From contig JAJZFA010000003.1 in the NCBI GenBank assembly GCA_021805565.1, positions 62,001 to 126,000 on the forward strand: 64,000 nucleotides of DNA, written 5' to 3'. Under the pieces are notes generated by a model. It saw only the letters and a list, made by a program, of their open reading frames with translations, had not been told where the DNA came from and searched no databases. Below are positions 1-64,000 of this stretch, one piece after another; position 1 is the first letter of the stretch, and each line of letters begins with the position of its first letter. A program made the translations under genes and the position numbers. Source of the DNA: Pseudomonadota bacterium. GTDB lineage: Bacteria; Pseudomonadota; Alphaproteobacteria; Acetobacterales; Acetobacteraceae.

Positions 1-1140
1 CGTCGTCATCCAGCCCGCCAGCATAGCAACAATGCCCGCTGGTCCCATCGCCACCGCGAAGCGCAGGAACAACCGCTGGTCGTAAAGCTGCCCGCGCCAG
101 CGAAGCCAGGCGCCCAGAACGCCCAGCAACGCCATCAGCATGCCAAGCCCCACCATGATCCGGAACGTCCAGAACACGATGGCCGAATCAGGCCGGTCGC
201 CGGCCGGAAATTCGTCGAGACCGGGAATTTGGCCGTCCCATGTATGGGTCAGGATCAGGCTGCCAAGATGCGGGACTTCGAGTGCGTACAGAGTCTTCCG
301 GGCGGCCATATCCGGCCAGCCGAACAGGATCAGCGGCACGCTTTCGCCGGGCGCGTTCGACCAATGGCCCTCCATCGCCGCGATCTTGGCGGGCTGGTAT
401 TCCAGCGTGTTGTGGCCATGCTCGTCGCCGGCGAAAATCTGGACTGGCGCCACGATCAGCAGCATCCACATCGCCATGGAGAACATCGTTTTGACGCGCG
501 GATTGTCGCGGTATTTCAGCAGATGCCACGCGCCGGCCGAACCGACGAACAAGGCTGTCGCGAGGTAGGCGGCCAGGCCCATATGCACGAGGCGATAGGG
601 GAACGACGGGTTGAAGATCACCTTCAGCCAGTCGGTCGGTACCACCCGGCCGCCGATTATTTCATAGCCTTGCGGCGTCTGCATCCAACTGTTCGACGCC
701 AGGATCCAGGTCATCGACACCACGGTTCCGGCGGCGACCATCAGCGTGGCGAAGAAGTGCAGGCCCGGCCCAACCTTGGTCCAGCCGAACAGCATCACGC
801 CCAGGAAGCCTGCTTCCAGAAAAAATGCGGTCAACACTTCGTAAGCCAGAAGCGGGCCGGTCACGCCGCCCGCGAAGGTGGAAAAATAGCTCCAGTTAGT
901 GCCGAATTCGTAGGCCATGACCAGGCCGGAGACGACGCCCATGGCGAAATTGACCGCGAAGGCCTTCGACCAGAAGTGGTACAGGTCGAGATAGACCGGG
1001 TCTTTCCGGATCAGCCACAGCCCTTCCAGCACCGCCAGATAGCTTCCCAGACCGATGGTGATGGCCGGAAACACGATATGGAAGGAAATCGTGAAACCGA
1101 ACTGAATGCGGGCCAGCATGACCGGGTCGAGATATGACAT
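1..1140 (-). CDS. cydA: cytochrome bd-type ubiquinol oxidase subunit I, 3' end beyond window
   Basis: The long reverse frame is open from the ATG at 1140 to the window edge (380 codons, no stop), so the ORF track omits it. The N-terminus (MSYLDPVMLARIQFGF, then FHIVFPAITIGLG) is that of the CydA/CioA family, a multi-span inner-membrane subunit that oxidises ubiquinol and binds haems b and d. A strong ribosome binding site (AAGGAAGG) precedes the ATG. Subunit II would lie beyond the left edge. The sequence looks closer to the cyanide-insensitive CioA type common in alphaproteobacteria, but that subtype is an inference. Confidence 0.93.
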   Translation of the reverse strand, partial: MSYLDPVMLARIQFGFTISFHIVFPAITIGLGSYLAVLEGLWLIRKDPVYLDLYHFWSKAFAVNFAMGVVSGLVMAYEFGTNWSYFSTFAGGVTGPLLAYEVLTAFFLEAGFLGVMLFGWTKVGPGLHFFATLMVAAGTVVSMTWILASNSWMQTPQGYEIIGGRVVPTDWLKVIFNPSFPYRLVHMGLAAYLATALFVGSAGAWHLLKYRDNPRVKTMFSMAMWMLLIVAPVQIFAGDEHGHNTLEYQPAKIAAMEGHWSNAPGESVPLILFGWPDMAARKTLYALEVPHLGSLILTHTWDGQIPGLDEFPAGDRPDSAIVFWTFRIMVGLGMLMALLGVLGAWLRWRGQLYDQRLFLRFAVAMGPAGIVAMLAGWMTT

Positions 1141-1251
1141 TGCCTTCCTTTACACCCAAATTCACCGCCGCCGCTAACGCGCCGCCATGACGATTCGGTG
1201 CGCGCGCCGGTTATTCAAGACGGGGCGGTCGCTTGGCAGCGCCACCGCGTG

Positions 1252-1941
1252 TCAGGCGATCCGCACGGCGCTGCCCCGGCCGATCTCGAAGCTGAACAAA
1301 CGCTCCTTTCCCAGCAGAAACACCCGCCCGCCGCGCGGAAACAGCCGGTTGATCGCCGGATCGCGGACATCCAGGCCGCCGGTATAGGCGCCGAACGCCG
1401 GCATCATCAGCCGCTTGCCGTCGAACACGAAGCAAGGGCGGCTCACCGGCCCAGTGCGGGCTATGATCGTCGCCTTGGGATGGTGATGCCCCACGATTTC
1501 CCCGGCATCCGCCTTCGGAACCGCCTGATGGCGGAACACCAGCGGCGTGTCCGCGTGGGTGTCCACCCATGCGCCGCCCAGTCCGTTTTGCGGAACCGGA
1601 TCGTGGTTGCCCAGCACCCAGATGAACCGGTGCGCCCGCGTCATCGCGCGCAGCCGGTCTTGCTCGCTGGCCGGCAGCCGGTCCGCCCCCTGCGCATCGT
1701 GGAACGAATCGCCCAGTGCGATCACCGCCGCCGGCGACCAGCGGCGCAGCAGCAGGGCCAGCCGGTCCAGCGTCGCATGGGTATCCCAGGGCGGCAGCAA
1801 CATGCCGCGCCGAGCGAAGGAGGAGCCTTTTTCCAGATGCAGGTCGGATACGATCAGCATCCGTCGGTCCGGCCAGAACAGCGCGCCCATCGGATCGAGC
1901 ATCAGCCGTTCCCCGGCCAAATGGATCGGCGCCGCCGTCAC
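1252..1941 (-). CDS. pdeM: ligase-associated DNA damage response metallophosphoesterase PdeM
   Basis: A 229-residue calcineurin-like phosphoesterase. It shows the metal-binding series SDLHLE (about residue 32), GDSFHD, LGNHD and GHHHPK. The GTG start overlaps the stop of the upstream helicase gene by 4 nt (GTGA), so the two are translationally coupled. PdeM next to an Lhr-like DEXH helicase is the standard arrangement of the ligase-associated DNA repair cluster, where the encoded nuclease probably acts on damaged DNA ends. The ATP-dependent ligase and exonuclease usually found in this cluster are not in the window. Confidence 0.9.
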   Translation of the reverse strand: MTAAPIHLAGERLMLDPMGALFWPDRRMLIVSDLHLEKGSSFARRGMLLPPWDTHATLDRLALLLRRWSPAAVIALGDSFHDAQGADRLPASEQDRLRAMTRAHRFIWVLGNHDPVPQNGLGGAWVDTHADTPLVFRHQAVPKADAGEIVGHHHPKATIIARTGPVSRPCFVFDGKRLMMPAFGAYTGGLDVRDPAINRLFPRGGRVFLLGKERLFSFEIGRGSAVRIA

Positions 1942-4418
1942 GAAAACAAATCCGCGTGCCGGACGCGACGCTGGATGCCGGACCGATGGAGAGTTCGGAC
2001 GGCCAGCGGTTCCGCCTGACCGGTGGCCTCCGCGATCATGGCTTCGGCCTCGGCTAGCATGGCATCCTCATCGGTATCCGAACGCACGCTTTCCCGCCCG
2101 ATTTCCAGCAGCACCGGCACCGCCAGCGGCGAAACCCGCGACAGCGCCATATGCACGATACGCCCCTTCGCCCGGGCAAGCATGCCGGCGATGCGACCCA
2201 CATCCAACAGCCCGCTCGCCGCGTCCGCCCTGGTCGCCCGCAGCAGGATATGGTCGGGTTGGTGACGGCGCAGCACCTCATAGATCAGGTCGCTGTTCAC
2301 CGTCACCTGCCGGCGATTCTTGTCCGCCCCCGGCAGGTGACGCTGGATCAGCCCGGCGATCACCGCGACGTTCCGGAATGTGCGCTTCAGCATGGAACTG
2401 TCGGCAAGCCACGATTCCAGGTCGTCGCCCAGCATGTCCTGATCGAACAGCGCGGCCACATCGCGCGGCGGATTGGCCGACCATATGCCCAGCACGTAAT
2501 CGGTGGCGACAAAACCCAGCGGAACGAACCCGGCGCGTTCCATGCGTTTGGTAATCAGCATGCCAAGGGTCTGGTGGGCGTTGCGGCCCTCGAAGCAATA
2601 GGCGACCAGATACCAGCGATCGCCGCGTGGAAACGTTTCCACCAGCAGATCGTCGCGGCCCGGCAACCGAGACACCCCACGCTGCAAATTCAGCCACTCC
2701 CGCACCTGCTCGGGAAACAATTTCCATGTGTCCGGATTTTGCAGCAGCCCCCGCACACCGTCGGCGAGGTTGGTGGTCAGCGGCATGCGTCCGCCCTGGT
2801 AAGCCGGGACCATCGGATCGCCGTCGCCGCCTTCCATACATTCGCATGCCATGTCGCGGATACGAATGAAGCGCAGCAGCCGGCCCGCGAACATGAACGT
2901 ATTGCCCGGACGGAGCATATTGACGAAATATTCCTCGATCTCCCCAAGCGTGGGACCGAACCCGCGCTTGCCCGTCAGTTTCACCTTCAGCACCGGGGCT
3001 TCGACGATGGTGCCGATATTCATCCGAAGCGCGGCAGCAGTGCGAGCGTTGCGAACATGCAGCCGGCCCTCGCTGTCGCGGAACAGTTTCTTCCATTGGT
3101 CGTAGGCTTGCAGCGCATAGCCGCCGTCCTCGGCGAATTGCAGTACGTCGTCGAAATCCCGCCGGGTCAGGGCGGCGTACGGCGCGGCCGAAACGACTTC
3201 GCGGTAGGCGTCGTCCGGTAGGAACGGGGCGGAACAGGCCAGGCACAGCAAATGCTGAGCAAGCACGTCGAGGCCACCAGGGCGGGGCGGGTCGCCGTCC
3301 AGTGCGCGAGCGGCGACACCCAGGATCGCGGCTTCGCATTCCAGGACCTCGAACCGGTTCGCCGGCACCAGGATGGCTTTCGACGCCTCATCCATCCGGT
3401 GATTTGCTCGGCCAACCCGTTGCAGCAGGCGGGATACGCCTTTCGGGGCACCGACCTGAATGACCTGATCGACGCCGCCCCAGTCGATGCCCAGGTCCAG
3501 CGACGACGTGGCGATAACGGCACGCAGGCTGCCGGCGGCCATGGCGGCTTCGACCTTGCGCCGCTGGTCCACCTCCAGCGACCCGTGGTGCAGCGCGATC
3601 GGCAGGGTGGTGTCGTTCAGCTTCCACAGCGCCTGGAACATCAGTTCGGCCTGCGCCCGCGTGTTGACGAAGACGATCGTCATGCCCGCCTGACGGATGT
3701 GCCGGAGTACGTTTGGCGCGGCCTCCAGCCCCATGTGGCCGGACCAGGACAGGCGGCCATCAGGAAGGGCGATAGTTATTTCGGGCGGGGCGCCGTCCGC
3801 GATTTCGATGCGGCGCGACGCGCCGATGAAGGCCTGGATGGCGGCGGGATGCGCGACGGTGGCCGAGAGGCCAACGCGGCGGGCGTTGGGCGCCAGCGTG
3901 GCGAGGCGGGCCATCCCTAGGGCGAGTTGGTCGCCGCGCTTGGTGCCCGCCAGCGCATGGACCTCGTCGATGACGATGCAGGACAGCGTGGCGAAGAAGC
4001 TGGGTGCGCCGGGCAGGGAAATCAGGACCGCGAGGCTTTCCGGCGTGGTGAGCAGGATGTGCGGCGGTTCGGCTTTCTGCCGTGCCCGGCGATTGGCCGG
4101 GGTGTCGCCGGTGCGGGCCTCGATCCTGATGGGAAGGTCCATGTCCTGAACCGGACGGGTCAGGTTGCGGGCTATGTCGGTGGCCAGCGCCTTCAACGGG
4201 CTGACATACAGCGTGTGCAGGCCGGGGCGGGGGTTTTGCGCCAGATCGACCAGACTGGGCAGAAAGCCGGCCAGGGTCTTGCCGCCGCCGGTGGGGGCGA
4301 TCAGCAGGACGCTTTCTCCGGCCTGGGCGGCGTCGAGCATTGCCAGTTGATGGGGGCGCGGTGCCCAGCCCTGGGTGGCGAACCATCGCACGAATTGTTC
4401 GGGTAATGTTCCGGGCAT
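1938..4418 (-). CDS. ligase-associated DNA damage response DEXH-box helicase (Lhr-like)
   Basis: An 826-residue superfamily 2 helicase. From the N-terminus it shows a Q-motif region (PRPHQLAML), Walker A (APTGGGKT), the DEXH box (IDEVHAL), motif III (GLSATV) and motif VI (QRVGRANHR), followed by the long C-terminal region typical of Lhr proteins. The ORF track extends it by 75 residues, but the ATG at 4418 gives the usual family length and a typical start (MPGTLPEQF). It is the first gene of a two-gene operon with pdeM. The family unwinds DNA or RNA:DNA during repair. No ligase gene lies upstream; an IS66 remnant is there instead. Confidence 0.9.
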   Translation of the reverse strand: MPGTLPEQFVRWFATQGWAPRPHQLAMLDAAQAGESVLLIAPTGGGKTLAGFLPSLVDLAQNPRPGLHTLYVSPLKALATDIARNLTRPVQDMDLPIRIEARTGDTPANRRARQKAEPPHILLTTPESLAVLISLPGAPSFFATLSCIVIDEVHALAGTKRGDQLALGMARLATLAPNARRVGLSATVAHPAAIQAFIGASRRIEIADGAPPEITIALPDGRLSWSGHMGLEAAPNVLRHIRQAGMTIVFVNTRAQAELMFQALWKLNDTTLPIALHHGSLEVDQRRKVEAAMAAGSLRAVIATSSLDLGIDWGGVDQVIQVGAPKGVSRLLQRVGRANHRMDEASKAILVPANRFEVLECEAAILGVAARALDGDPPRPGGLDVLAQHLLCLACSAPFLPDDAYREVVSAAPYAALTRRDFDDVLQFAEDGGYALQAYDQWKKLFRDSEGRLHVRNARTAAALRMNIGTIVEAPVLKVKLTGKRGFGPTLGEIEEYFVNMLRPGNTFMFAGRLLRFIRIRDMACECMEGGDGDPMVPAYQGGRMPLTTNLADGVRGLLQNPDTWKLFPEQVREWLNLQRGVSRLPGRDDLLVETFPRGDRWYLVAYCFEGRNAHQTLGMLITKRMERAGFVPLGFVATDYVLGIWSANPPRDVAALFDQDMLGDDLESWLADSSMLKRTFRNVAVIAGLIQRHLPGADKNRRQVTVNSDLIYEVLRRHQPDHILLRATRADAASGLLDVGRIAGMLARAKGRIVHMALSRVSPLAVPVLLEIGRESVRSDTDEDAMLAEAEAMIAEATGQAEPLAVRTLHRSGIQRRVRHADLFS

Positions 4419-4689
4419 CGGCGCAGATAAGCACGCGCTGTATGTGCGGGGCAATGATTTGCGAAGATCGGTCGTGGGTTGGGTTGAGGGGCCGTGCAAC
4501 GGTCGGCAAACCGGAGGAAGACGGTGCGTGGCGGGGATGGGCGGTTTGAGGCAAGTCCAAGTTATTGTGGGTTCGCGCACTGTACTCCGACCGGATTTTG
4601 CAGTCGCCACCAAGCCAAAATTCGTTTCCGCCTTAATTTTCAAATCCGGCTGAATCGGGTGTTATCGGAGAATGGAACGGCGCGAACCT

Positions 4690-5025
4690 GCCATCGAACT
4701 GGCATCGCAGCGCTGGAGGGGCGGATCGCGGAACTGAGCCGCCCGCCGAAAACACCGACAATTCCTCCCAACCTCCGGCCGGGACAGATCGCGCGCGGCG
4801 CGAGAGGCGCCCTGGAGCAAGCCGGGGATTGCCCCAAACCCCGACCGCGTGACCGACCGCAGGCTGGCGGCCTGTCCGGCATGCGCTGCGATATTCCCGG
4901 ACGCATCGCAAACCTCTCGACAGGTCCAGGATCGTATCGAGTTACCGCCGGTTCGTCCCGGTCTGCTTGCGCCGGGAATGAGTCCGCCCGGAGTATGGCC
5001 GCGGGCACTGTAACCGGCTTTGGAC
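4690..5025 (+). pseudogene. decayed IS66-family transposase (TnpC) N-terminal fragment
   Basis: Reading the plus strand across frames recovers pieces of the IS66 transposase N-terminus in the right order: IAALEGRIAELSRPPKTP, then NSSQPPAG, then PNPDRVTDRRLAACPAC with the CxxC zinc finger, then DRIELPPVRPG, then an AGxE...GTV piece. At least two or three frameshifts separate them, and nothing of the catalytic domain follows. It fills most of the 660-base gap between the helicase and the aspartoacylase-like gene. I saw no intact IS ends. Both edges are approximate. Confidence 0.7.
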
Positions 5026-5077
5026 GAAGGTTTTGCAGCAGCCTGGCAGGTGTTGGACGTGTTTCCCGACCGCCCTC

Positions 5078-6043
5078 CTACTCGAACCGTCCCAGCCGCA
5101 CCGCCGTATGCCCGCGGCTCGGTCGCAGACTGGGCATGACCAGCAGGCACTCATCGTGCGGCGTTCGAATTTCGACATCGCCGTCAACCGCTATCAACGT
5201 GCCGCGGCGCGCGATTATGTCGCCGCCGCGGAAGGCCTGCACGAACGCGAAGTCCGGCGTCATTGCCGTTACCGCGGTCGTGACCGTCGCCACCCGCGAC
5301 GGCCCCCCGGCCGGAACAGGCGGAAGCGGCGCATCCGGTCCGGCGACGCACAAATGCCGCAACAGCCCGGCTACGCTGGAGCGCATCGTATCGACGGTGG
5401 CCTGCTCCCAGTGCTGCCCCGCCTCGACGAGACACGCGGTATAAGGTGTGTCGTTACGGGCGAACCGCGGGTAGTCGATCATCCGCCGTCCGTTGGCATG
5501 CCCATGATCGGCGACCACCAGCGACGGCGTGCCGATCGCGCGGGCGATGGCCCTGCCCTTGGCCGGCACGCCGCTCAGGATCAGCGCATCCGACGGCCAC
5601 AGCATGGAATGCAGGTCCAGCAGCACATCGGCCGAATCGATAAAGCGACGGATGTCGCGGGCGCGGTCCAATTCGATCGAGTGGCGCGGCCCGTTCAAAA
5701 TCGCCTCGTCCCAGACCCGGTTCATGTCTTCGTCGATAAAGCGCGATGCCGTCGGGCGCAGAGGGTCGAACCGGTCGAATGCCGCCAGATTCAGGAAACA
5801 GAACGACAATTGCCCGCAAGACGGGGTAAGGCCGGCGCGCATAAGGCTGTCCAGCACGATGGCGCCCGCAATCTCATTGCCATGCATCAGCGACAACAAG
5901 GCCACATGCGGGCCAGGACGGTGCGAGTCCCGCGTCGTAACGCCCGCTATCCCGGTATTGCCGTCCCGCCATGGCGACAGGTCCGGCGGGGAAAGCCGGA
6001 CCTTGAACTCGGGCAACGCGGAGGGCGAGGGAAGGAGGACCAT
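5078..6043 (-). CDS. succinylglutamate desuccinylase/aspartoacylase family zinc hydrolase
   Basis: A 321-residue M14-like deacylase. The zinc site is visible as HGNE (His54, Glu57) with a later His145 (LLDLHS). The DEDMNR motif matches the substrate-binding Asn-Arg of aspartoacylases, and a C-terminal VEAG supplies the catalytic glutamate. Such enzymes cleave N-acylated amino acids. It follows an ArgE-like deacetylase by 13 nt on the same strand, so the pair probably works on N-acyl amino acids together. The exact substrate cannot be read from the sequence. AstE proper normally sits in an ast operon, which is absent here. Confidence 0.85.
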   Translation of the reverse strand: MVLLPSPSALPEFKVRLSPPDLSPWRDGNTGIAGVTTRDSHRPGPHVALLSLMHGNEIAGAIVLDSLMRAGLTPSCGQLSFCFLNLAAFDRFDPLRPTASRFIDEDMNRVWDEAILNGPRHSIELDRARDIRRFIDSADVLLDLHSMLWPSDALILSGVPAKGRAIARAIGTPSLVVADHGHANGRRMIDYPRFARNDTPYTACLVEAGQHWEQATVDTMRSSVAGLLRHLCVAGPDAPLPPVPAGGPSRVATVTTAVTAMTPDFAFVQAFRGGDIIARRGTLIAVDGDVEIRTPHDECLLVMPSLRPSRGHTAVRLGRFE

Positions 6044-6056
6044 CGGTTATGTTGGA

Positions 6057-7235
6057 TCAGATCAGCAGCCGCCCGGCAAGACGCCGGATAAACCGATCGC
6101 AGGACTCCAGTTCCGCCTCCGCGATCCACTCGTCCGGCTGATGGGCCTGGGCGATATCGCCGGGACCGCAGACAATCGTTGGAATGCCGACGCTTTCGAA
6201 CAATCCGCCCTCGGTGCCATAGGCGACCTTGCCCGCGCTGTTGGACCCCAGGGTCTGCTTCACCGCGGTTGCCAGCGGGTGATCGGGCGGCAGCGACATG
6301 CCGGGCAATTCGAGTGCCAGATCGAACACGAAGCCGCAGTCCGGATGCACGGCTTTCATCGCCGGTTCGATGGTGTCCGCCACAAAGGCGCGCAGCCGGT
6401 CCAAATGAAGATACGGCGAATCGCCCGGAATGGGCCGCCATTCCATCGTGAACGCGGCGTGTCCGGGAATGATGTTCAAAATGGTGCCCCCTTCCACCGT
6501 ACCCACATGAACGGTGGTGTGGGGCGGATCGAACCCGTCCAAAAAGGGGCCTTCTTCCGCCAGACGGCGGCCTTCGCGGGCGATCCAGGCAATCGCCTCG
6601 CCGGCACACTGCACGGCATTGACACCTTTCGCCGGTTCGCTGGAATGGCCGGTCAGACCGCGTACCGTCACGTTGACGTTGAGCTTTCCCTTGTGCGCCA
6701 GGATCGGCTTCATGCCCGATGGTTCGCCCACCACGCACAGGTCGGGGCGCAGGCCGGACTGTGCTATGTCCTCGATCAGGCGCCTGGCACCCCAGCAACC
6801 GACCTCTTCGTCGTAGCTGATGAACAAATGCAACGGGCGGACCAGCGGCAGGGCCTGGAAATCCGGCACGGCGGACAGGCAGGCGGCGACGAAACCCTTC
6901 ATGTCGCAACTGCCGCGGGCGAACAGCCTGCCGTCGCGGCGGCGCAGGGCGAACGGGTCGCCGGTCCAGGCCTGGCCATCGACCGGGACGGTATCGACAT
7001 GGCCGCTGAGCGCCAGGCCGCCGGCCGCGACAGGGCCGATGATGGCGTGCAGGTTGGCCTTTTGTCCGTCCGGGCTGGTGCTGACGCGATACGGCACGCC
7101 GAATCCGTCGAGATAATCCCGGATGAACCCGACCAGCGGCAGGTTGGAATTGCGGCTGGTGGTGTCGAACGCCACCAGCTTTTCCAATAGAACGGCAGTC
7201 GTCATGCGGGCGGTAGCGAGTCCGGCGGTTGTCAT
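6057..7235 (-). CDS. argE: acetylornithine deacetylase (ArgE-like, M20 family)
   Basis: A 392-residue M20/M28 metallopeptidase fold with the expected series: GHVDTVPVDG (first metal ligand), ARGSCDMKG (bridging Asp), SYDEEVGCWG (catalytic Glu) and VVGEPSG. The family hydrolyses N-acetylornithine to ornithine in arginine synthesis. An in-frame ATG at 7205 is an alternative start (MTTAVLLEKL). Neither start has a strong ribosome binding site, so I kept the longer one. It is the first gene of a two-gene unit with the aspartoacylase-like gene. A broader acylamino-acid deacylase role cannot be excluded. Confidence 0.85.
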   Translation of the reverse strand: MTTAGLATARMTTAVLLEKLVAFDTTSRNSNLPLVGFIRDYLDGFGVPYRVSTSPDGQKANLHAIIGPVAAGGLALSGHVDTVPVDGQAWTGDPFALRRRDGRLFARGSCDMKGFVAACLSAVPDFQALPLVRPLHLFISYDEEVGCWGARRLIEDIAQSGLRPDLCVVGEPSGMKPILAHKGKLNVNVTVRGLTGHSSEPAKGVNAVQCAGEAIAWIAREGRRLAEEGPFLDGFDPPHTTVHVGTVEGGTILNIIPGHAAFTMEWRPIPGDSPYLHLDRLRAFVADTIEPAMKAVHPDCGFVFDLALELPGMSLPPDHPLATAVKQTLGSNSAGKVAYGTEGGLFESVGIPTIVCGPGDIAQAHQPDEWIAEAELESCDRFIRRLAGRLLI

Positions 7236-7323
7236 CGCTCGATCTTATACCGGCTGGGGCCGGCGGCAACCGGGGAGGATGCCTCCGGCCGGACGATGAC
7301 GGCCTTGCCGACGCCCGGCGGGT

Positions 7324-8169
7324 TTACCGGTCCGCTTTACCCGCCGACAGCTCGCCTGCCAGCGGTGCGTGGTTTAGCAACGCGGCCAGAATGGTACCTC
7401 CCGCTGCATTGCCCAGCAATGTCGGGATAAAGAACCGCGTCAGATAATCGCCGATGGTTGCATGACCGGTGAAGACGCCGAATGCGGCCTCCACCGATCC
7501 GGCGACGATATGCGGAAACTGGCAAATGGCGATAAGATAGGTTAGCAGGATTATAATCAGCGGACGGCTTGTACGCGCGGATGGCAGCAGCCAGACCATC
7601 AGCCCGATCAGCCAGCCTGCCGATCCTCCGGTTATCGCTGTGTGCCAGAATGGGCCCTCCAGCGCATGGCCGGACAGGTCCGCCATGGCCTGCATGGTCG
7701 ATCCGGGAAAAATGCCCGGCTGAGCGGCGATAGCGGCGAAAACCCAGGTGGCGGCGATGTTCGCGGCCAAAACGACGGTCCAGACCCGCAAAGTCAGTAA
7801 AACCGTATGCAGGTTCCGCCGTGTCAGGGCGGGGATCAGCGCGGTCAATGTGGTTTCGGTAAAAAGCTGCTGGCGCCCCAGGATAACGATCAAAAATCCG
7901 ACCGAATAGCCGAAACCGGAAACGAGCGGACGCCATGGCGTGTCGGGCAGACGCGCCTGCACGGTTGCCTGCGCCAGGAATGAAAAGCCGATGGACAGGC
8001 CGGCGGCGATCCCCGACCAGATCAGCCCGTTCAGGGAACGATCGAGTTCTTCCTCGCCCTGCGCCCGGATGATTTCGTGAATGACCAGCGGGCCCATCGG
8101 GGCGCCGGCCGCCGCCTGGCGCTGCTCTTTCCGGTCCAGATGGGGGGAGTTTTCTCCGGCTTCGCTCAT
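7324..8169 (-). CDS. formate/nitrite transporter (FNT) family membrane protein
   Basis: A 281-residue membrane protein with six predicted hydrophobic segments and the FNT signature region (LFTETTLTAL, then GNAAGG near the C-terminus). The charged N-terminus (SEAGENSPHLDRKEQRQ) resembles the YfdC branch. I chose the ATG at 8169, preceded by GAAGCGAG, over the ORF-track start at 8238. FNT channels conduct small monovalent anions such as formate. A formate dehydrogenase operon lies about 4 kb away on the other strand, but there is no direct operon link, so the substrate is unproven. Confidence 0.85.
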   Translation of the reverse strand: MSEAGENSPHLDRKEQRQAAAGAPMGPLVIHEIIRAQGEEELDRSLNGLIWSGIAAGLSIGFSFLAQATVQARLPDTPWRPLVSGFGYSVGFLIVILGRQQLFTETTLTALIPALTRRNLHTVLLTLRVWTVVLAANIAATWVFAAIAAQPGIFPGSTMQAMADLSGHALEGPFWHTAITGGSAGWLIGLMVWLLPSARTSRPLIIILLTYLIAICQFPHIVAGSVEAAFGVFTGHATIGDYLTRFFIPTLLGNAAGGTILAALLNHAPLAGELSAGKADR

Positions 8170-8345
8170 GATCGCTCGCTTCGGCGTGAAGCGCCTTAAA
8201 CGCGCGATGCGAGCGGCCGTTGAAGCGCGGTGGATCACGTTGACGAAGATGCCGAACCGGTGCTGCCGCCATTACGAACCGTGACCGGAACGGGTAACGG
8301 CGACGATCGGCAAACCATGTCCCAAGCGGAGCGGAACGCCAGATG

Positions 8346-8819
8346 TCACAATCCCAGATCGCTCAGGCCCGGATGATCCGCCGGGCGCGGTGCGCTCCGG
8401 TCCCAAAGAAACAACCGGTTCCCGGCGTCGATAGGCACGTCGTTTATGCTGGCGTGGCGAACCCGCATCAGGCCGAGGGCATCGAATTCCCAGTTTTCAT
8501 TGCCGTACGCCCGGAACCACTGACCCGATTCATCGCGATACTCGTAAGCAAACCGCACCGCGATCCGGTCGCCGCCGAACGCCCACAATTCCTTGATCAG
8601 CCGGTACTCCTGCTCGCGACTCCACTTGCGCGTCAGAAAGGCAACGATTGCCGGGCGGCCCTGCAGGAATTCGCTGCGGTTGCGCCAAACGCTGTCCTGC
8701 GTATAGGCCAGCGCCACGCGCCCAGGGTCGCAACTGTTCCAGCCATCCTCGGCGCCGCGCACTTTCTGGCGCGCGGTTTCAGCGGTGAACGGCGGCAGCG
8801 GCGGACGTTCTGCTAACAT
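8346..8819 (-). CDS. NTF2-like protein, DUF1348 family
   Basis: A 157-residue cytoplasmic protein of the SnoaL/NTF2-like fold. It begins [23 protein letters not shown] and carries [14 protein letters not shown] and [18 protein letters not shown], all typical of DUF1348. No enzymatic function is established for the family. It starts 12 nt downstream of the gpmI stop on the same strand, so it is probably co-transcribed with gpmI. Confidence 0.85.
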
Positions 8820-8831
8820 AATCAGTGTCCT

Positions 8832-10349
8832 TTACCGGTCGATCAAAGAATGGCCGGTCATTTCGGCCGGTTGCGGAACACCCATCAGGTCCAGCAATGT
8901 AGGCGCCAGATCGGCCAGCCGTCCATCGTGGATCGCGGTCGCGCCGCCGCCCATCAGTACCACCGGCACCGGATTCGTGGTGTGCGCGGTATGCGGGCCG
9001 CCGGTTGCCGGGTCTTTCATCAACTCGCAATTGCCATGATCGGCGGTGACCAGCAGCGCCCCACCCTGGCGCTGTATTGCCGCCGCGATGCGGCCGAGGC
9101 CGGTATCCACGGTTTCCACCGCCTTGATCGCCGCCGCCAGCACGCCGGTATGGCCCACCATGTCGGGGTTGGCGAAATTCAGCACGATCAGATCGAACTT
9201 GCCCGACCCGATCGCCGCCACCGCTTTGTCGGTCAGTTCGGACGCGGACATTTCCGGCTGCAAGTCGTAAGTGGCCACCTTGGGCGACGGCACCATGATC
9301 CGTTCCTCGCCCGGAAACAGCGATTCCTGCCCGCCATTCAGAAAATACGTCACATGGGCGAATTTCTCGGTTTCCGCCATCCGCAACTGCGTCCTGCCGG
9401 CGTTGGCAACCACCTCGCCCAAAATATTCGTCAGCTTATCCGGCGCGAACAGCACGCCCAGAAACGGCGCCAGCGCATCCGAATAGCGCGTCATCCCCAC
9501 TGCAGCCGCGAACGTGCGGACATGCGCGCGCGCGAACCCATCGAACGCGGGATCCAGCAGCGCGGCCAGAATTTCGCGCACCCGGTCAGCCCGGAAATTG
9601 AAACAAAGTATCGCGTCGCCGTCATTCATTCCGGCATAATCGCCGATAACCGAAGCAGGAACGAACTCGTCGAATTTTCCGCCGGCATAAGCAGCCGCGA
9701 TCGCCGCTTCGGCCGATACCGCATGCGCCCCCATTCCATCGGCGATGGCGCCATACGCCTGCGAAACCCGGTCCCATCGCTTGTCGCGGTCCATCGCGAA
9801 ATAGCGGCCGACGACGGTCGCGACGGTCACGCCCGGTGGCAGCGCGGCCTGCAGGCGCGTCAGGTCGGCGGCGGCCGATTGCGGCGGCGTGTCGCGGCCG
9901 TCGGTAATCGCATGGACCAACGTCCTGACGCCGGCGGCGTGCAGATAGCCGGCGATGGCCGCTGCATGATCCTGATGCGCATGCACGCCGCCGGGCGAGA
10001 CCAGCCCGATCAGATGGCACGTGCCGCCGGTTTTCCGCAGCGCATCCACCAGCGCGGTGAACGCGGGCGCTCTTGCGATGCTGCCGTCCGCCACCGCGTC
10101 GCCGATTTTAACAAGTTCCTGCTTCACCACGCGCCCGGCACCGATATTCAGGTGTCCGACCTCGGAATTGCCCATCTGGCCGTCCGGCAGTCCGACATCG
10201 CGGCCGGACGTGCGCAGGAACGCATGCGGACCCGCATTCCATAACCCGGAGAAGGTTGGGGTTTTCGCGAGGCGCACGGCATTGTCCGCGCTGTCCTCCC
10301 GCCAGCCGAAGCCGTCCAGGATCGCCAGCATCACCGGTCGGGCCACCAT
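8832..10349 (-). CDS. gpmI: 2,3-bisphosphoglycerate-independent phosphoglycerate mutase
   Basis: A 505-residue enzyme of the alkaline phosphatase superfamily that interconverts 3- and 2-phosphoglycerate in glycolysis and gluconeogenesis. The LDGFG metal-binding Asp is at the N-terminus, followed by DGQMGNSEVGHLNIGAGR with the catalytic serine, and by TADHGNCE with metal ligands near the C-terminus. The ORF track starts 67 residues too early. The ATG at 10349 (MVARPVMLAILDGFG) gives the family length of about 510 and follows GAAGGAAG. Confidence 0.95.
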   Translation of the reverse strand: MVARPVMLAILDGFGWREDSADNAVRLAKTPTFSGLWNAGPHAFLRTSGRDVGLPDGQMGNSEVGHLNIGAGRVVKQELVKIGDAVADGSIARAPAFTALVDALRKTGGTCHLIGLVSPGGVHAHQDHAAAIAGYLHAAGVRTLVHAITDGRDTPPQSAAADLTRLQAALPPGVTVATVVGRYFAMDRDKRWDRVSQAYGAIADGMGAHAVSAEAAIAAAYAGGKFDEFVPASVIGDYAGMNDGDAILCFNFRADRVREILAALLDPAFDGFARAHVRTFAAAVGMTRYSDALAPFLGVLFAPDKLTNILGEVVANAGRTQLRMAETEKFAHVTYFLNGGQESLFPGEERIMVPSPKVATYDLQPEMSASELTDKAVAAIGSGKFDLIVLNFANPDMVGHTGVLAAAIKAVETVDTGLGRIAAAIQRQGGALLVTADHGNCELMKDPATGGPHTAHTTNPVPVVLMGGGATAIHDGRLADLAPTLLDLMGVPQPAEMTGHSLIDR

Positions 10350-10559
10350 GTTCGCGCGCTTCCTTCTATTTGCCATGCGGTCTGTGCGTGCGTAGCGTTC
10401 CCGTCGTCGATGAACAAGCCTTCCGTGCGGCAGCGCCCGCCCCAACATGAGTATCCTGGCGAGCTGGCCGGACTCGACGCGCCTGAAAGCCGGACGCATA
10501 TTTTTCGCACTAACACGGTGCGGCGGCAATCGCGGCGCCACCAACCGCATCGGCCACTA

Positions 10560-11534
10560 ATGCCCCGCCGGCCCGCCGCCCGTATTGCACCGCCGTTGCC
10601 CGTGTCAGGGCCAATCCCCGCCCTGACCGGCGAAGCCGCACGCGCCGCCTTCCTGTCCTGGATGGAGCATGAGCGGCACGCCGCCGCGAACACGATCGAG
10701 GCGTATGGCCACGCCGTGGCCGGTTTTCTGGGCTTTCTCACGCGCCACCTTGGCGGCGAACCCGATCTGGCGGCCTTATCGGCGCTGCGGGCGGCGGATA
10801 TCAGGGCGTGGCTGGCCGCCCTGTCGAATGACGGGCTGGCGGCGTCTTCGCGAGCGCAGCATCTGTCCGCGCTGCGAGCATTCGTGCGCTATCTGGGTCG
10901 CCGGCACGGAGTGGAAATCGCCGCCATACGCCTTGTGTCCACCGCGCGCGTTCACCCTGCCCTGCCGCGCGCGCTGACGATCGAACAGGCCCGCGACGTG
11001 ACGGACAATATCGCGAGCGTCGCGGACGATCCGGCGCTTCAGGCGCGCGATACGGCGTTTTTCTCGCTTCTGTACGGCAGCGGGCTACGCATCGCGGAGG
11101 CACTTGGCCTGAATGTCCGCGATGGCACCTTGCTGCGCACCAATCCAGCGCTGACTGTAATCGGCAAGGGATCGAAAACCCGGATGGTCCCCGTGCTGCC
11201 GGTCGTGCGGGCGGCGATCGGGGCGTGGCTGGCGCTGCATCCGGAGCCGCAACCGGGCAGTCCGCTGTTTCTGGGCGCACGCGGCAAGCGACTGGACCCC
11301 GCCGTGGCGCAAAAAGTGCTGCGGACGTACCGGCGGCTCGCCGGCCTGCCGGAACGGGCTACGCCGCACGCACTGCGGCATTCGTTCGCCACCCATCTGC
11401 TCGCCCGCGGCAGCGATTTGCGTTCGATTCAGGAGCTGTTAGGGCATGCCAGCCTGTCCACGACGCAACGCTATACACAGGTGGACGATACAAGCCTGAT
11501 GGCCGTCTGGCACCGGACGCATCCGCGTGGTTAG
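10560..11534 (+). CDS. xerC: tyrosine recombinase XerC
   Basis: A 324-residue site-specific recombinase for dif-site resolution of chromosome dimers. The N-terminal SAM-like core-binding domain (FLSWMEHERHAAANTIEAYGH) precedes the catalytic domain. Catalytic residues appear in GSGLRIAEALGL (Arg), HALRHSFATHLL (His-x-x-Arg), LGHASLSTTQRY (His and the nucleophile Tyr). I took the ATG at 10560 because the extra 50 residues of the ORF track do not resemble the family. It is divergent from gpmI; the 210 bases between hold no gene. Confidence 0.92.
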   Translation: MPRRPAARIAPPLPVSGPIPALTGEAARAAFLSWMEHERHAAANTIEAYGHAVAGFLGFLTRHLGGEPDLAALSALRAADIRAWLAALSNDGLAASSRAQHLSALRAFVRYLGRRHGVEIAAIRLVSTARVHPALPRALTIEQARDVTDNIASVADDPALQARDTAFFSLLYGSGLRIAEALGLNVRDGTLLRTNPALTVIGKGSKTRMVPVLPVVRAAIGAWLALHPEPQPGSPLFLGARGKRLDPAVAQKVLRTYRRLAGLPERATPHALRHSFATHLLARGSDLRSIQELLGHASLSTTQRYTQVDDTSLMAVWHRTHPRG

Positions 11535-11600
11535 GTTCACCCAGCGTCCCCTTACAGGGTTGTCACGTGCCACACACCCCGGGAAGAGGCAAAGTGTGGC

Positions 11601-11942
11601 ATGGCCGAGACTATGACGCCTTCCCGCTCCCTCGCTACGGCCGGCCTGCTGGCAGTGCTTGGCATTCTGCCTTCGGTATCGGCTGGCCCCGTCGCCGCGC
11701 AGGTCAGGCTGGTGCAGGCCGCGCCGGTGGAAATCACCACCGACACGCCCGAATACTGTTTGCAGTTGTTCGGCCGGATCAGCGAACTGATTCGCGTCGC
11801 CACGGCTCCGGTGCCGCACGAAGTCACCGACCTGACAGCCGAGGGCCACAATATGTGCGCGCATGGCCATCCGCGCGGCGGCATCATGCGCCTGCGCAGT
11901 GCGTTGATGATCATGAAGCATGAAGGCGGCGCCTATCGATAG
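11601..11942 (+). CDS. small exported protein of unknown function
   Basis: A 113-residue protein with an apparent Sec signal peptide: a basic/polar start (MTPSRS), a hydrophobic stretch (TAGLLAVLGILPSVSAG) and a cleavage region near VSA-GPVAA or VAA-QV. The mature part of about 80 residues has two cysteines (EYCLQL and NMCAHGHPRGG) and ends in an amphipathic helix. I do not recognise the family. It lies between xerC and the formate dehydrogenase operon on the same strand, with about 100 bases before fdsG, so it may be expressed separately. Confidence 0.6.
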   Translation: MAETMTPSRSLATAGLLAVLGILPSVSAGPVAAQVRLVQAAPVEITTDTPEYCLQLFGRISELIRVATAPVPHEVTDLTAEGHNMCAHGHPRGGIMRLRSALMIMKHEGGAYR

Positions 11943-12043
11943 TGAATTTCTATCGCGTTACGCGGCGAACCGCTTGTAGTCTCCCCGATGCAGGCTCTTA
12001 ACACCCTGACCGTGTTTAATTATATGTGATTCGGAAGGATGCT

Positions 12044-12511
12044 ATGGCCACTTATGAGGCATGGAACACGGATCGGGCTCACGGCGTGATCGCCGGATTT
12101 ACCGGTGTTCCGGGCGCGTGCCTGCCGGTTTTACACGCTTTGCAGGCGGTGTTCGGCTGTATTCCGCCCGAAGCCGAACCGTTGGTTGCAGCCGCGCTCA
12201 ATCTCAGCCGGGCCGAAGTGCATGGCATCGTCACGTTCTATCATGATTTCCGGCGGTCGGTTCCTGGCCGTCATGTGCTGCTTGTATGCCGAGCGGAGGC
12301 CTGTCAGGCCACCGGCGGCGATGCGGCGGGGGCGCATGTGCGTGCCGCACTGGCAGTGGACTGGCATGGCACATCGGCCGGGGGCGTCACGCTGGAACCA
12401 GTTTTTTGTCTTGGCCTGTGCGCCACCGGCCCGGCGGCACTGCTCGACGGCCAGCCGGTCGGAAGGCTGAATCCCGCCCGTATCGACCGCATGCTGGAGG
12501 CATTGACGTGA
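12044..12511 (+). CDS. fdsG: NAD-dependent formate dehydrogenase gamma subunit
   Basis: A 155-residue NuoE/thioredoxin-like [2Fe-2S] subunit. The cluster ligands are visible as CRAEACQATGG and CLGLCATGPA. It passes electrons in the soluble Mo-formate dehydrogenase (FdsABG type) from the molybdenum site towards FdsB. The ATG at 12044 follows GGAAGGA and removes six spurious residues from the ORF-track start. It is the first gene of the operon and overlaps fdsB by 4 nt (GTGA). Confidence 0.93.
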   Translation: MATYEAWNTDRAHGVIAGFTGVPGACLPVLHALQAVFGCIPPEAEPLVAAALNLSRAEVHGIVTFYHDFRRSVPGRHVLLVCRAEACQATGGDAAGAHVRAALAVDWHGTSAGGVTLEPVFCLGLCATGPAALLDGQPVGRLNPARIDRMLEALT

Positions 12512-14016
12512 CCCGCGTTTTCGTTCCGGCCGACGCCGCCGCGCTGGCCGTGGGCGCCGAGGAGGTGGCGGCGGCACTGGCCGGCCATGCGGACGTGGTT
12601 CGTACCGGATCGCGCGGGTTATTCTGGCTGGAACCGATGATCGAGGTTGAAACGCCGCATGGCCGTATCGCCTACGGTCCGGTGGAAGCGTCCGATGTTC
12701 CTGGTCTGCTGGCGGATGGGCTGCTGACCGGCACCGCGCAACACCTGCGGCTGGGCGTGCCGGAAACAATCCCCTTTCTCGCCCGGCAAACCCGGCTGAC
12801 CTTCGCGCGCTGCGGCATCGCCGATCCGCTTTCGCTCAGCGACTATCGGACCACCGGCGGCATGGCCGGGCTGGAAAAGGCCCGTTCGATCGGTCCGGCC
12901 GCGACGGTGGAAACCGTGCTGCGATCCGGATTGCGCGGCCGCGGCGGTGCCGGCTTTCCGACGGGAATCAAATGGAAAACGGTGGCCGAGGCGAAGGGCG
13001 ATCGCAAGTTCATCGTCTGCAACGCGGATGAGGGCGATTCCGGCACCTATGCGGATCGCATGCTGCTGGAGGGCGACCCGTTCAGCCTGATCGAGGGTAT
13101 GGCGATCGCCGGTTTCGCCGTGGGTGCCACGCAAGGCTATGTCTATACCCGTTCCGAATACCCGCACGGTATCGCCGCTTTCGACAAGGCGCTCGTCATT
13201 GCCAGGGCCGCCGGTGTGCTAGGGGAAGGCTTCGATATCGAACAGCGGGTGGGCGCCGGTGCCTATGTCTGCGGCGAGGAAACCGCGCTGCTGGAAAGCC
13301 TGGAAGGCCGCCGCGGACAGGTGCGCGCCAAGCCGCCGCTGCCCGCGCACAAGGGGCTGTTCGGCTGTCCCACGGCAATCAACAATCTGGTCACGCTTGC
13401 CAGCGTGCCGGCCATTCTGCGCGACGGCGCCGCCGCGTATCAGGCCATCGGCATGGGACGGTCGCGCGGCACGATGCCCATCCAACTGGCCGGCAATGTG
13501 CGCTTCGCCGGTCTGTTCGAAGCCGGGTTCGGCGTCACCCTTGGCGAACTTGTCAACGATATCGGCGGCGGCACGCTGTCCGGCCGGCCAGTGCGCGCGG
13601 TGCAGGTCGGCGGACCGCTGGGGGCCTATTTCCCGCCGGCTTTGTTCGATACGCCGTTCGATTACGAAGCGTTCGCGGCGAAGGACGGGCTGATCGGCCA
13701 TGGCGGCGTGGTGGTGTTCGACGACACCGTCGATATGGCGCAACAGGCCCGCTTCGCGATGGAATTCTGTATCGCCGAATCCTGCGGCAAATGCACCCCC
13801 TGCCGGATTGGGTCGGTACGAGGGGTCGAAACGGTGGACAAAATCCTCGCCGGCACGGATGTCGATGCCAACCTGGCATTGCTGCGCGACCTTTGCCACA
13901 CCATGAAGTTTGGGTCGCTATGCGCACTGGGCGGGTTCATCCCGTACCCGGTCCTCAGCGCGATGAATTTCTTCCCGGAAGATTTTCATCGTGCCCACCG
14001 TCTGGCAGCCGAATAA
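12508..14016 (+). CDS. fdsB: NAD-dependent formate dehydrogenase beta subunit (FMN/NAD-binding)
   Basis: A 502-residue NuoF-like subunit that transfers electrons to NAD+. An N-terminal thioredoxin-like region (about residues 1-120) is followed by the glycine-rich FMN/NAD site (RGRGGAGFPTGIKW and NADEGDSGTYADR), an SLBB region (VGGPLGAYF) and the [4Fe-4S] ligands CGKCTPCRIG plus a distal Cys. The true start is the GTG at 12508 overlapping the fdsG stop. The ORF track begins 222 bases upstream, inside fdsG, in the same frame. The coupling fits 1:1 subunit synthesis. Confidence 0.93.
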   Translation: MTRVFVPADAAALAVGAEEVAAALAGHADVVRTGSRGLFWLEPMIEVETPHGRIAYGPVEASDVPGLLADGLLTGTAQHLRLGVPETIPFLARQTRLTFARCGIADPLSLSDYRTTGGMAGLEKARSIGPAATVETVLRSGLRGRGGAGFPTGIKWKTVAEAKGDRKFIVCNADEGDSGTYADRMLLEGDPFSLIEGMAIAGFAVGATQGYVYTRSEYPHGIAAFDKALVIARAAGVLGEGFDIEQRVGAGAYVCGEETALLESLEGRRGQVRAKPPLPAHKGLFGCPTAINNLVTLASVPAILRDGAAAYQAIGMGRSRGTMPIQLAGNVRFAGLFEAGFGVTLGELVNDIGGGTLSGRPVRAVQVGGPLGAYFPPALFDTPFDYEAFAAKDGLIGHGGVVVFDDTVDMAQQARFAMEFCIAESCGKCTPCRIGSVRGVETVDKILAGTDVDANLALLRDLCHTMKFGSLCALGGFIPYPVLSAMNFFPEDFHRAHRLAAE

Positions 14017-14032
14017 ACCGAGGATTTTACCG

Positions 14033-16873
14033 ATGACCATGGTTGCGGAAATCGACTACGGCACACCCGTCGTTGCCTCGGACAAGATGGTGACACTGAC
14101 GATCGACGGACGCGACGTGACGGTGCCCGAAGGCACATCGCTGATGCGCGCCGCGATGGAGGCCGGCATCAAGGTTCCAAAGCTGTGCGCGACCGACATG
14201 CTGGACAGTTTCGGCAGTTGTCGGCTGTGCCTGGTGGAGGTCGAGGGCCGCGGCGGCACCCCGGCGTCCTGCACAACGCCGGTCGCGCCCGGCCTGAAGG
14301 TCCATACCGCCAGCGATAACCTGCTCAAACTCCGGCGCGGCGTGATGGAGCTTTACATCTCCGACCATCCGCTCGATTGCCTCACCTGCTCGGCCAACGG
14401 CAACTGCGAACTGCAAACCGCGGCCGGCGAGGTCGGGCTGCGCGATGTTCGTTACGGCTACGAGGGCGAAAACCACCTGGATGCGGTAACCGACGGATCC
14501 AACCCGTATTTCGACTTCGATGCGTCCAAGTGCATCGTCTGCTCCCGATGCGTTCGCGCCTGCGAGGAGGTTCAGGGCACCTTCGCCCTGACCGTCCAGG
14601 GCCGTGGATTTGAATCGAAAATCGCGGCCGGTATGGACGAACCGTTCCTGACCAGCGAATGCGTGTCCTGCGGCGCCTGCGTCCAGGCCTGCCCCACCGC
14701 CACGCTGATGGAAAAATCCGTGGTGGAGATGGGCCAGCCGGAACACTCGGTTATCACGACCTGCGCGTATTGCGGCGTTGGCTGCAACTTCAAGGCGGAG
14801 ATGCGAGGCGACCGGGTGGTGCGGATGGTGCCGTGGAAGGACGGCAAGGCGAACCACGGCCATTCCTGCGTGAAGGGCCGCTTCGCCTGGGGCTACGCGC
14901 AACACCGCGACCGCATCCTGACGCCGATGATCCGCGAGAAGATTTCCGATCCCTGGCGGGAAGTCGGTTGGGATGAGGCGATCGCGCGGGTTGCCTCGGA
15001 ATTCAAGCGCATTCAGGCGAAGGCCGGCAAGGATTCGGTCGGCGTCATCACATCGTCGCGCTGCACGTCGGAAGAAGCCTATCTGGTGCAGAAGCTGACC
15101 CGCACCGCGTTTGGCAACAACAACACCGACACCTGTGCGCGGGTGTGCCATTCGCCGACCGGATACGGGCTGGGCAAAACATTCGGCACGTCGGCTGGCA
15201 CGCAGGATTTCGACAGTATCGAGAATACCGACGTCATGATCGTGATCGGCGCCAACCCGACCGACGGGCATCCGGTGTTTGCCTCGCGCATGAAGAAACG
15301 GCTGCGACAGGGCGCGACGCTGATCGTCATCGACCCCCGGCGGATCGATATGGTGCGCACGCCGCATGTCGAGGCATCGTATCATCTGGCGCTGCGGCCG
15401 GGCACCAACGTCGCCATCTTGACCGCACTCGCACATGTCATCGTGACCGAGGATTTGACCGCGAAGGACTTCATCGCCGAACGGTGCGATACGGAAGCGT
15501 TTGCCGACTGGTCGGCATTTGTTTCGGAACCGAGGCACAGCCCGGAAGCGCTGGAATCCACCACCGGCGTCCCCGCCGGCCTGGTACGCGGCGCGGCGCG
15601 CCTGTTCGCCACGGGGGGTAATGGGGCGATCTATTACGGGCTGGGCGTGACCGAACACAGCCAGGGCAGTACTGCCGTCATGGCGATCGCGAATTTGGCG
15701 ATGGCAACCGGCAATATTGGCCGGCCCGGCGTGGGCGTAAACCCGCTGCGCGGACAGAACAATGTGCAGGGAAGCTGCGACGTGGGCAGTTTTCCGCACG
15801 AACTGCCCGGGTATCGGCATGTCGGCGAACCCGGCGTGCGGGCGATCTATGAAGCCGAATGGGGCGTGAAGATCGACCCGGAACCAGGGTTGCGCATCCC
15901 CAATATGTTCGATGCGGCGATCGAGGGAACTTTCCTCGGCCTGTACGTGCAGGGCGAGGACATCGTGCAGTCCGACCCGGACACGAAACACGTCACCGCC
16001 GGCCTTGCGGCGATGGAATGCGTCGTGGTCCACGATCTGTTTTTGAACGAAACGGCCAATTACGCGCATGTGTTTCTGCCCGGCGCATCGTTTCTGGAAA
16101 AAGACGGCACGTTCATCAACGCCGAACGCCGCATCAACCGGGTGCGCAAGGTCATGGCGCCGCGGGCGGGTCTGGGCGACTGGGAAGCCACCCAGGCGAT
16201 TTCCAACGCCATGGGCTACGCGATGCACTACAATCATCCGTCGGAAATCATGGACGAGATCGCCCGCACGACGCCGACGTTCGCCGGGGTTTCGTTCGCG
16301 AAGCTGGAGCACGGTTCGGTGCAGTGGCCGTGCAATGAATCCGCGCCGGACGGCACGCCTGTCATGCACATCGACGGTTTCGTTCGCGGCAAGGGTAATT
16401 TCGTTGTCACCGAATATGTACCGACCGACGAGAAGACCGGACCGCGCTTCCCGCTGCTGCTGACAACGGGGCGTATCCTGTCGCAATACAATGTCGGCGC
16501 GCAGACCCGCCGCACGGCGAATGTTGTGTGGCACCCCGAGGATTTGCTGGAAATCCACCCGCACGATGCCCAGGAACGCGGCGTGAAAGACGGAGACTGG
16601 GTGCGGCTGCGCAGCCGAGCGGGGGAAACGACGCTGCGGGCGACGGTAACCGAACGGGTGGCGCCGGGAATTGTCTATACGACGTTCCACCACCCGGTGA
16701 CGCAGGCCAACGTCGTCACCACCGATTTTTCGGATTGGGCCACGAACTGTCCGGAATACAAGGTGACGGCGGTGCAGATTTCGCCGTCGAACGGTCCATC
16801 CGGCTGGCAAGTCGAATACCAGGCGCTGTCGGCCGGTAACCGGCGGATCGCAGCGGCGCCGGCCGGTGAATAG
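14033..16873 (+). CDS. fdsA: NAD-dependent formate dehydrogenase alpha subunit (Mo-bis-MGD, Fe-S)
   Basis: A 946-residue catalytic subunit that oxidises formate to CO2. In order it shows an N-terminal [2Fe-2S] domain (GSCRLCLVEVEG), the His/Cys cluster (HPLDCLTCSANGNC), two ferredoxin-type [4Fe-4S] motifs (CIVCSRCVRAC and CVSCGACVQAC), the Mo-domain cluster (CAYCGVGC with GHSCVKGRF) and the active-site region CARVCHSPTGYGL. Here the molybdenum ligand is cysteine, not selenocysteine. It starts 16 nt after fdsB. The ATG at 14033 is used rather than the ORF-track start inside fdsB. Confidence 0.95.
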   Translation: MTMVAEIDYGTPVVASDKMVTLTIDGRDVTVPEGTSLMRAAMEAGIKVPKLCATDMLDSFGSCRLCLVEVEGRGGTPASCTTPVAPGLKVHTASDNLLKLRRGVMELYISDHPLDCLTCSANGNCELQTAAGEVGLRDVRYGYEGENHLDAVTDGSNPYFDFDASKCIVCSRCVRACEEVQGTFALTVQGRGFESKIAAGMDEPFLTSECVSCGACVQACPTATLMEKSVVEMGQPEHSVITTCAYCGVGCNFKAEMRGDRVVRMVPWKDGKANHGHSCVKGRFAWGYAQHRDRILTPMIREKISDPWREVGWDEAIARVASEFKRIQAKAGKDSVGVITSSRCTSEEAYLVQKLTRTAFGNNNTDTCARVCHSPTGYGLGKTFGTSAGTQDFDSIENTDVMIVIGANPTDGHPVFASRMKKRLRQGATLIVIDPRRIDMVRTPHVEASYHLALRPGTNVAILTALAHVIVTEDLTAKDFIAERCDTEAFADWSAFVSEPRHSPEALESTTGVPAGLVRGAARLFATGGNGAIYYGLGVTEHSQGSTAVMAIANLAMATGNIGRPGVGVNPLRGQNNVQGSCDVGSFPHELPGYRHVGEPGVRAIYEAEWGVKIDPEPGLRIPNMFDAAIEGTFLGLYVQGEDIVQSDPDTKHVTAGLAAMECVVVHDLFLNETANYAHVFLPGASFLEKDGTFINAERRINRVRKVMAPRAGLGDWEATQAISNAMGYAMHYNHPSEIMDEIARTTPTFAGVSFAKLEHGSVQWPCNESAPDGTPVMHIDGFVRGKGNFVVTEYVPTDEKTGPRFPLLLTTGRILSQYNVGAQTRRTANVVWHPEDLLEIHPHDAQERGVKDGDWVRLRSRAGETTLRATVTERVAPGIVYTTFHHPVTQANVVTTDFSDWATNCPEYKVTAVQISPSNGPSGWQVEYQALSAGNRRIAAAPAGE

Positions 16874-17038
16874 AATGCGCCTCGCACCAACCGGCATAAT
16901 GTATTCTTGTACCGGAAGTCCTTTCGCGTCATGGGCGGTTGATCGTTCCCCGATCGCGACACAGGGGATCGAGCGTGCGTCGGGCACGCGAAAAATCCGG
17001 CGCGTGGCATTGTATCCCGATGCTCACGGGGCGAGGCC

Positions 17039-17857
17039 ATGACCGATCCTGTCGCTGCCGCCCCGACTGTTATATGGCGCGGCGACAGCGTTCGGGACGG
17101 TTCGCGCCTGGTGCCGGCGGAAATCCCGGTCGCGCTGACCTATAACCGCTCCACCCATGCCGTCATGCTGGCGACACCCGCCGACCTACAGGATTTCGCC
17201 CTCGGTTTCAGTTTGTCGGAGGGGATCGCCACCTGCGCCTCCGATGTTCTCGCGCTGGACATTGTCGAAGTGCCGAACGGCATCGAATGCCGCATGGACC
17301 TCGCGTCCGGACGGCTGGATACGCTGACGAAGCGACAGCGCCGGCTGGCCGGACCCAGCGGGTGCGGCCTGTGCGGCCTGGACAGCCTTGCCGCGGCGAT
17401 CCGTCCGTCGCCGCCGGTTCCGCCGGGCCGTGTCTTCGTCCCGGCAGCGATCCAGGATGCCATGCGCGCCATGCAGGCCGGACAAACGATCAATGCCGCC
17501 ACCCATGCCGTTCACGCCGCCGCCTTCTGGACCCCCGAACGCGGTCTGGTCGCGTTGCGCGAGGATGTCGGCCGCCATAACGCGCTGGACAAACTCTCCG
17601 GCGCCCTCGCTCGTGCCGCCGTACCCGTAGCCGACGGTTTGGTTTTGCTGTCCAGCCGGGTCTCCGTCGAAATGGTGCAGAAGGCCGCGACCATGGGGGT
17701 ACCCATCGTCGTTGCTATCTCCGCGCCGACGTCGTTGGCCATCGACGTAGCCAACGCCGCCGGCCTGACCCTGATCGGTGTCGCCCGCGCAGACGGATTC
17801 GAGATATTTACGAATCCAAACCGGATCGATAAAAGAATGACCCGCCATGCCGCATGA
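17039..17857 (+). CDS. fdhD: formate dehydrogenase accessory sulfurtransferase FdhD
   Basis: A 272-residue FdhD family protein that carries sulfur to the bis-MGD cofactor, needed for active formate dehydrogenase. The catalytic CxxC appears as SGCGLCG (about residue 108-114), and the family motif VGRHNALDKLSG follows. The ATG at 17039 has GGGGCGAGG just upstream. It lies about 165 nt after fdsA and overlaps fdsD at its 3' end, as in other fds operons. Confidence 0.93.
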   Translation: MTDPVAAAPTVIWRGDSVRDGSRLVPAEIPVALTYNRSTHAVMLATPADLQDFALGFSLSEGIATCASDVLALDIVEVPNGIECRMDLASGRLDTLTKRQRRLAGPSGCGLCGLDSLAAAIRPSPPVPPGRVFVPAAIQDAMRAMQAGQTINAATHAVHAAAFWTPERGLVALREDVGRHNALDKLSGALARAAVPVADGLVLLSSRVSVEMVQKAATMGVPIVVAISAPTSLAIDVANAAGLTLIGVARADGFEIFTNPNRIDKRMTRHAA

Positions 17858-18068
17858 CAATCTGGTCTATATGGCCAATCAGATCGGACGCTTCTTCGAG
17901 TCGCAGAAGCGGGAACCGGCCGTCCTGGCAATCGAGGATCACCTGCTGAAATTCTGGGATCCGCGCATGCGCCGGGCGATTGCCGCGAAGCTGGCAGATG
18001 GCGGCACGGACCTGGATCCAGCGGTGAAGGAAGCCGTCGCGAGGTTGGCAAACCGCCAGCACCGCTAA
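17847..18068 (+). CDS. fdsD: formate dehydrogenase delta subunit
   Basis: A 73-residue protein matching the FdsD family: YMANQIGRFF near the N-terminus, then a helix (DHLLKFWDPRMRRAI). FdsD is needed for assembly or maturation of the Fds enzyme in other bacteria. It overlaps the end of fdhD by 11 nt and closes the fdsGBA-fdhD-fdsD operon. Confidence 0.9.
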   Translation: MPHDNLVYMANQIGRFFESQKREPAVLAIEDHLLKFWDPRMRRAIAAKLADGGTDLDPAVKEAVARLANRQHR

Positions 18069-18175
18069 CGTCCGAGCCGGAAGGAAGGATCGCCGGCGCG
18101 GAGGAACAGCCGGACGGATAACAACAGACGACCGGGTAGGCCAGTCCGTAAAGAGAAAAATCGGGGAAATACAGG

Positions 18176-19789
18176 ATGTCGGATATAATGTTGTTAGATA
18201 GGAATAAAACAGTAGCCGGTCCCGGCTTCAACCGGTGGCTGGTCCCGCCCGCTGCCCTCGCTATTCATCTCAGCATCGGCATGGCCTACGGCTTCTCGGT
18301 GTTCTGGCTGCCGATGACGCGGCTTATCCCGCACACCGACGCGGCGGCCTGCGCCGCACAGGGTTTCATCGCCGGACTGTTCGCCACGACCTGCAACTGG
18401 TCGGTTCCCGCGGTAACCCCGGTGTTTGAGATATTCATCGCCATGCTGGGCATCTCCGCGGCGATCTGGGGTGGCTGGCTGGAACATGCCGGCCCGCGCA
18501 AGGCCGGCCTGATTGCCGCTTTCTGCTGGGGCGGGGGCTTGGTGCTGCTGGGCGCGGCCGTGTCCGTTCATGCGCTGTGGCTGGTCTATCTGGCGTCGGT
18601 CTTGTGCGGAATCGGCCAGGGACTGGGCTATATCACGCCGGTTTCGACGCTGATCAAATGGTTCCCGGATCGCCGCGGCATGGCCACCGGCCTTGCCATC
18701 ATGGGATATGGCGGCGGCGCCATGATCGGCGCGCCGCTCGCGGTCTGGCTGATGGCGCACTTTGCCAGCGGCGGCGTTCCCGGCGTCGCCCAAACGCTGA
18801 TGGCGATGGGCGCGATCTATTTTGTTTTCATGGCGGGCGGTGCATTCGGCTTTCGCGTCTCGCCCGATGGCTGGCAGCCGGCCGGCTGGACGCGCCCGGC
18901 CAACGCCGGCGCCAATGCCATGATCACGCGCGCCAATGTGCTACTGAACACCGCCTGGAAAACCCCGCAGTTCTGGCTGATCTGGGGGGTGCTGTGCCTG
19001 AATGTCACCGCCGGTATCGGCGTGATCTCCATGGCCAGCCCGATGCTACAGGACGTGTTCGGCGCCAAACTGGTCGGGGTCGATACGGTCGCCGCCCTGA
19101 CCGGTGCGCAAAAAGCCGAAATCGCCGCCGCCGCCGCCGGACTTGTCGGCCTGATCAGCCTGTTCAACGCGCTTGGCCGTATCTTCTGGGCCTCGCTCTC
19201 GGACAGGATTGGCCGCAAGACCATGTACTCGTTGATTTTCGTCATCGGCATCGTCGTCTATGGCCTGTTGCCGACGTGGGGACATCTGGGCGTGCCCGCG
19301 CTGTTCGTGCTGTCGGTCTGCATTATTCTGAGCATGTATGGCGGCGGCTTCGCGACCGTGCCCGCTTACCTTGCCGACATCTTCGGCACCCAAATGGTGG
19401 GCGCGATTCACGGGCGCCTGATCACGGCATGGTCGGTCGCCGGGGTCGCCGGTCCCGCCCTGATCGCCGGCCTGCGTCAGTTCCAGATCGATCACGGGGT
19501 CGCCCATAACCTCGTTTACGACATCACGTTGTATGTCATGGCGTTCCTGCTGTTTGGCGGGCTGGTCTGCAATCTGTTCGTTTCGCCGGTGGATGCGAAA
19601 TATCACGCCACGGAAGCGCAACTGGCGCGCGAACGGGCGCTGCGGCGCGAGGAACCGATGGCAGCCGGCGCCCAGATCGCCGCGCGCGGCGAGTTTGGAA
19701 GCCGCGGCCTTCTGGCCTGGCTCGTGGTGGGTATTCCGTTCCTGATCGGCCTTTACATCGTCGGCACCAAGGTCGCGGCGCTGTTTTAG
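18176..19789 (+). CDS. MFS transporter, oxalate:formate antiporter (OxlT)-like
   Basis: A 537-residue major facilitator with about 12 membrane segments. It has MFS motif-like loops (LSDRIGRKTMY; WFPDRRGMATGLAIMGYGGG) and the OxlT-type N-terminus (IHLSIGMAYGFSVFW). The protein is longer than usual because of an extra loop and a C-terminal extension. About 107 nt separate it from fdsD on the same strand. An anion (formate, oxalate or another carboxylate) is the likely substrate by family and context. No oxalate-degrading genes are in the window, so oxalate itself is unsupported. Confidence 0.85.
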   Translation: MSDIMLLDRNKTVAGPGFNRWLVPPAALAIHLSIGMAYGFSVFWLPMTRLIPHTDAAACAAQGFIAGLFATTCNWSVPAVTPVFEIFIAMLGISAAIWGGWLEHAGPRKAGLIAAFCWGGGLVLLGAAVSVHALWLVYLASVLCGIGQGLGYITPVSTLIKWFPDRRGMATGLAIMGYGGGAMIGAPLAVWLMAHFASGGVPGVAQTLMAMGAIYFVFMAGGAFGFRVSPDGWQPAGWTRPANAGANAMITRANVLLNTAWKTPQFWLIWGVLCLNVTAGIGVISMASPMLQDVFGAKLVGVDTVAALTGAQKAEIAAAAAGLVGLISLFNALGRIFWASLSDRIGRKTMYSLIFVIGIVVYGLLPTWGHLGVPALFVLSVCIILSMYGGGFATVPAYLADIFGTQMVGAIHGRLITAWSVAGVAGPALIAGLRQFQIDHGVAHNLVYDITLYVMAFLLFGGLVCNLFVSPVDAKYHATEAQLARERALRREEPMAAGAQIAARGEFGSRGLLAWLVVGIPFLIGLYIVGTKVAALF

Positions 19790-19846
19790 CGCGGCACCGG
19801 CGATATCGGCGCCCGTGTGCGCTGCGATTGCCGGTTAAGCCAAGGC

Positions 19847-20323
19847 TCAGTGCGGTGCGCCGCCCTGGGTCCGTGTGGCATGCGGGCTCAACCAGCCCAT
19901 GGTGGCCGCCGGTTCGCTATCGGTTGTCGGCAGATATGGCTTGATGTCGAGCAGCGCCGTCCCGTCGATGCAGTCTAGATAACGAACTTTCAGCGTGTCC
20001 GGGCCATCGGCTCCGTCAAGGGCGACGACCGACAGCCCGATAGGGTTGGGACGGCAAGGCGCCCGCGTCGAAAACACACCGCGCGGCCGGGAATCGAACG
20101 GCGGCGTGAACCGTAGTGCCGGTTGCGACGCGGACCCGACCCAGTACAGCAGTATCAGATGGGAGAAACCGTCAAGGCTTTCGATCCCGGCGGCGAACGC
20201 GGGAAACAGTTTCACGGTGCAGACCGGCGCCGGGTTGGGTTGCCGGCCATTGCGCGGGCATGCACCGATCGTGTGCCAGGGCGTATGCAATGTACCAATG
20301 GGATGCAGTGAAAAGCCGGTCAA
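19847..20323 (-). CDS. trmO: tRNA (N6-threonylcarbamoyladenosine(37)-N6)-methyltransferase TrmO-like
   Basis: A 158-residue protein of the TsaA/YaeB family, which uses SAM to methylate t6A37 of certain tRNAs. The family core is visible: IGTLHTPW at the start, GFSHLILLYW, and RGVFSTRAPCRPNPIGLS (SAM site). The length fits the single-domain form. It is convergent with the MFS gene and lies downstream of the GST gene on the same strand. Confidence 0.87.
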   Translation of the reverse strand: MTGFSLHPIGTLHTPWHTIGACPRNGRQPNPAPVCTVKLFPAFAAGIESLDGFSHLILLYWVGSASQPALRFTPPFDSRPRGVFSTRAPCRPNPIGLSVVALDGADGPDTLKVRYLDCIDGTALLDIKPYLPTTDSEPAATMGWLSPHATRTQGGAPH

Positions 20324-20402
20324 AGCGTTATCCTTTCCAATCCGGTCCGGAACCGCCCGGTCATCCTTCCGCCATGACCGGGGCCAGCGCCTCGAGGCCG
20401 GG

Positions 20403-21116
20403 CTAAACTGCCGCGAACTGGCCGCGGCCGAACACTTTATCGAGCGTGACAGCCTCGGCCTTGTCGAACGTCGTGGTGCGCGCGCGCACCGCGTCCACCT
20501 CGGCCAGCGCCTTTTTTACCGCCGGCCGGTCGTCGATGGTTTTCACCCAGCGGGCGATGTTCGGCCATTTCGCCGCGCTGGGGGCGCCCAGCAGCGTTGG
20601 GATCGCCCGCATCCAGGGGAAAGTCGCGATGTCGGCGACCGAATAGTCCGGTCCAGCCAGATAGTCCGCCGTCGCGAGGCGCCGATCGATCACCTCGCAA
20701 ACGCGGTGCGTCTGCGTAAAATAGCGGCTCTTGGAATACTCGTTGCCCGCCGGCGCGAACCGCAGGAAGTGCACATACTGTCCAAACATCGGCCCCAGCG
20801 TGGACATCTGGGTCATCAGCCACTGAATGGCATCGAATTTAGCGACCGGGTCCGGCGGCAGCAGCTTTCCGGTTTTATCCGCCAGATACAGCAGGATCGC
20901 ACCCGATTCGAAGACGGTGTAAGGCTTGCCGCCGGGCCCATCCGGATCGACGATAACCGGCACCTTGGCGTTGGGATTCAGCCGCAGAAACGCTTCGCCG
21001 AACTGCTTGCCGGTGAAGACGTCCACGGGCTCCACTGCGTAGGGCAGCGCCAGTTCCTCCAGGGCGATGTAGATTTTGACGACGTTGGGGCTTCCCATTC
21101 CATACAGGGTAATCAT
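20403..21116 (-). CDS. glutathione S-transferase (YfcG-like)
   Basis: A 237-residue GST with an N-terminal thioredoxin fold (MITLYGMGSPNVVK to LNPNAKVPVIVD) followed by the all-helical C-terminal domain. FESGAILLYLADK is the glutathione-binding ESxAI motif. The profile resembles the Nu/YfcG class, which has disulfide reductase activity. The ATG at 21116 is the natural start; the 55 upstream residues of the ORF track are not GST-like. The gene is divergent from the P450 gene. Confidence 0.87.
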   Translation of the reverse strand: MITLYGMGSPNVVKIYIALEELALPYAVEPVDVFTGKQFGEAFLRLNPNAKVPVIVDPDGPGGKPYTVFESGAILLYLADKTGKLLPPDPVAKFDAIQWLMTQMSTLGPMFGQYVHFLRFAPAGNEYSKSRYFTQTHRVCEVIDRRLATADYLAGPDYSVADIATFPWMRAIPTLLGAPSAAKWPNIARWVKTIDDRPAVKKALAEVDAVRARTTTFDKAEAVTLDKVFGRGQFAAV

Positions 21117-21338
21117 CGCTGCATTCCTTTTCCCAGGTTCCAAAGTCGTTATCGCACGGCAAGGCACATTCCCGGAAGCCAGACAGGTCCGGTGCCGGAC
21201 GAACCGTCCATGGCTGGAAATTTCCGCCTGCACGGCCTGGCCACCAGTCCCTCGTGCCAGCGATTTTTTTGGCAAGGCCAAATAACTTGACGCCGCTTAC
21301 CGCGTTGTATTGGATACGTGCCAAAAGGGAGGCCAACA

Positions 21339-22586
21339 ATGAACGCACCCGTCCATATCGATCCGACCAGCCCAGCCTATGCCGTGCCGCTGTCCGAGTT
21401 GGACGTTTCCGACCCCAGCATGTACCAGAACGAATCCTGGCATCCGTATTTCGAACGGCTGCGGCGGGAGGACCCCGTCCACCATGTGGCGGGAGGCCCG
21501 TATGGGCCTTACTGGGCCGTGACGAAATATAAGGACATCATGCACTGCGAAGTGAATCATGATACCTTCTCCAGCGAAATCGGCGGTATCCAGATCGAGG
21601 AACCGCCGAAGGAAATGGCGCGTCCCAGCTTCATCCGGATGGATCCGCCGCGCCACGACGATCAGCGCAAAGTAGCCAGCCCGATCGTCGCTCCCGCAAA
21701 TCTGGCAAATATGGAACCGCTGATCCGCGAACGGGCCCAGATGGTGCTGGATGGGCTACCCCGGAATCAAACCTTCGACTGGGTGGCGGAAGTCTCTGTC
21801 AAGCTGACGACGATGATGCTGGCGACATTGTTCGACTTCCCGTTCGAGGAACGCACCAAGCTGACCTATTGGTCCGACGTGGCGATCTGCAATGTCAACG
21901 CCCCGGAATCGCCGGTTCATTCGGAACAAGAACGGTTCGACGAATTGAAGAAAATGGCCGAGTATATCGGCCGTCTTTTCAACGAGCGCCGCGGCCAGCC
22001 GCCGAAATTCGACCTGTTGTCGATGCTGGCGCACGGCGCGGCCACCCGTGACATGCCGCCGCGGGAATTTCTGGCGAATCTAGTCCTGCTGATCGTCGGC
22101 GGCAACGACACGACGCGCAATTCCATGACCGGCGGGGTGCTGGCGCTGAACCAGTTTCCCGATGAATACAGCAAGCTGCAAGCCAACCCCGCGTTGGTTG
22201 ACAGTGCGGTGTCGGAAATCATCCGCTGGCAGACTCCGGTGATCCACATGCGGCGTACCGCATCGCGCGACATCGAACTCGGCGGCAAACAAATCAAGGC
22301 CGGAGACAAGGTCGTGATGTGGTACCTGTCCGGCAATCGCGACCCCGAGGCGATCGAAAACCCCGATAGCTTCATCGTCGATCGCGCCCGTCCGCGCCAG
22401 CATCTATCGTTTGGATTCGGCATCCACCGCTGCGTCGGCAACCGGTTGGCGGAACTGCAACTGAAGATTTTGTTGCAGGAAATGCTGGCGCGGTTCCCCA
22501 AGGTCGAAGTGGTTGGCGACGCGCAGCGCGTCTATTCCAACTTCATCCGCGGCATCCGGTCGATGCCAGTGCGCATTCCCGGCTGA
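21339..22586 (+). CDS. cytochrome P450, CYP153 family (terminal alkane hydroxylase type)
   Basis: A 415-residue class I bacterial P450. It shows the I-helix IVGGNDTTRNSMTGG, the K-helix EIIRWQTP and the haem loop SFGFGIHRCVGNR with the axial cysteine. These blocks, plus HMRRTA and GDKVVMWYLSGNRDPEAI, are characteristic of CYP153, which hydroxylates the terminal carbon of medium-chain alkanes or fatty acids. A good ribosome binding site (AAGGGAGG) fixes the ATG at 21339. The ferredoxin and reductase often found beside CYP153 are not adjacent here, so redox partners must come from elsewhere. Confidence 0.9.
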   Translation: MNAPVHIDPTSPAYAVPLSELDVSDPSMYQNESWHPYFERLRREDPVHHVAGGPYGPYWAVTKYKDIMHCEVNHDTFSSEIGGIQIEEPPKEMARPSFIRMDPPRHDDQRKVASPIVAPANLANMEPLIRERAQMVLDGLPRNQTFDWVAEVSVKLTTMMLATLFDFPFEERTKLTYWSDVAICNVNAPESPVHSEQERFDELKKMAEYIGRLFNERRGQPPKFDLLSMLAHGAATRDMPPREFLANLVLLIVGGNDTTRNSMTGGVLALNQFPDEYSKLQANPALVDSAVSEIIRWQTPVIHMRRTASRDIELGGKQIKAGDKVVMWYLSGNRDPEAIENPDSFIVDRARPRQHLSFGFGIHRCVGNRLAELQLKILLQEMLARFPKVEVVGDAQRVYSNFIRGIRSMPVRIPG

Positions 22587-22726
22587 TTTTCGGTTCCAAC
22601 CGGTTGGAGGGTTTTCGAAGCTGGCACCATCCGCCCGTTGGTGCCAGCCCAGCCGTCCGCCGCGTTGGCCCGGCAGTGGCGCACGGCCACCGTCCGCGCT
22701 AAACCGCGTGCGGAGAGGAACCGCCC

Positions 22727-24157
22727 ATGCCACACAAGCCCCCCCCCACCGCGGCCCTGCTCGGCGCAATCCGGACCGTCGTCGGCGACCGGGGTATGCT
22801 GACCGATCCAACCGATACCGAACCTTATGCCGGGGATTGGCGGCGCCTGTACCAGGGCCGCACCAGCGCCGTCATCCGGCCCGGCACGACGGACGAACTC
22901 GCCGCCGTGATTGGATTATGCGCCGCCGCCGGTACGCCGGTCGTTCCGCAGGGCGGCAACACATCGATGGTCGGTGGCGCCGTCCCGGACGAAAACGGGT
23001 CCGAACTGATCGTCTCCACCGCCAGATTGAACCGTATTCGCGATCTCGATCCAGCCGACATGACGCTGACGGTGGAAGCCGGAGTCACGCTGAAGGCCGC
23101 GCAAACCGCCGCCGCCGAACAAGGCTGCCTGCTGCCGCTGTCGATTTCGTCCGAGGGCACCGCGCAGATCGGCGGCGTGCTGGCGACGAACGCCGGCGGC
23201 AACAACACCGTTCGTTACGGCAACGCCCGCGATCTCGTGCTTGGCCTGGAAGTCGTTTTGCCGGATGGCACGATCTGGAACGGCCTGCGGCGGCTGCGCA
23301 AGGACAACACCGGATACTGCCTGCGGCAATTGTTCACCGGATCGGAAGGCACGCTGGGTATCATCGCCGCCGCTGTGCTGAAACTGGTGCCGCGGCCGAA
23401 AGAAGTCGCCGTCGCCCTGTGCGGCGTGGACTCGCCGGACGCCGCGCTAACCCTGTTCACCCGTTTTCAGACATATGACGCGGCGTCTGTCAGCGCGTTC
23501 GAACTGATGTCCGGCCTCGGTACCGAATTCGTACTGAAACATATCCCTGGTGCTGTCCTGCCGCTGGAGTCCGCCGCGCCGTTCTACGTTCTCGCCGAAC
23601 TGGCCTCGCCCCGCCCCGGCGCCGGCCTGCGCGGCATGCTGGAACAAATCCTGGAACAGGCCCTGACCGACGGCACCATTCTGGACGCGGCCATCGCCGC
23701 ATCCGAGGCCCAGCGCTCGGCCATCTGGCGGTTGCGGGAGGAACATTCCGAGGCACAGAAACGCGAAGGCGCCAGCATCAAGAACGATGTTTCGGTTCCA
23801 GTATCGAAAGTACCCGCTTTCATCCGCCAGGCCACGGCGGCATGCCATGCACTGATGCCGGGCGTCCGCGTGGTTCCGTTCGGCCACATGGGCGACGGCA
23901 ACATTCATTTCAATCTGGAACAGCCCGCCGGATCGGATGCGGCATGGTTTCTGGCGCAGGATCACGCGATCATGGACACCGTCAACGCGGTCGTGCGGGC
24001 ATACGACGGCAGTTTCTCGGCCGAACACGGCATCGGCAAGCTGAAGCCCTATATGATGCCCGATTGGCGCGGCGGTGCCGAACTGGCGCTGATGCAACGG
24101 ATCAAGGCGGCGATCGATCCGGCCGGCATCATGAACCCCGGCAAACTGCTGCCATAG
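22727..24157 (+). CDS. FAD-binding oxidoreductase, D-2-hydroxyglutarate dehydrogenase/GlcD type
   Basis: A 476-residue VAO-type flavoprotein. The N-terminal PCMH FAD-binding domain (VPQGGNTSMVGGAVP; LATNAGGNNTVRYGN) is followed by the FAD-oxidase C-terminal domain with GHMGDGNIHFNL and AEHGIGKLKPYMM, which carry the metal and substrate ligands. The family oxidises D-2-hydroxy acids and passes electrons to a carrier protein. It lies 140 nt after the CYP153 gene on the same strand. A role in the same fatty-acid or hydroxy-acid route is possible but not shown. Confidence 0.87.
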   Translation: MPHKPPPTAALLGAIRTVVGDRGMLTDPTDTEPYAGDWRRLYQGRTSAVIRPGTTDELAAVIGLCAAAGTPVVPQGGNTSMVGGAVPDENGSELIVSTARLNRIRDLDPADMTLTVEAGVTLKAAQTAAAEQGCLLPLSISSEGTAQIGGVLATNAGGNNTVRYGNARDLVLGLEVVLPDGTIWNGLRRLRKDNTGYCLRQLFTGSEGTLGIIAAAVLKLVPRPKEVAVALCGVDSPDAALTLFTRFQTYDAASVSAFELMSGLGTEFVLKHIPGAVLPLESAAPFYVLAELASPRPGAGLRGMLEQILEQALTDGTILDAAIAASEAQRSAIWRLREEHSEAQKREGASIKNDVSVPVSKVPAFIRQATAACHALMPGVRVVPFGHMGDGNIHFNLEQPAGSDAAWFLAQDHAIMDTVNAVVRAYDGSFSAEHGIGKLKPYMMPDWRGGAELALMQRIKAAIDPAGIMNPGKLLP

Positions 24158-24227
24158 CCAGGCTCGATGGCCACGGCCGCAACCGGCCACCGTGGAACAC
24201 ACGCGCGCACAACGGCACCGCGGGCCG

Positions 24228-24243
24228 TTAACGGTTTATCAAC
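24228..24243 (+). promoter_or_regulatory. possible CtrA-binding site upstream of flgH
   Basis: TTAA-N7-TCAAC, one mismatch from the CtrA consensus TTAA-N7-TTAAC, about 190 bases before the flgH start. CtrA controls flagellar genes in many alphaproteobacteria. The match sits in a GC-rich stretch where such AT-rich words are rare. Evidence is a single motif match only. Confidence 0.4.
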
Positions 24244-24432
24244 CTTCCAACGGTATCGTTGCCACGACCGAAGGCCCCCCGAAGGCATCGGGTTCATGCG
24301 GGATGGACGAAATTGGCAACGCGCGACTGGACATTCGCATACGGCTCGCAGACCGCCGGTCAGCGGGAGTCCACCGAGCGATGGCCGGCCATCCGGTCGG
24401 ATACCCCGTCACGCCCGCGCGGCCCGCGTGCC

Positions 24433-25158
24433 ATGACCGCGCTGCCGGTTCTGTGCCTGTGTGCCGCCGTGCTGACCGGATGCGGCACGCTCAGCCGCCT
24501 CGCCGAGGTTGGCCGGCCCCCTGAAATGAGCCCGACCGAAGATCCGACCAAAGACCCGAAATGGCGGCCGCTCACCATGCCCTCGCCGGCACCCCATCCG
24601 CCGCCGCCACAGGCGGATTCGCTGTGGCGCTATGGCTCGCGCGCGTTTTTCAAGGATCAGCGGGCGGCTCAGGTCGGCGACATCGTCACCGTTCTGGTCA
24701 ACATGAACGATTCCGCCAATCTGACGAACGACACCACCGCCAGCCGCATCAGCAACGAAACCGCCGGATTGCCAAACCTGTTCGGCTTGGAATCGATCGT
24801 GCCGAAAACAACCACCATGTCCTCGCTGGTATCGGCCAACAGCGTTAACAGCAATATCGGCAGCGGACAAATTCAACGCAACGAAGCCGTCACCCTGCGG
24901 CTTGCCGGAATCATCACCCAGGTTCTTGCCAACGGCAATCTTGTGGTCGCGGCCCGCCAGGAATTCATGGTCAACAGCGAATTGCGCGACCTGCGGGTGA
25001 CCGGGGTTATCCGGCCGCAAGACATTGCTTCCGACAACACCGTGCCGCATGACCGGATGGCGGAGGCGCGCATTTCCTATGGGGGCAGGGGCAACCTGAC
25101 CGACCTTCAGCGCTCGCGATGGGGCCAGCAGATGATGGATATCATGATGCCATTTTAG
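24433..25158 (+). CDS. flgH: flagellar L-ring protein FlgH (lipoprotein)
   Basis: A 241-residue outer-membrane lipoprotein that forms the flagellar L-ring. The signal peptide ends in the lipobox LTGC with Cys17, and the domain has LWRYGSRAFFKDQRA, VGDIVTVLV and GNLVVAARQEFMVNSELRDLRVTGVIRPQDI, all standard FlgH features. The ATG at 24433 is chosen because it puts the lipobox at the correct distance. No flagellar gene is adjacent, although flgH normally sits with flgI, flgG and flgA. The stop codon TAG is the first triplet of a dispersed repeat. Confidence 0.92.
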   Translation: MTALPVLCLCAAVLTGCGTLSRLAEVGRPPEMSPTEDPTKDPKWRPLTMPSPAPHPPPPQADSLWRYGSRAFFKDQRAAQVGDIVTVLVNMNDSANLTNDTTASRISNETAGLPNLFGLESIVPKTTTMSSLVSANSVNSNIGSGQIQRNEAVTLRLAGIITQVLANGNLVVAARQEFMVNSELRDLRVTGVIRPQDIASDNTVPHDRMAEARISYGGRGNLTDLQRSRWGQQMMDIMMPF

Positions 25159-25260
25159 TGTCTCGTTTCGCGCATGTCGTCATCGTGTACCGGGACGCTC
25201 GTTCTTTGTTGTCAATGTCCTGCCCCTGAAATTGGTAGGCATTTCAGGGGCAGGACACCA
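25156..25260 (+). repeat. dispersed intergenic repeat family B, copy 1
   Basis: About 105 bases starting at the flgH stop codon. It shares with 55890-55996 the blocks TAGTGTC, TTCGC, CCGGGACGCTCG, TGTTGTCA, CCTGAAA and GGCATTTCAGGGGCA, in the same order and spacing. The right part is a perfect 17-base inverted repeat (arms 25216-25232 and 25241-25257) around an 8-base loop, which would fold into a very stable hairpin. GTGTC at the left and GACAC at the right end could be terminal repeats. It may also act as the flgH terminator. Confidence 0.7.
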
Positions 25261-25289
25261 GGCATCGGCCGCAACCGGACGCAGCAGAC

Positions 25290-27320
25290 ATGAACGGCCA
25301 AACCCACCGAAACGCCATGAAACGGCCCATGCCCAAACCTGGCAGGCTGACGCCGGCCACACAGGCGGACTTTGCCGCTGCCGTGCGATATCACCAGGCC
25401 GGCAAAGCGCGAGAAGCCGATGCTTTATATCGCCAGGTTCTGGCGGTTCATCCACAGCATGCCGACAGCCTGCACCTGCTGGGGGTTCTGGCACTACAGG
25501 TTGGACGCCCCGATCTCGCCCAGGACCTGATCGGCCGGGCGATCGCGGCCGACGGTACCGTTGCGTTGTACCACACGAACCTTGGGAACGCTTTCAACGC
25601 GCTGGGCAAACCGGATGCATCGATCGCCTGCTATCGCCGGGCGCTTGTCCTCAAGCCTCGATACCCCGAGGCCTGTCATAATCTGGCCACCGCTTTGCTC
25701 GGGCAAAATCAGGCCGGCGAGGCGGCGGCCTGGCTGCGCAAGGCCATCGCGCTCAAACCGGACTTCGCCGAGGCCTACAACGCACTCGGCAACGCACATG
25801 CCGCCCTGAATGAGCCAGAGCAGGCCGTTGCCTGCTATCGCCGGGCAGTCTCTCTCCGGCCATCTTACGCCGACGCGCACAACAACCTGGGTGCCGCCCT
25901 GGCGGAAGCCGGGCAACTGGAAGCAGCGGCCGGCTGTTACCGTCAGGCACTCGGTTTCCAGCCGGACATCGCCGAAGTTCACAACAACCTTGGCGCCGTC
26001 CTGGAGCGCCTGGGTCAGTGCGGCGAAGCGGCCGCCTGCTGGCAGACCGCCATCGCGCTGCGCCCAGACCTGGCCGAAGCGCACGACGGGCTGGGGACGC
26101 TGCTGGCGGATGCCGGGCTGTTGGAACAAGCCGCTGCCTGTTATCGAACAGCGATCTCGCTGCGGCCCGATGTGGCCCGGTCGCATGACAATCTCGGCAC
26201 TGTCATGAAGGCACAGGGGCGGCTGGACGACGCCATCGCCTGCTTCCGAGCGGCGGTCGCGCGGGCACCGGACGCTCCTAATCCGAACTATAATCTCGCC
26301 ATCGCCCTGCTGGCGCTTGGCGACATGGCAGAAGGCTGGCCGGCCTATGAGTGGCGCTGGCGGACGGCCGCCATGGCACCCGTCCGGCGCGATTTCGCCC
26401 AGCCCCAATGGTATGGTCAGGCGGCGAGCCACGTGCATCGAAATACGGCCGGCCGGGAAACCGGGCCAGAGCTGCCGAGCCCTGGTGACACACCCGGTCA
26501 CGGGCCGGCTGGGTCAGGCCCGACGCTGCTGATCCATGCAGAACAGGGCCTGGGCGACACGATCCAATTCTGCCGCTACGTCGCCCTTGCCGCCGCACGC
26601 GGATGGCGCACGATCCTGGAAGTCCAGCCGGCGCTGGTCCGGCTGCTGTCCGGCCTGGCCGGCGCAGACCTGATCGTCGCGCGCGGCGAGCCGTTGCCGC
26701 CGTTCGATGTACACTGTCCGATGCAAAGCCTTCCCTTGGCGCTGGGGACGACACTCGCAACCATCCCTGCTGCCCCGGCGTATCTGTATGCCGATCCTGC
26801 ACAGACGGATGTTTTCCATGCCCGCCTCGCCGCGATGGGCAAACCCGGACTCCGGATCGGCCTGGTCTGGGCGGGCGATCCGGCGATGGTGCGCGACCGT
26901 CAACGCTCATTGCCGCCGGATCGGCTGGCGCCGCTGCTGGCGGTGCCGGGATGCCATTTCGTCAGCCTGCAAAAAGACGCCGGCGGCCGCCTTCCGGGAA
27001 CTGGCCTGACCTGCATCATGGATGAAATGACCGGCCTGACCGACACCGCGGCCCTGATAGCGGCACTGGACCTTGTCATTGCGGCCGATACCGCCGTAGC
27101 CCATCTGGCGGGCGCGCTGGGCAAACCGGTCTGGCTGCTGGACCGTTTCGATCCGGACTGGCGATGGCTGACCGGGCGTCGCCACAGCCCATGGTATCCA
27201 TCGCTTCGCATTTACCGGCAATCGCGGCCGGACGACTGGAATACAGTGATCGCGGCGGTCGCGGCGGACCTGCCCGGCCTGCCCGGATACGAAACCGGGC
27301 AATCCACCCGTCATCGCTGA
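25290..27320 (+). CDS. TPR-repeat glycosyltransferase-like protein
   Basis: A 676-residue cytoplasmic protein. Residues about 20-370 are nine or ten tetratricopeptide repeats of 34 residues (for example YNALGNAHAALNEPEQAVACYRRA). The C-terminal part (about 410-660) looks like a GT9/GT-B glycosyltransferase fold: IHAEQGLGDTIQFCRYV, GLVWAGDP and AADTAVAHLAGALGKPVW. Proteins of this layout often modify flagellin or surface proteins in alphaproteobacteria, and flgH is directly upstream, so flagellar glycosylation is a plausible but unproven role. The linker near residue 390 is low-complexity. An ATG at 25317 is an alternative start. Confidence 0.82.
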   Translation: MNGQTHRNAMKRPMPKPGRLTPATQADFAAAVRYHQAGKAREADALYRQVLAVHPQHADSLHLLGVLALQVGRPDLAQDLIGRAIAADGTVALYHTNLGNAFNALGKPDASIACYRRALVLKPRYPEACHNLATALLGQNQAGEAAAWLRKAIALKPDFAEAYNALGNAHAALNEPEQAVACYRRAVSLRPSYADAHNNLGAALAEAGQLEAAAGCYRQALGFQPDIAEVHNNLGAVLERLGQCGEAAACWQTAIALRPDLAEAHDGLGTLLADAGLLEQAAACYRTAISLRPDVARSHDNLGTVMKAQGRLDDAIACFRAAVARAPDAPNPNYNLAIALLALGDMAEGWPAYEWRWRTAAMAPVRRDFAQPQWYGQAASHVHRNTAGRETGPELPSPGDTPGHGPAGSGPTLLIHAEQGLGDTIQFCRYVALAAARGWRTILEVQPALVRLLSGLAGADLIVARGEPLPPFDVHCPMQSLPLALGTTLATIPAAPAYLYADPAQTDVFHARLAAMGKPGLRIGLVWAGDPAMVRDRQRSLPPDRLAPLLAVPGCHFVSLQKDAGGRLPGTGLTCIMDEMTGLTDTAALIAALDLVIAADTAVAHLAGALGKPVWLLDRFDPDWRWLTGRRHSPWYPSLRIYRQSRPDDWNTVIAAVAADLPGLPGYETGQSTRHR

Positions 27321-27457
27321 AAACGCCCGTAACTGGCGGCTGGCGCGGCGTGCCCAAATGGGATTTACTCGAGGCCCCGCGCCGCCACACCCGCATCTCA
27401 TGAACTTGGCAACCATACCGGCGCGGAAACAGCATCAACGAGGAAGGGAACAAAGCA

Positions 27458-27766
27458 ATGATCGTATCTGTTATGTATCCGGTTGGCCCAGGCCAAAAAT
27501 TCGACACCGATTATTATATGAAGTCTCATATTCCGCTGGTGAACTCGCTGTTCGGCCCGTTGGGGTTGAAGCACACGCAGGTTCTACAGGGTACCGGTTC
27601 CCCAAGCGGCGATCCGGCCGGCTTTCTGGTTATCGCGCTGCTGGACTTCGAGAGTGCCGGAGCATTCAAGTCGGCGGTCGATGCCCACGGCGCGGCGGTG
27701 TTCGGCGATATTCCCAAGTTCACGGACGTTCAACCGGCGATCCAGTTCAACGATCGGCTGGCCTAG
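27458..27766 (+). CDS. EthD family protein
   Basis: A 102-residue ferredoxin-like alpha+beta barrel protein. MIVSVMYPVGPGQKFDTDYYMKSHIPLV, with the conserved Tyr and His, is the EthD family start. The domain ends in FGDIPKFTDVQPAIQF. The founding member is needed for ether degradation by a P450, but most members have no known function. It has its own ribosome binding region and is convergent with the cytochrome b561 gene. Confidence 0.85.
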   Translation: MIVSVMYPVGPGQKFDTDYYMKSHIPLVNSLFGPLGLKHTQVLQGTGSPSGDPAGFLVIALLDFESAGAFKSAVDAHGAAVFGDIPKFTDVQPAIQFNDRLA

Positions 27767-27809
27767 CCGCACCGCGACGGCTGGCCCGCGCACGGGGGGC
27801 GATACGGAT

Positions 27810-27837
27810 GGGGGCACGCCAAGATGGCGATGCCCCC
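27810..27837. terminator. bidirectional terminator-like hairpin
   Basis: GGGGGCA-CGCC-AAGAT-GGCG-A-TGCCCCC forms an 11-base-pair stem with one unpaired A. It lies between the convergent EthD and cytochrome b561 genes. No clear T-run follows on either strand, so it may be a weak intrinsic or processing hairpin. Confidence 0.55.
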
Positions 27838-27852
27838 GAATGTGTCCAGCCG

Positions 27853-28398
27853 TTACCGGCCACCGCGCGGCAGCATCCTGGCCAGCACCCCGTCGCGCAT
27901 CACGTAACGATGAAACAGCGCGGCAGCAGCATGCAGGCCCGCCACCGCGACGATGATCCAGCCGATAATGGCGTGAATATCCTGCGCCTGATCGGGCAGC
28001 GCATCATTGTTCGGATCGAAGGTTGGAAGGTTGAACTGATTGAAAATGCTGGCGCCTTGCGCCCAGGCCACGAAGAGACCGACCAAAATCATCACCCCGA
28101 GCAGCAGGTACAGACCCCAGTGGGTTGCTTTGGCGAGAATCTGGAGCACGCCCCGGTCGGATGGCGGTAAACGCCGGCCGCCGGTCAGGCGCCACACCAC
28201 CCGGCCAAGCAGGATGGCTGCCAGCAGCACGCCGCCAGTGATATGCAGCGATCGCACATCGACCCGCAGCGGCCCCTTCGGAAACCAGTCGATTGTCTGG
28301 GCACCCAACCACTGGGTCGCCACCAGGATCGCGGTCAACCAGTGAAAGGCGATTGTGGCGGTATCGTAGCGTTTCGCGGATGGCGTAACTGGCTGCAT
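27853..28398 (-). CDS. cytochrome b561 family membrane protein
   Basis: A 181-residue four-helix membrane cytochrome of the bacterial CybB type. Haem-ligand histidines occur in TIAFHWL, RSLHITGG, ATHWGLY and DIHAIIGW, one per helix as expected. Such proteins move electrons between quinol and periplasmic acceptors, including superoxide. The gene is divergent from the M20 peptidase gene. Confidence 0.88.
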   Translation of the reverse strand: MQPVTPSAKRYDTATIAFHWLTAILVATQWLGAQTIDWFPKGPLRVDVRSLHITGGVLLAAILLGRVVWRLTGGRRLPPSDRGVLQILAKATHWGLYLLLGVMILVGLFVAWAQGASIFNQFNLPTFDPNNDALPDQAQDIHAIIGWIIVAVAGLHAAAALFHRYVMRDGVLARMLPRGGR

Positions 28399-28629
28399 GA
28401 CCTGGGTTCCCCGGAAAGACCAGCGACAGACTTAGTCCATGCCGCCCGGTGACCGCCAGTGGGGTATTGCGCCAGGGAAGGCAGCGCCAACATCCGCTCA
28501 TATCTGAAACAAACGCGACACGGGCCGGATTACCGGACGACGTTCGGCTGAACAGGATCGATAAGCACGTTCCCATTCCACCCCAGCCGGCTTAGGCTAT
28601 GCCGACAGCACACACCGGAGGGCTGACAC

Positions 28630-30021
28630 ATGGCATCGCGGGATGGCGCCCTGGCGCGCGCACTGACAGGCTTCGACACCGGCGGATTCCGCGACCGGCT
28701 CGCGGCCCTGGTCGCGATTCCCAGCACGTCGCAGGACCCCGCTCACGCTGGCGACGTACGCCGATATCTGACGGACGCAATCCAGCCGTGGCTGCGCCGT
28801 ATGGGCTTCACGGCGGAAATCCATCCAAATCCGGAACCTGGATTCGGCCCTATCCTATTCGCCGAACGGCTGGAAGGTCCCGATCGCCCCACAATTTTAA
28901 CATACGCACATGGCGACACCGTGCTCGGCCTGGATGAACAGTGGCGCCCCGGCCTATCCCCGTGGACGCTGACCGAGGACGCGGGTCGCTGGTACGGCCG
29001 CGGTTCGGCGGACAACAAAGGCCAGCACGCGCTTAATCTGACCGCGCTGGACGCCGTGCTGGCCGAACGCGACAACGCGCTGGGGTTCAACCTGAAAATG
29101 ATCCTGGAAACCAGCGAGGAACGCGGTTCGGCCGGCTTGCGGGCCTTCGTCGCCGCTCAGGCGGACCGATTGGCGGCCGATGTGCTGATCGCCAGCGACG
29201 GCCCCCGGGCGATGCCGGACCTGCCCACCATCGCCACCGGCACCCGCGGCACCTACCATTTCGATCTGGTGGTATCTTTGCGGCCGGGCGGCGTCCACTC
29301 CGGCCACTGGGGCGGCCTGACAACGGACCCGGCGATCGTCCTGAGCCACGCGCTGGCATCGGCGATGGACCGGCACGGCAAAATTTTGGTACGCGACTGG
29401 CTACCCGCGAACGGCGTGCCGGCGGCGATCCGCGCGGTGCTGAATGGCTGCCAGGCCGGCGGTGGCGGCGAAGCGGCCAGCATCGACCCGGACTGGGGCG
29501 AACCGGGTTTGACACCGGCCGAGAAAATCTATGGCTGGAACAGCTTCATCATACTGGCACTGCTGTCCGGCCAGCCGGCCAACCCGGTTAACGCCGTGGC
29601 CCCGGACGCCCGCGCCCATTGCCAGATACGCTATACGACCGACAGCGATCCAGCCGGCTTCGAGGCGGCCCTGCGCCGGCATCTGGACAGCAACGATTTC
29701 CACGCCGTGCGCATCGAAAACGCCGGTGTCCGCATGCCGGCCAGCCGCACAGATCCTGGCCATCCATGGGTTCGCTGGGCTGCCGCCAGCATGGAAAAAA
29801 CGCTGCACACGCACGTCCAGATCATTCCCAATTCGTCCGGCGGGCTGCCGGGGGATGTGTTTGTGGATTACCTCGGTGTGCCGCTGGTATGGATCCCGCA
29901 CAGCTACAACGGCTGCCAGCAGCATGGCCCCAACGAACACCTGCCGATTGCATCCGCCAGGGAGGGTCTGGCTGCCTTCGCGGGCCTGTGGTGGGACCTG
30001 GGCGAACCGGGCACGCCGTAA
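28630..30021 (+). CDS. M20 family metallopeptidase (dipeptidase/ArgE-like)
   Basis: A 463-residue zinc peptidase of clan MH. The metal series is visible: TYAHGDTVLG (His, Asp), GRGSADNKGQ (bridging Asp), ETSEERGS (catalytic Glu) and SDGPRAMPD. The middle insert is the lid/dimerisation domain. Members cleave dipeptides or N-acyl amino acids; the substrate is not evident. The TAA stop codon overlaps the start of a dispersed repeat, so the last residues of the protein may have been set by insertion of that element. Confidence 0.85.
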   Translation: MASRDGALARALTGFDTGGFRDRLAALVAIPSTSQDPAHAGDVRRYLTDAIQPWLRRMGFTAEIHPNPEPGFGPILFAERLEGPDRPTILTYAHGDTVLGLDEQWRPGLSPWTLTEDAGRWYGRGSADNKGQHALNLTALDAVLAERDNALGFNLKMILETSEERGSAGLRAFVAAQADRLAADVLIASDGPRAMPDLPTIATGTRGTYHFDLVVSLRPGGVHSGHWGGLTTDPAIVLSHALASAMDRHGKILVRDWLPANGVPAAIRAVLNGCQAGGGGEAASIDPDWGEPGLTPAEKIYGWNSFIILALLSGQPANPVNAVAPDARAHCQIRYTTDSDPAGFEAALRRHLDSNDFHAVRIENAGVRMPASRTDPGHPWVRWAAASMEKTLHTHVQIIPNSSGGLPGDVFVDYLGVPLVWIPHSYNGCQQHGPNEHLPIASAREGLAAFAGLWWDLGEPGTP

Positions 30022-30134
30022 GGCAACGCTGGCAAATAAGTGCGTCGGCACGCCAGCAAAGTTGCCGTGCAAAACCTGAGCTTGGGGATTGCCCGACGCT
30101 GCCGCTCGTAGCGATTATTGTAGAGCAATTCCTG
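30019..30134 (+). repeat. dispersed double-hairpin repeat family A, copy 1
   Basis: About 117 bases with close relatives at 47108, 61992 (reverse) and 63133. The first hairpin (30022-30066) has arms GGCAACGCTGGC and GCCAGC-AAA-GTTGCC around GTGCGTCGGCAC, which is itself a small hairpin. The second is bounded by ATTGC...GCAAT. It starts at the stop codon of the M20 peptidase gene and fills the gap to the convergent dehydrogenase gene. Confidence 0.8.
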
Positions 30135-30158
30135 AGGGCGGCACCGGCACGCCCTGCG

Positions 30159-31202
30159 TCAGCAGACCGAACTGACCCGCTGCACCAGCGCCTTGGCGAA
30201 ATCGCCGGTGGACGCCGAACCGCCCAGATCGCCGGTGCGAATGTTGTCCTGGTTCAGCACCCGGTCGATCGCCGAACGTAACAGGGTCGCGTGGCCGGTC
30301 AGGCCGACATGATCCAGCATCAGCCCAGCGGCCAGCAGCAGCGCCGTCGGGTTCGCCAGGCCCTTGCCGGCGATGTCGGGGGCCGATCCGTGAACAGCCT
30401 CGAAGATCGCGGCTTTTTCGCCGATATTGGCGCCAGGCGCGGCGCCGAGGCCGCCAACCAGGCCGGCGATCAAATCGGACAGAATGTCGCCGAACAGGTT
30501 CGTCGTCACGATTACATCGAATTGCCAGGGATTCAGCACCAACTGCATGGCGCAGGCATCGACGATCCGGTCGTCGCATTCGATCCGGCCGGCATAGTCC
30601 TTGGCGATCTCCCGTCCCGCTTCCAGGAACACGCCGGTCAGCGCCTTCAGGACATTTGCCTTATGAACCAGCGTGACCTTTTTGCGCCCCAGTTTCGCCG
30701 CGTGTTCGAAGGCATAGCGCACGATCCGCCGCGACCCGTCGCGGGTGTTCACGCCAGACGAGATCGCAACGGCGTGCGGGTCGTCGCCGATGGGGATGTA
30801 ATGCTCGAACGCCACGTACAGGCCTTCCAGGTTTTCGCGTATTAGGATCAGATCGATATTGTCGAACCGTCCGCCTGGAACCAGCGTATGGGCCGGGCGC
30901 AAATTGGCGAACAGATGAAATTCTTCCCGCAGGCGCACGTTAACCGACCTGAAGCCGCCACCGACCGGAGTAGTCAGCGGGCCTTTCAGCGCTAGTCCGG
31001 TACGGCGGATGCTGTCCAGCGTGGCGGCCGGCAGCGGGTCCCCGCCCGCCGCGATGCCGGCCAAACCACCGGTTTGGCGATCCCAGGCGAACGGAGCACC
31101 CAGCGCATCGAGCACCTGAACAACCGCTTCCACGATCTCGGGACCGATGCCGTCGCCTGGGATTAGGGTGGCGGGGATTTTATTGGTGGTCTGATTGCTC
31201 AT
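30159..31202 (-). CDS. isocitrate/isopropylmalate dehydrogenase family protein, probably NAD-dependent isocitrate dehydrogenase
   Basis: A 347-residue beta-decarboxylating dehydrogenase. It begins [17 protein letters not shown] and shows [14 protein letters not shown] (substrate loop), [12 protein letters not shown] and the signature [35 protein letters not shown] binds the nucleotide. The substrate loop fits isocitrate (homoisocitrate and isopropylmalate enzymes are relatives) better than isopropylmalate. It stands alone, with no leu genes nearby. The C-terminus ends in a cysteine (VSSVC). Confidence 0.85.
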
Positions 31203-31638
31203 GCGCGGTCTCGTCGTCCGGTGTCTGTTGCGAACCGGGTTATAGGCTGGGCCAGGGACGGACGATACAGACCCGAGGCACCGATCCGGCGCCCTTAGGC
31301 ACCGTGGCGCAAAATGGCCGATTTGCAGGGATGCGCCAATGCGCTGGGATTTGCGGGACCATTTGGCGGTGCGATGGGGGACACCGCTCTTCTTGGTTGG
31401 GGCACAACCTACACCGGGTGCAATCTGGCGGGCGCCGCCGTTGAGGTTCGTATCGAGAATTTCACCGGCCCGCCCAGCGCCGCGGCCAGCAATGCAAGCC
31501 GGCCCGGCAAGCCTGGCATCGTCATTCTAACCGCGGTCTTGTAATACCGGGGGCATCGGTGCCGGCGCCGCGGCGGTTCTGCCTGACCGGCGAATTCCGC
31601 ACATTGCGGCAGCCCGCGCCATCCGCCTCCATGGCACA
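31203..31638. other. intergenic region without a convincing gene
   Basis: About 435 bases. A 76-codon plus-strand ORF (31314-31544) exists but matches nothing I recognise and lacks a clear ribosome binding site. The right half is GC-rich and may carry the 3' untranslated region of the MBL gene. Confidence 0.5.
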
Positions 31639-32430
31639 TCATCCGATTTCCAGCACCATGCCGTCGTAACCGGCCTCGACACCGGGCGGCAGATTGGCCT
31701 GCATCCAGGCCCAGTCCATCTCGGTCCCCATATGGGTCAGCACGGTGCGGCGCGGCTTTAGCCGGCGGGTCCAGCCAAGGACCTTATCCAGGTCCGCGTG
31801 GGTCCAGTGCGGCCCGTGACGCAGAAAACAGCCCACCACCCAGGTATCCACCCCAGACAGCGCGGCGAACGCATCGTCGTTCAGCTCCACGACATCGGTG
31901 GAATAGGCGAACGGCCCGAACCGCAATCCAAGCGTCTCGACCTTGCCGTGGCTTTGGGCAAACACCCGAACCGCGCAGCCGGCGGCGCCGAAGAGATCGC
32001 CGGGCAGAACGGTCCTTGCTTCCAGAACGGGGCGATAGAAGTGCGGCGGTTCCCAGGGCCGGAACGCATATCCGAACCGCTTCACGATCTCGGCCAGCGT
32101 CTCGGCCGTGGCGAAGGCGGGCAAAGGCCGGTTGGCGATCCGGTTCAGGATGCGGACATCGTCGATCCCCGTGATATGATCCGCATGCGCATGGGTGAAC
32201 AGCACGGCATCGACGCCCGGTATCCGGCAATCCAGCAACTGGTTCCGCATATCCGGCGAGGTATCGACCAACAGCCGCCGGTTTGCGGTGTTTTCGATCA
32301 CGATCGACGATCGCGTCCGGCGGTTCCGCGGCTCCGCCGGATCGCATTCGCCCCAGTTTCCGCTGCCGTCGGCGCCGCCGATCATCGGCACCCCGGCGGA
32401 CCCGCCGGTTCCCAGCAGCGTCACCTTCAT
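31639..32430 (-). CDS. MBL-fold metallohydrolase (PhnP-like)
   Basis: A 263-residue metallo-beta-lactamase-fold hydrolase. The N-terminus LLGTGGSAGVP and the metal motif THAHADHITG (HxHxDH) are clear, with STDV supplying the bridging Asp. PhnP-type members are cyclic phosphodiesterases, but this copy is the one usually found after tatD in alphaproteobacteria, where its role is unassigned. Its start overlaps the tatD stop by 4 nt (ATGA). Confidence 0.87.
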   Translation of the reverse strand: MKVTLLGTGGSAGVPMIGGADGSGNWGECDPAEPRNRRTRSSIVIENTANRRLLVDTSPDMRNQLLDCRIPGVDAVLFTHAHADHITGIDDVRILNRIANRPLPAFATAETLAEIVKRFGYAFRPWEPPHFYRPVLEARTVLPGDLFGAAGCAVRVFAQSHGKVETLGLRFGPFAYSTDVVELNDDAFAALSGVDTWVVGCFLRHGPHWTHADLDKVLGWTRRLKPRRTVLTHMGTEMDWAWMQANLPPGVEAGYDGMVLEIG

Positions 32431-33203
32431 GCGGCGGCTTTCCGGAACAGGCGGCGGAAATTGTCCGTGGTCAGTTTGGCCAGGGCGTCCGGCGTCATGT
32501 CGCGCACCCCGGCCAATACCGTGGCCGTATGGGCCACCCAGGCCGGTTCGTTGCGCTTGCCGCGAAACGGTACCGGGGCCAGATATGGCGCATCGGTTTC
32601 CACTAAAAGCCGGTCCGGCGGCACGTCTCGGGCGATGTCTCGCAATTCGGCCGACCGGGGAAACGTCAGGATGCCGGAGAAACTGAGATACCCGCCCATC
32701 GCCAGCGCCGCCTCCGCCAGCCGGCGGGTCGAGCTGAAGCAGTGCAGCAGAAAGTCGAACGCCCCTTTTCTGTCGCGCTCATCCTGTAAAATCGACGCGA
32801 TATCGTCGTCGGCATCGCGCGCGTGAATGCACAGAGGCACGCCAGCCAACCGGGCGGCCTGGATGTGGACGCGGAAGTTCTCCGCTTGGATGTCGCGCGG
32901 GGACTTGTCGTAAAAATAATCCAGCCCGGATTCGCCGATCCCGATCACCCTGGGATGCTGGGCCAGGGCCGCCAGGGTCTCCGGCATTGGGATAGGCGCC
33001 TCGGCGGCATGATGCGGATGCACGCCGACGGTGCACCACAGATTGGCGCGCGCCTCGGTCATCGGCGGCAGCCGTCCGGACTGCGCCAGGGTGGTGCCGA
33101 TCGTGACCATCTCGCCCACGCCGGCCGCCTTCGCCCGAGCCAGAACAGCGGGCAGTTCGGTGTCGGTGAAATAGTCCAGGTGGCAGTGGCTATCGATCAG
33201 CAT
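32427..33203 (-). CDS. tatD: TatD family hydrolase/DNase
   Basis: A 258-residue TIM-barrel metal-dependent hydrolase. The ligands are visible in MLIDSHCHLDYF (HxH), GIGESGLDYFY (Glu), HARDAD (His), LLHCFSS (His) and VETDAPYLAP (Asp). The family has 3'-5' exonuclease activity. The ORF track shows a 614-residue frame, but everything before the ATG at 33203 lies antisense-frame inside metG. Start and metG stop share one base (TGATG), so the genes are coupled. Confidence 0.92.
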   Translation of the reverse strand: MLIDSHCHLDYFTDTELPAVLARAKAAGVGEMVTIGTTLAQSGRLPPMTEARANLWCTVGVHPHHAAEAPIPMPETLAALAQHPRVIGIGESGLDYFYDKSPRDIQAENFRVHIQAARLAGVPLCIHARDADDDIASILQDERDRKGAFDFLLHCFSSTRRLAEAALAMGGYLSFSGILTFPRSAELRDIARDVPPDRLLVETDAPYLAPVPFRGKRNEPAWVAHTATVLAGVRDMTPDALAKLTTDNFRRLFRKAAA

Positions 33204-34738
33204 CAGGCGGCGGGCTCCACATACCTCGGAAATACGCCTTGCGGCAACGGCAACATTTCCCCATCGGCCAACGGATTGGCCAGCGTCGCAAACCCGCGCG
33301 GGCCGGGCGGCACGCCGAGCTGATCCAGCATTCGCTCCATGCTGGCGGGCATGAACGGTTGCAGCAGCGTGGCGACCACGCGGACGGTGTCGATCAGCAC
33401 CCGCAGCACGGCACCCATCCGCGCTTTGTCCGTCTTGTTCAGCGCCCACGGCGCCTGCCGGTCGATATATCCGTTGGCTAATCGTATCGTTTTCCAGATA
33501 TCCTCCAGCCCGTCGTGAAAGGTCTGCCGGTCGATATGTGTACGAACCAGGCCCAGCAGCGCGTCGGCGGCCCCCAGCAGCGCGCTGTCGTCGCCGGTCG
33601 CCGGACCGCGAGGCGGCAGCATACCACCGCAATTCCGGGCGACCAACGACAGCGTCCGCTGCGCCAAGTTGCCCAGATCGTTGGCGAGATCGACGTTGAT
33701 CCGGCTGATGATGGCGGCATGGCTCAACGAACCGTCGGCCCCGAACGGCTTTTCCCGCAGCAGGAAATAGCGAATCTGGTCCAGGCCGAAAATCGCCGCC
33801 AGTTGGCGCGGTTCCACCACGTTGCCAAGGGACTTCGACATCTTTTCGCCATCCATCAGCCACCAGCCGTTGGACGTGACTCGCCTGGGCGGCGGCAATC
33901 CGGCCGCCATGACAAAGGCCGGCCAATAGACCGCATGAAACCGGATGATGTCCTTGCCCACGAAATGCACGTCGGCCGGCCATAAATGCCAGCGAGCGGC
34001 GTTTTCGTCCGGGAAGCCGCAGCCGGTAAGGTAGTTGTTCAGCGCGTCCAGCCAGACATACATGACGTGTCCAGGCGCGTCCGGCACCGGAATGCCCCAG
34101 TTGAACGTGGTCCGGCTGACCGACAGATCGAGCAGCCCGCCCTTGACGAAGCTCATGACTTCGTTGCGGCGCGAACTGGGCGCGATAAAGTCCGGGTTGT
34201 CTTCGTACAGTTGCAATAGCCGGTCCTGCCAGGCGGACAGCCGGAAGAAATACGATGGTTCCTTCACCCATTCCACGGGCGCCCCGCTGGGGGCGACGCG
34301 CGTCCCATCCGGACGCAGGGTCAGTTCCGATTCATCGTAGAATGCTTCATCCCGGATGGCGTACCAGCCTTCGTACTCGCCGAGGTAGATGTCGCCATTG
34401 GCCTCGATCCGTTTCCACAGTTCGGTGCAGGATATCTTGTGACGCTCTTCCGTGGTGCGGATCCAATCGTCGTACGACACGCCCATGGCATCGCTCATTG
34501 CCCTGAAATCGGCGGAAACCCGGTCGGTGAAGGTTTGCGGATCGACACCGGCATCGGCGGCGGCCTTTTCCACTTTCTGGCCGTGTTCGTCCGTGCCGGT
34601 CAGGAAGAACACATCGTAGCCGTCCAGGCGCTTGAACCGGGCCATCGCGTCGGCGGCGATGGAGGTATAGGCATGGCCGATATGCGGGGCCCCGTTCACG
34701 TAATAGATCGGCGTCGAGACGTAGCAGCGTTGGGTCAT
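33203..34738 (-). CDS. metG: methionine-tRNA ligase
   Basis: A 511-residue class I aminoacyl-tRNA synthetase. The HIGH motif appears as PHIGHAYTS and KMSKS as GEKMSKSLGN, with a C-terminal anticodon-binding helical domain. It lacks the C-terminal tRNA-binding extension of longer MetG proteins. Downstream it is coupled to tatD and the MBL gene. Upstream, holB would be the expected neighbour, but a 3.8-kb restriction-modification gene lies between. Confidence 0.95.
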   Translation of the reverse strand: MTQRCYVSTPIYYVNGAPHIGHAYTSIAADAMARFKRLDGYDVFFLTGTDEHGQKVEKAAADAGVDPQTFTDRVSADFRAMSDAMGVSYDDWIRTTEERHKISCTELWKRIEANGDIYLGEYEGWYAIRDEAFYDESELTLRPDGTRVAPSGAPVEWVKEPSYFFRLSAWQDRLLQLYEDNPDFIAPSSRRNEVMSFVKGGLLDLSVSRTTFNWGIPVPDAPGHVMYVWLDALNNYLTGCGFPDENAARWHLWPADVHFVGKDIIRFHAVYWPAFVMAAGLPPPRRVTSNGWWLMDGEKMSKSLGNVVEPRQLAAIFGLDQIRYFLLREKPFGADGSLSHAAIISRINVDLANDLGNLAQRTLSLVARNCGGMLPPRGPATGDDSALLGAADALLGLVRTHIDRQTFHDGLEDIWKTIRLANGYIDRQAPWALNKTDKARMGAVLRVLIDTVRVVATLLQPFMPASMERMLDQLGVPPGPRGFATLANPLADGEMLPLPQGVFPRYVEPAA

Positions 34739-34931
34739 GGGTCTTCTTCAAACGTATCGTGCCGGAGCAACGGGGAGTCGTTCTCCAGGTTCAGGCGCGG
34801 CGTCCGGGTTCGGCATGGTCCAGAACCGTTCCGGCGCCTTATAACGTGCCTGGGCGCCCCGGCCTACCGCGCTGCCAAATCGGTTTGCGCCACGGGCCGG
34901 GGATCGCGGCAAAGTGGACGTCCCGGACCGG

Positions 34932-37900
34932 TTAACGCGACGAGCTTTCGCGATTCTGAGGAAAGGGGCCGATGATTTCAACCGGCGGATGCGGGACGGC
35001 CTCGAAAAGCGGCGTGATCAGTGCGTCGATTGCCGCCCGATGCCCCAGAATATCTTGCTCGCGGGCGAGCGCCGCCCTTTCACCCGCCAACAACGCCCGT
35101 TCGGCCGATGCTGCATCGACTGGACGAAGCGGTATCGGGACAGCGCCTGCGTCCAGCACCTGTAGGGTGTTAGCCCCCTGGGCGCTCAATACGCGCAGCA
35201 GAAAATCGGCAGCCGCATCGTCAGTACCGGCGGCAAGCCGGGCGGCAACGCGCTGTCCAGACACGAACACCTCCCCTTCGCGCCGCAGTGCGGAGCAGCG
35301 GGCCGTTGGACGTTCGATGGTCAGGCCCCATCGCGCGCGGGCGATCCCGAACGCCGCCTGCTGCGTGCCGGGCACAACCGTGGGAGGCGACCGCCAGCCT
35401 TGCGCCAGCCGTTGCCATCCCGACGCGAGCAGGCCGGCAAGTGCTCGGCCTTCGGTTCGTGCCGCGCTGGCGGCTTCGCCAACCGCGCGACCAGTTGCCG
35501 GTTCGGGCACCGGGATTGGTTGATCGGCGTAATCGTTAGGTTGGGACCGGCCGGCGATCGACGTCGCGGCGCGACCAATCATAATCGTTGCCCACGCGCT
35601 GCTGTTGAACAGTCCGGCAAGAAACGGCAAGGGATACAACGGAGACAAAATCTCCATTTCAGAGCGCGGACGACCGACATCTTGTTCACGCTCTGTCAGT
35701 GCGCGATTTCGGACACCGGACAGTGAGTGCCATGGCAGAAACTGGAAAACGGAATGATTGCAGACGAGGTAACCCAGCGGATCGAGTGTACCATCATCAT
35801 GTACCACGCTACCGAATTCGCCGGCCATCAGTTTATCCCGGTCGTACAATTCCGGAAATGTCGGACGGCGGATCAATGCCGGGACGCGGGCCGTGCCGTA
35901 TTCCAGATAGCGAACCCTCATCGCCGCGAAGGGAAAATCCGCCATATCCGCGTTGGGCAGGCGCAAATCCTCGCTACCGATATAGGGCCTCGGATGCGTG
36001 GCGTCCGGCCTGTCCGCGAGGAGGTCATCGAGCCTGAACTGGCCTTTAGCCAATCGTTCGTGCGCGTTCAGGACCATGCCGACCGAAACATAACAGATGT
36101 GCTTTATCGCATGAGCGGTTACGCCCACGGGTACCCGCAAGGCGGGTAGAACCGGCCGGAAAACCTCGGCGCCGTATGCGGTCTGCGAGAGCGTCTGCCG
36201 GCGTTCCGCCATCGGCGGCGCGTCGGCGTGCCACTCGCGCAATGTCATGCCATCGGCGGCTGGCGGCGTGGGGTCGGCGATCAGGATGGTATTGCGTACA
36301 ACAGCATCGGCAAAAATCTTCACGCGCGGTTCGAAGAAATGCACCTCCCGCACCGTAGCGGTTTCCGCCAGATGGCGACGCAACCTGCCGGCGTAAAGAA
36401 CAGTCTCGAGGGCGTTGCTCACGATCATACCAAGCCTGCCGTCCGGGCGACGGAGCAGATGCAGGCCAAGGGCGATGAAAGGAATGAACAGATCCCATTT
36501 CTGCGTCAGGATGCCCATCGGTTCGAGAACGGGGTGGTGTTCGACCTGCCGCCGGTAGCGGAGTAGTCCTTCGGCCCCCTCATCGGCACGGACATAGGGT
36601 GGGTTGCCGACAACCGCGTCGAAGCCGGCAGCGAAGGCGCCAAGCGCCGATTTGGCCTGTTCTTCGTCTGGCAGGTCGTCTGCCTCGGACGGATCGAGGC
36701 CCATTTCCATGATCGCCCGGGCGGCGGGCAGCACGCGAAGCGCATCGGTTGCATAGATGCGAAAACGTTCGAGCCTGCCCGATTCGCCGTGCCGGTGTGC
36801 GTGGGCAACCAAATCCAGCACCTGCACCAGCAGATTGATTTCCGCCAGGGCACAGGCAAAGGGGTTAAGGTCGAACCCAATCAAGCCGTCGCGCAGAGAA
36901 TCCAGCACGGCCTGAACCCGTTCGGGTGGAATTTCCGCGTGGCCCTCGGCACGGGCCTGCGCGCGGTGCGCTTCGACGGCCCGGCGCGCGGCCTCTACCA
37001 AAAAGGCGCCAGAGCCGCAGGCAGGGTCGAGCAAACGCGCGCCAACGGTCGCCGCACCCGACCAACCGACGCGATCCAGGATGAACGCGACAACACTGCG
37101 CGGCGTATAGTACATGCCTTGTTCGTGCTTATGACGCTCGTTTACGAAGCGGCCGTAAATCGTGCCCACGATGTCGCGGTCCATCGCTGACAGGTCGAAG
37201 CCGGCCAGGCGGTGCAAGACGCGAATGACCGTAATCCGGTCTGGCACATACCAATCGAACACGCGGTGATCGTCGAAGAAGTGGGCGTAGGTGGCTTGAG
37301 CGTTCTCATACGCGATTTCCAGCAGGCGTGCCGTGCTGCGGCCCCGGGCGAGGCTGAAGTAATGCGGTTCGACCTTATGGAACCACAGTGCGGCGCCGCC
37401 ATTGGTAAAGACACGCGGTGTCAGCCCTTTGTCTTCCAACACCCGGACCATGAGCATACGGACGACAACAAGATAGGCCGTCTGGGCAAAGTATTCGTCG
37501 CGCACTTTCTCCGGGGCGGCGCCGGTCAAAAGCAATGTTCCTACCGCCGCCTGCCATCGTTCGAAGGCTTCAACAGCCTGAACGCCGGCAAGGTGGCGGT
37601 CACGCGACCGGGTGACATGGCGGCTGTATCGCACCGCGAAAGCACGCGCTTCGGCCGCCGCGCGGGAAAGTGCATCGGCACCGTTGCCGGCACGCCCCGA
37701 AACTTCGACGCGAATCAGGGCGGCGATGCTGTCGATTTCAGTATCCGGCAGATCGCCGCGCATGGCCCGGTACAGGCGTTCGCGCAGGTCGCTCCGGCTT
37801 TCAACCGAAGCGCGCGGCCAAAGCGCCAGCATTCCGTCAGCATGCTGGCTGATAATGTCGTCGGCCGCCGCCGCCGAACCGGGTGCCCGCCTGATCTCCG

Positions 37901-38690
37901 TTCGGAACGTGTCGTTTTCGGCCTGCCGGACAGCAAACTGGACAGCAACATCCTCCCGCAACTCGCCTATCAGCTCCTGAACCACTTGCACCAGATGATC
38001 TGGGGCGTCGTGCGCATCGATCATCGGAATGCGGGTCTGACCGTGCTTCCAGCTAGTTCCGTCGATCCGATGAGGATTGCCCTCCCGGTCGAGCGTTAGA
38101 TCTTCGATCAAACGAGTGGCACCCTCGAACGCCGGCCGGCCATAACGGCGCAAGAGAACAGCCAGCGCGTCACGATTCATCTGCGGCAGCGCATCCCAGC
38201 CGGTTTGGCCGGCGGCCTGTATGTCTTCGCCGCGCCAGAAACGGATAGCGGCGTGCAACGCCACCTGTAGCGTGGCGGCGTTGACGGGACCGGTATCGTC
38301 ATAACCCAGGATGCGTTCGCCGTTGACCAAAAGCCCCCGCGGGCAGCGAAACGCCGCCATATAGCCGCCAAGCTGGGGGTAATGGGATTCGAGACGATGT
38401 TCGGTCGAGGTTTTGTCCTCGACGATGAAACAACACCCCGGAAAATCGCGTATGGTAATCGTAAAATCCGGCCGCAAATTATCCTTGATCGCGTTGTATG
38501 CAATCTCGGCCCCACCATAGCCAAGCGATTCGAGAAGGAGGCGGGTGACGCGGCTATCGATTATATTCGCTTCATCTCCGCCGCGTTCCTTTTCCGGCAG
38601 GGCGAGATAGGCGGTGAGCGAGCCTACCGAGTGGAAATCGTCGCGGGCGAGACGGCCAATGAAAGAGTCCGCAAAGTCCTTGGTCTCCAC
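34932..38690 (-). CDS. single-chain type II (IIG/IIL-like) restriction enzyme-methyltransferase
   Basis: A 1252-residue protein. The N-terminal PD-(D/E)xK nuclease centre is visible (Pro74-Asp75, then Glu91-Asp92-Lys93 in VEDKTS). A helical linker leads to a gamma-type adenine methyltransferase with motif I DPACGSGAF and motif IV GNPPYV, and a C-terminal target-recognition region (LYPLPFLAGLFNSS and NDYADQPIPVP). Nuclease, methylase and specificity are thus in one chain, as in Eco57I/MmeI types. The GTG start follows AGGGGG. It sits between holB and metG on the same strand and looks like an acquired unit. BREX PglX is a relative, but no BREX genes are present. Confidence 0.85.
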   Translation of the reverse strand: METKDFADSFIGRLARDDFHSVGSLTAYLALPEKERGGDEANIIDSRVTRLLLESLGYGGAEIAYNAIKDNLRPDFTITIRDFPGCCFIVEDKTSTEHRLESHYPQLGGYMAAFRCPRGLLVNGERILGYDDTGPVNAATLQVALHAAIRFWRGEDIQAAGQTGWDALPQMNRDALAVLLRRYGRPAFEGATRLIEDLTLDREGNPHRIDGTSWKHGQTRIPMIDAHDAPDHLVQVVQELIGELREDVAVQFAVRQAENDTFRTEIRRAPGSAAAADDIISQHADGMLALWPRASVESRSDLRERLYRAMRGDLPDTEIDSIAALIRVEVSGRAGNGADALSRAAAEARAFAVRYSRHVTRSRDRHLAGVQAVEAFERWQAAVGTLLLTGAAPEKVRDEYFAQTAYLVVVRMLMVRVLEDKGLTPRVFTNGGAALWFHKVEPHYFSLARGRSTARLLEIAYENAQATYAHFFDDHRVFDWYVPDRITVIRVLHRLAGFDLSAMDRDIVGTIYGRFVNERHKHEQGMYYTPRSVVAFILDRVGWSGAATVGARLLDPACGSGAFLVEAARRAVEAHRAQARAEGHAEIPPERVQAVLDSLRDGLIGFDLNPFACALAEINLLVQVLDLVAHAHRHGESGRLERFRIYATDALRVLPAARAIMEMGLDPSEADDLPDEEQAKSALGAFAAGFDAVVGNPPYVRADEGAEGLLRYRRQVEHHPVLEPMGILTQKWDLFIPFIALGLHLLRRPDGRLGMIVSNALETVLYAGRLRRHLAETATVREVHFFEPRVKIFADAVVRNTILIADPTPPAADGMTLREWHADAPPMAERRQTLSQTAYGAEVFRPVLPALRVPVGVTAHAIKHICYVSVGMVLNAHERLAKGQFRLDDLLADRPDATHPRPYIGSEDLRLPNADMADFPFAAMRVRYLEYGTARVPALIRRPTFPELYDRDKLMAGEFGSVVHDDGTLDPLGYLVCNHSVFQFLPWHSLSGVRNRALTEREQDVGRPRSEMEILSPLYPLPFLAGLFNSSAWATIMIGRAATSIAGRSQPNDYADQPIPVPEPATGRAVGEAASAARTEGRALAGLLASGWQRLAQGWRSPPTVVPGTQQAAFGIARARWGLTIERPTARCSALRREGEVFVSGQRVAARLAAGTDDAAADFLLRVLSAQGANTLQVLDAGAVPIPLRPVDAASAERALLAGERAALAREQDILGHRAAIDALITPLFEAVPHPPVEIIGPFPQNRESSSR

Positions 38691-38774
38691 GGTTCCCCCT
38701 CAATACCCCGCCACGCCGGCAGTCGAATGCCGCATACATAAGCGGCCGTGCCAGAAATCGCCAGCAGGCCGCCT

Positions 38775-39788
38775 TCATCCCGCGCCGGTCAGCATCCCAA
38801 TGCTCGCGACGATCGCCTGGCGCTTGTCCAGCGCGAACCGTTCGGTCTCCTCCTGCAACCGCGACAATCCCTGCCAAACCTCGCCCCACGCATCCAGCGG
38901 CCGCAATCCCGCCAGCCGCACCTGGCCCGGATCGCCCCTGCCCCGCACGCTGCTGCGCACGGCAGCCGCGACGCCGGCCCGTACCAGATCCATGAACGTC
39001 GAAAACCCTGTATCGCTGCGTCCCAGCAGGTCGGCGATCTCATACCCGCGCGATGCCGGAACAGATGGCAAATCGGCCAGCAGCGTATCGACCAGCGCCG
39101 CGATCTTCAGTCCCTCGTCCTCGGCCAGCATCATCGCCCGTCCGGGCGATCCGTCCGCCACCGCGATCAGCCGCGCCCGTTCGTCCGCGTCCAGGTGGGG
39201 CAGATACCGGGCCAGCAGCGTCGCCATATCCGGGTTAGCCAGGGGCGTCAGGCGCAGGCGGCGGCAGCGGCTGCGAATGGTCGGCAGCAGCCGGCCGGGT
39301 GCCGAACACGCCAGCAGCAGGATCGCCCGTGCCGGCGGCTCCTCCAGGATTTTCAAAATCGCATTGGCGGACGCGGCGTTCATCTCATCGGCGCCATCCA
39401 CAACGACCACGCGCCAACCGCCCTCGGCCGGGGTCAGCGACATAAACCCGTTGATTTCGCGGACTTTATCCACCGGAATTTGGGCCTGCATGCGTTTGGT
39501 CTTGTCGTTGAGCACCCGTTCGACGGTCTTGAGGTCGGCATGGGAATCGGCCGCCACCCGGCGAAACACCGGGTCCGCCGGATCGAGCGCCATCGAGTCG
39601 TCCAGGGGCCGTCCGGCCAGCAGGCGGCGGGCGAAGCGATAGGCCAGCGTGGCTTTGCCAACGCCGTCCGGGCCGGCGATCAGCCATGCGTGATGCATCC
39701 GCCCGGTGCGCATCGCATCCAGAATCGTCGCCTCGGCCTCGGCATGACCGAGCAGAAGCGGATTCGCGCGTGGTTCGGGGGCGGGCAT
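38775..39788 (-). CDS. holB: DNA polymerase III delta' subunit
   Basis: A 337-residue AAA+ clamp-loader subunit. It shows a Walker A-type loop (GPDGVGKAT), the sensor/Walker B region VVVDGADEMNAASANAILKILEEPP and the SRC motif (IRSRCRRL). The ORF track starts 125 residues early; the ATG at 39788 (MPAPEPRANPLLLGH) is the family start. In related genomes tmk usually precedes holB and metG follows; here neither is adjacent. Confidence 0.9.
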   Translation of the reverse strand: MPAPEPRANPLLLGHAEAEATILDAMRTGRMHHAWLIAGPDGVGKATLAYRFARRLLAGRPLDDSMALDPADPVFRRVAADSHADLKTVERVLNDKTKRMQAQIPVDKVREINGFMSLTPAEGGWRVVVVDGADEMNAASANAILKILEEPPARAILLLACSAPGRLLPTIRSRCRRLRLTPLANPDMATLLARYLPHLDADERARLIAVADGSPGRAMMLAEDEGLKIAALVDTLLADLPSVPASRGYEIADLLGRSDTGFSTFMDLVRAGVAAAVRSSVRGRGDPGQVRLAGLRPLDAWGEVWQGLSRLQEETERFALDKRQAIVASIGMLTGAG

Positions 39789-39927
39789 GGGGGGACTATA
39801 GCGGGGTTTTTCCCGTCGCGTCAGATCGCCCCGCTGTCGTCCGGGCGGGAGGGGATTGCAACGAAACGGCCGGGCTGTATTGATCCGCCGGCATGACCCA
39901 AACGCTCGGCCAAAACGGACATCGGCG

Positions 39928-40437
39928 ATGCCCAGCCTGAACGACCTCCGCGCCCAGCACGCCAACCTGGAACAGGCGATCGAGGCCCGCCAGCGACTGT
40001 CCGGCCCGGACCATCCCGGCCTGGCCAACGACCTGCGCGACCTGGGACGGCTATCGCACGAGCTCGGCGACTTCGCCGATGCGCAATCGCAACTGCGACG
40101 GGCGCTCGCGCTGCATACCGAGGCCCTGGGCGCGGACCATCCGGAAGCGGCCACCGACATCAATCACCTCGGCCTGATCCTGCACGACCTGGGCGACCTG
40201 GACGGCGCGCAGGCCGCGTTCGAGCGGGCACTGGCGATCGATGAGGCCGCACTGGGCCAGGATCACCCCAGCGTGGGACGCGACGTCAACAATCTGGCGG
40301 GGGTATTGAGGGACATGGGCGACGGCTTCTCGGCGCGGGAGGCGCTGGACTGGGCGCTGGCGATCTACACCAAGGCGCTGGGTCTGGATCATCCGACGAC
40401 CCGGACGGTGGCGCGCAACCGGACCAGCCTGGGCTGA
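39928..40437 (+). CDS. tetratricopeptide repeat protein (kinesin light chain-like repeats)
   Basis: A 169-residue protein made of three 42-residue TPR units of the TPR_12/kinesin-light-chain type, each with the HPxxAxxxNxLG-like core (DHPEAATDINHLGLILHDLG; DHPSVGRDVNNLAGVLRDMG) and ALAI.. helices. It has no signal peptide or catalytic domain and is probably a protein-interaction scaffold. It stands alone between holB and the glycan operon. The ORF track starts 24 residues earlier; the ATG at 39928 begins the repeat region. Confidence 0.75.
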   Translation: MPSLNDLRAQHANLEQAIEARQRLSGPDHPGLANDLRDLGRLSHELGDFADAQSQLRRALALHTEALGADHPEAATDINHLGLILHDLGDLDGAQAAFERALAIDEAALGQDHPSVGRDVNNLAGVLRDMGDGFSAREALDWALAIYTKALGLDHPTTRTVARNRTSLG

Positions 40438-40454
40438 CACGGCGGCCAGGCGGT

Positions 40455-41240
40455 TCAAACCGCCGGCCGGCCGGCCTCGTCATAAGTGTGGCCCATCAAT
40501 TTCAGGCGAAACGGATGCAGCCCGTCATTGGCGTTCAGCGTATAGAATACGGTCGGCTGGCCGGTGCCGCGCGGCTTGTGCTGCCGCGACAGGAACGCGA
40601 ACACATTGCGATCCGCCGACATCGGGTCGTCGCGTAGCGGAAAATTCCAGTGATGTGGCGCCAGCGGACAGGCCACCTTGTCGATCATCAGGCAACTGGG
40701 ATCGACGAAGCCGCCAAACTTCTCGCTGAATACACCCTGACCGGGTCCGACCGACTCCCAGATGTCCACGCATACCGGACGATGAGTCTCGGGATGCACG
40801 AACCAACGTAGCGCGAACGCCCACTCCGCATCGTCCATCGCCCGCCGCATTTGGTAAAGGTGCTTCGGATCCCACCAGTTATCGTCGTCGAGGTAGGCCA
40901 CATAACGCGCGTTGGCGAGGTAGGTCAGAATCGTCCGCAGCGCTCCGCCATCGCCCGGCGGTGTTAGCCCGCCATGGCGCGTGGACGTGGAGTATCCCGG
41001 CCAAAACACCTGAACCACGCAGTTGGACGGACGCGCGGCGCAGACCCGATCGATCAGCGCCAGATCCCCGCGGATCGTGTCGATCCCAATCAGGATATGA
41101 ATCCGGCCCGGGAAATTTTGCGCGAAAACACTCTCCAGCGCCTGCTTCAATCGCGGGCGCAACACCGTTGGGATCACCACGGCAGCGTCCATGGATTGTT
41201 GCATGTCGGAATCGGCGTAGGTCCGGAGGAAGCCCTGCAT
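40455..41240 (-). CDS. glycosyltransferase family 2-like protein
   Basis: A 261-residue GT-A type glycosyltransferase. It starts the fold with AAVVIPTVLRPRLKQALESVF and has the metal-binding YLDDDNWWDPKHL (DxD). No membrane segment is present. An internal ATG at about 41204 (MQQSMDAAVV) could be the real start. It is the last gene of the minus-strand glycan operon, 12 nt after the methyltransferase-like gene. Confidence 0.8.
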   Translation of the reverse strand: MQGFLRTYADSDMQQSMDAAVVIPTVLRPRLKQALESVFAQNFPGRIHILIGIDTIRGDLALIDRVCAARPSNCVVQVFWPGYSTSTRHGGLTPPGDGGALRTILTYLANARYVAYLDDDNWWDPKHLYQMRRAMDDAEWAFALRWFVHPETHRPVCVDIWESVGPGQGVFSEKFGGFVDPSCLMIDKVACPLAPHHWNFPLRDDPMSADRNVFAFLSRQHKPRGTGQPTVFYTLNANDGLHPFRLKLMGHTYDEAGRPAV

Positions 41241-41252
41241 GACGTGGGCTTT

Positions 41253-42212
41253 CTAGCGAGGCAACGAAAGTCGCTTGTCGTCCACCGTGGCGGTGTCGTC
41301 CAGATCGCGCGTGGCCCGCGACCAGCCGATCACCCAGTTCATGGTTTCCGGCCGGAACTCACAAACGGCGAGGTACCGGTCCAGCGTCGATAATGGCCGC
41401 AGCAACGGCAACATCGCCGGATCGCGCGGCCCTTCGCTGACGGTCTCGACAGTGTGGGTCGCGCCGAACCGTTGCGTCAGCATGGGCGTGATCGTGCGGT
41501 CGGCGAAATCATGGCATTCGACGATGGCGTCGCACGCCCGCAGTTCGCCAACCACCGCCTCGGTCAGCAGGTCGCGCTCGCCGCCCTCGCAATCCATTAC
41601 GATCAGCGGGCGCTCCGCCGCGTTGGACCGGACCAGTTCGACCAGCGTCGCGGCGGAACAAAGACCGCCGACGGCGACGCGGTTGCCGGTATCGTTGGCC
41701 GCGGCCGCCTCCCGGCAGATGGTCTGGGCGGCTTCGTCCAGGTCGAACGCGAAAACCCTGGCGCCCGGCAGCCGGCGTGCCAAACCAATCGCGTAATAGC
41801 CTTCCGCGCAGCCGACGTTGATCACCACCCCAGGTTGGCGGCGGATTGCTCGTTCGACAAAGGGAAATAACTCGGATTCATAGCAACGGAGTAATTTTGG
41901 GGCGGCATCGCCATCATGCCACGATGTCTTTGCCAGCAGCCGCATGCCGGCAAACGGGCCGGACAGGACAGTTTCGTTCGACTGTTGCCGCACCAGGGCA
42001 TCGATCTCGGCACGCCGGGCGCGCGCGGCGATGTTCAATATCCGATTGTTCGTGGCTTTGAAAAACGACTCCAAGAGTGCCCCCGCCCCTACCCAGGCAT
42101 TACGATTACGACGCTTTCGCCGGGTCTGAACAGACGCCCGGCAACCGTCCGGGCGTTCAGCGTTCGGCGACCCCGGTTCGGCGGTCCTGCCCACCAGACG
42201 GTAACAGGACAT
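41253..42212 (-). CDS. SAM-dependent methyltransferase-like protein, start uncertain
   Basis: The core is a Rossmann class I methyltransferase: VVINVGCAEGYYAIGLARRL (motif I), VFAFDLDE (motif II acidic end) and PLIVMDCEGGE (motif IV region), then an FkbM-like acidic strand. The first 46 residues of the 319-residue frame are arginine- and proline-rich and not family-like. A TTG at 42074, preceded by GGGGCGGGGG, would give a 273-residue protein and is a good alternative. It lies in the glycan operon and may methylate a sugar. Confidence 0.72.
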   Translation of the reverse strand: MSCYRLVGRTAEPGSPNAERPDGCRASVQTRRKRRNRNAWVGAGALLESFFKATNNRILNIAARARRAEIDALVRQQSNETVLSGPFAGMRLLAKTSWHDGDAAPKLLRCYESELFPFVERAIRRQPGVVINVGCAEGYYAIGLARRLPGARVFAFDLDEAAQTICREAAAANDTGNRVAVGGLCSAATLVELVRSNAAERPLIVMDCEGGERDLLTEAVVGELRACDAIVECHDFADRTITPMLTQRFGATHTVETVSEGPRDPAMLPLLRPLSTLDRYLAVCEFRPETMNWVIGWSRATRDLDDTATVDDKRLSLPR

Positions 42213-42270
42213 GATCGGCCTGCCGCCGCGCGGTGCCCGTGGGTCTTTTTTTCATCGTCGTTTTATCGCT

Positions 42271-43497
42271 TCATACGGAACCATGGGCCAGCAAGGCAGT
42301 CACCATGTTCCCGACACCCATGGTTGCGGTCCATCGTTCGGCCGCCGCCGCCGCCCGATCGGCCAGCACATCGAAATCGGCCAGCGCACGCCGCGTGGCA
42401 TCGACGATCCCGGCCGGATCGTAGGTCGCGAACGCTGTCCCAGGGCCGCCATAGGCATCCAGCAGCCGCGACAGCGCGGTCCCGTCCGGCACCACGACCG
42501 GAATTCCGTTCGCCAGTGCCTCGGTCGCCACCGCGGAGTAAGACGCCACGAACCGCGCCGGCTCATACGGGCAGAGGATCAAATCGGATCGGTCCAGAAG
42601 GTCTTGCCACAGCGCCGGACCGGCGACTTCCTCATTCAATGTTATCCGCGATTCCACGGCGGCATGAGCGCGCATTTCCTGCTGAACCGTCGGCATGACA
42701 GCGGGCGCACCGTTATGGATCAGCAGCCCGATGTCCGGCTCGTGCGCCAGCAGCAACCGAGCGATCTGGGGCATTAGATGATAGCCCTTATCGGGACGCT
42801 GATGACCCAGCACCGAAACGACGACCGGGCGCCGGCCGGCTCGCGCAACCGGGGCGGTTTTGGCGAATTGCGGCAGCGGCAGAACCCCGACCGAACGCCC
42901 CAGCAGCACGGCATAGACGGCGGACGCGGACGTATCGAAGGTTGTCAGATGAAACCGAGCCATATCGGCTTCCAGCAGGTGGCTGGCGGCGTGCCGGTAG
43001 AACATGGCCCGCGGGTCGGTGCGGTAATCGCGCGTGCGCAACACGAATTTGCCCGCGTTGTCCCCCGATCCGAATTCCGGATCGACTCCTGGATCGGTGC
43101 CGAATTCCAGCACGACGCGTGGCCGCCGATCCGCCGGCAGCGCCTTCGTCCATTCGATCAGCGCCATGAACTGCGCGGGCTGAGCGGAATTGAGATAGAC
43201 GATATCGTCCGCGCCGATCCCCTGCATCCGGCCCAGATCCTCGGTCGTGGCCCGCACCGATGTCTCGAAGCAGTTCAGCCAGCCACACACCGGGTCGCCG
43301 TCGGTCTGCCAGTATGTATAGGCTCGGAACACCGGGATGGCCTGCAATTCCTGCCGCAGGTCTGGAATAATATCGGTGTGCGACAGCACCACCACCGTTA
43401 CGCCGCGCCGTACCAGTTCGGCCCGGATCGCCCGGCAAGAGTTCGCGTGGTGCCCCAGATTGTCGCGCAGACCGGGGTCCGCGTAGATAACCCGCAT
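42271..43497 (-). CDS. glycosyltransferase family 1/4-like protein
   Basis: A 408-residue GT-B glycosyltransferase. The C-terminal nucleotide-sugar domain carries VSVLGHQRPDKGYHLM, ILCPYEPARFVASYSAVATEALANGIPVVVP (the EX7E-like region) and a final helix. The start is the ATG at 43497 (MRVIYADPGLRDNLGHHAN). It lies 5 nt after the epimerase gene at 43503, in the same operon. Confidence 0.83.
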   Translation of the reverse strand: MRVIYADPGLRDNLGHHANSCRAIRAELVRRGVTVVVLSHTDIIPDLRQELQAIPVFRAYTYWQTDGDPVCGWLNCFETSVRATTEDLGRMQGIGADDIVYLNSAQPAQFMALIEWTKALPADRRPRVVLEFGTDPGVDPEFGSGDNAGKFVLRTRDYRTDPRAMFYRHAASHLLEADMARFHLTTFDTSASAVYAVLLGRSVGVLPLPQFAKTAPVARAGRRPVVVSVLGHQRPDKGYHLMPQIARLLLAHEPDIGLLIHNGAPAVMPTVQQEMRAHAAVESRITLNEEVAGPALWQDLLDRSDLILCPYEPARFVASYSAVATEALANGIPVVVPDGTALSRLLDAYGGPGTAFATYDPAGIVDATRRALADFDVLADRAAAAAERWTATMGVGNMVTALLAHGSV

Positions 43498-43502
43498 TAT
43501 CG

Positions 43503-44573
43503 TTACAGTCCCAGGATCGGTTCGAGCTGAGCGCGTCCTGCGATCAGCCAATCGTGGATGTCGCGCAAGATCGTGTCGATGCCGCGTTGCGGCTGCCATC
43601 CCGTGGCCTGTGTCACCGCGCTGTTATCGCTGACGTAATAGGGTATGTCGGCCGGCCGTGTTACGGCATCGCAACCGATGTCCAGCCGCCGGCCGGTCAG
43701 TTCGGCGCAGTGCCGGGTCAATTCGCGCAACGAAACACTGTTGCCCGCGCCGCCGCCCACGTTGAAAACGGCGCCATCCGACCGCGCCCAATCGGCGGTT
43801 TGCAGCATCGCCAGGGCGAACAAGTCGTCGATATGGAGAATGTCGCGCACCTGCACGCCGTCGCCGCCGAAACCGCTATAAGACAGGGCGCCGCCGAAGA
43901 GATGCCGAACCATCCAGAGCGCGACGAAACCTTGGTCCACTTTACCCATTTGCCAGGGACCGGCGATCACGCCGCAGCGATCGATCGCCGCGCGCAGCCC
44001 ATACATTGCCCGATATTCCTCGATCAGCAACTCCGCCGCGAGTTTGGTCGCGCCATATAACGACCGCGCACCGGTCAGGGGAAATGTCTCCGCGATACCG
44101 GCGGCAGACCAGCCCGGCCCGTTACTTTCGGCCAGCACCAGCCGGTCCCCCTCGCGGACCAGCGGCAGCGCGCGCAGCCCGGCGATGGGATAAACCCGGC
44201 TGCTGGACAAAAACAGCAGATCGCCGCCTGTCCGGCGCGCATGCTCCAGGCAGTTGATCAGACCGGTCAGGTTGGTGTTCACCAAATAATCCGGGCTTTG
44301 CCCATAGCCGGCATGGACGCTGGGTTCGGCCGAACATTCGACGATAAGGTCAGCCGGTCCGGCCGCATCCACATCGTCGCGCATACGCACGTCGCCGTGC
44401 AGGAACGTAACGCCGCCCGCGCGCAGGCGCGGCACGGCCAGTTCGCTGCCACGGCGCTTCAGGTTATCCAGAGCGACGACTTCGGCCGAGGGGAATTCCC
44501 GTTTCCAATTCAGCGCCAGATGGGACCCGACAAACCCGGCCCCGCCCGTGACCAGGATTTTGCGGTAAGCCAT
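43503..44573 (-). CDS. NAD-dependent sugar-nucleotide epimerase/dehydratase (SDR)
   Basis: A 356-residue extended short-chain dehydrogenase. It has the Rossmann motif VTGGAGFVGSHL, the catalytic serine region LLFLSSSRVYP, and the active-site lysine in SLYGATKLAAELL, where the usual YxxxK tyrosine is present. The protein resembles CDP-paratose epimerase and UDP-glucose epimerase relatives. It starts 3 nt after the previous gene. With the next epimerase it probably makes an unusual deoxysugar or hexose for a surface glycan; the exact product is not readable. Confidence 0.83.
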   Translation of the reverse strand: MAYRKILVTGGAGFVGSHLALNWKREFPSAEVVALDNLKRRGSELAVPRLRAGGVTFLHGDVRMRDDVDAAGPADLIVECSAEPSVHAGYGQSPDYLVNTNLTGLINCLEHARRTGGDLLFLSSSRVYPIAGLRALPLVREGDRLVLAESNGPGWSAAGIAETFPLTGARSLYGATKLAAELLIEEYRAMYGLRAAIDRCGVIAGPWQMGKVDQGFVALWMVRHLFGGALSYSGFGGDGVQVRDILHIDDLFALAMLQTADWARSDGAVFNVGGGAGNSVSLRELTRHCAELTGRRLDIGCDAVTRPADIPYYVSDNSAVTQATGWQPQRGIDTILRDIHDWLIAGRAQLEPILGL

Positions 44574-44576
44574 CGT

Positions 44577-45644
44577 TCAGTCCGTCCCCACTCTGGATCG
44601 CACGCCGTCATGGATGTCGGCCATCAGGCTTTGTATGTCATAGCGATAGTGCCATTCCGGATATTGCGCCTGGAACCTGCCGACATCGCTGATCCACCAG
44701 ATATGGTCGCCGGTCCGGTTGTCGTCGCCATAGACGATGTTCATGGGACGGCCGGTCAACGCCTCCGCCATGGCGATCGCCTCTCGCATCGAGCAGTTGG
44801 AATGGCGGCCGCCGCCGAGGTTGAACACCGCGCCGGAGGTTGGGCGTTGGAAAAAGGCCCAAAACGCCTCCGCCACGTCGCGAACGTGGATGTTGTCGCG
44901 GACTTGCTTCCCCTTGTAACCGAACACCGTATAAGGCCGGTTCGTGACCGCGCAGCGCATCAGATAGGCCAGAAATCCGTGCAGTTGCGCGCCGGAATGG
45001 CCCGGCCCGGTCAGGCAGCCACCGCGAAAACAGGCGGTTCGCATGCCGAAATACCGGCCGTATTCCTGCACCAACACGTCGGCCGCAACCTTGGACGCGC
45101 CGAACAGGCTGTGCAGGCAGGCGTCGATCGGCATGTCCTCGGGGAAGCCGCGTTCGGCCCAGACGTGATCGGGAGATAATTCGAACCGCGTTTCGATCTC
45201 GATCAGAGGCAAGTGGTTGGGACGGTCGCCATAGACCTTGTTTGTGCTCACGAACACAAATACCGCATCCGGCGCATATTTGCGGGTGGCTTCCAGCAAG
45301 GTCTGCGTGCCGTTGGCGTTGATGGTGAAATCGGCAACGGGATCGTTCGCCGCCCAATCATGCGACGGCTGCGCCGCGCAATGGACCACAACAGCGATAT
45401 CCCGGCCGAACCGCGCGAAGATGGCGTTGATGGCGGGGACGTCGCGAATATCGGCGGCATGGTGCGTGTATCCGGGGCGGGTTTCCAGCAGATCGGTCTG
45501 CCAGCGTGTGCTTGCCTCCGGCCCGAAGAACCTGCCGCGCATGTCGTTGTCGATGCCAACGACCGTCAGGCCGTTGTCCATGAACAAACGGGCGGTCTCC
45601 GATCCGACCAGACCGCCTGAACCCGTTATGATCGCTACCGACAC
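44577..45644 (-). CDS. CDP-paratose 2-epimerase-like SDR protein
   Basis: A 355-residue extended SDR. The NAD site is [16 protein letters not shown], and the pattern [23 protein letters not shown] and [17 protein letters not shown] matches CDP-paratose/tyvelose 2-epimerase (RfbE). LFGASK lacks the usual tyrosine of YxxxK (Phe replaces Tyr), which is worth noting. I take the GTG at 45644, which follows GGAAGG at good spacing, rather than the upstream start. It is the first gene of the glycan operon, divergent from hisG. Confidence 0.8.
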
Positions 45645-45863
45645 CGCTTTTTGCCTTCCGTCCTCGCCGCGGCGGCGCACCGGCCGTCTCGATCCAAGCC
45701 CGAATCTATTTCATCCGGCGTGGGTTTGCAGCCCATTCGTGCGGGCACAACACGGTATTTTTCACTATATCGCGGCGGCCGGCCACGGTGCGCCCGTGCC
45801 GGGCGGTCTTCCCGTTAGCGCGCGGGTGATGTAAACGGCCCGCCACTGTAAGCCGGAGCCTGA

Positions 45864-46583
45864 ATGACCGCCCCGTTTTCCGCGGCCTCGCTGGGGCCGG
45901 ATACAACCCACGAGTTTGCCCCCCAGGGCGGGACTCCGCTGATCCTGGCACTGCCCAAGGGACGTATTTTGTCGGAATGCGGGCCGTTGCTGGCGCGCGC
46001 GGGCATCGTGCCGTCGCCCGATTATGCCGATGAGGACAGCCGCCGCCTGCGCTTTCCGACCAACGACCCGTCGCTTGACGTGGTGCGCGTGCGTCCGTTC
46101 GATGTCGCCACTTTCGTCGCCTTCGGGGCCGCGCATATCGGCATTTGCGGCGCCGACGTGCTGATGGAGTTCGATTATGCGGAGGTTTACGCCCCTCTGG
46201 ACCTGGGTATCGGCAAATGCCGTGTGTCGGTCGCCGAACCGCGGGAGACTGCCGGGACCGACGATCCATCGCGCTGGTCGCAGGTCCGGGTCGCGTCCAA
46301 ATACCCCAACATCGCGAGGCGCCATTACGCCAACCGGGGCATCCATGCCGAGGTGGTGCATCTGAACGGTGCCATGGAACTGGCGCCGGGCCTGGGCCTG
46401 AGCCGGGTGATCGTCGATCTGGTGCAAACCGGGTCCACGCTGATCGCCAACGGGTTGGTGGAAACCGAGGTAATCGCCGCCGTAACCAGCCGGCTGATCG
46501 TTAACCGGACAGCGCTGAAAACCCAGCCCGAAGCGGTGGGAGCCTGGATCGCCCGGTTCCGCTCGGCATTGGACGCGGCGTGA
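45864..46583 (+). CDS. hisG: ATP phosphoribosyltransferase, short form
   Basis: A 239-residue HisG: the first enzyme of histidine synthesis, joining ATP and PRPP. ILALPKGRILSE, the catalytic core FGAAHIGICGADVLMEF and the PRPP loop VDLVQTGSTLIANGL are clear. The length is that of the short form, which needs HisZ as regulatory partner. HisZ and the other his genes are not in the window, and the downstream 770 bases hold no his gene. Confidence 0.93.
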   Translation: MTAPFSAASLGPDTTHEFAPQGGTPLILALPKGRILSECGPLLARAGIVPSPDYADEDSRRLRFPTNDPSLDVVRVRPFDVATFVAFGAAHIGICGADVLMEFDYAEVYAPLDLGIGKCRVSVAEPRETAGTDDPSRWSQVRVASKYPNIARRHYANRGIHAEVVHLNGAMELAPGLGLSRVIVDLVQTGSTLIANGLVETEVIAAVTSRLIVNRTALKTQPEAVGAWIARFRSALDAA

Positions 46584-47107
46584 CCGCCCAGTAAACCGGA
46601 TCGTTCCGGGGTTCCGGGTGGCAGGATGTTCGCGGTATCAGGCGGACGATCCACCTTCGATGCATGGCTGCGTTATAAATCGCGGTAGGAACGCGCGTTA
46701 TTGCGCCCCCCGCCCGGCCCAAACCGGAGGGGCGGAAATCCCACATAGGGCTCCCATGTGGATGGCCTCTGGGATGCAAAAGCAAAATCGGGAAATCCGG
46801 CGGCTTCGAAACCCATCTGCCGGTTCGGACTTTCCCCATCCTCGGTTCGTTCGATGGTCTGCTCTCTTATCCTGGCATCGACGCGTGGCCGAGGTGGGGA
46901 CCGGCGGAACCCGCCCCGGTCGCCAGGCATTATCGTGGCCCATGGCGTGTAGGCCATCTCATTGTTCAATCGCGGCCGAAGCCACGTGGCGGCTCGGCCG
47001 CCATCGCCGCTTCCAGCAGCGCATGACCGTGCGAAGGGCGGCACGACCGGCCATTATCGCCCCGGCCCCCGCAAGCGCCAGTTCGCCGGCAGGGCCGACG
47101 CGGCGTT
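46584..47107. other. intergenic region after hisG without a recognisable gene
   Basis: About 520 bases. Several overlapping ORFs occur on both strands, but none shows a family motif or a good ribosome binding site. A 6-bp inverted repeat (CCACAT...ATGTGG) lies near 46740. The region may be remains of a deleted gene; it runs into repeat family A copy 2. Confidence 0.45.
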
Positions 47108-47223
47108 TAAGGCAACGCTGGCAAATAAATGCGTCGGGACGCCAGAAAATTTGCCCTATAAAACATTAGCTTAGAGCCTGCTCGACGCTGGCGTTTCTAG
47201 CGGTTATTGTCGAGCAAGTCCTA
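47108..47223 (+). repeat. dispersed double-hairpin repeat family A, copy 2
   Basis: Same element as at 30019, 61992 and 63133. The second hairpin is clear here: GCTCGAC and GTCGAGC arms around a loop containing AGCGG. The first hairpin is partly degraded (GCCAGAAAATTTGCC for GCCAGCAAAGTTGCC). It lies between hisG and aat, 135 bases from the aat stop. Confidence 0.8.
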
Positions 47224-47357
47224 AGTTCGGCAATGTACTGCTGCATCGATTTGAAGACCGATCGCGGGCAGGGCTGGCCCGGCCCTCCCCACCCGTTCGC
47301 GGCTTCGCCATCGTCAGGCCCTTGCCCAGCATTCGGGGTGGCCGGCTTGCGGTGGCT

Positions 47358-48020
47358 CTAATCGCGCTCGGCAAGCTGCCTGAACGCCGCCGCCAGCAGT
47401 TCCGCACCCGGATCGGCCAGCCACACCGCGGGATGATCCACAGCCTCGGCGAGTTGCTGGCGGTATTGATCGCGCGGAATTTCAGCGGCGCCAAACCGGG
47501 TTAGATGCGCGGTAACAAACTGCGTATCCAGCAGCCGGAACCCACCCAGCCGCAAGCGGGCGACCAGATGCACCAGCGCGACCTTGGACGCATCGCGGGC
47601 AAAACTGAACATGCTCTCGCCGAAGAACGCGCCACCCAGGACAACGCCGTACAGCCCGCCGACCAGCGTGCCATCCTGCCAGGTCTCGACCGAATGGGCG
47701 TGGCCCATGTGGAATAGATCGGTAAACAGACGCTCGATCCGGGGGTTGATCCAGGTATCGGTCCGGCCGGGCAGCGGCGTGGCACAGCCGGCGATGGTGC
47801 CCGGGAAGTTGCGATCGGCGGTGACGGCGAAACTGCCCCCCAGAACCGTGCGCAGCAGGCGGCGCGGCAGGTGAAACCCGTCCAGCGGCAGAACCCCGCG
47901 CTTGACCGGGTCGAGCCAGAATAGTTTGTCGCCGGCCCGCCCTTCCGCCATCGGGAACAACCCGTGCCGGTAAGCGCGCAACACAAGGTCCGCCGTGACT
48001 TCCACCGAACGCCGGGACAT
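47358..48020 (-). CDS. aat: leucyl/phenylalanyl-tRNA-protein transferase
   Basis: A 220-residue enzyme of the N-degron pathway that adds Leu or Phe to N-terminal Lys/Arg. Family blocks are clear: [73 protein letters not shown] and [12 protein letters not shown]. The ATG at 48020 gives the family length; the ORF track extends 152 residues into the VOC gene antisense. Confidence 0.93.
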
Positions 48021-48065
48021 GATGCTATAGTGCTGCGTTGACCGGCCGATGGGAAGGGCGAACCG

Positions 48066-48473
48066 ATGCTGACGATCCGGCATATCGATCATCTGGTGCT
48101 GCGGGTGACGGACCTGCGGGCCATGATGGACTTCTATAGCGATGTGCTTGGCTGTCCGGTGGAAAAGGTCCAGCCGGACCTGGGGCTGTATCAGTTGCGG
48201 GCGGGCAGCGCGCTGATCGACCTGGTACCCGTCGATGGCAAACTCGGCGCGCAAGGCGGTGCCGCACCCGGTGCCGGGGGCCGCAACGTCGATCATTTCT
48301 GCCTGCGGGTCGAACCGTTCGACGCCGATGCCATTATCGCCCATTTGCGCGCATCCGGCGCCGATCCATCCCCGGTCGCGTCCCGATATGGCGCCGACGG
48401 CCAGGGTCCGTCGATCTACGTGACGGACCCCGAGGGCAACGTCGTCGAACTCAAGGGGCCGCCGGACCCGTAG
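48066..48473 (+). CDS. VOC family protein (glyoxalase/dioxygenase fold)
   Basis: A 135-residue vicinal-oxygen-chelate protein. The paired beta-alpha-beta modules are visible: [23 protein letters not shown], then [13 protein letters not shown] and [16 protein letters not shown] with His and Glu metal ligands. The substrate is unknown. It starts 45 bases from aat, divergently, and its 3' end overlaps the convergent lipoprotein gene by 23 bases. Confidence 0.85.
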
Positions 48474-49242
48474 CACGGGCCGGGGCGCGATCGGCCGGCT
48501 TTACCGATCCAGCCGGTTTGGCGTCCGGCGCAGGCCCGGCCGTCCCATTCGGCGGCAAGATGGTCGCGGACGATGACCCATCCAAGGCCGCCGCGACGGG
48601 CGCGGCAACAGCCGGCATCGCCGCCGGGGCGATCGTGGCGGCATTTCCGGGCGTGCCAGCGGGGCCATCGGCGGGCGCAGCGGTATCCCCGGCCGCACCG
48701 GGCGTGGCGCCGGGTGAGGCCGAACCGGGAGCCGGTCTGGCAGCATCCGCCGGTTTCGGCTGCGCCAAAGGCGGCACTGTGTAATCCGGCACGACACGCG
48801 CCTGGGTTCCCCCGATCACCAGCACGTTTTCTCCCAGCGCAAGCGGGGTCTTGTCGCGCTGCGTCACGCTGACCAGATCGCCGTTCGTCTTGCGGACGAT
48901 ATATTCGAAGGCGGCGGTGTCGGCCGTCATGTGCTCAACCGCCGATCCGCCGAGGCCGCCGACAAGCGCCCCGCCCAGCGACGTGAACGCCGCGGCGGCA
49001 CCCGTGGCAACCTGCGAGCCAACAATTCCGCCGGCCGCCGCACCGGTCACCGTGCCCACCGTACCGGTGGCGCTGACACCCACGGGCCGGACACCCGCAA
49101 TTACCCCCTGCTCGACCTTGTTCGCCTGCTGGGCCGCATTGCTCGCATACGTATTAGGCGAATAGCTCGGTGCGCATCCGGCCAACCCAGCCAGAACCAG
49201 CGCGGAAACCGCAAAACGAACTGTCAAACCGCAACTCTCCAT
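48451..49242 (-). CDS. SlyB-like glycine-zipper outer-membrane lipoprotein with Ala/Pro-rich tail
   Basis: A 263-residue lipoprotein. The lipobox LAGC has Cys23. A two-span glycine-zipper region follows ([22 protein letters not shown], then [16 protein letters not shown]), typical of the SlyB/17 kDa antigen family. The last 110 residues are low-complexity Ala/Pro/Gly sequence, an unusual tail. The ATG at 49242 places the lipobox correctly; the ORF-track start adds 19 residues. The 3' end overlaps the convergent VOC gene. Confidence 0.8.
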
Positions 49243-49348
49243 CGATTGCGAGCGTGTGGTAGCCGATGATGCCGGGAAAGTCACAGGTCTTTGGCGCATG
49301 GCCGGGCGGACTCTTCACCATGGGCGATTCGCGGACTACCATATCCAA

Positions 49349-51052
49349 ATGACCGAAAATCCTTCCAAACACGGCCTCGCGCGCAATACCGCCAATTATG
49401 GCGACAAGGATTTCGCGCTGTATCTGCGGCGATCCTTCGCCAAATCGATGGGTTATTCGCAAGCCATGCTGGATCGCCCGGTTGTCGGCATCGCCGATAC
49501 CGGATCGGCCTATAACAACTGCCACCGCACCATGCCGGAACTGATCGAGGCGGTGAAACGCGGTGTGCTGGGCGCGGGCGGGCTGCCGATGCCGTTCCCG
49601 ACGATATCGCTGTGCGAGCCGTCGCTGTTTCCCACCTCGATGCACTACCGCAACCTCGCCGCGCTGGACACCGAGGCGATGCTGACGGCGCAGCCGATGG
49701 ACGCGGCGGTGCTGATCGGCGGCTGCGACAAAACCGTGCCGGCCCAGTTGATGGCGGCGGTGTCGGCGGATGTACCGAGCGTGCAACTGGTGACCGGTCC
49801 GATGCTGGCGACCCCGTTTCAGGGGGAACGGCTGTCGGCCTGCACCGATTGCCGCCGATACTGGGCGCAGTATCGCGCGGGCACCGTCAGCGGGGAGCGG
49901 ATCGGCGAACTGGAGGGCCGGCTGGCGACCACCGCCGGAACCTGCGGCGTGATGGGAACCGCATCCACCATGGCCTGCATCGGCGAGGCGCTGGGCATGA
50001 TTCCGCTGGGCCATGGGACCATCCCGGCGGTGCACGCGGACCGGCTGCGCGCGGCGGAAGAAGCCGGAGCGCTAGCCGTGCGCCTGATCGCGAATCCTGT
50101 CCGCCCCAGTCAGATCATAACCGCGCATAGCGTCGAGAACGCGCTGCGCGTGCTGTTGGCGCTGGGCGGGTCCACCAACGCGCTGATCCACCTGACCGCC
50201 ATCGCCGGACGGGCCGGTGTGCCGATCGATTTACGGGCGCTGAACGCATTGTCCGATTCCACCCCGGTTCTGGTCGATCTCAAGCCGACGGGGGACGGCT
50301 ATATGGAGGATTTCCATGCCGCCGGCGGCATGCCGGCGCTGCTGTGGGAACTGCGCGACCTGCTGCATATGGACACGATCGGCGTGACCGGCGGGTCGCT
50401 GGGCGAACGCCTGACAGAGCCCGCATTCGTGGACCGGCGGTATATTCGGGAGCGTTCCAAACCGGTATCGCCGGTGGGCGGAATCGTGTCGTTGTTCGGG
50501 TCCTTGGCGCCGCGCGGTGCGATCCTGAAACGCAGCGCCGCCACCGAATCGCTGTTCGAAACGCAAGCCCGCGCGGTGGTGTTCGACGGGCTGGAAGACC
50601 TCGCCAACCGGATCGACGATCCCGCGCTGGATGTGACCGCGGACGATATCCTGGTGCTGAAAAATGCCGGATCGCTCACCCCGGCCGGGATGCCGGAAGC
50701 TGGCTATCTGCCGATTCCGTCGCGCCTCGCGCGAGCCGGGGTGAAGGACATGGTGCGCATGAGCGATTGCCGCATGTCCGGCACCGCATTCGGCACCATC
50801 GTGCTGCATATTACGCCGGAAGCCGCGGCGGGCGGCCCGTTGGCCCTGGTGGAAAGCGGCGACCGCATACGGCTGTCGGTGAAGGACCGCTCGCTGGATC
50901 TGCTTGTGCCAGAGGCCGAACTGGCGCGGCGGCGGGCCTTGTGGGCGCCGCCGGCTAAACCGAAGCGCGGCTGGGACCGGCTGATCGCCGATCAGGTTCT
51001 GCAGGCGGACGAAGGGTGCGATCTGGCGGTGCTGCGCGCCGGGGGCCAATGA
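49349..51052 (+). CDS. IlvD/Edd family sugar-acid dehydratase
   Basis: A 567-residue Fe-S dehydratase. The cluster cysteines are visible in IGGCDKTVPAQLMA and TTAGTCGVMGTAST, with NNCHRTMPELIEAV near the N-terminus and SDCRMSGTAFGTIVLHITPE near the C-terminus. Sequence character fits the pentonate/hexonate dehydratase branch rather than dihydroxy-acid dehydratase, but the substrate is not certain. The ATG at 49349 lacks a strong ribosome binding site. The GntR regulator downstream may control it. Confidence 0.85.
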   Translation: MTENPSKHGLARNTANYGDKDFALYLRRSFAKSMGYSQAMLDRPVVGIADTGSAYNNCHRTMPELIEAVKRGVLGAGGLPMPFPTISLCEPSLFPTSMHYRNLAALDTEAMLTAQPMDAAVLIGGCDKTVPAQLMAAVSADVPSVQLVTGPMLATPFQGERLSACTDCRRYWAQYRAGTVSGERIGELEGRLATTAGTCGVMGTASTMACIGEALGMIPLGHGTIPAVHADRLRAAEEAGALAVRLIANPVRPSQIITAHSVENALRVLLALGGSTNALIHLTAIAGRAGVPIDLRALNALSDSTPVLVDLKPTGDGYMEDFHAAGGMPALLWELRDLLHMDTIGVTGGSLGERLTEPAFVDRRYIRERSKPVSPVGGIVSLFGSLAPRGAILKRSAATESLFETQARAVVFDGLEDLANRIDDPALDVTADDILVLKNAGSLTPAGMPEAGYLPIPSRLARAGVKDMVRMSDCRMSGTAFGTIVLHITPEAAAGGPLALVESGDRIRLSVKDRSLDLLVPEAELARRRALWAPPAKPKRGWDRLIADQVLQADEGCDLAVLRAGGQ

Positions 51053-51117
51053 ACAGCAAGGATCGCGGGCCGGCGAGACCGCGAATAGCCCAACCCGCCG
51101 ATTGACCGGCTTCACAC

Positions 51118-51846
51118 ATGCCAACACAGGAATACCCTGCGATGTTGCTGCGCGACCGAATTTATACGTCGATCCGCGAGTCGATTTTAAGCGGCGAATT
51201 CCTGCCTGGGATCGAACTTCGCGAGCAGTACCTGGCGGAGCGTTTTCGCGTCAGCCGGTCGCCAGTCCGCGATTCCCTGTTGCGGTTGGAGCAGGAAAAT
51301 CTGGTCACCGTGCTTCCCCGCCGGGGTTATCTGGTCAACCCGATATCGATCGCCGACGTGGACAACATGTTCGCGCTACGCCTGCTGATCGAGCCGGCGT
51401 GTGCGGCCGCGGCAGCCCATCGCGACGATACAGCAGCGCGCGGTCTCGACCGCTTCCGCGACTATGCCGGCGATCGCCGGATCCAGGCGGACTTCTGCGA
51501 CCATAATCTGGAATTTCACCGAGCGGTCGCGGACCTGTCGGGCAATTCCCGTCTGGCCCGGGTGGCGCACGATCTGGCGGAGCAATTCGACCGCCTGGTG
51601 CGGATAAGTATCGATCGTCACAGGACAATCGATACGCGTATGCTGACGGAGGAGCACGTTGGTATTATCGATGCAATTCAGGCCCATGACGCTGGCGCCG
51701 CGGCGCGGCTTTCCACGTCGCATGCAATAGGCGGACGAGCGCGGATGATCGGGTTGCTGGGCGAAATCGCTGGCAAGGGGGGCAATCTCCACGGCCGGGA
51801 CCCCGGCGATGGCGGGCAGACGCCGCGGCCGGCGGTGGTTCCATGA
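51118..51846 (+). CDS. GntR family regulator with FCD domain
   Basis: A 242-residue transcription factor. The winged helix-turn-helix (about residues 8-75) shows IRESILSGEFLPGIELREQYLAERFRVSRSPVRDSLLRL. The FCD effector domain follows, with helix patterns FALRLLIEPACAAAAA and HNLEFHRAVADLSGN; histidines there suggest metal or carboxylate binding. It lies 65 bases after the dehydratase gene on the same strand and is a likely local regulator of it. Confidence 0.85.
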   Translation: MPTQEYPAMLLRDRIYTSIRESILSGEFLPGIELREQYLAERFRVSRSPVRDSLLRLEQENLVTVLPRRGYLVNPISIADVDNMFALRLLIEPACAAAAAHRDDTAARGLDRFRDYAGDRRIQADFCDHNLEFHRAVADLSGNSRLARVAHDLAEQFDRLVRISIDRHRTIDTRMLTEEHVGIIDAIQAHDAGAAARLSTSHAIGGRARMIGLLGEIAGKGGNLHGRDPGDGGQTPRPAVVP

Positions 51847-52031
51847 GACGGCGCGGACTCTGTTTACCCACGCTGGATACAATTTGGACGAACACGATTT
51901 TACGGTACGCGGTCGTGTGACCGCCAGCAACCGATGCCGATGCGTTGCGCCAAGTGTGCTCTTGAACCGGATCGTCGCGCGGTTTAATAGCAATGCCGTT
52001 ATGTATGGGCTTCAGGCGAAGGACTTTTCCG

Positions 52032-52193
52032 ATGTGCGGCCGTCTCGCGATCATCCTGTTCAATGTTGCCTTGCTGGCAGCCACGGCCATTTCGCTGTCG
52101 GCCTGCAATACCGCCGCCGGCGCGGGCCAGGATGTCAGCGCCGTCGGGCATGCGGTGACGAATTCCGCCGAGAAGATTAAGTCCGGCCTTTAA
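52032..52193 (+). CDS. entericidin A/B family small lipoprotein
   Basis: A 53-residue lipoprotein: a hydrophobic signal (LFNVALLAATAI), the lipobox LSAC and the short mature part CNTAAGAGQDVSAVGHAVTNSAEKIK. This is the EcnA/EcnB pattern, membrane lipoproteins of a possible toxin-antidote type. The ATG at 52032 is used; the ORF track starts 13 residues earlier. A CCGGC...GCCGG inverted repeat follows the stop. Confidence 0.8.
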   Translation: MCGRLAIILFNVALLAATAISLSACNTAAGAGQDVSAVGHAVTNSAEKIKSGL

Positions 52194-52319
52194 ACGCCGG
52201 CCTATTTCGGTTGGATTGCGGCGCCAAATATGGCCTAATCGGTCATTCGGGCGGACGGCGTTATCGTCGTCTCGACGCCCATTTCGTCGGTACCGTCCCA
52301 ACGGCGTGATAAGGCGGGT

Positions 52320-53606
52320 TCACCTGCTCATCGCCGCCAGTGCGATCCGGGCAGCGTGCTGACCGCTGATCCACGCCCCCGCCACGGTTCCGGCGAATCC
52401 CACATGACACGCCTCCCCGGCGAACATCAGGTGCCCGTCGGCGACCGGTTCAGCCAACGCATCCCTGGCCAATGCCGAACCGGGCAGCGCATAGCAATAA
52501 GCGCCGCGCACATACGGATCGGCTTCCCAATGCGTGACCAGCGACGCACCGCCCGCGAACAGCCGGTCCACCCGTCCGCCGAACGCCTGACGCAAATAAG
52601 ACAGCGCGAAATCCACCGCCGCCGCATCGCCCTGCCCCGCCAGATCCCACGCGGCGGACCCGCCGATCCAGCCCTGCACATAATCGCGCCCGAACGGCCA
52701 GCACTGAAACGGCATTAAGGGCGCGCCCTGGCGGTCCAGAATGCGATCGACCGAACAATGCGATGGCAGGTCCAAACGGTCTGGGCCGGTGGCGCGTAGC
52801 GCGACCTTCATCGCCAGGCCCATTGGCAGGGATCCAACGGCATCGGTCACCCGCGCCGGCAACGGCGGATCGAACGCCAGGGTGCCCGCGGCCAGCACGC
52901 CGGTGGAAACAGTGACAATGCAGGCGCCGGCGGTGACCGAACCGCTTGGGGTCTCGACGGCGACCCGGCCGTCCTGCCCGCCCCAGCGCACGCGCGTTAC
53001 CGGCGTGTTCAGCCGGATATCCAGTCCCGAAGTCAGCCGCCGCTGCACGAATGCTCCGATTCCGCCGTCCGGCACCAGATTGCCGCCGCCCAGCGCGTTG
53101 CGCCGCCAGTCCATCGCGCTGAACCGATCCGCATCGGCGGCGCAGATCACCGGACCTTCCCAGGCCTCGACGGTCGCGGCAAAGGGGTCGCCGGGCAACT
53201 GACGCGCGATTTCGGCCAGGGCAACGTCGCCCTGGCTGGCCAATAGCGCATCGGCTGCGGCTTCATACCGGGGCCAGGCGTCATTAAGAGCGGATCGTTC
53301 GGCGGCGGTTGCGAGCCGGCCGCCGGCGAAGGTTCGTTCGCTACGGTATTCGTCCGGCTGCAACAACGTATCGCCGGCGGCGCGGGCGATCCCGGTCAGC
53401 GGGTTGTGTTCGGCGTCGTGAAACCAGACCGCGCCCATGTCGAACCAGACTCCGCCGAGTGCCGCCGGATAATCGGTCCTGGCCCGGCCACCGGAGCGGC
53501 CGGACACTTCCAGGAGAACCGCACGCTTGCCGGCGTCGCGCACCACGGCGGCAGCGGCCAGCCCGGCAACACCCGCGCCGACGATCGCAACGTCGTAGTC
53601 GGCCAT
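52320..53606 (-). CDS. flavin-dependent amine oxidase family protein
   Basis: A 428-residue FAD oxidoreductase of the monoamine oxidase/polyamine oxidase family. The N-terminal dinucleotide motif is VAIVGAGVAGLAAAAVV with EVSGRSGGRARTD, and the C-terminal FAD block is LMFAGEACHVGFAGTVAGAWISGQHAA. The substrate is unknown. The ATG at 53606 follows AGGAGG. It is 31 bases downstream of ilvE and probably co-transcribed. Confidence 0.87.
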   Translation of the reverse strand: MADYDVAIVGAGVAGLAAAAVVRDAGKRAVLLEVSGRSGGRARTDYPAALGGVWFDMGAVWFHDAEHNPLTGIARAAGDTLLQPDEYRSERTFAGGRLATAAERSALNDAWPRYEAAADALLASQGDVALAEIARQLPGDPFAATVEAWEGPVICAADADRFSAMDWRRNALGGGNLVPDGGIGAFVQRRLTSGLDIRLNTPVTRVRWGGQDGRVAVETPSGSVTAGACIVTVSTGVLAAGTLAFDPPLPARVTDAVGSLPMGLAMKVALRATGPDRLDLPSHCSVDRILDRQGAPLMPFQCWPFGRDYVQGWIGGSAAWDLAGQGDAAAVDFALSYLRQAFGGRVDRLFAGGASLVTHWEADPYVRGAYCYALPGSALARDALAEPVADGHLMFAGEACHVGFAGTVAGAWISGQHAARIALAAMSR

Positions 53607-53637
53607 TCTTTCCTCCTGCCGGTGCTCGCCGCGCCGT

Positions 53638-54537
53638 TCAGCCGGCGACGCGCACAACCTCCGCCGGAGATTGTAGAACCAGCCGGTCGTAATCCCGCAT
53701 CAACGTCTCGGTGATGGTGCCCGGCGTGAACCGGTGCGCCCCGATCTCCCGCACCGCCGTCACTTCCGCCGCTGTTCCGGCCAGAAACACCTCGGTCGCC
53801 GTCGGCAATTCGGCCGGATCGATCGCCCGCTCGATCACCTTCATCTGATTGCGCGTCGCCAGGGCGATGACGGTGCGCCGGGTGATGCCGTTGAGGAAAC
53901 AGTCCGGGTCCGGCGTATGAAGATCGCCGCCGATAACGAAAAAAATGTTCGCCCCTGTCGTTTCCGCCACACGCCCGCGCCAGTCCAGCATCAGCGCGTC
54001 CGCGTAGCCTTCCTGTTCCGCCTTCAGCTTGGCCAGCGAGCCGATCATGTAAAGCCCGGACGCCTTGGCATGCACCGGCGCGGTATCCGGCGGCGGACGG
54101 CGCCACACCGCCTCCCCTACCCTGATCCCCTGCATCCGCTCCGTCCCGAAATAGCTCGGCCACGGCCACGCGCCGATCGCGAGGTGGATCGACGTTCCGG
54201 TCGCCGACACCGCCAGTTGTTCGGACCCGCGCCAGGCGATCGGCCGCACATACCCGTCGGTCAGTCCGTTCGCTGCCAGCACCGCGTTACTGGCCGCATC
54301 GATCTGGTCGGCGGACCACGGAATGTCGAAGCTCAGGATTCGGCCGGAGTTTATCAACCGTTCGGTGTGATCGCGCAGGCGAAAGATATTGCCACCATAC
54401 GCACGCTCACCCTCGAAAACGGCGCTGGCGTAGTGCAAGCCATGCGATAAAACATGCAATCTGGCATCGCGCCAGGGAACCAGGGCTCCGTCGAGCCAAA
54501 TCCAGCCATCCCGGTCGTCGAAAGGAAATAACGTCAT
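53638..54537 (-). CDS. ilvE: branched-chain-amino-acid aminotransferase
   Basis: A 299-residue class IV PLP aminotransferase. The PLP lysine is in HAKASGLY, and VAETTGANIFFV and NGITRRTVIAL are standard. It catalyses the last step of Val/Leu/Ile synthesis. I use the ATG at 54537 (MTLFPF), preceded by GAAGAAGG, rather than the GTG two codons upstream. It is divergent from the MarR-type gene, as in other alphaproteobacteria. Confidence 0.9.
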   Translation of the reverse strand: MTLFPFDDRDGWIWLDGALVPWRDARLHVLSHGLHYASAVFEGERAYGGNIFRLRDHTERLINSGRILSFDIPWSADQIDAASNAVLAANGLTDGYVRPIAWRGSEQLAVSATGTSIHLAIGAWPWPSYFGTERMQGIRVGEAVWRRPPPDTAPVHAKASGLYMIGSLAKLKAEQEGYADALMLDWRGRVAETTGANIFFVIGGDLHTPDPDCFLNGITRRTVIALATRNQMKVIERAIDPAELPTATEVFLAGTAAEVTAVREIGAHRFTPGTITETLMRDYDRLVLQSPAEVVRVAG

Positions 54538-54640
54538 GCCCACCTTCTTCGTAATTTTGTTGCTTTCAACCCGGCAACGCTAAAACGCGGACGCAAATTA
54601 AGTCAACATTGCTGACCTATTTCCGGATCGAATATCAGGC

Positions 54641-55189
54641 ATGTCCGACGCAAAACCACGAGCGTGGAAGGCCGGCCGGTTTGTCGCGCCGCCTAAACTG
54701 CCGCCGCCGACGCCGATTGTCGATCTCAGCGATGCGGAGATGCGCGCCGCGCAGGATTTATTATTCTTCGGCTATCGCGATTTCACCGATGTCGCGGATA
54801 AGGTGCTGGAGGAACTGGGGCTGGGCCGCGCGCATCATCGCGCGCTGCATTTCATCGGACGCAATCCGGGCATCAAGGTATCTGGCCTGCTGAAGACCTT
54901 GCGCATCTCCAAGCAGGCCCTCGCGCGGGTGCTGAATGCGCTGGTGGACCAGGGGCTGGTCGGGCAGGCCGCCGGATTCGACGACCGCCGCCTGCGCCTG
55001 CTGACCTTGACGGACAAGGGCCACGCGCTGGAGCAGCACCTGTTCGACGCCCAGCGCGACCGGATCGCCGCGGCCTATCGCGCGGCCGGCCCGCAGGCGG
55101 TGGCGGGATTCCGCACCGTCATGCGGGGGCTGACGGACAAAGGCGCGCGAGCGTATATGGACGGCATCGGCTCCGCGGAGGACACCTGA
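54641..55189 (+). CDS. MarR family regulator (PetP-like)
   Basis: A 182-residue winged helix-turn-helix protein. The DNA-binding core is HHRALHFIGRNPGIKVSGLLKTLRISKQALARVLNALVDQGLV, followed by the wing FDDRRLRLLTLTDKG. The gene order with an OmpR-type regulator 4 bases downstream, divergent from ilvE, matches petP-petR of Rhodobacter. The assignment rests on this order, so functional identity (cytochrome gene control) is inferred. Confidence 0.83.
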   Translation: MSDAKPRAWKAGRFVAPPKLPPPTPIVDLSDAEMRAAQDLLFFGYRDFTDVADKVLEELGLGRAHHRALHFIGRNPGIKVSGLLKTLRISKQALARVLNALVDQGLVGQAAGFDDRRLRLLTLTDKGHALEQHLFDAQRDRIAAAYRAAGPQAVAGFRTVMRGLTDKGARAYMDGIGSAEDT

Positions 55190-55193
55190 CCCG

Positions 55194-55892
55194 ATGGCGG
55201 AAGATTGTCACATTCTGGTCGTCGAGGACGATGCCCGTTTGCGGGAGCGTTTGGCGCGGTATCTGTCTGGTGAGGGGTTCCGGGTGACCGCCGCCGCCGA
55301 TGCGGCCGAGGCGCGAACGCAACTGCGGGCGATCGATCCCGACCTGATCGTGCTGGACGTGATGATGCCGGGCGAAAGCGGCCTGGACCTGACACAGTCG
55401 CTGCGGCTGGGTGCCGGTCACGACATGCCCATTCTGCTGCTGACCGCGCGGGGTGCGCCGGAAGATCGCATCGCCGGGTTCGAGGCCGGGGCCGACGATT
55501 ATCTGGGCAAGCCGTTCGAGCCGCGCGAACTGGTGCTGCGGATCCGTTCACTGTTACGCCGGGCGCCGGCGCCCGTGCCGCATGCACCGGCCGGGCCGGT
55601 GCGAATCGGCGAAGCGACCTTCGACCCCGATCGTGGCGAACTCACAGATGCCAGCGGGCCGGTTCGGCTGACCGGCGGCGAGGCGGCGCTGCTGACCGCG
55701 CTGGCGCGCAAAGCGAACGAGGTGCTGTCTCGCGAAGAAATCGCCGAGGCGCTGGGCATGGACGATTCGGGCGAACGCGCGATCGACGTGCAGGTGGTGC
55801 GCCTGCGCCGCAAGATCGAGGCCGATCCCCGGGAGCCGCGCTTTTTGCACACGGTTCGCGGCCGCGGCTATATCCTTAAACCGGGCGTCTAG
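55194..55892 (+). CDS. OmpR/PhoB family response regulator (PetR-like)
   Basis: A 232-residue regulator. The receiver domain has VVEDDARLR (acid pocket), Asp55 in LIVLDVMMPGESG (phosphorylation site), LLLTARG and KPFEPREL. The C-terminal winged helix domain has LSREEIAEALGMDDSGERAIDVQVVRLRRKIE. It lies 4 bases after the MarR gene and is followed by its likely partner kinase, separated by repeat family B copy 2, which begins at the TAG stop. Confidence 0.92.
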   Translation: MAEDCHILVVEDDARLRERLARYLSGEGFRVTAAADAAEARTQLRAIDPDLIVLDVMMPGESGLDLTQSLRLGAGHDMPILLLTARGAPEDRIAGFEAGADDYLGKPFEPRELVLRIRSLLRRAPAPVPHAPAGPVRIGEATFDPDRGELTDASGPVRLTGGEAALLTALARKANEVLSREEIAEALGMDDSGERAIDVQVVRLRRKIEADPREPRFLHTVRGRGYILKPGV

Positions 55893-55996
55893 TGTCCCGG
55901 TTCGCAAATGCCTGCATCCCGCGCCGGGACGCTCGATCCCTGTTGTCAGAGGTTTGCCGGACCCTGAAACGGGCAGGCATTTCAGGGGCAATACAA
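55890..55996 (+). repeat. dispersed intergenic repeat family B, copy 2
   Basis: Related to 25156-25260 (same ordered blocks: TAGTGTC, TTCGC, CCGGGACGCTCG, TGTTGTCA, GGCATTTCAGGGGCA). The inverted end is weaker here: CCCTGAAA and TTTCAGGG around a 10-base loop. It also has an outer TCCCGG/CCGGGA stem. It fills the whole gap between the response regulator and its kinase, and its AGGGG lies about 12 bases before the kinase ATG. Confidence 0.7.
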
Positions 55997-56000
55997 TAGA

Positions 56001-57335
56001 ATGCGCGCTCGCCTTCCCGCCACGATCGGTTCCCCCTTCAAGCGCCTCATGCCCCGGTCTCTGCTCGGTCGCTCGTTGCTGATCATGCTGGTGCCGCTGA
56101 TCGTGCTGCAGGCCATCGCTCTGCAATTGTTTTACGGCAACCATCTGGGGATCGTATCGCGAAGGCTGTCTGGCGCCATTGCCGGCGAGATCGGCTATAC
56201 CGTTGGACTTTTGCATCAGTTTCCCAGTCCGGCCGACCGCGGATGGGTGTTGCAAATGGCGCGCGAGCAGTTCGAATTGGAGATCAGGCTTGAACCAGGC
56301 GCGATCCTGGAACGCCGTAAATGGGTCAATATTCCTGGCCCGATGGACGACGACCTGGCCGCCGCGCTGACGCAAAAATTCAACGCGCCATTCACCATGG
56401 ACTGGCGATCCGACCCGCAAACCGTACTGATCCGGCTGCAGCTTGCCGACGGCGTGCTGGATGTGCAGGCGCCGCGCAAACGCCTGGCGGTCGGCACGCT
56501 GTTTTTGTTCGTCGGCTGGCTGGTGGGTTCGGCGCTGCTGCTGTTTGCCGTCGCGGCTTTGTTCATGCGCAATCAGGTGCGCGCCATCCGCCGGCTGGCG
56601 CGTTCGGCGGAAGCGTTCGGTATGGGCCGCGACGTGCCGCCGATCCGGCCGGAGGGCGCATCCGAAGTCCGTCAGGCGGCGGCCGCGTTCAACCGCATGC
56701 AGGAACGGATCCGGCGGTTTCTGACCCAGCGCACGGAAATGCTGGCGGGCGTGTCGCACGATTTGCGGACTCCGTTAACCCGGCTACGGCTGGCACTGGC
56801 GATGCTGCCGCACACCGACGAACTACGACAGGATGTCGCCGAAATGACGGCGGATGTGGCGGAAATGGACCGGATGATCGGCGGCTATCTGGCGTTTGCC
56901 CGCGGCGAGGGCACCGAACAGGCCGAACCGGTCAGCTTGTCGGCGATACTGGACGATGTGGCGGCCGGCGCGCGGCGGGCCGGAACGGTGCTGAATCTGA
57001 ACGTACCCGCCGGGTTGACGTTGAAACTGCGCGCCGATGCGATGCGGCGGGCCGTCACCAATCTGGTCGATAACGCCCGCCGTCACGCCAAGCATGTGAC
57101 CCTGGGCGCGGTGGCACAAGGGCGGTCGGTGCTGGTAACGGTGGACGACGACGGGCCTGGCATCCCGGCGGACAAGCGGGAAAGTGTTTTCCGTCCGTTC
57201 GAGAGCGGTTCGTCCGGGGGCACCGGCCTGGGCCTGACCATCGCCCGCGACATCGTGCGCGCGCATGGCGGCGATATCTTGCTGGAGGACAGCCCGATGG
57301 GCGGACTGCGCGCGCGTATCCGGTTGCCGGTATGA
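56001..57335 (+). CDS. sensor histidine kinase (EnvZ-like)
   Basis: A 444-residue inner-membrane kinase. One membrane segment is near residue 25-45 and a second near 165-190, enclosing a periplasmic sensor domain of about 120 residues. A HAMP region (MRNQVRAIRRLARSAEAFG) leads to the H-box GVSHDLRTPLTRLRLAL, N-box (NLVDNARRHA) and G-boxes (DDDGPGIP; GGTGLGLTIARDIV). It follows the OmpR regulator and is its probable partner. Its stop overlaps the next gene by 4 nt. Confidence 0.9.
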   Translation: MRARLPATIGSPFKRLMPRSLLGRSLLIMLVPLIVLQAIALQLFYGNHLGIVSRRLSGAIAGEIGYTVGLLHQFPSPADRGWVLQMAREQFELEIRLEPGAILERRKWVNIPGPMDDDLAAALTQKFNAPFTMDWRSDPQTVLIRLQLADGVLDVQAPRKRLAVGTLFLFVGWLVGSALLLFAVAALFMRNQVRAIRRLARSAEAFGMGRDVPPIRPEGASEVRQAAAAFNRMQERIRRFLTQRTEMLAGVSHDLRTPLTRLRLALAMLPHTDELRQDVAEMTADVAEMDRMIGGYLAFARGEGTEQAEPVSLSAILDDVAAGARRAGTVLNLNVPAGLTLKLRADAMRRAVTNLVDNARRHAKHVTLGAVAQGRSVLVTVDDDGPGIPADKRESVFRPFESGSSGGTGLGLTIARDIVRAHGGDILLEDSPMGGLRARIRLPV

Positions 57336-58489
57336 CCGGCATGCAAGCGGCCGGAGTCGCGCAGGCCGCGGCCATCCGGGTGCCGCGCGACACAACCGAA
57401 CGGCTGATCGGGCTGGAACTGCTGCGCTTCGGCGCGGCGCTTGGCGTGCTGGTGTGGCACTATGAGTATTTCCTGTTCGCCGGCCAGGTCCAGACGCCGC
57501 TGGATTGGAACCAACTGCCGTTTCGCTGGCTGTTTGCGCCGTTCTACGTCTATGGGAATCAAGGCGTGGAGCTGTTCTGGTGCATTTCGGGTTTCATTTT
57601 CACCTGGAAGTATGGCGCTGCGATCGGCCGCCGGGCGGTTTCATTCAGACGATTCGTCATGCTGCGGTTCTCGCGGCTCTATCCGTTGCACTTCGCCGCC
57701 CTGCTGTTGGTTTCGCTGTTGCAGTGGATTTATTACGAACGCTACGGGTCGGCGTTCGTTTACCCGTTCAACGATGCCAGGCACTTTGTGCTGAACTTGT
57801 TTTTCGCCAATTGGTGGGGTTTTGAATCGGGCAATTCGTTCAACGGGCCGTCGTGGAGCGTATCGGCCGAGGTGCTGATCTACATCGTGTTTTTCTGGCT
57901 CACCCGGTGGGCGGGCGCGGGGTGGCGGATCGATCTGGCGGCGGTCGCGGTGTTTCCGGCGGCGGCGGCGGCAGCGAAAGCATTGTTTCATCTGAAACTG
58001 GCATTCACCGGTGCCGGGATGTTTTTCTATGTTGGGGCGCTGACGTTCCATGTTTACATCTGGATCGATACGCAAGAGCCGCGGGCACGGGCCCGCCTGC
58101 TGTGGGCTCTTACCGCGCTGGTGGTTGGGTCCATCGCGGCGGTAGCCCTGCATGTGCTGAAAATAGCCGCCGCCAGCGTGACAATTTTTCCTGGCACGCT
58201 GATCCTGGTGCAATGCGTCCTGCGGCCGGAGAATAGGCGTGCCCGGAACTGGCTGACCAATCTGGGGAATTTAACCTATGCGAGCTATATGATTCACTTT
58301 CCGATGCAGCTTATTGCGATGCTGATTCTGGGCGCGCTCGCCATTCCGATCGAATCGCTGATCTATTCGGACTGGTTCATGCTGGTCTATCTGGGATCGG
58401 TGATGACCGCCGCGTTCTTCGTTTTCCACTGGGTGGAGCGGCCGGCGCAGGCGTTCTTGCGCCGGCGCTACGCCGGTCCGGCCAGATAG
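57332..58489 (+). CDS. acyltransferase 3 family membrane protein
   Basis: A 385-residue integral membrane protein with about ten segments. It starts with the family block LIGLELLRFGAALGVLVWHYEYF, the His in VWHYE being the conserved catalytic-type residue; FWCISGFIFTWK, RFSRLYPLH and GPSWSVSAEVLIY follow. Members transfer acyl groups to surface sugars or peptidoglycan. It overlaps the kinase stop by ATGA, so it is translationally coupled to the signalling genes. Confidence 0.88.
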   Translation: MTGMQAAGVAQAAAIRVPRDTTERLIGLELLRFGAALGVLVWHYEYFLFAGQVQTPLDWNQLPFRWLFAPFYVYGNQGVELFWCISGFIFTWKYGAAIGRRAVSFRRFVMLRFSRLYPLHFAALLLVSLLQWIYYERYGSAFVYPFNDARHFVLNLFFANWWGFESGNSFNGPSWSVSAEVLIYIVFFWLTRWAGAGWRIDLAAVAVFPAAAAAAKALFHLKLAFTGAGMFFYVGALTFHVYIWIDTQEPRARARLLWALTALVVGSIAAVALHVLKIAAASVTIFPGTLILVQCVLRPENRRARNWLTNLGNLTYASYMIHFPMQLIAMLILGALAIPIESLIYSDWFMLVYLGSVMTAAFFVFHWVERPAQAFLRRRYAGPAR

Positions 58490-58608
58490 CAGCGCCCGCC
58501 GAACCTGAGCGATGCCGCACCCAGCGCCGACGGCCACCACTCACGCGACACCTCGCCGCGAAACCGGCCGTTGTCGTGACAGCGCAATCCTGTATGATAG
58601 CCGCCGAT

Positions 58609-58692
58609 GCGAGAGTGGCGGAACGGTAGACGCAGTCGGCTCAAAATCGACCGCCTTCGGGCGTGGGGGTTCGAATCCCCCCTCTCGCACCA
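58609..58692 (+). tRNA. tRNA-Leu(CAA)
   Basis: An 84-nt tRNA including the encoded 3' CCA. Acceptor arms GCGAGAG and CTCTCGC pair perfectly. The anticodon stem GTCGG/TCGAC holds loop CTCAAAA with anticodon CAA (reads UUG). There is a long variable arm (GCCTTCGGGC) and a T-loop GTTCGAATC, as expected for tRNA-Leu. It lies 120 bases after the acyltransferase gene. Confidence 0.95.
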
Positions 58693-58723
58693 GCCACGGT
58701 TCACGTTCAGGCTTGGAACGCAG

Positions 58724-59134
58724 CTATCCCTGGCGCCAGGGTAGATCATCGGCCTTCCAGCCGGCGACTGAGCCGCGATGACCCTGGCCATCGGGCGGCC
58801 CCTCGAATCCGTCCGCCACGTTAAATACATGCGGAAATCCGGCATCCTGGGCGGCGATGGCGGCGGCCATGCTGCGCGCACCGCTGCGGCAGATGAAATA
58901 AAGTGTATGGTCCGCCGTCAGTCCGGCCTGTTTCAGGTTGCCGGCGAACCCACCGTTGCGCTGCATGGTGGGATAGACCTGCCAGGGAATCAGCACCGTC
59001 TCCTTGCCGGCGGCGGCCAGATCGGGCACGCCCACAAAATTCCACTCCGCGTCGGTGCGGACATCGACCAGGCGGGCATTGGCTTCGGACTTCAGGGCTT
59101 CCCAGGTCTGGGCCGGCGCGACATTCTCGACCAT
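58724..59134 (-). CDS. rhodanese-like domain protein
   Basis: A 136-residue single-domain rhodanese. The active-site loop CRSGARS has the catalytic cysteine, and the domain begins VRTDAEWNFVGVPD and ends FNVADGFEGP. It moves sulfane sulfur. The ORF track adds 43 residues upstream; the ATG at 59134 (MVENVAPAQ) follows GGAG and is the natural start. The start codons of this gene and cysK lie only 32 bases apart in opposite directions, linking it to cysteine and sulfur metabolism. Confidence 0.87.
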   Translation of the reverse strand: MVENVAPAQTWEALKSEANARLVDVRTDAEWNFVGVPDLAAAGKETVLIPWQVYPTMQRNGGFAGNLKQAGLTADHTLYFICRSGARSMAAAIAAQDAGFPHVFNVADGFEGPPDGQGHRGSVAGWKADDLPWRQG

Positions 59135-59166
59135 GATAACGGCTCCGGTTACGAAAAGAGGAACGG

Positions 59167-60186
59167 ATGACCGCCTTCTATCACGGGACCGCCTGGCAAG
59201 ACGATATGGCACAGGCGATCGGCAACACGCCGCTGATCCGGTTGCGCCGGGCGTCGGAAGCAACCGGATGCACGATCCTGGGCAAGGCGGAGTTCATGAA
59301 TCCCGGCGGTTCGGTGAAGGACCGCGCCGGCCTGGCGATTATCGCCGACGCCGAACAGCGCGGCACGCTGCGGGCAGGGGGCACGATCGTGGAGGGTACC
59401 GCCGGCAATACCGGCATCGGCCTGACCCTGGTCGGCAACGCGCGCGGCTATCGCAGCGTGATCGTGATGCCGGAAACCCAGAGCCAGGAAAAAATCGACT
59501 TCCTGCGGATGATCGGCGCCGATCTGCGGCTGGTGCCGGCCAAGCCATATAAGGATTCCGGCAACTACGTTCACGTATCCCGCCGGCTGGCCGAACAGAT
59601 CGCCGCCGAAACCGGCAACGCGATCTGGGCCAATCAGTTCGACAATCTGGCGAACCGGGAAGGCCACCGGATGACGACCGGGCCGGAAATCTGGGACCAG
59701 ACGGGGGGCAAGATCGATGCGTTCACCTGTTCCTGCGGCACCGGAGGCACGCTGGCCGGGGTTTCTCTGGCCTTGAAGGAACGCAATCCGGCGGTTCGCA
59801 TCGTGCTGGCGGACCCGCATGGCAGCGGCTTGTACGGCTGGGTGAAAAGCGGGGATTTGTCTATCGAGGGATCGTCCATCACCGAGGGCATCGGCCAGTC
59901 GCGGGTCCCGGACAATCTGGCCGGCATCGCAATCGACGATGCCGAACGTATCCCGGACGCCGAGGCGCTGGAACAGATTTACGACGTGCTGATCCATGAG
60001 GGGCTGTCGGTGGGTACCTCGGCCGGCATCAACATCGCCGCCGCGATCCGTGTGGCCCGGACGCTGGGTCCTGGCCACACGGTTGCGACGATTTTGTGCG
60101 ACGGCGGGTCGCGATATGCGTCGAAGCTGTTCAATCCGGCCTTCCTGCGGGAGAAGGGATTGCCCATGCCGGCGTGGTTGGCCTGA
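59167..60186 (+). CDS. cysK: cysteine synthase (O-acetylserine sulfhydrylase)
   Basis: A 339-residue PLP enzyme making cysteine from O-acetylserine and sulfide. The PLP lysine is in NPGGSVKDRAG, the substrate loop is EGTAGNTGIG and the phosphate loop is CGTGGTLAGVS. A GAGGA ribosome binding site precedes the ATG. The C-terminus is about 20 residues longer than E. coli CysK. Divergent from the rhodanese gene. Confidence 0.92.
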   Translation: MTAFYHGTAWQDDMAQAIGNTPLIRLRRASEATGCTILGKAEFMNPGGSVKDRAGLAIIADAEQRGTLRAGGTIVEGTAGNTGIGLTLVGNARGYRSVIVMPETQSQEKIDFLRMIGADLRLVPAKPYKDSGNYVHVSRRLAEQIAAETGNAIWANQFDNLANREGHRMTTGPEIWDQTGGKIDAFTCSCGTGGTLAGVSLALKERNPAVRIVLADPHGSGLYGWVKSGDLSIEGSSITEGIGQSRVPDNLAGIAIDDAERIPDAEALEQIYDVLIHEGLSVGTSAGINIAAAIRVARTLGPGHTVATILCDGGSRYASKLFNPAFLREKGLPMPAWLA

Positions 60187-60269
60187 TCCACGCGGATCGG
60201 ACAACGGCTGGCGGGGCCGATAAACCTGTCATTCCGAAAGTGCCACGCTATGGTTCGCGTCGGCGCGGG

Positions 60270-61385
60270 CTAACTCGCCGGCCGGTGCGAGCCGCGATCC
60301 GAGACCGTCCGGGTAAACCGTTCGGTTTCCGCGGCAATTTGGTCGCCGGCCATCAGCAGATTGCCGCCAATCAGCAGCATGGTATCATCGCCGTAAAAAT
60401 CGAGAATCTCTCCTGTCCGCTCCAGCGTCATCCCGCCTGCCGGCACCGGCAGCGCGGCGCGCATGCCGTCGCCGGTGCCACGTGCCCTGTCGGCGAGGCG
60501 GCCGCAGGTTTCGCGCGCGTAGCCGAACCGGCCGCCGAAACTGGGAAAAATGACCGCATCGGCGCCCATCAGCCGGAACAGGGTGCCGATCAGCAGATCC
60601 GGCGCGATCCGGGCCGCCCCGCCCATGCTGGGATGGGCAAAAAACGCCATATCGGGAAAATCGCGCACCAGTGCCTGCATCGCTGGAAACCCGCAGATCA
60701 TCGGGGCCAGCATCGCGCAATCGAGACCCAGCGACCGCGCCAGCCGCGCCTGCGCCCTCAACGCGTCCAGATCGCCGGTCAGGCTTGGGACATACCGTGT
60801 CGGATGCCCGGTGGACCGTGCCCCGCAGGCCACCGCTTCGGCGCAGGCGGCAACCCGGCCGGCGAAGGGCGAATAGGCCTGGTCGGCCAATCCGTGATCG
60901 TCCTTGATGAAATCCAGCCCACCGAGCGCAAGTTGCCCGGCGAGGTGCGCCAGTTTTTCCGGCGGTAACCCTTGCGGCTTCAGCGCCGACCCGGTCATTG
61001 CCCGCCCGGAGGCGTTCAACCGGGACCGCAGCGCCGCGAGTCCGTGTCGCGGGCCGCCGAACAACCGGACCAGGGAGTCCGGCACCGCGATGTCGTGCAG
61101 CGCCACGTCGTTGTGCAGGGATGTATTGCCGAACACCATGTTCAGCAATTGCCCGGCGTCTTGCCCGGCGGTTGCGATCGCCAAACCGATTCGGACAGCG
61201 AACACACCGTCGCCCACGTCGCCGATGCCTTCGACCGCGCCCACGATGTCCGACAGGACGGTTTCATCGGCGATCGCCGCCAGCGGCATTTCGACGCTCT
61301 GCTCGACCGCGATCCCCCGAGCCCTGGCTTCGATTTCGGTGGCCGGACACCGGACATGATAGGTGACAGTGAAGCGCCCGGTCAT
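60270..61385 (-). CDS. RuBisCO-like protein (form IV)
   Basis: A 371-residue member of the RuBisCO large-chain family, shorter than true RuBisCO (about 460). The active-site strand reads GGLDFIKDDHGLAD: the carbamylated-lysine and aspartate positions are kept, but glutamate of KDDE is histidine. The loop corresponding to KPKLG is LKPQGLP, and LIGGNLL replaces the phosphate-binding GGG loop. These changes rule out normal CO2 fixation. RuBisCO-like proteins act in methionine salvage or in apionate/isoapionate catabolism. The ATG at 61385 overlaps the stop of an upstream CoA-ligase remnant (ATGA). Confidence 0.85.
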   Translation of the reverse strand: MTGRFTVTYHVRCPATEIEARARGIAVEQSVEMPLAAIADETVLSDIVGAVEGIGDVGDGVFAVRIGLAIATAGQDAGQLLNMVFGNTSLHNDVALHDIAVPDSLVRLFGGPRHGLAALRSRLNASGRAMTGSALKPQGLPPEKLAHLAGQLALGGLDFIKDDHGLADQAYSPFAGRVAACAEAVACGARSTGHPTRYVPSLTGDLDALRAQARLARSLGLDCAMLAPMICGFPAMQALVRDFPDMAFFAHPSMGGAARIAPDLLIGTLFRLMGADAVIFPSFGGRFGYARETCGRLADRARGTGDGMRAALPVPAGGMTLERTGEILDFYGDDTMLLIGGNLLMAGDQIAAETERFTRTVSDRGSHRPAS

Positions 61386-61704
61386 GGCGATGCGATCGCC
61401 AGGGCATCGACGGCGATGGCGCTTGGCGGCCCCAGCATAACAGGGTTGACATCGATCGCCTGCAAGCCGCTGCCCAGCGATCGCGCGGCGAATTGCAGGC
61501 TTATCGGCAGATCGGCGAACGCCTGGGCGGCACCGGGGTATGTCCGGCGCGGACTGGCCAGCACGCGGCCGAGGCTGCCGTTTGCAAGGGCGGTCCCGGC
61601 GAACGACCGCTTGACTTGCAGCGGGACAGCGACGCCGACGACAGCCACCGCGCGCGGATGAAACAACGCATAAAGTGCCTGCTGCTGGGCGATCTGGGCG
61701 GGCA
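61382..61704 (-). pseudogene. ADP-forming acyl-CoA synthetase, internally deleted remnant
   Basis: A 107-codon frame (MPAQIAQQQ start) joins two ends of a protein that is normally about 700 residues. The first part has LFHPRAVAVVGV, the CoA-binding-domain start. The last part has LGSGLQAIDVNPVM and AIAVDALAI, the C-terminus of the ATP-grasp half. The ligase middle is missing, so an in-frame deletion is likely. The stop overlaps the RuBisCO-like start by 4 nt, which shows the two were one operon. A functional mini-protein is unlikely. Confidence 0.65.
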
Positions 61705-61879
61705 TCCGGCGGTGGCTCCTGTCCGGTAAGCGGGCGCGCATTTTGTCCATCGCCGGTTGCGATGTCCATCCGGTGGACGGTGGGCCGCCGGATGGCCGAG
61801 GCGGATTGCCTCGCCCCGGCGGCTTCGCGTTTCCAGGCAAGCGCCGTATTCCGGAGCCGATTGAGCAAGCAAGCGAGCC

Positions 61880-61991
61880 ATGAGCGAAGCCGCGCCGGTT
61901 TTGCTGTACGAGATGCGCGGTCACATCCTGATTTTGAGCATCGGCCATCCCGGACGTATGAGCGCTTTGTCGCCCGAACGATCCGATGCCG
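61880..61991 (+). pseudogene. enoyl-CoA hydratase/isomerase N-terminal stub
   Basis: From the ATG at 61880, MSEAAPVLLYEMRGHILILSI...RMSALSPE matches the first strand-turn-strand of the crotonase family. After about 35 codons the frame runs directly into repeat family A copy 3, where similarity ends. The remaining 220 or so residues of the family are not found downstream. It looks truncated by insertion or deletion linked to the repeat. Confidence 0.55.
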
Positions 61992-62106
61992 CTAAGCCCA
62001 TGCGCAACAATTATCGCTTCGGATCGCGGTGTCAGGCATGCCCTAAGCTCATGTTTTGCTCGGCAACTTTGCTGGCGTGCTGACGCACTTATTTGCCAGC
62101 GTTGTC
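61992..62106 (-). repeat. dispersed double-hairpin repeat family A, copy 3 (reverse orientation)
   Basis: The reverse complement reads CAACGCTGGCAAATAAGTGC..., matching copies 1, 2 and 4 closely over the first half; the second half is more diverged. It cuts the enoyl-CoA hydratase stub. Confidence 0.75.
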
Positions 62107-62459
62107 TGACCTGGGCGTTCGTCGAGGCCGGAGCGGACCCAGAGATGCGGGCGAGCGTGCTTGAAGCCCGTACAGCCGCGCGGATCGGGTGGAGAGGGAT
62201 CGCGCGTCTATCGAAAAACAGAAGCCGGCGAAAAACAGAAGCCGGCGAAAAACAGAAGCCGGTTTGGCGAGGAGTTTGAGGCAGGCCATTGGAGAAATCC
62301 GGCGCCACGGTTTTGGTCAATCGGATGAAATCTCCAAATTCGCCAAATTTCCTGTTGCGCCGCAGGAACTGGAAGCCCAACATTAACGCAAGTTTATCGT
62401 TAAAATGACGTAGGCTGGTCGGCTCGCGACATTGATCGCGTTGACATATGCTTGCCTGA
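62107..62459. other. non-coding stretch with a tandem repeat
   Basis: About 350 bases with no recognisable gene. It contains a 17-base tandem repeat (separate entry) and an AT-richer stretch before the next gene that may hold its promoter. Confidence 0.5.
62212..62262 (+). repeat. tandem repeat, 3 copies of 17 bases
   Basis: Three exact head-to-tail copies of CGAAAAACAGAAGCCGG with no spacers. Not CRISPR-like. Possible replication slippage site. Confidence 0.9.
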
Positions 62460-62471
62460 ATGGAGTTGACC

Positions 62472-62867
62472 GTGAAATATCTACCCCCATTCGAAGCGGT
62501 TGAATCGCTGCTCACGATATCGACCGTCAAGGGCGAGCGGATGGTCAGTTGCACCTATGAAAACATGGTGCAGATGCTGCGGCGAATAATCATTGGGGTT
62601 GAGGTCGATGAAGCCTGGTATCTGGAAACCTACCCCGACATCGCCGAAGCGATCGAAAAAGGGGTTGTCAAATCTGCTCGGTTACATTTCGTAAACGACG
62701 GCTATTTCGAGGGGCGCCTGCCCTTCCCCATTCAGGTCGATGAACGCTATTATCTGGCGACCAATGCAGGTGTGGCCGACTACGTGCGCAAGGGCATGCT
62801 AACCTCCGGTCAGCAGCATTTCGAGGACAACGGCTACAAGGAAGGTCGTCTGCCGTTCGGGTTATAA
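62472..62867 (+). CDS. small protein with two tandem 45-residue repeats, function unknown
   Basis: A protein of 131 residues (135 from the ATG at 62460). Two similar units are visible: VDEAWYLETYPDIAEAIEKG...HFVNDGYFEGRLPF, then VDERYYLATNAGVADYVRKG...HFEDNGYKEGRLPF. Each has the WYLxxYPD-like pattern often seen attached to glycosyltransferases and surface-polysaccharide proteins; here it stands alone. I prefer the GTG at 62472, with GGAG at good spacing, over the ATG at 62460. Function and partner are not readable. Confidence 0.7.
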   Translation: MKYLPPFEAVESLLTISTVKGERMVSCTYENMVQMLRRIIIGVEVDEAWYLETYPDIAEAIEKGVVKSARLHFVNDGYFEGRLPFPIQVDERYYLATNAGVADYVRKGMLTSGQQHFEDNGYKEGRLPFGL

Positions 62868-62871
62868 TCCG

Positions 62872-62999
62872 CTACGGCAGTCCGAGGTATATCGCGTTGG
62901 CGATCGCGACGCTGTCCGCGCCGTTGCCGCCGAACACCCCTAGCAGGCTGCTGAGAAACCCCATCGCGAGAAGTTTAGACACAAGATGTAGGTGCATGG
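62872..62999 (-). other. possible small ORF or C-terminal gene remnant
   Basis: A minus-strand frame of about 41 codons reads HLVSKLLAMGFLSS then GVFGGNGADSVAIANAIYLG and stops at 62872. Codon use is coding-like, but the upstream part overlaps the inverted-repeat element described next, and no ribosome binding site is seen. It may be the tail of a lost gene. Confidence 0.3.
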
Positions 63000-63065
63000 A
63001 CCGATTTTTTTGACTATATATGGCAGTCTGGTCGATTGTTTCACCCTTTTTCAGCAGCCCGCTAA
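62940..63065. mobile_element. MITE-like or IS-end remnant with inverted termini
   Basis: CTAGCAGGCTGCTGAGAAACC at the left and, reverse-complemented, TTAGCGGGCTGCTGAAAAAGG at the right: 17 of 21 bases match. GCTGCTGAAAAA-type ends are common in IS elements. The 84-base interior is AT-rich and non-coding. No transposase is present. The left end also lies in a possible coding frame, so part of the match could be chance. Confidence 0.45.
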
Positions 63066-63132
63066 CCCGCCCTCACCGCAGCCATCGTGACTATCCCGTA
63101 TAGCAACGATGCCGTTAGGGCAGCACCGGCCA

Positions 63133-63249
63133 TAAGGCGACGCTGGCAAATAAGTGCGTCGGCACGCCAGCAAAGTTGTCTTGCAAAATATGAGCTTACG
63201 GGTTGCTCGACGTTGCCGCTTGTAGCACTTATTTTCGAGCAAGCCCTAG
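63133..63249 (+). repeat. dispersed double-hairpin repeat family A, copy 4
   Basis: Closest to copies 1 and 2. Both hairpins are well kept: GCTGGC/GCCAGC in the first and TTGCTCGA/TCGAGCAA in the second. Confidence 0.8.
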
Positions 63250-63743
63250 GTGTGTCAGGGTGCCGACGAAGCGGCCCGCGCAAACAAAGGTTTAGGATCA
63301 TTTCGACGCCGCAGCCCGAAGCGATCATTGCCCGAACAAGCCCCAGCCGCTTCGGTATCGCCCGGTTCGGCTGCTGAATTCCGATCGTCGCCTCCACGAC
63401 TGTTGCCTTTTACTATCGGCTAGGCGCACGCCGCTGAAACGCCCGTCGACCCGTTATCCGCAACCGAGCAATGTGCCCGTCCAGGGCGTATCGATCCGAG
63501 ATACTATCGAAGCCGGTACGTCCGCGCCGGTGCGAGGGGGTTGTCTGCAACCACGTTGACCAGCCTCGCCGACCCGCATTCCAACTATCTGGAACCGAAA
63601 TGGCATCGTGAAAATTGCCAGCCGGTTTGCCGAACCTTGAATTCCCGCCAATGCCGGGTCAGTTTCGAAGATCGGATGGCGCCGGAAACCGGAAAGGGTA
63701 TCCTGATGACAACAGAACGAATGATCCGCATGGTTGCCGCACC
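63250..63743. other. non-coding region with no recognisable gene
   Basis: About 490 bases. Short ORFs on both strands (for example 63541-63747) show no family motif. It is probably the promoter region of the following MFS gene plus decayed sequence. Confidence 0.45.
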
Positions 63744-64000
63744 TTGAAACGAATCTTTCAAAACGACTCGTCCAGGCCTCGGGCGCCCCTGTTCGGCGCA
63801 TGGCCATCGCCGGTTCGGCGGTTGTTCGTGGCGCGCTTCCTCCGCAGTCTGACCCAAGGCTGTCTAGTCGTCGATTTCGCGCTGTATCTTCAGCTTTTGC
63901 ATTGGACAGGCTCAGCGATTGGGGCGCTACTCGGGGGAAGTTTTGTGTTCGGTGCGATACTCAGTCTGGCAGTCGGTCCGGCAAGCGACCGATTTGGCTG
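63744..64000 (+). CDS. MFS transporter, N-terminal part (runs off window)
   Basis: An open plus-strand frame to the window edge reads RRLFVARFLRSLTQGCLVVDFALYLQ, then GALLGGSFVFGAILSLAVGPASDRFG, the first two membrane segments and MFS motif A (GxxSDRFG-like). The start is uncertain; no in-frame ATG was found, and the TTG at 63744 is the best candidate. Substrate unknown. The ORF track omits it because it is incomplete. Confidence 0.65.
   Translation, partial: MKRIFQNDSSRPRAPLFGAWPSPVRRLFVARFLRSLTQGCLVVDFALYLQLLHWTGSAIGALLGGSFVFGAILSLAVGPASDRFG

Follow-up and report, generated by a model that had tools for sequence, protein, structure and literature searches.

The RuBisCO-like protein (RLP) gene in the window, the 64,000-nucleotide stretch of Acetobacteraceae DNA that we analyzed, very probably encodes a working DeepYkr-type 5-methylthioribulose-1-phosphate (MTRu-1P) 1,3-isomerase of the MTA-isoprenoid shunt; the two genes upstream of it, for an ADP-forming acyl-CoA synthetase (ACS) and an enoyl-CoA hydratase (ECH), have decayed, and its cupin partner has been separated from it. 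The observations that support this explanation are the placement of the RLP in its clade, the linkage of RLP and cupin across the family, the other shunt genes in the host, purifying selection on the RLP, the remnants of its neighbors, and the retention of the ACS start region. The locus contains the following features:

60270–61385, minus strand: RLP, DeepYkr-type, predicted MTRu-1P 1,3-isomerase (371-codon ORF, Pfam, structure match, tree)
60894–60905, minus strand: KDDH motif, RLP residues 161–164, at the K201, D202, D203 and E204 positions of RuBisCO (alignment with form I and other RLPs)
61382–61705, minus strand: ACS remnant, a 107-codon in-frame ORF whose TGA overlaps the RLP ATG (comparison with intact ACS)
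61706–61765, minus strand: conserved ACS leader with a GGAG-type ribosome site (alignable to intact ACS leaders)
61880–61990, plus strand: ECH remnant, residues 1–37 (64% identity)
61992–62107, plus strand: dispersed 116-bp repeat, MITE-like, in the ECH gene after about codon 37 (genome matches)
62108–62273, plus strand: remaining ECH pieces (about residues 38–58 and 237–262), with a large internal deletion and a local duplication (alignment to relatives)

The RLP reading frame encodes 371 aa without internal stops and matches Pfam RuBisCO_large (E=3.4e-21). Its best match among solved structures is PDB 3qfw, which we take to be an R. palustris protein, with 366 bits over 364 residues; the next match reaches 140 bits. 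We built a tree from the window RLP, 26 relatives, 3qfw, six other RLPs in the PDB (MtnW-type, Photo, and NonPhoto), and true RuBisCOs. A single clade with SH-aLRT 100 unites the window RLP with its relatives and 3qfw. Its sister is the YkrW/MtnW group (SH-aLRT 96), and it is separate from the Photo, NonPhoto, and form I proteins. The deeper branching order is less secure than this clade, since the tree contains some long branches that come together. Together with the cupin linkage described below and the match to 3qfw, this position suggests that the window RLP is of the DeepYkr type, beside the YkrW/MtnW enolases.

Three other identities were considered and rejected. The RLP scores 157.5 and 111.9 bits against NCBIfam equivalogs for MtnW with cut-offs of 409 and 513.6, and it carries KDDH, not KDDE. 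Against the equivalog for the apionate enzyme OiaX (3-oxo-isoapionate-4-phosphate decarboxylase) it scores 57.9 bits, with a cut-off of 700. It is not a true RuBisCO of forms I–III, having KDDH, a Gln at the K177 position, no GKLEG motif (with the loop-6 Lys), and a separate clade. The window genome has its own form I RuBisCO besides the RLP.

An earlier, sequence-only reading of this DNA took KDDH in place of KDDE to imply altered chemistry. The His is invariant in 81 of 81 family sequences (one relative has KEDH) and is also found in 3qfw; KDDH is therefore not a sign of altered chemistry, and the family to which the clade and the cupin point has a described reaction. The window RLP shows no departure from the conserved columns in this 81-sequence comparison. 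Of the six search patterns used to collect the family, one contained KDDHG and so favors KDDH members; KDDHG was absent from the remaining five, and the search turned up no KDDE members. The motif marks the RLP family to which the methylthioribulose-phosphate isomerases belong. With KDDH as a family mark, a protein that looked like an RLP of unknown chemistry is now settled.

The pairing of RLP and cupin distinguishes the MTA-isoprenoid shunt, which was tested in R. palustris and R. rubrum: the DeepYkr RLP carries out the 1,3-isomerization of MTRu-1P, and the cupin frees the methylthio group, leaving 1-deoxyxylulose-5-phosphate (PMC5893883, PMC4958253). For R. palustris RLP1, a conversion rate of close to 1 per second has been reported (PMC5893883). 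In our collection of 80 family loci, a few of them cut by contig ends, 79 have a same-strand cupin gene directly 3' of the RLP; the remaining contig stops at the RLP. The window locus lacks this cupin, an absence that the sequence-only reading overlooked; the host cupin, on contig C30, shares 80% identity with a relative's cupin. In relative L003, an enolase gene lies ~2 kb downstream of the cupin, and in the window genome the enolase and the relocated cupin lie ~9 kb apart in the same orientation, while the gene upstream of the locus (62460–62867) stayed with the RLP. The simplest reading is that a rearrangement split the RLP from the cupin. That upstream gene, on the plus strand, encodes a conserved ~135-aa protein with no Pfam match and adjoins the locus in several relatives as well.

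The host genome also encodes MtnP, MtnA, and two O-acetylhomoserine (OAH) sulfhydrylases above family cut-offs, so that the shunt set of MtnP, MtnA, RLP, cupin, and OAH sulfhydrylase is complete in one genome. A search of the host genome for acireductone dioxygenase (ARD/MtnD) gave no match, and we therefore found no canonical salvage via MtnD. On the proposed route, MTA would be phosphorolysed by MtnP and then isomerized by MtnA to MTRu-1P, which the RLP would convert to 1-methylthioxylulose-5-phosphate. The cupin methylsulfurylase, now encoded on another contig, would free the methylthio group and yield 1-deoxyxylulose-5-phosphate for isoprenoid synthesis, and OAH sulfhydrylase would recapture the methanethiol to make methionine.

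The RLP is under purifying selection. In a branch model of ten sequences, omega is 0.12 on the window branch, part of which predates the loss of the neighbors, compared to 0.076 elsewhere; the difference is not significant (2dlnL 3.3). An omega of 1 on the window RLP branch is rejected (2dlnL 45).

Upstream, the RLP ATG overlaps the TGA of the preceding frame in an ATGA (61382–61385), as the sequence-only reading had noted, and this frame is indeed an ACS that has lost its middle: an in-frame join of its first ~25 and last ~80 codons gives the 107-codon ORF, which starts MPAQIAQQQALYALFHPRAVAVVG and ends LQAIDVNPVMLGPPSAIAVDALAIASP. The N-terminal part reads MPAQIA...ALFHPRAVAVVG, and the retained end is 60–61% identical to residues 600–676 of the intact ACS in relatives. 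Pairwise dN/dS for the remnant is 0.28–0.61, compared to 0.18–0.26 among intact copies. The ECH stub seen next to it is likewise real, with pieces at 61880–62273 on the plus strand covering residues 1–37, about 38–58, and 237–262, the rest being missing. Because intact, syntenic ECH(-)/ACS(+)-RLP(+) arrangements occur at the same place in relatives, the ACS and ECH pieces in the window are remnants and not chance matches.

The ECH gene is interrupted by a 116-bp repeat that the first reading also missed. The repeat has about 45 matches in the genome, most of them 82–95% identical, including further matches in the window at 30018–30127, 47110–47181, and 63140–63201; other copies are flanked by TNA duplications, which are typical of IS1031-group elements. 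This pattern suggests that the repeat is a MITE-like element. Within the ECH remnant, 62210–62260 (plus strand) holds a tandem duplication of a TTCGCCGGCTTCTGTTTTTCG-like unit (minus-strand reading).

The sequence-only reading found an operon linking an RLP to CoA ligation unfamiliar and proposed looking for intact versions in related genomes. We found 27 loci with an intact ACS-RLP pair and overlapping stop and start (ATGA, once GTGA), a few of the ACS copies being cut by contig ends; as far as the loci could be matched to genomes of our same-genus search, all belong to the genus of the window. The ACS is ~680 codons long with CoA_binding, Succ_CoA_lig, and ATP-grasp_5 domains; Acidisphaera sp. 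S103 is one relative that has it intact. Upstream of the ACS, 20 of the 27 loci carry a divergent ECH; only L019 clearly departs from this pattern, the contigs of the others being too short to tell. Screened at strict E-values, 200 genomes of the order yielded no ACS homolog outside the genus, and across 385 genomes of the class the best match reached about 36% identity. With no close homolog outside the genus at these E-values, other neighborhoods gave no clue to what the ACS does. In the open-licence literature, we found no text tying an RLP of the DeepYkr kind to an acyl-CoA synthetase; searches on 3QFW returned unrelated papers only, and those on FerA-type synthetases returned nothing. The ACS-RLP-cupin operon is apparently undescribed. 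This genus-level operon is real, but the RLP itself belongs to a characterized family and, as far as sequence can say, has the known chemistry of that family.

Within the genus, five genomes lack the ACS: the window genome, Rhodopila globiformis (L016, with an N-terminal remnant), L010, L012, and L014. RLP and cupin persist in all five, and in four of them (the window genome, L010, L012, and L014) the ACS start region is kept before the RLP. The window retains the ACS leader, start codon, ~25 codons, last 80 codons, and ATGA junction in frame; L014 has the ACS down to nine codons (MPAQIAAVS*) ending in ATGA; and L010 and L012 have the ACS start region fused straight to the RLP. The RLP 5' end lies at 8001 in each of L010, L012, and L014. 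The GGAG-type leader is alignable in these four, less clearly in L012. In contrast, the R. globiformis remnant is out of its original frame.

In an rpoB tree, the window genome is nested among ACS-bearing genomes (support 95), and the ACS was therefore probably lost at least twice. A single loss in one ACS-less clade is disfavored by this tree (AU test, p 0.028); the RLP tree does not resolve the question. Losses that kept the RLP translated may have been favored, an argument that rests on the repetition, because one in-frame join on its own would arise by chance one time in three. The genus thus offers a case of an upstream gene removed more than once with its translation start kept before the next gene. 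Form I RuBisCO, found via the RLP query, occurs only in the five ACS-less genomes (G000, G006, G008, G024, and G029) out of the 33 genomes of the genus that were searched; this pattern is only a pointer, reflecting about two independent events. Two further loci are worth recording. The window genome has a second ACS whose middle was lost in frame (G000:C32:57346-57996, L181; 233-aa frame), with a CaiB-type CoA transferase as its neighbor. Rhodopila globiformis has a further RLP of the NonPhoto type (G029:C217:32000-35000, L174; best PDB 3nwr), along with its DeepYkr RLP, a Photo-type RLP, and form I RuBisCO.

We infer the following order for the build-up and decay of the operon. In an ancestor within the genus, the ACS, with the divergent ECH, would have come to head the RLP-cupin operon, with the ACS stop lying over the RLP start. 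In the window lineage, ECH would have decayed by the mobile repeat and a large deletion, the ACS by an in-frame deletion, and a rearrangement would have split the cupin from the RLP. The retained ACS leader, start codon, and overlapping stop probably still serve translation of the RLP through translational coupling.

Other explanations have to be weighed against a working shunt enzyme beside decayed neighbors. If the ACS, ECH, and RLP acted on one substrate in an acyl-CoA pathway, the genus would have new, possibly CoA-linked chemistry with KDDH as its mark; the stop/start overlap retained in 27 loci and an ACS subfamily found only in this genus, beside the RLP, would fit such a pathway. The rest of the family, however, has the RLP with KDDH and a cupin but no ACS, RLP and cupin outlast the ACS within the genus, and the genus RLPs differ from other members at zero conserved columns. 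This makes such an acyl-CoA pathway with new RLP chemistry very unlikely. A view of the RLP as left over from a CoA pathway is not supported either: elsewhere in the family it sits with a cupin and no ACS, purifying selection on it persists in the absence of the ACS, and the rest of the shunt is encoded in the host. The sequence-only reading had named two findings that would refute it, and we made both: relatives without any CoA-ligase neighbor exist, and the phylogeny puts the RLP in a characterized clade with a different context. The observation of that reading is confirmed, and its interpretation, although partly supported, is mostly wrong.

Even less probable is that the RLP is a relic on its way out after the operon collapsed. 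In favor of a relic are two broken upstream genes, a cupin no longer next to the RLP, and a slightly raised omega on the window branch; against it stand a full-length frame with all conserved residues, the rejection of omega=1, and a host with the other shunt genes and no match in the MtnD search. We give the least credence to the truncated ACS and ECH being assembly artifacts, a suspicion that a draft assembly in 64 contigs and the in-frame ACS join might raise, but the retained ACS end has diverged in both identity and dN/dS, ECH was broken separately by the repeat and a deletion, and four other genomes of the genus lack the ACS at the corresponding spot.

With the RLP taken as a shunt isomerase, it is conceivable, though improbable, that the ACS and ECH of the genus share its sulfur metabolism, for example with a methylthio acid being converted to a CoA thioester and hydrated with release of methanethiol, as in the methylmercaptopropionate branch. 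If so, one operon would supply methanethiol for methionine synthesis from two sources, and lineages without ACS and ECH would retain the MTA branch only.

Compared to known systems, the ACS of the genus resembles the characterized ADP-forming acyl-CoA synthetases (acetate-, 3-hydroxypropionate-, and 4-hydroxybutyrate-CoA ligases; DddX, PDB 7cm9) in type, with CoA_binding, Succ_CoA_lig, and ATP-grasp_5 domains, but it falls well below every equivalog cut-off (e.g., 322 of 1200 bits). The YkrW/MtnW DK-MTP-1P enolases (PDB 2oek, 3fk4) are the nearest other RLP clade; they have KDDE, whereas the window RLP has KDDH and, at 157 bits, lies below the equivalog cut-off of 409. PDB 3qfw, deposited as a RuBisCO large subunit, shares KDDH and is nested in the same clade, although it is farther from the window RLP than the Acetobacteraceae members are. 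The closest system is the DeepYkr RLP and cupin of the shunt (R. rubrum Rru_A1998/Rru_A2000; R. palustris RLP1 RPA2169/RPA2170): the window RLP is likewise sister to YkrW, its relatives likewise have the cupin beside the RLP, and its host likewise has mtnP, mtnA, and OAH sulfhydrylase. In contrast to that system, an ACS precedes the RLP in the genus of the window, and the window genome has this ACS in collapsed form and the cupin on a different contig.
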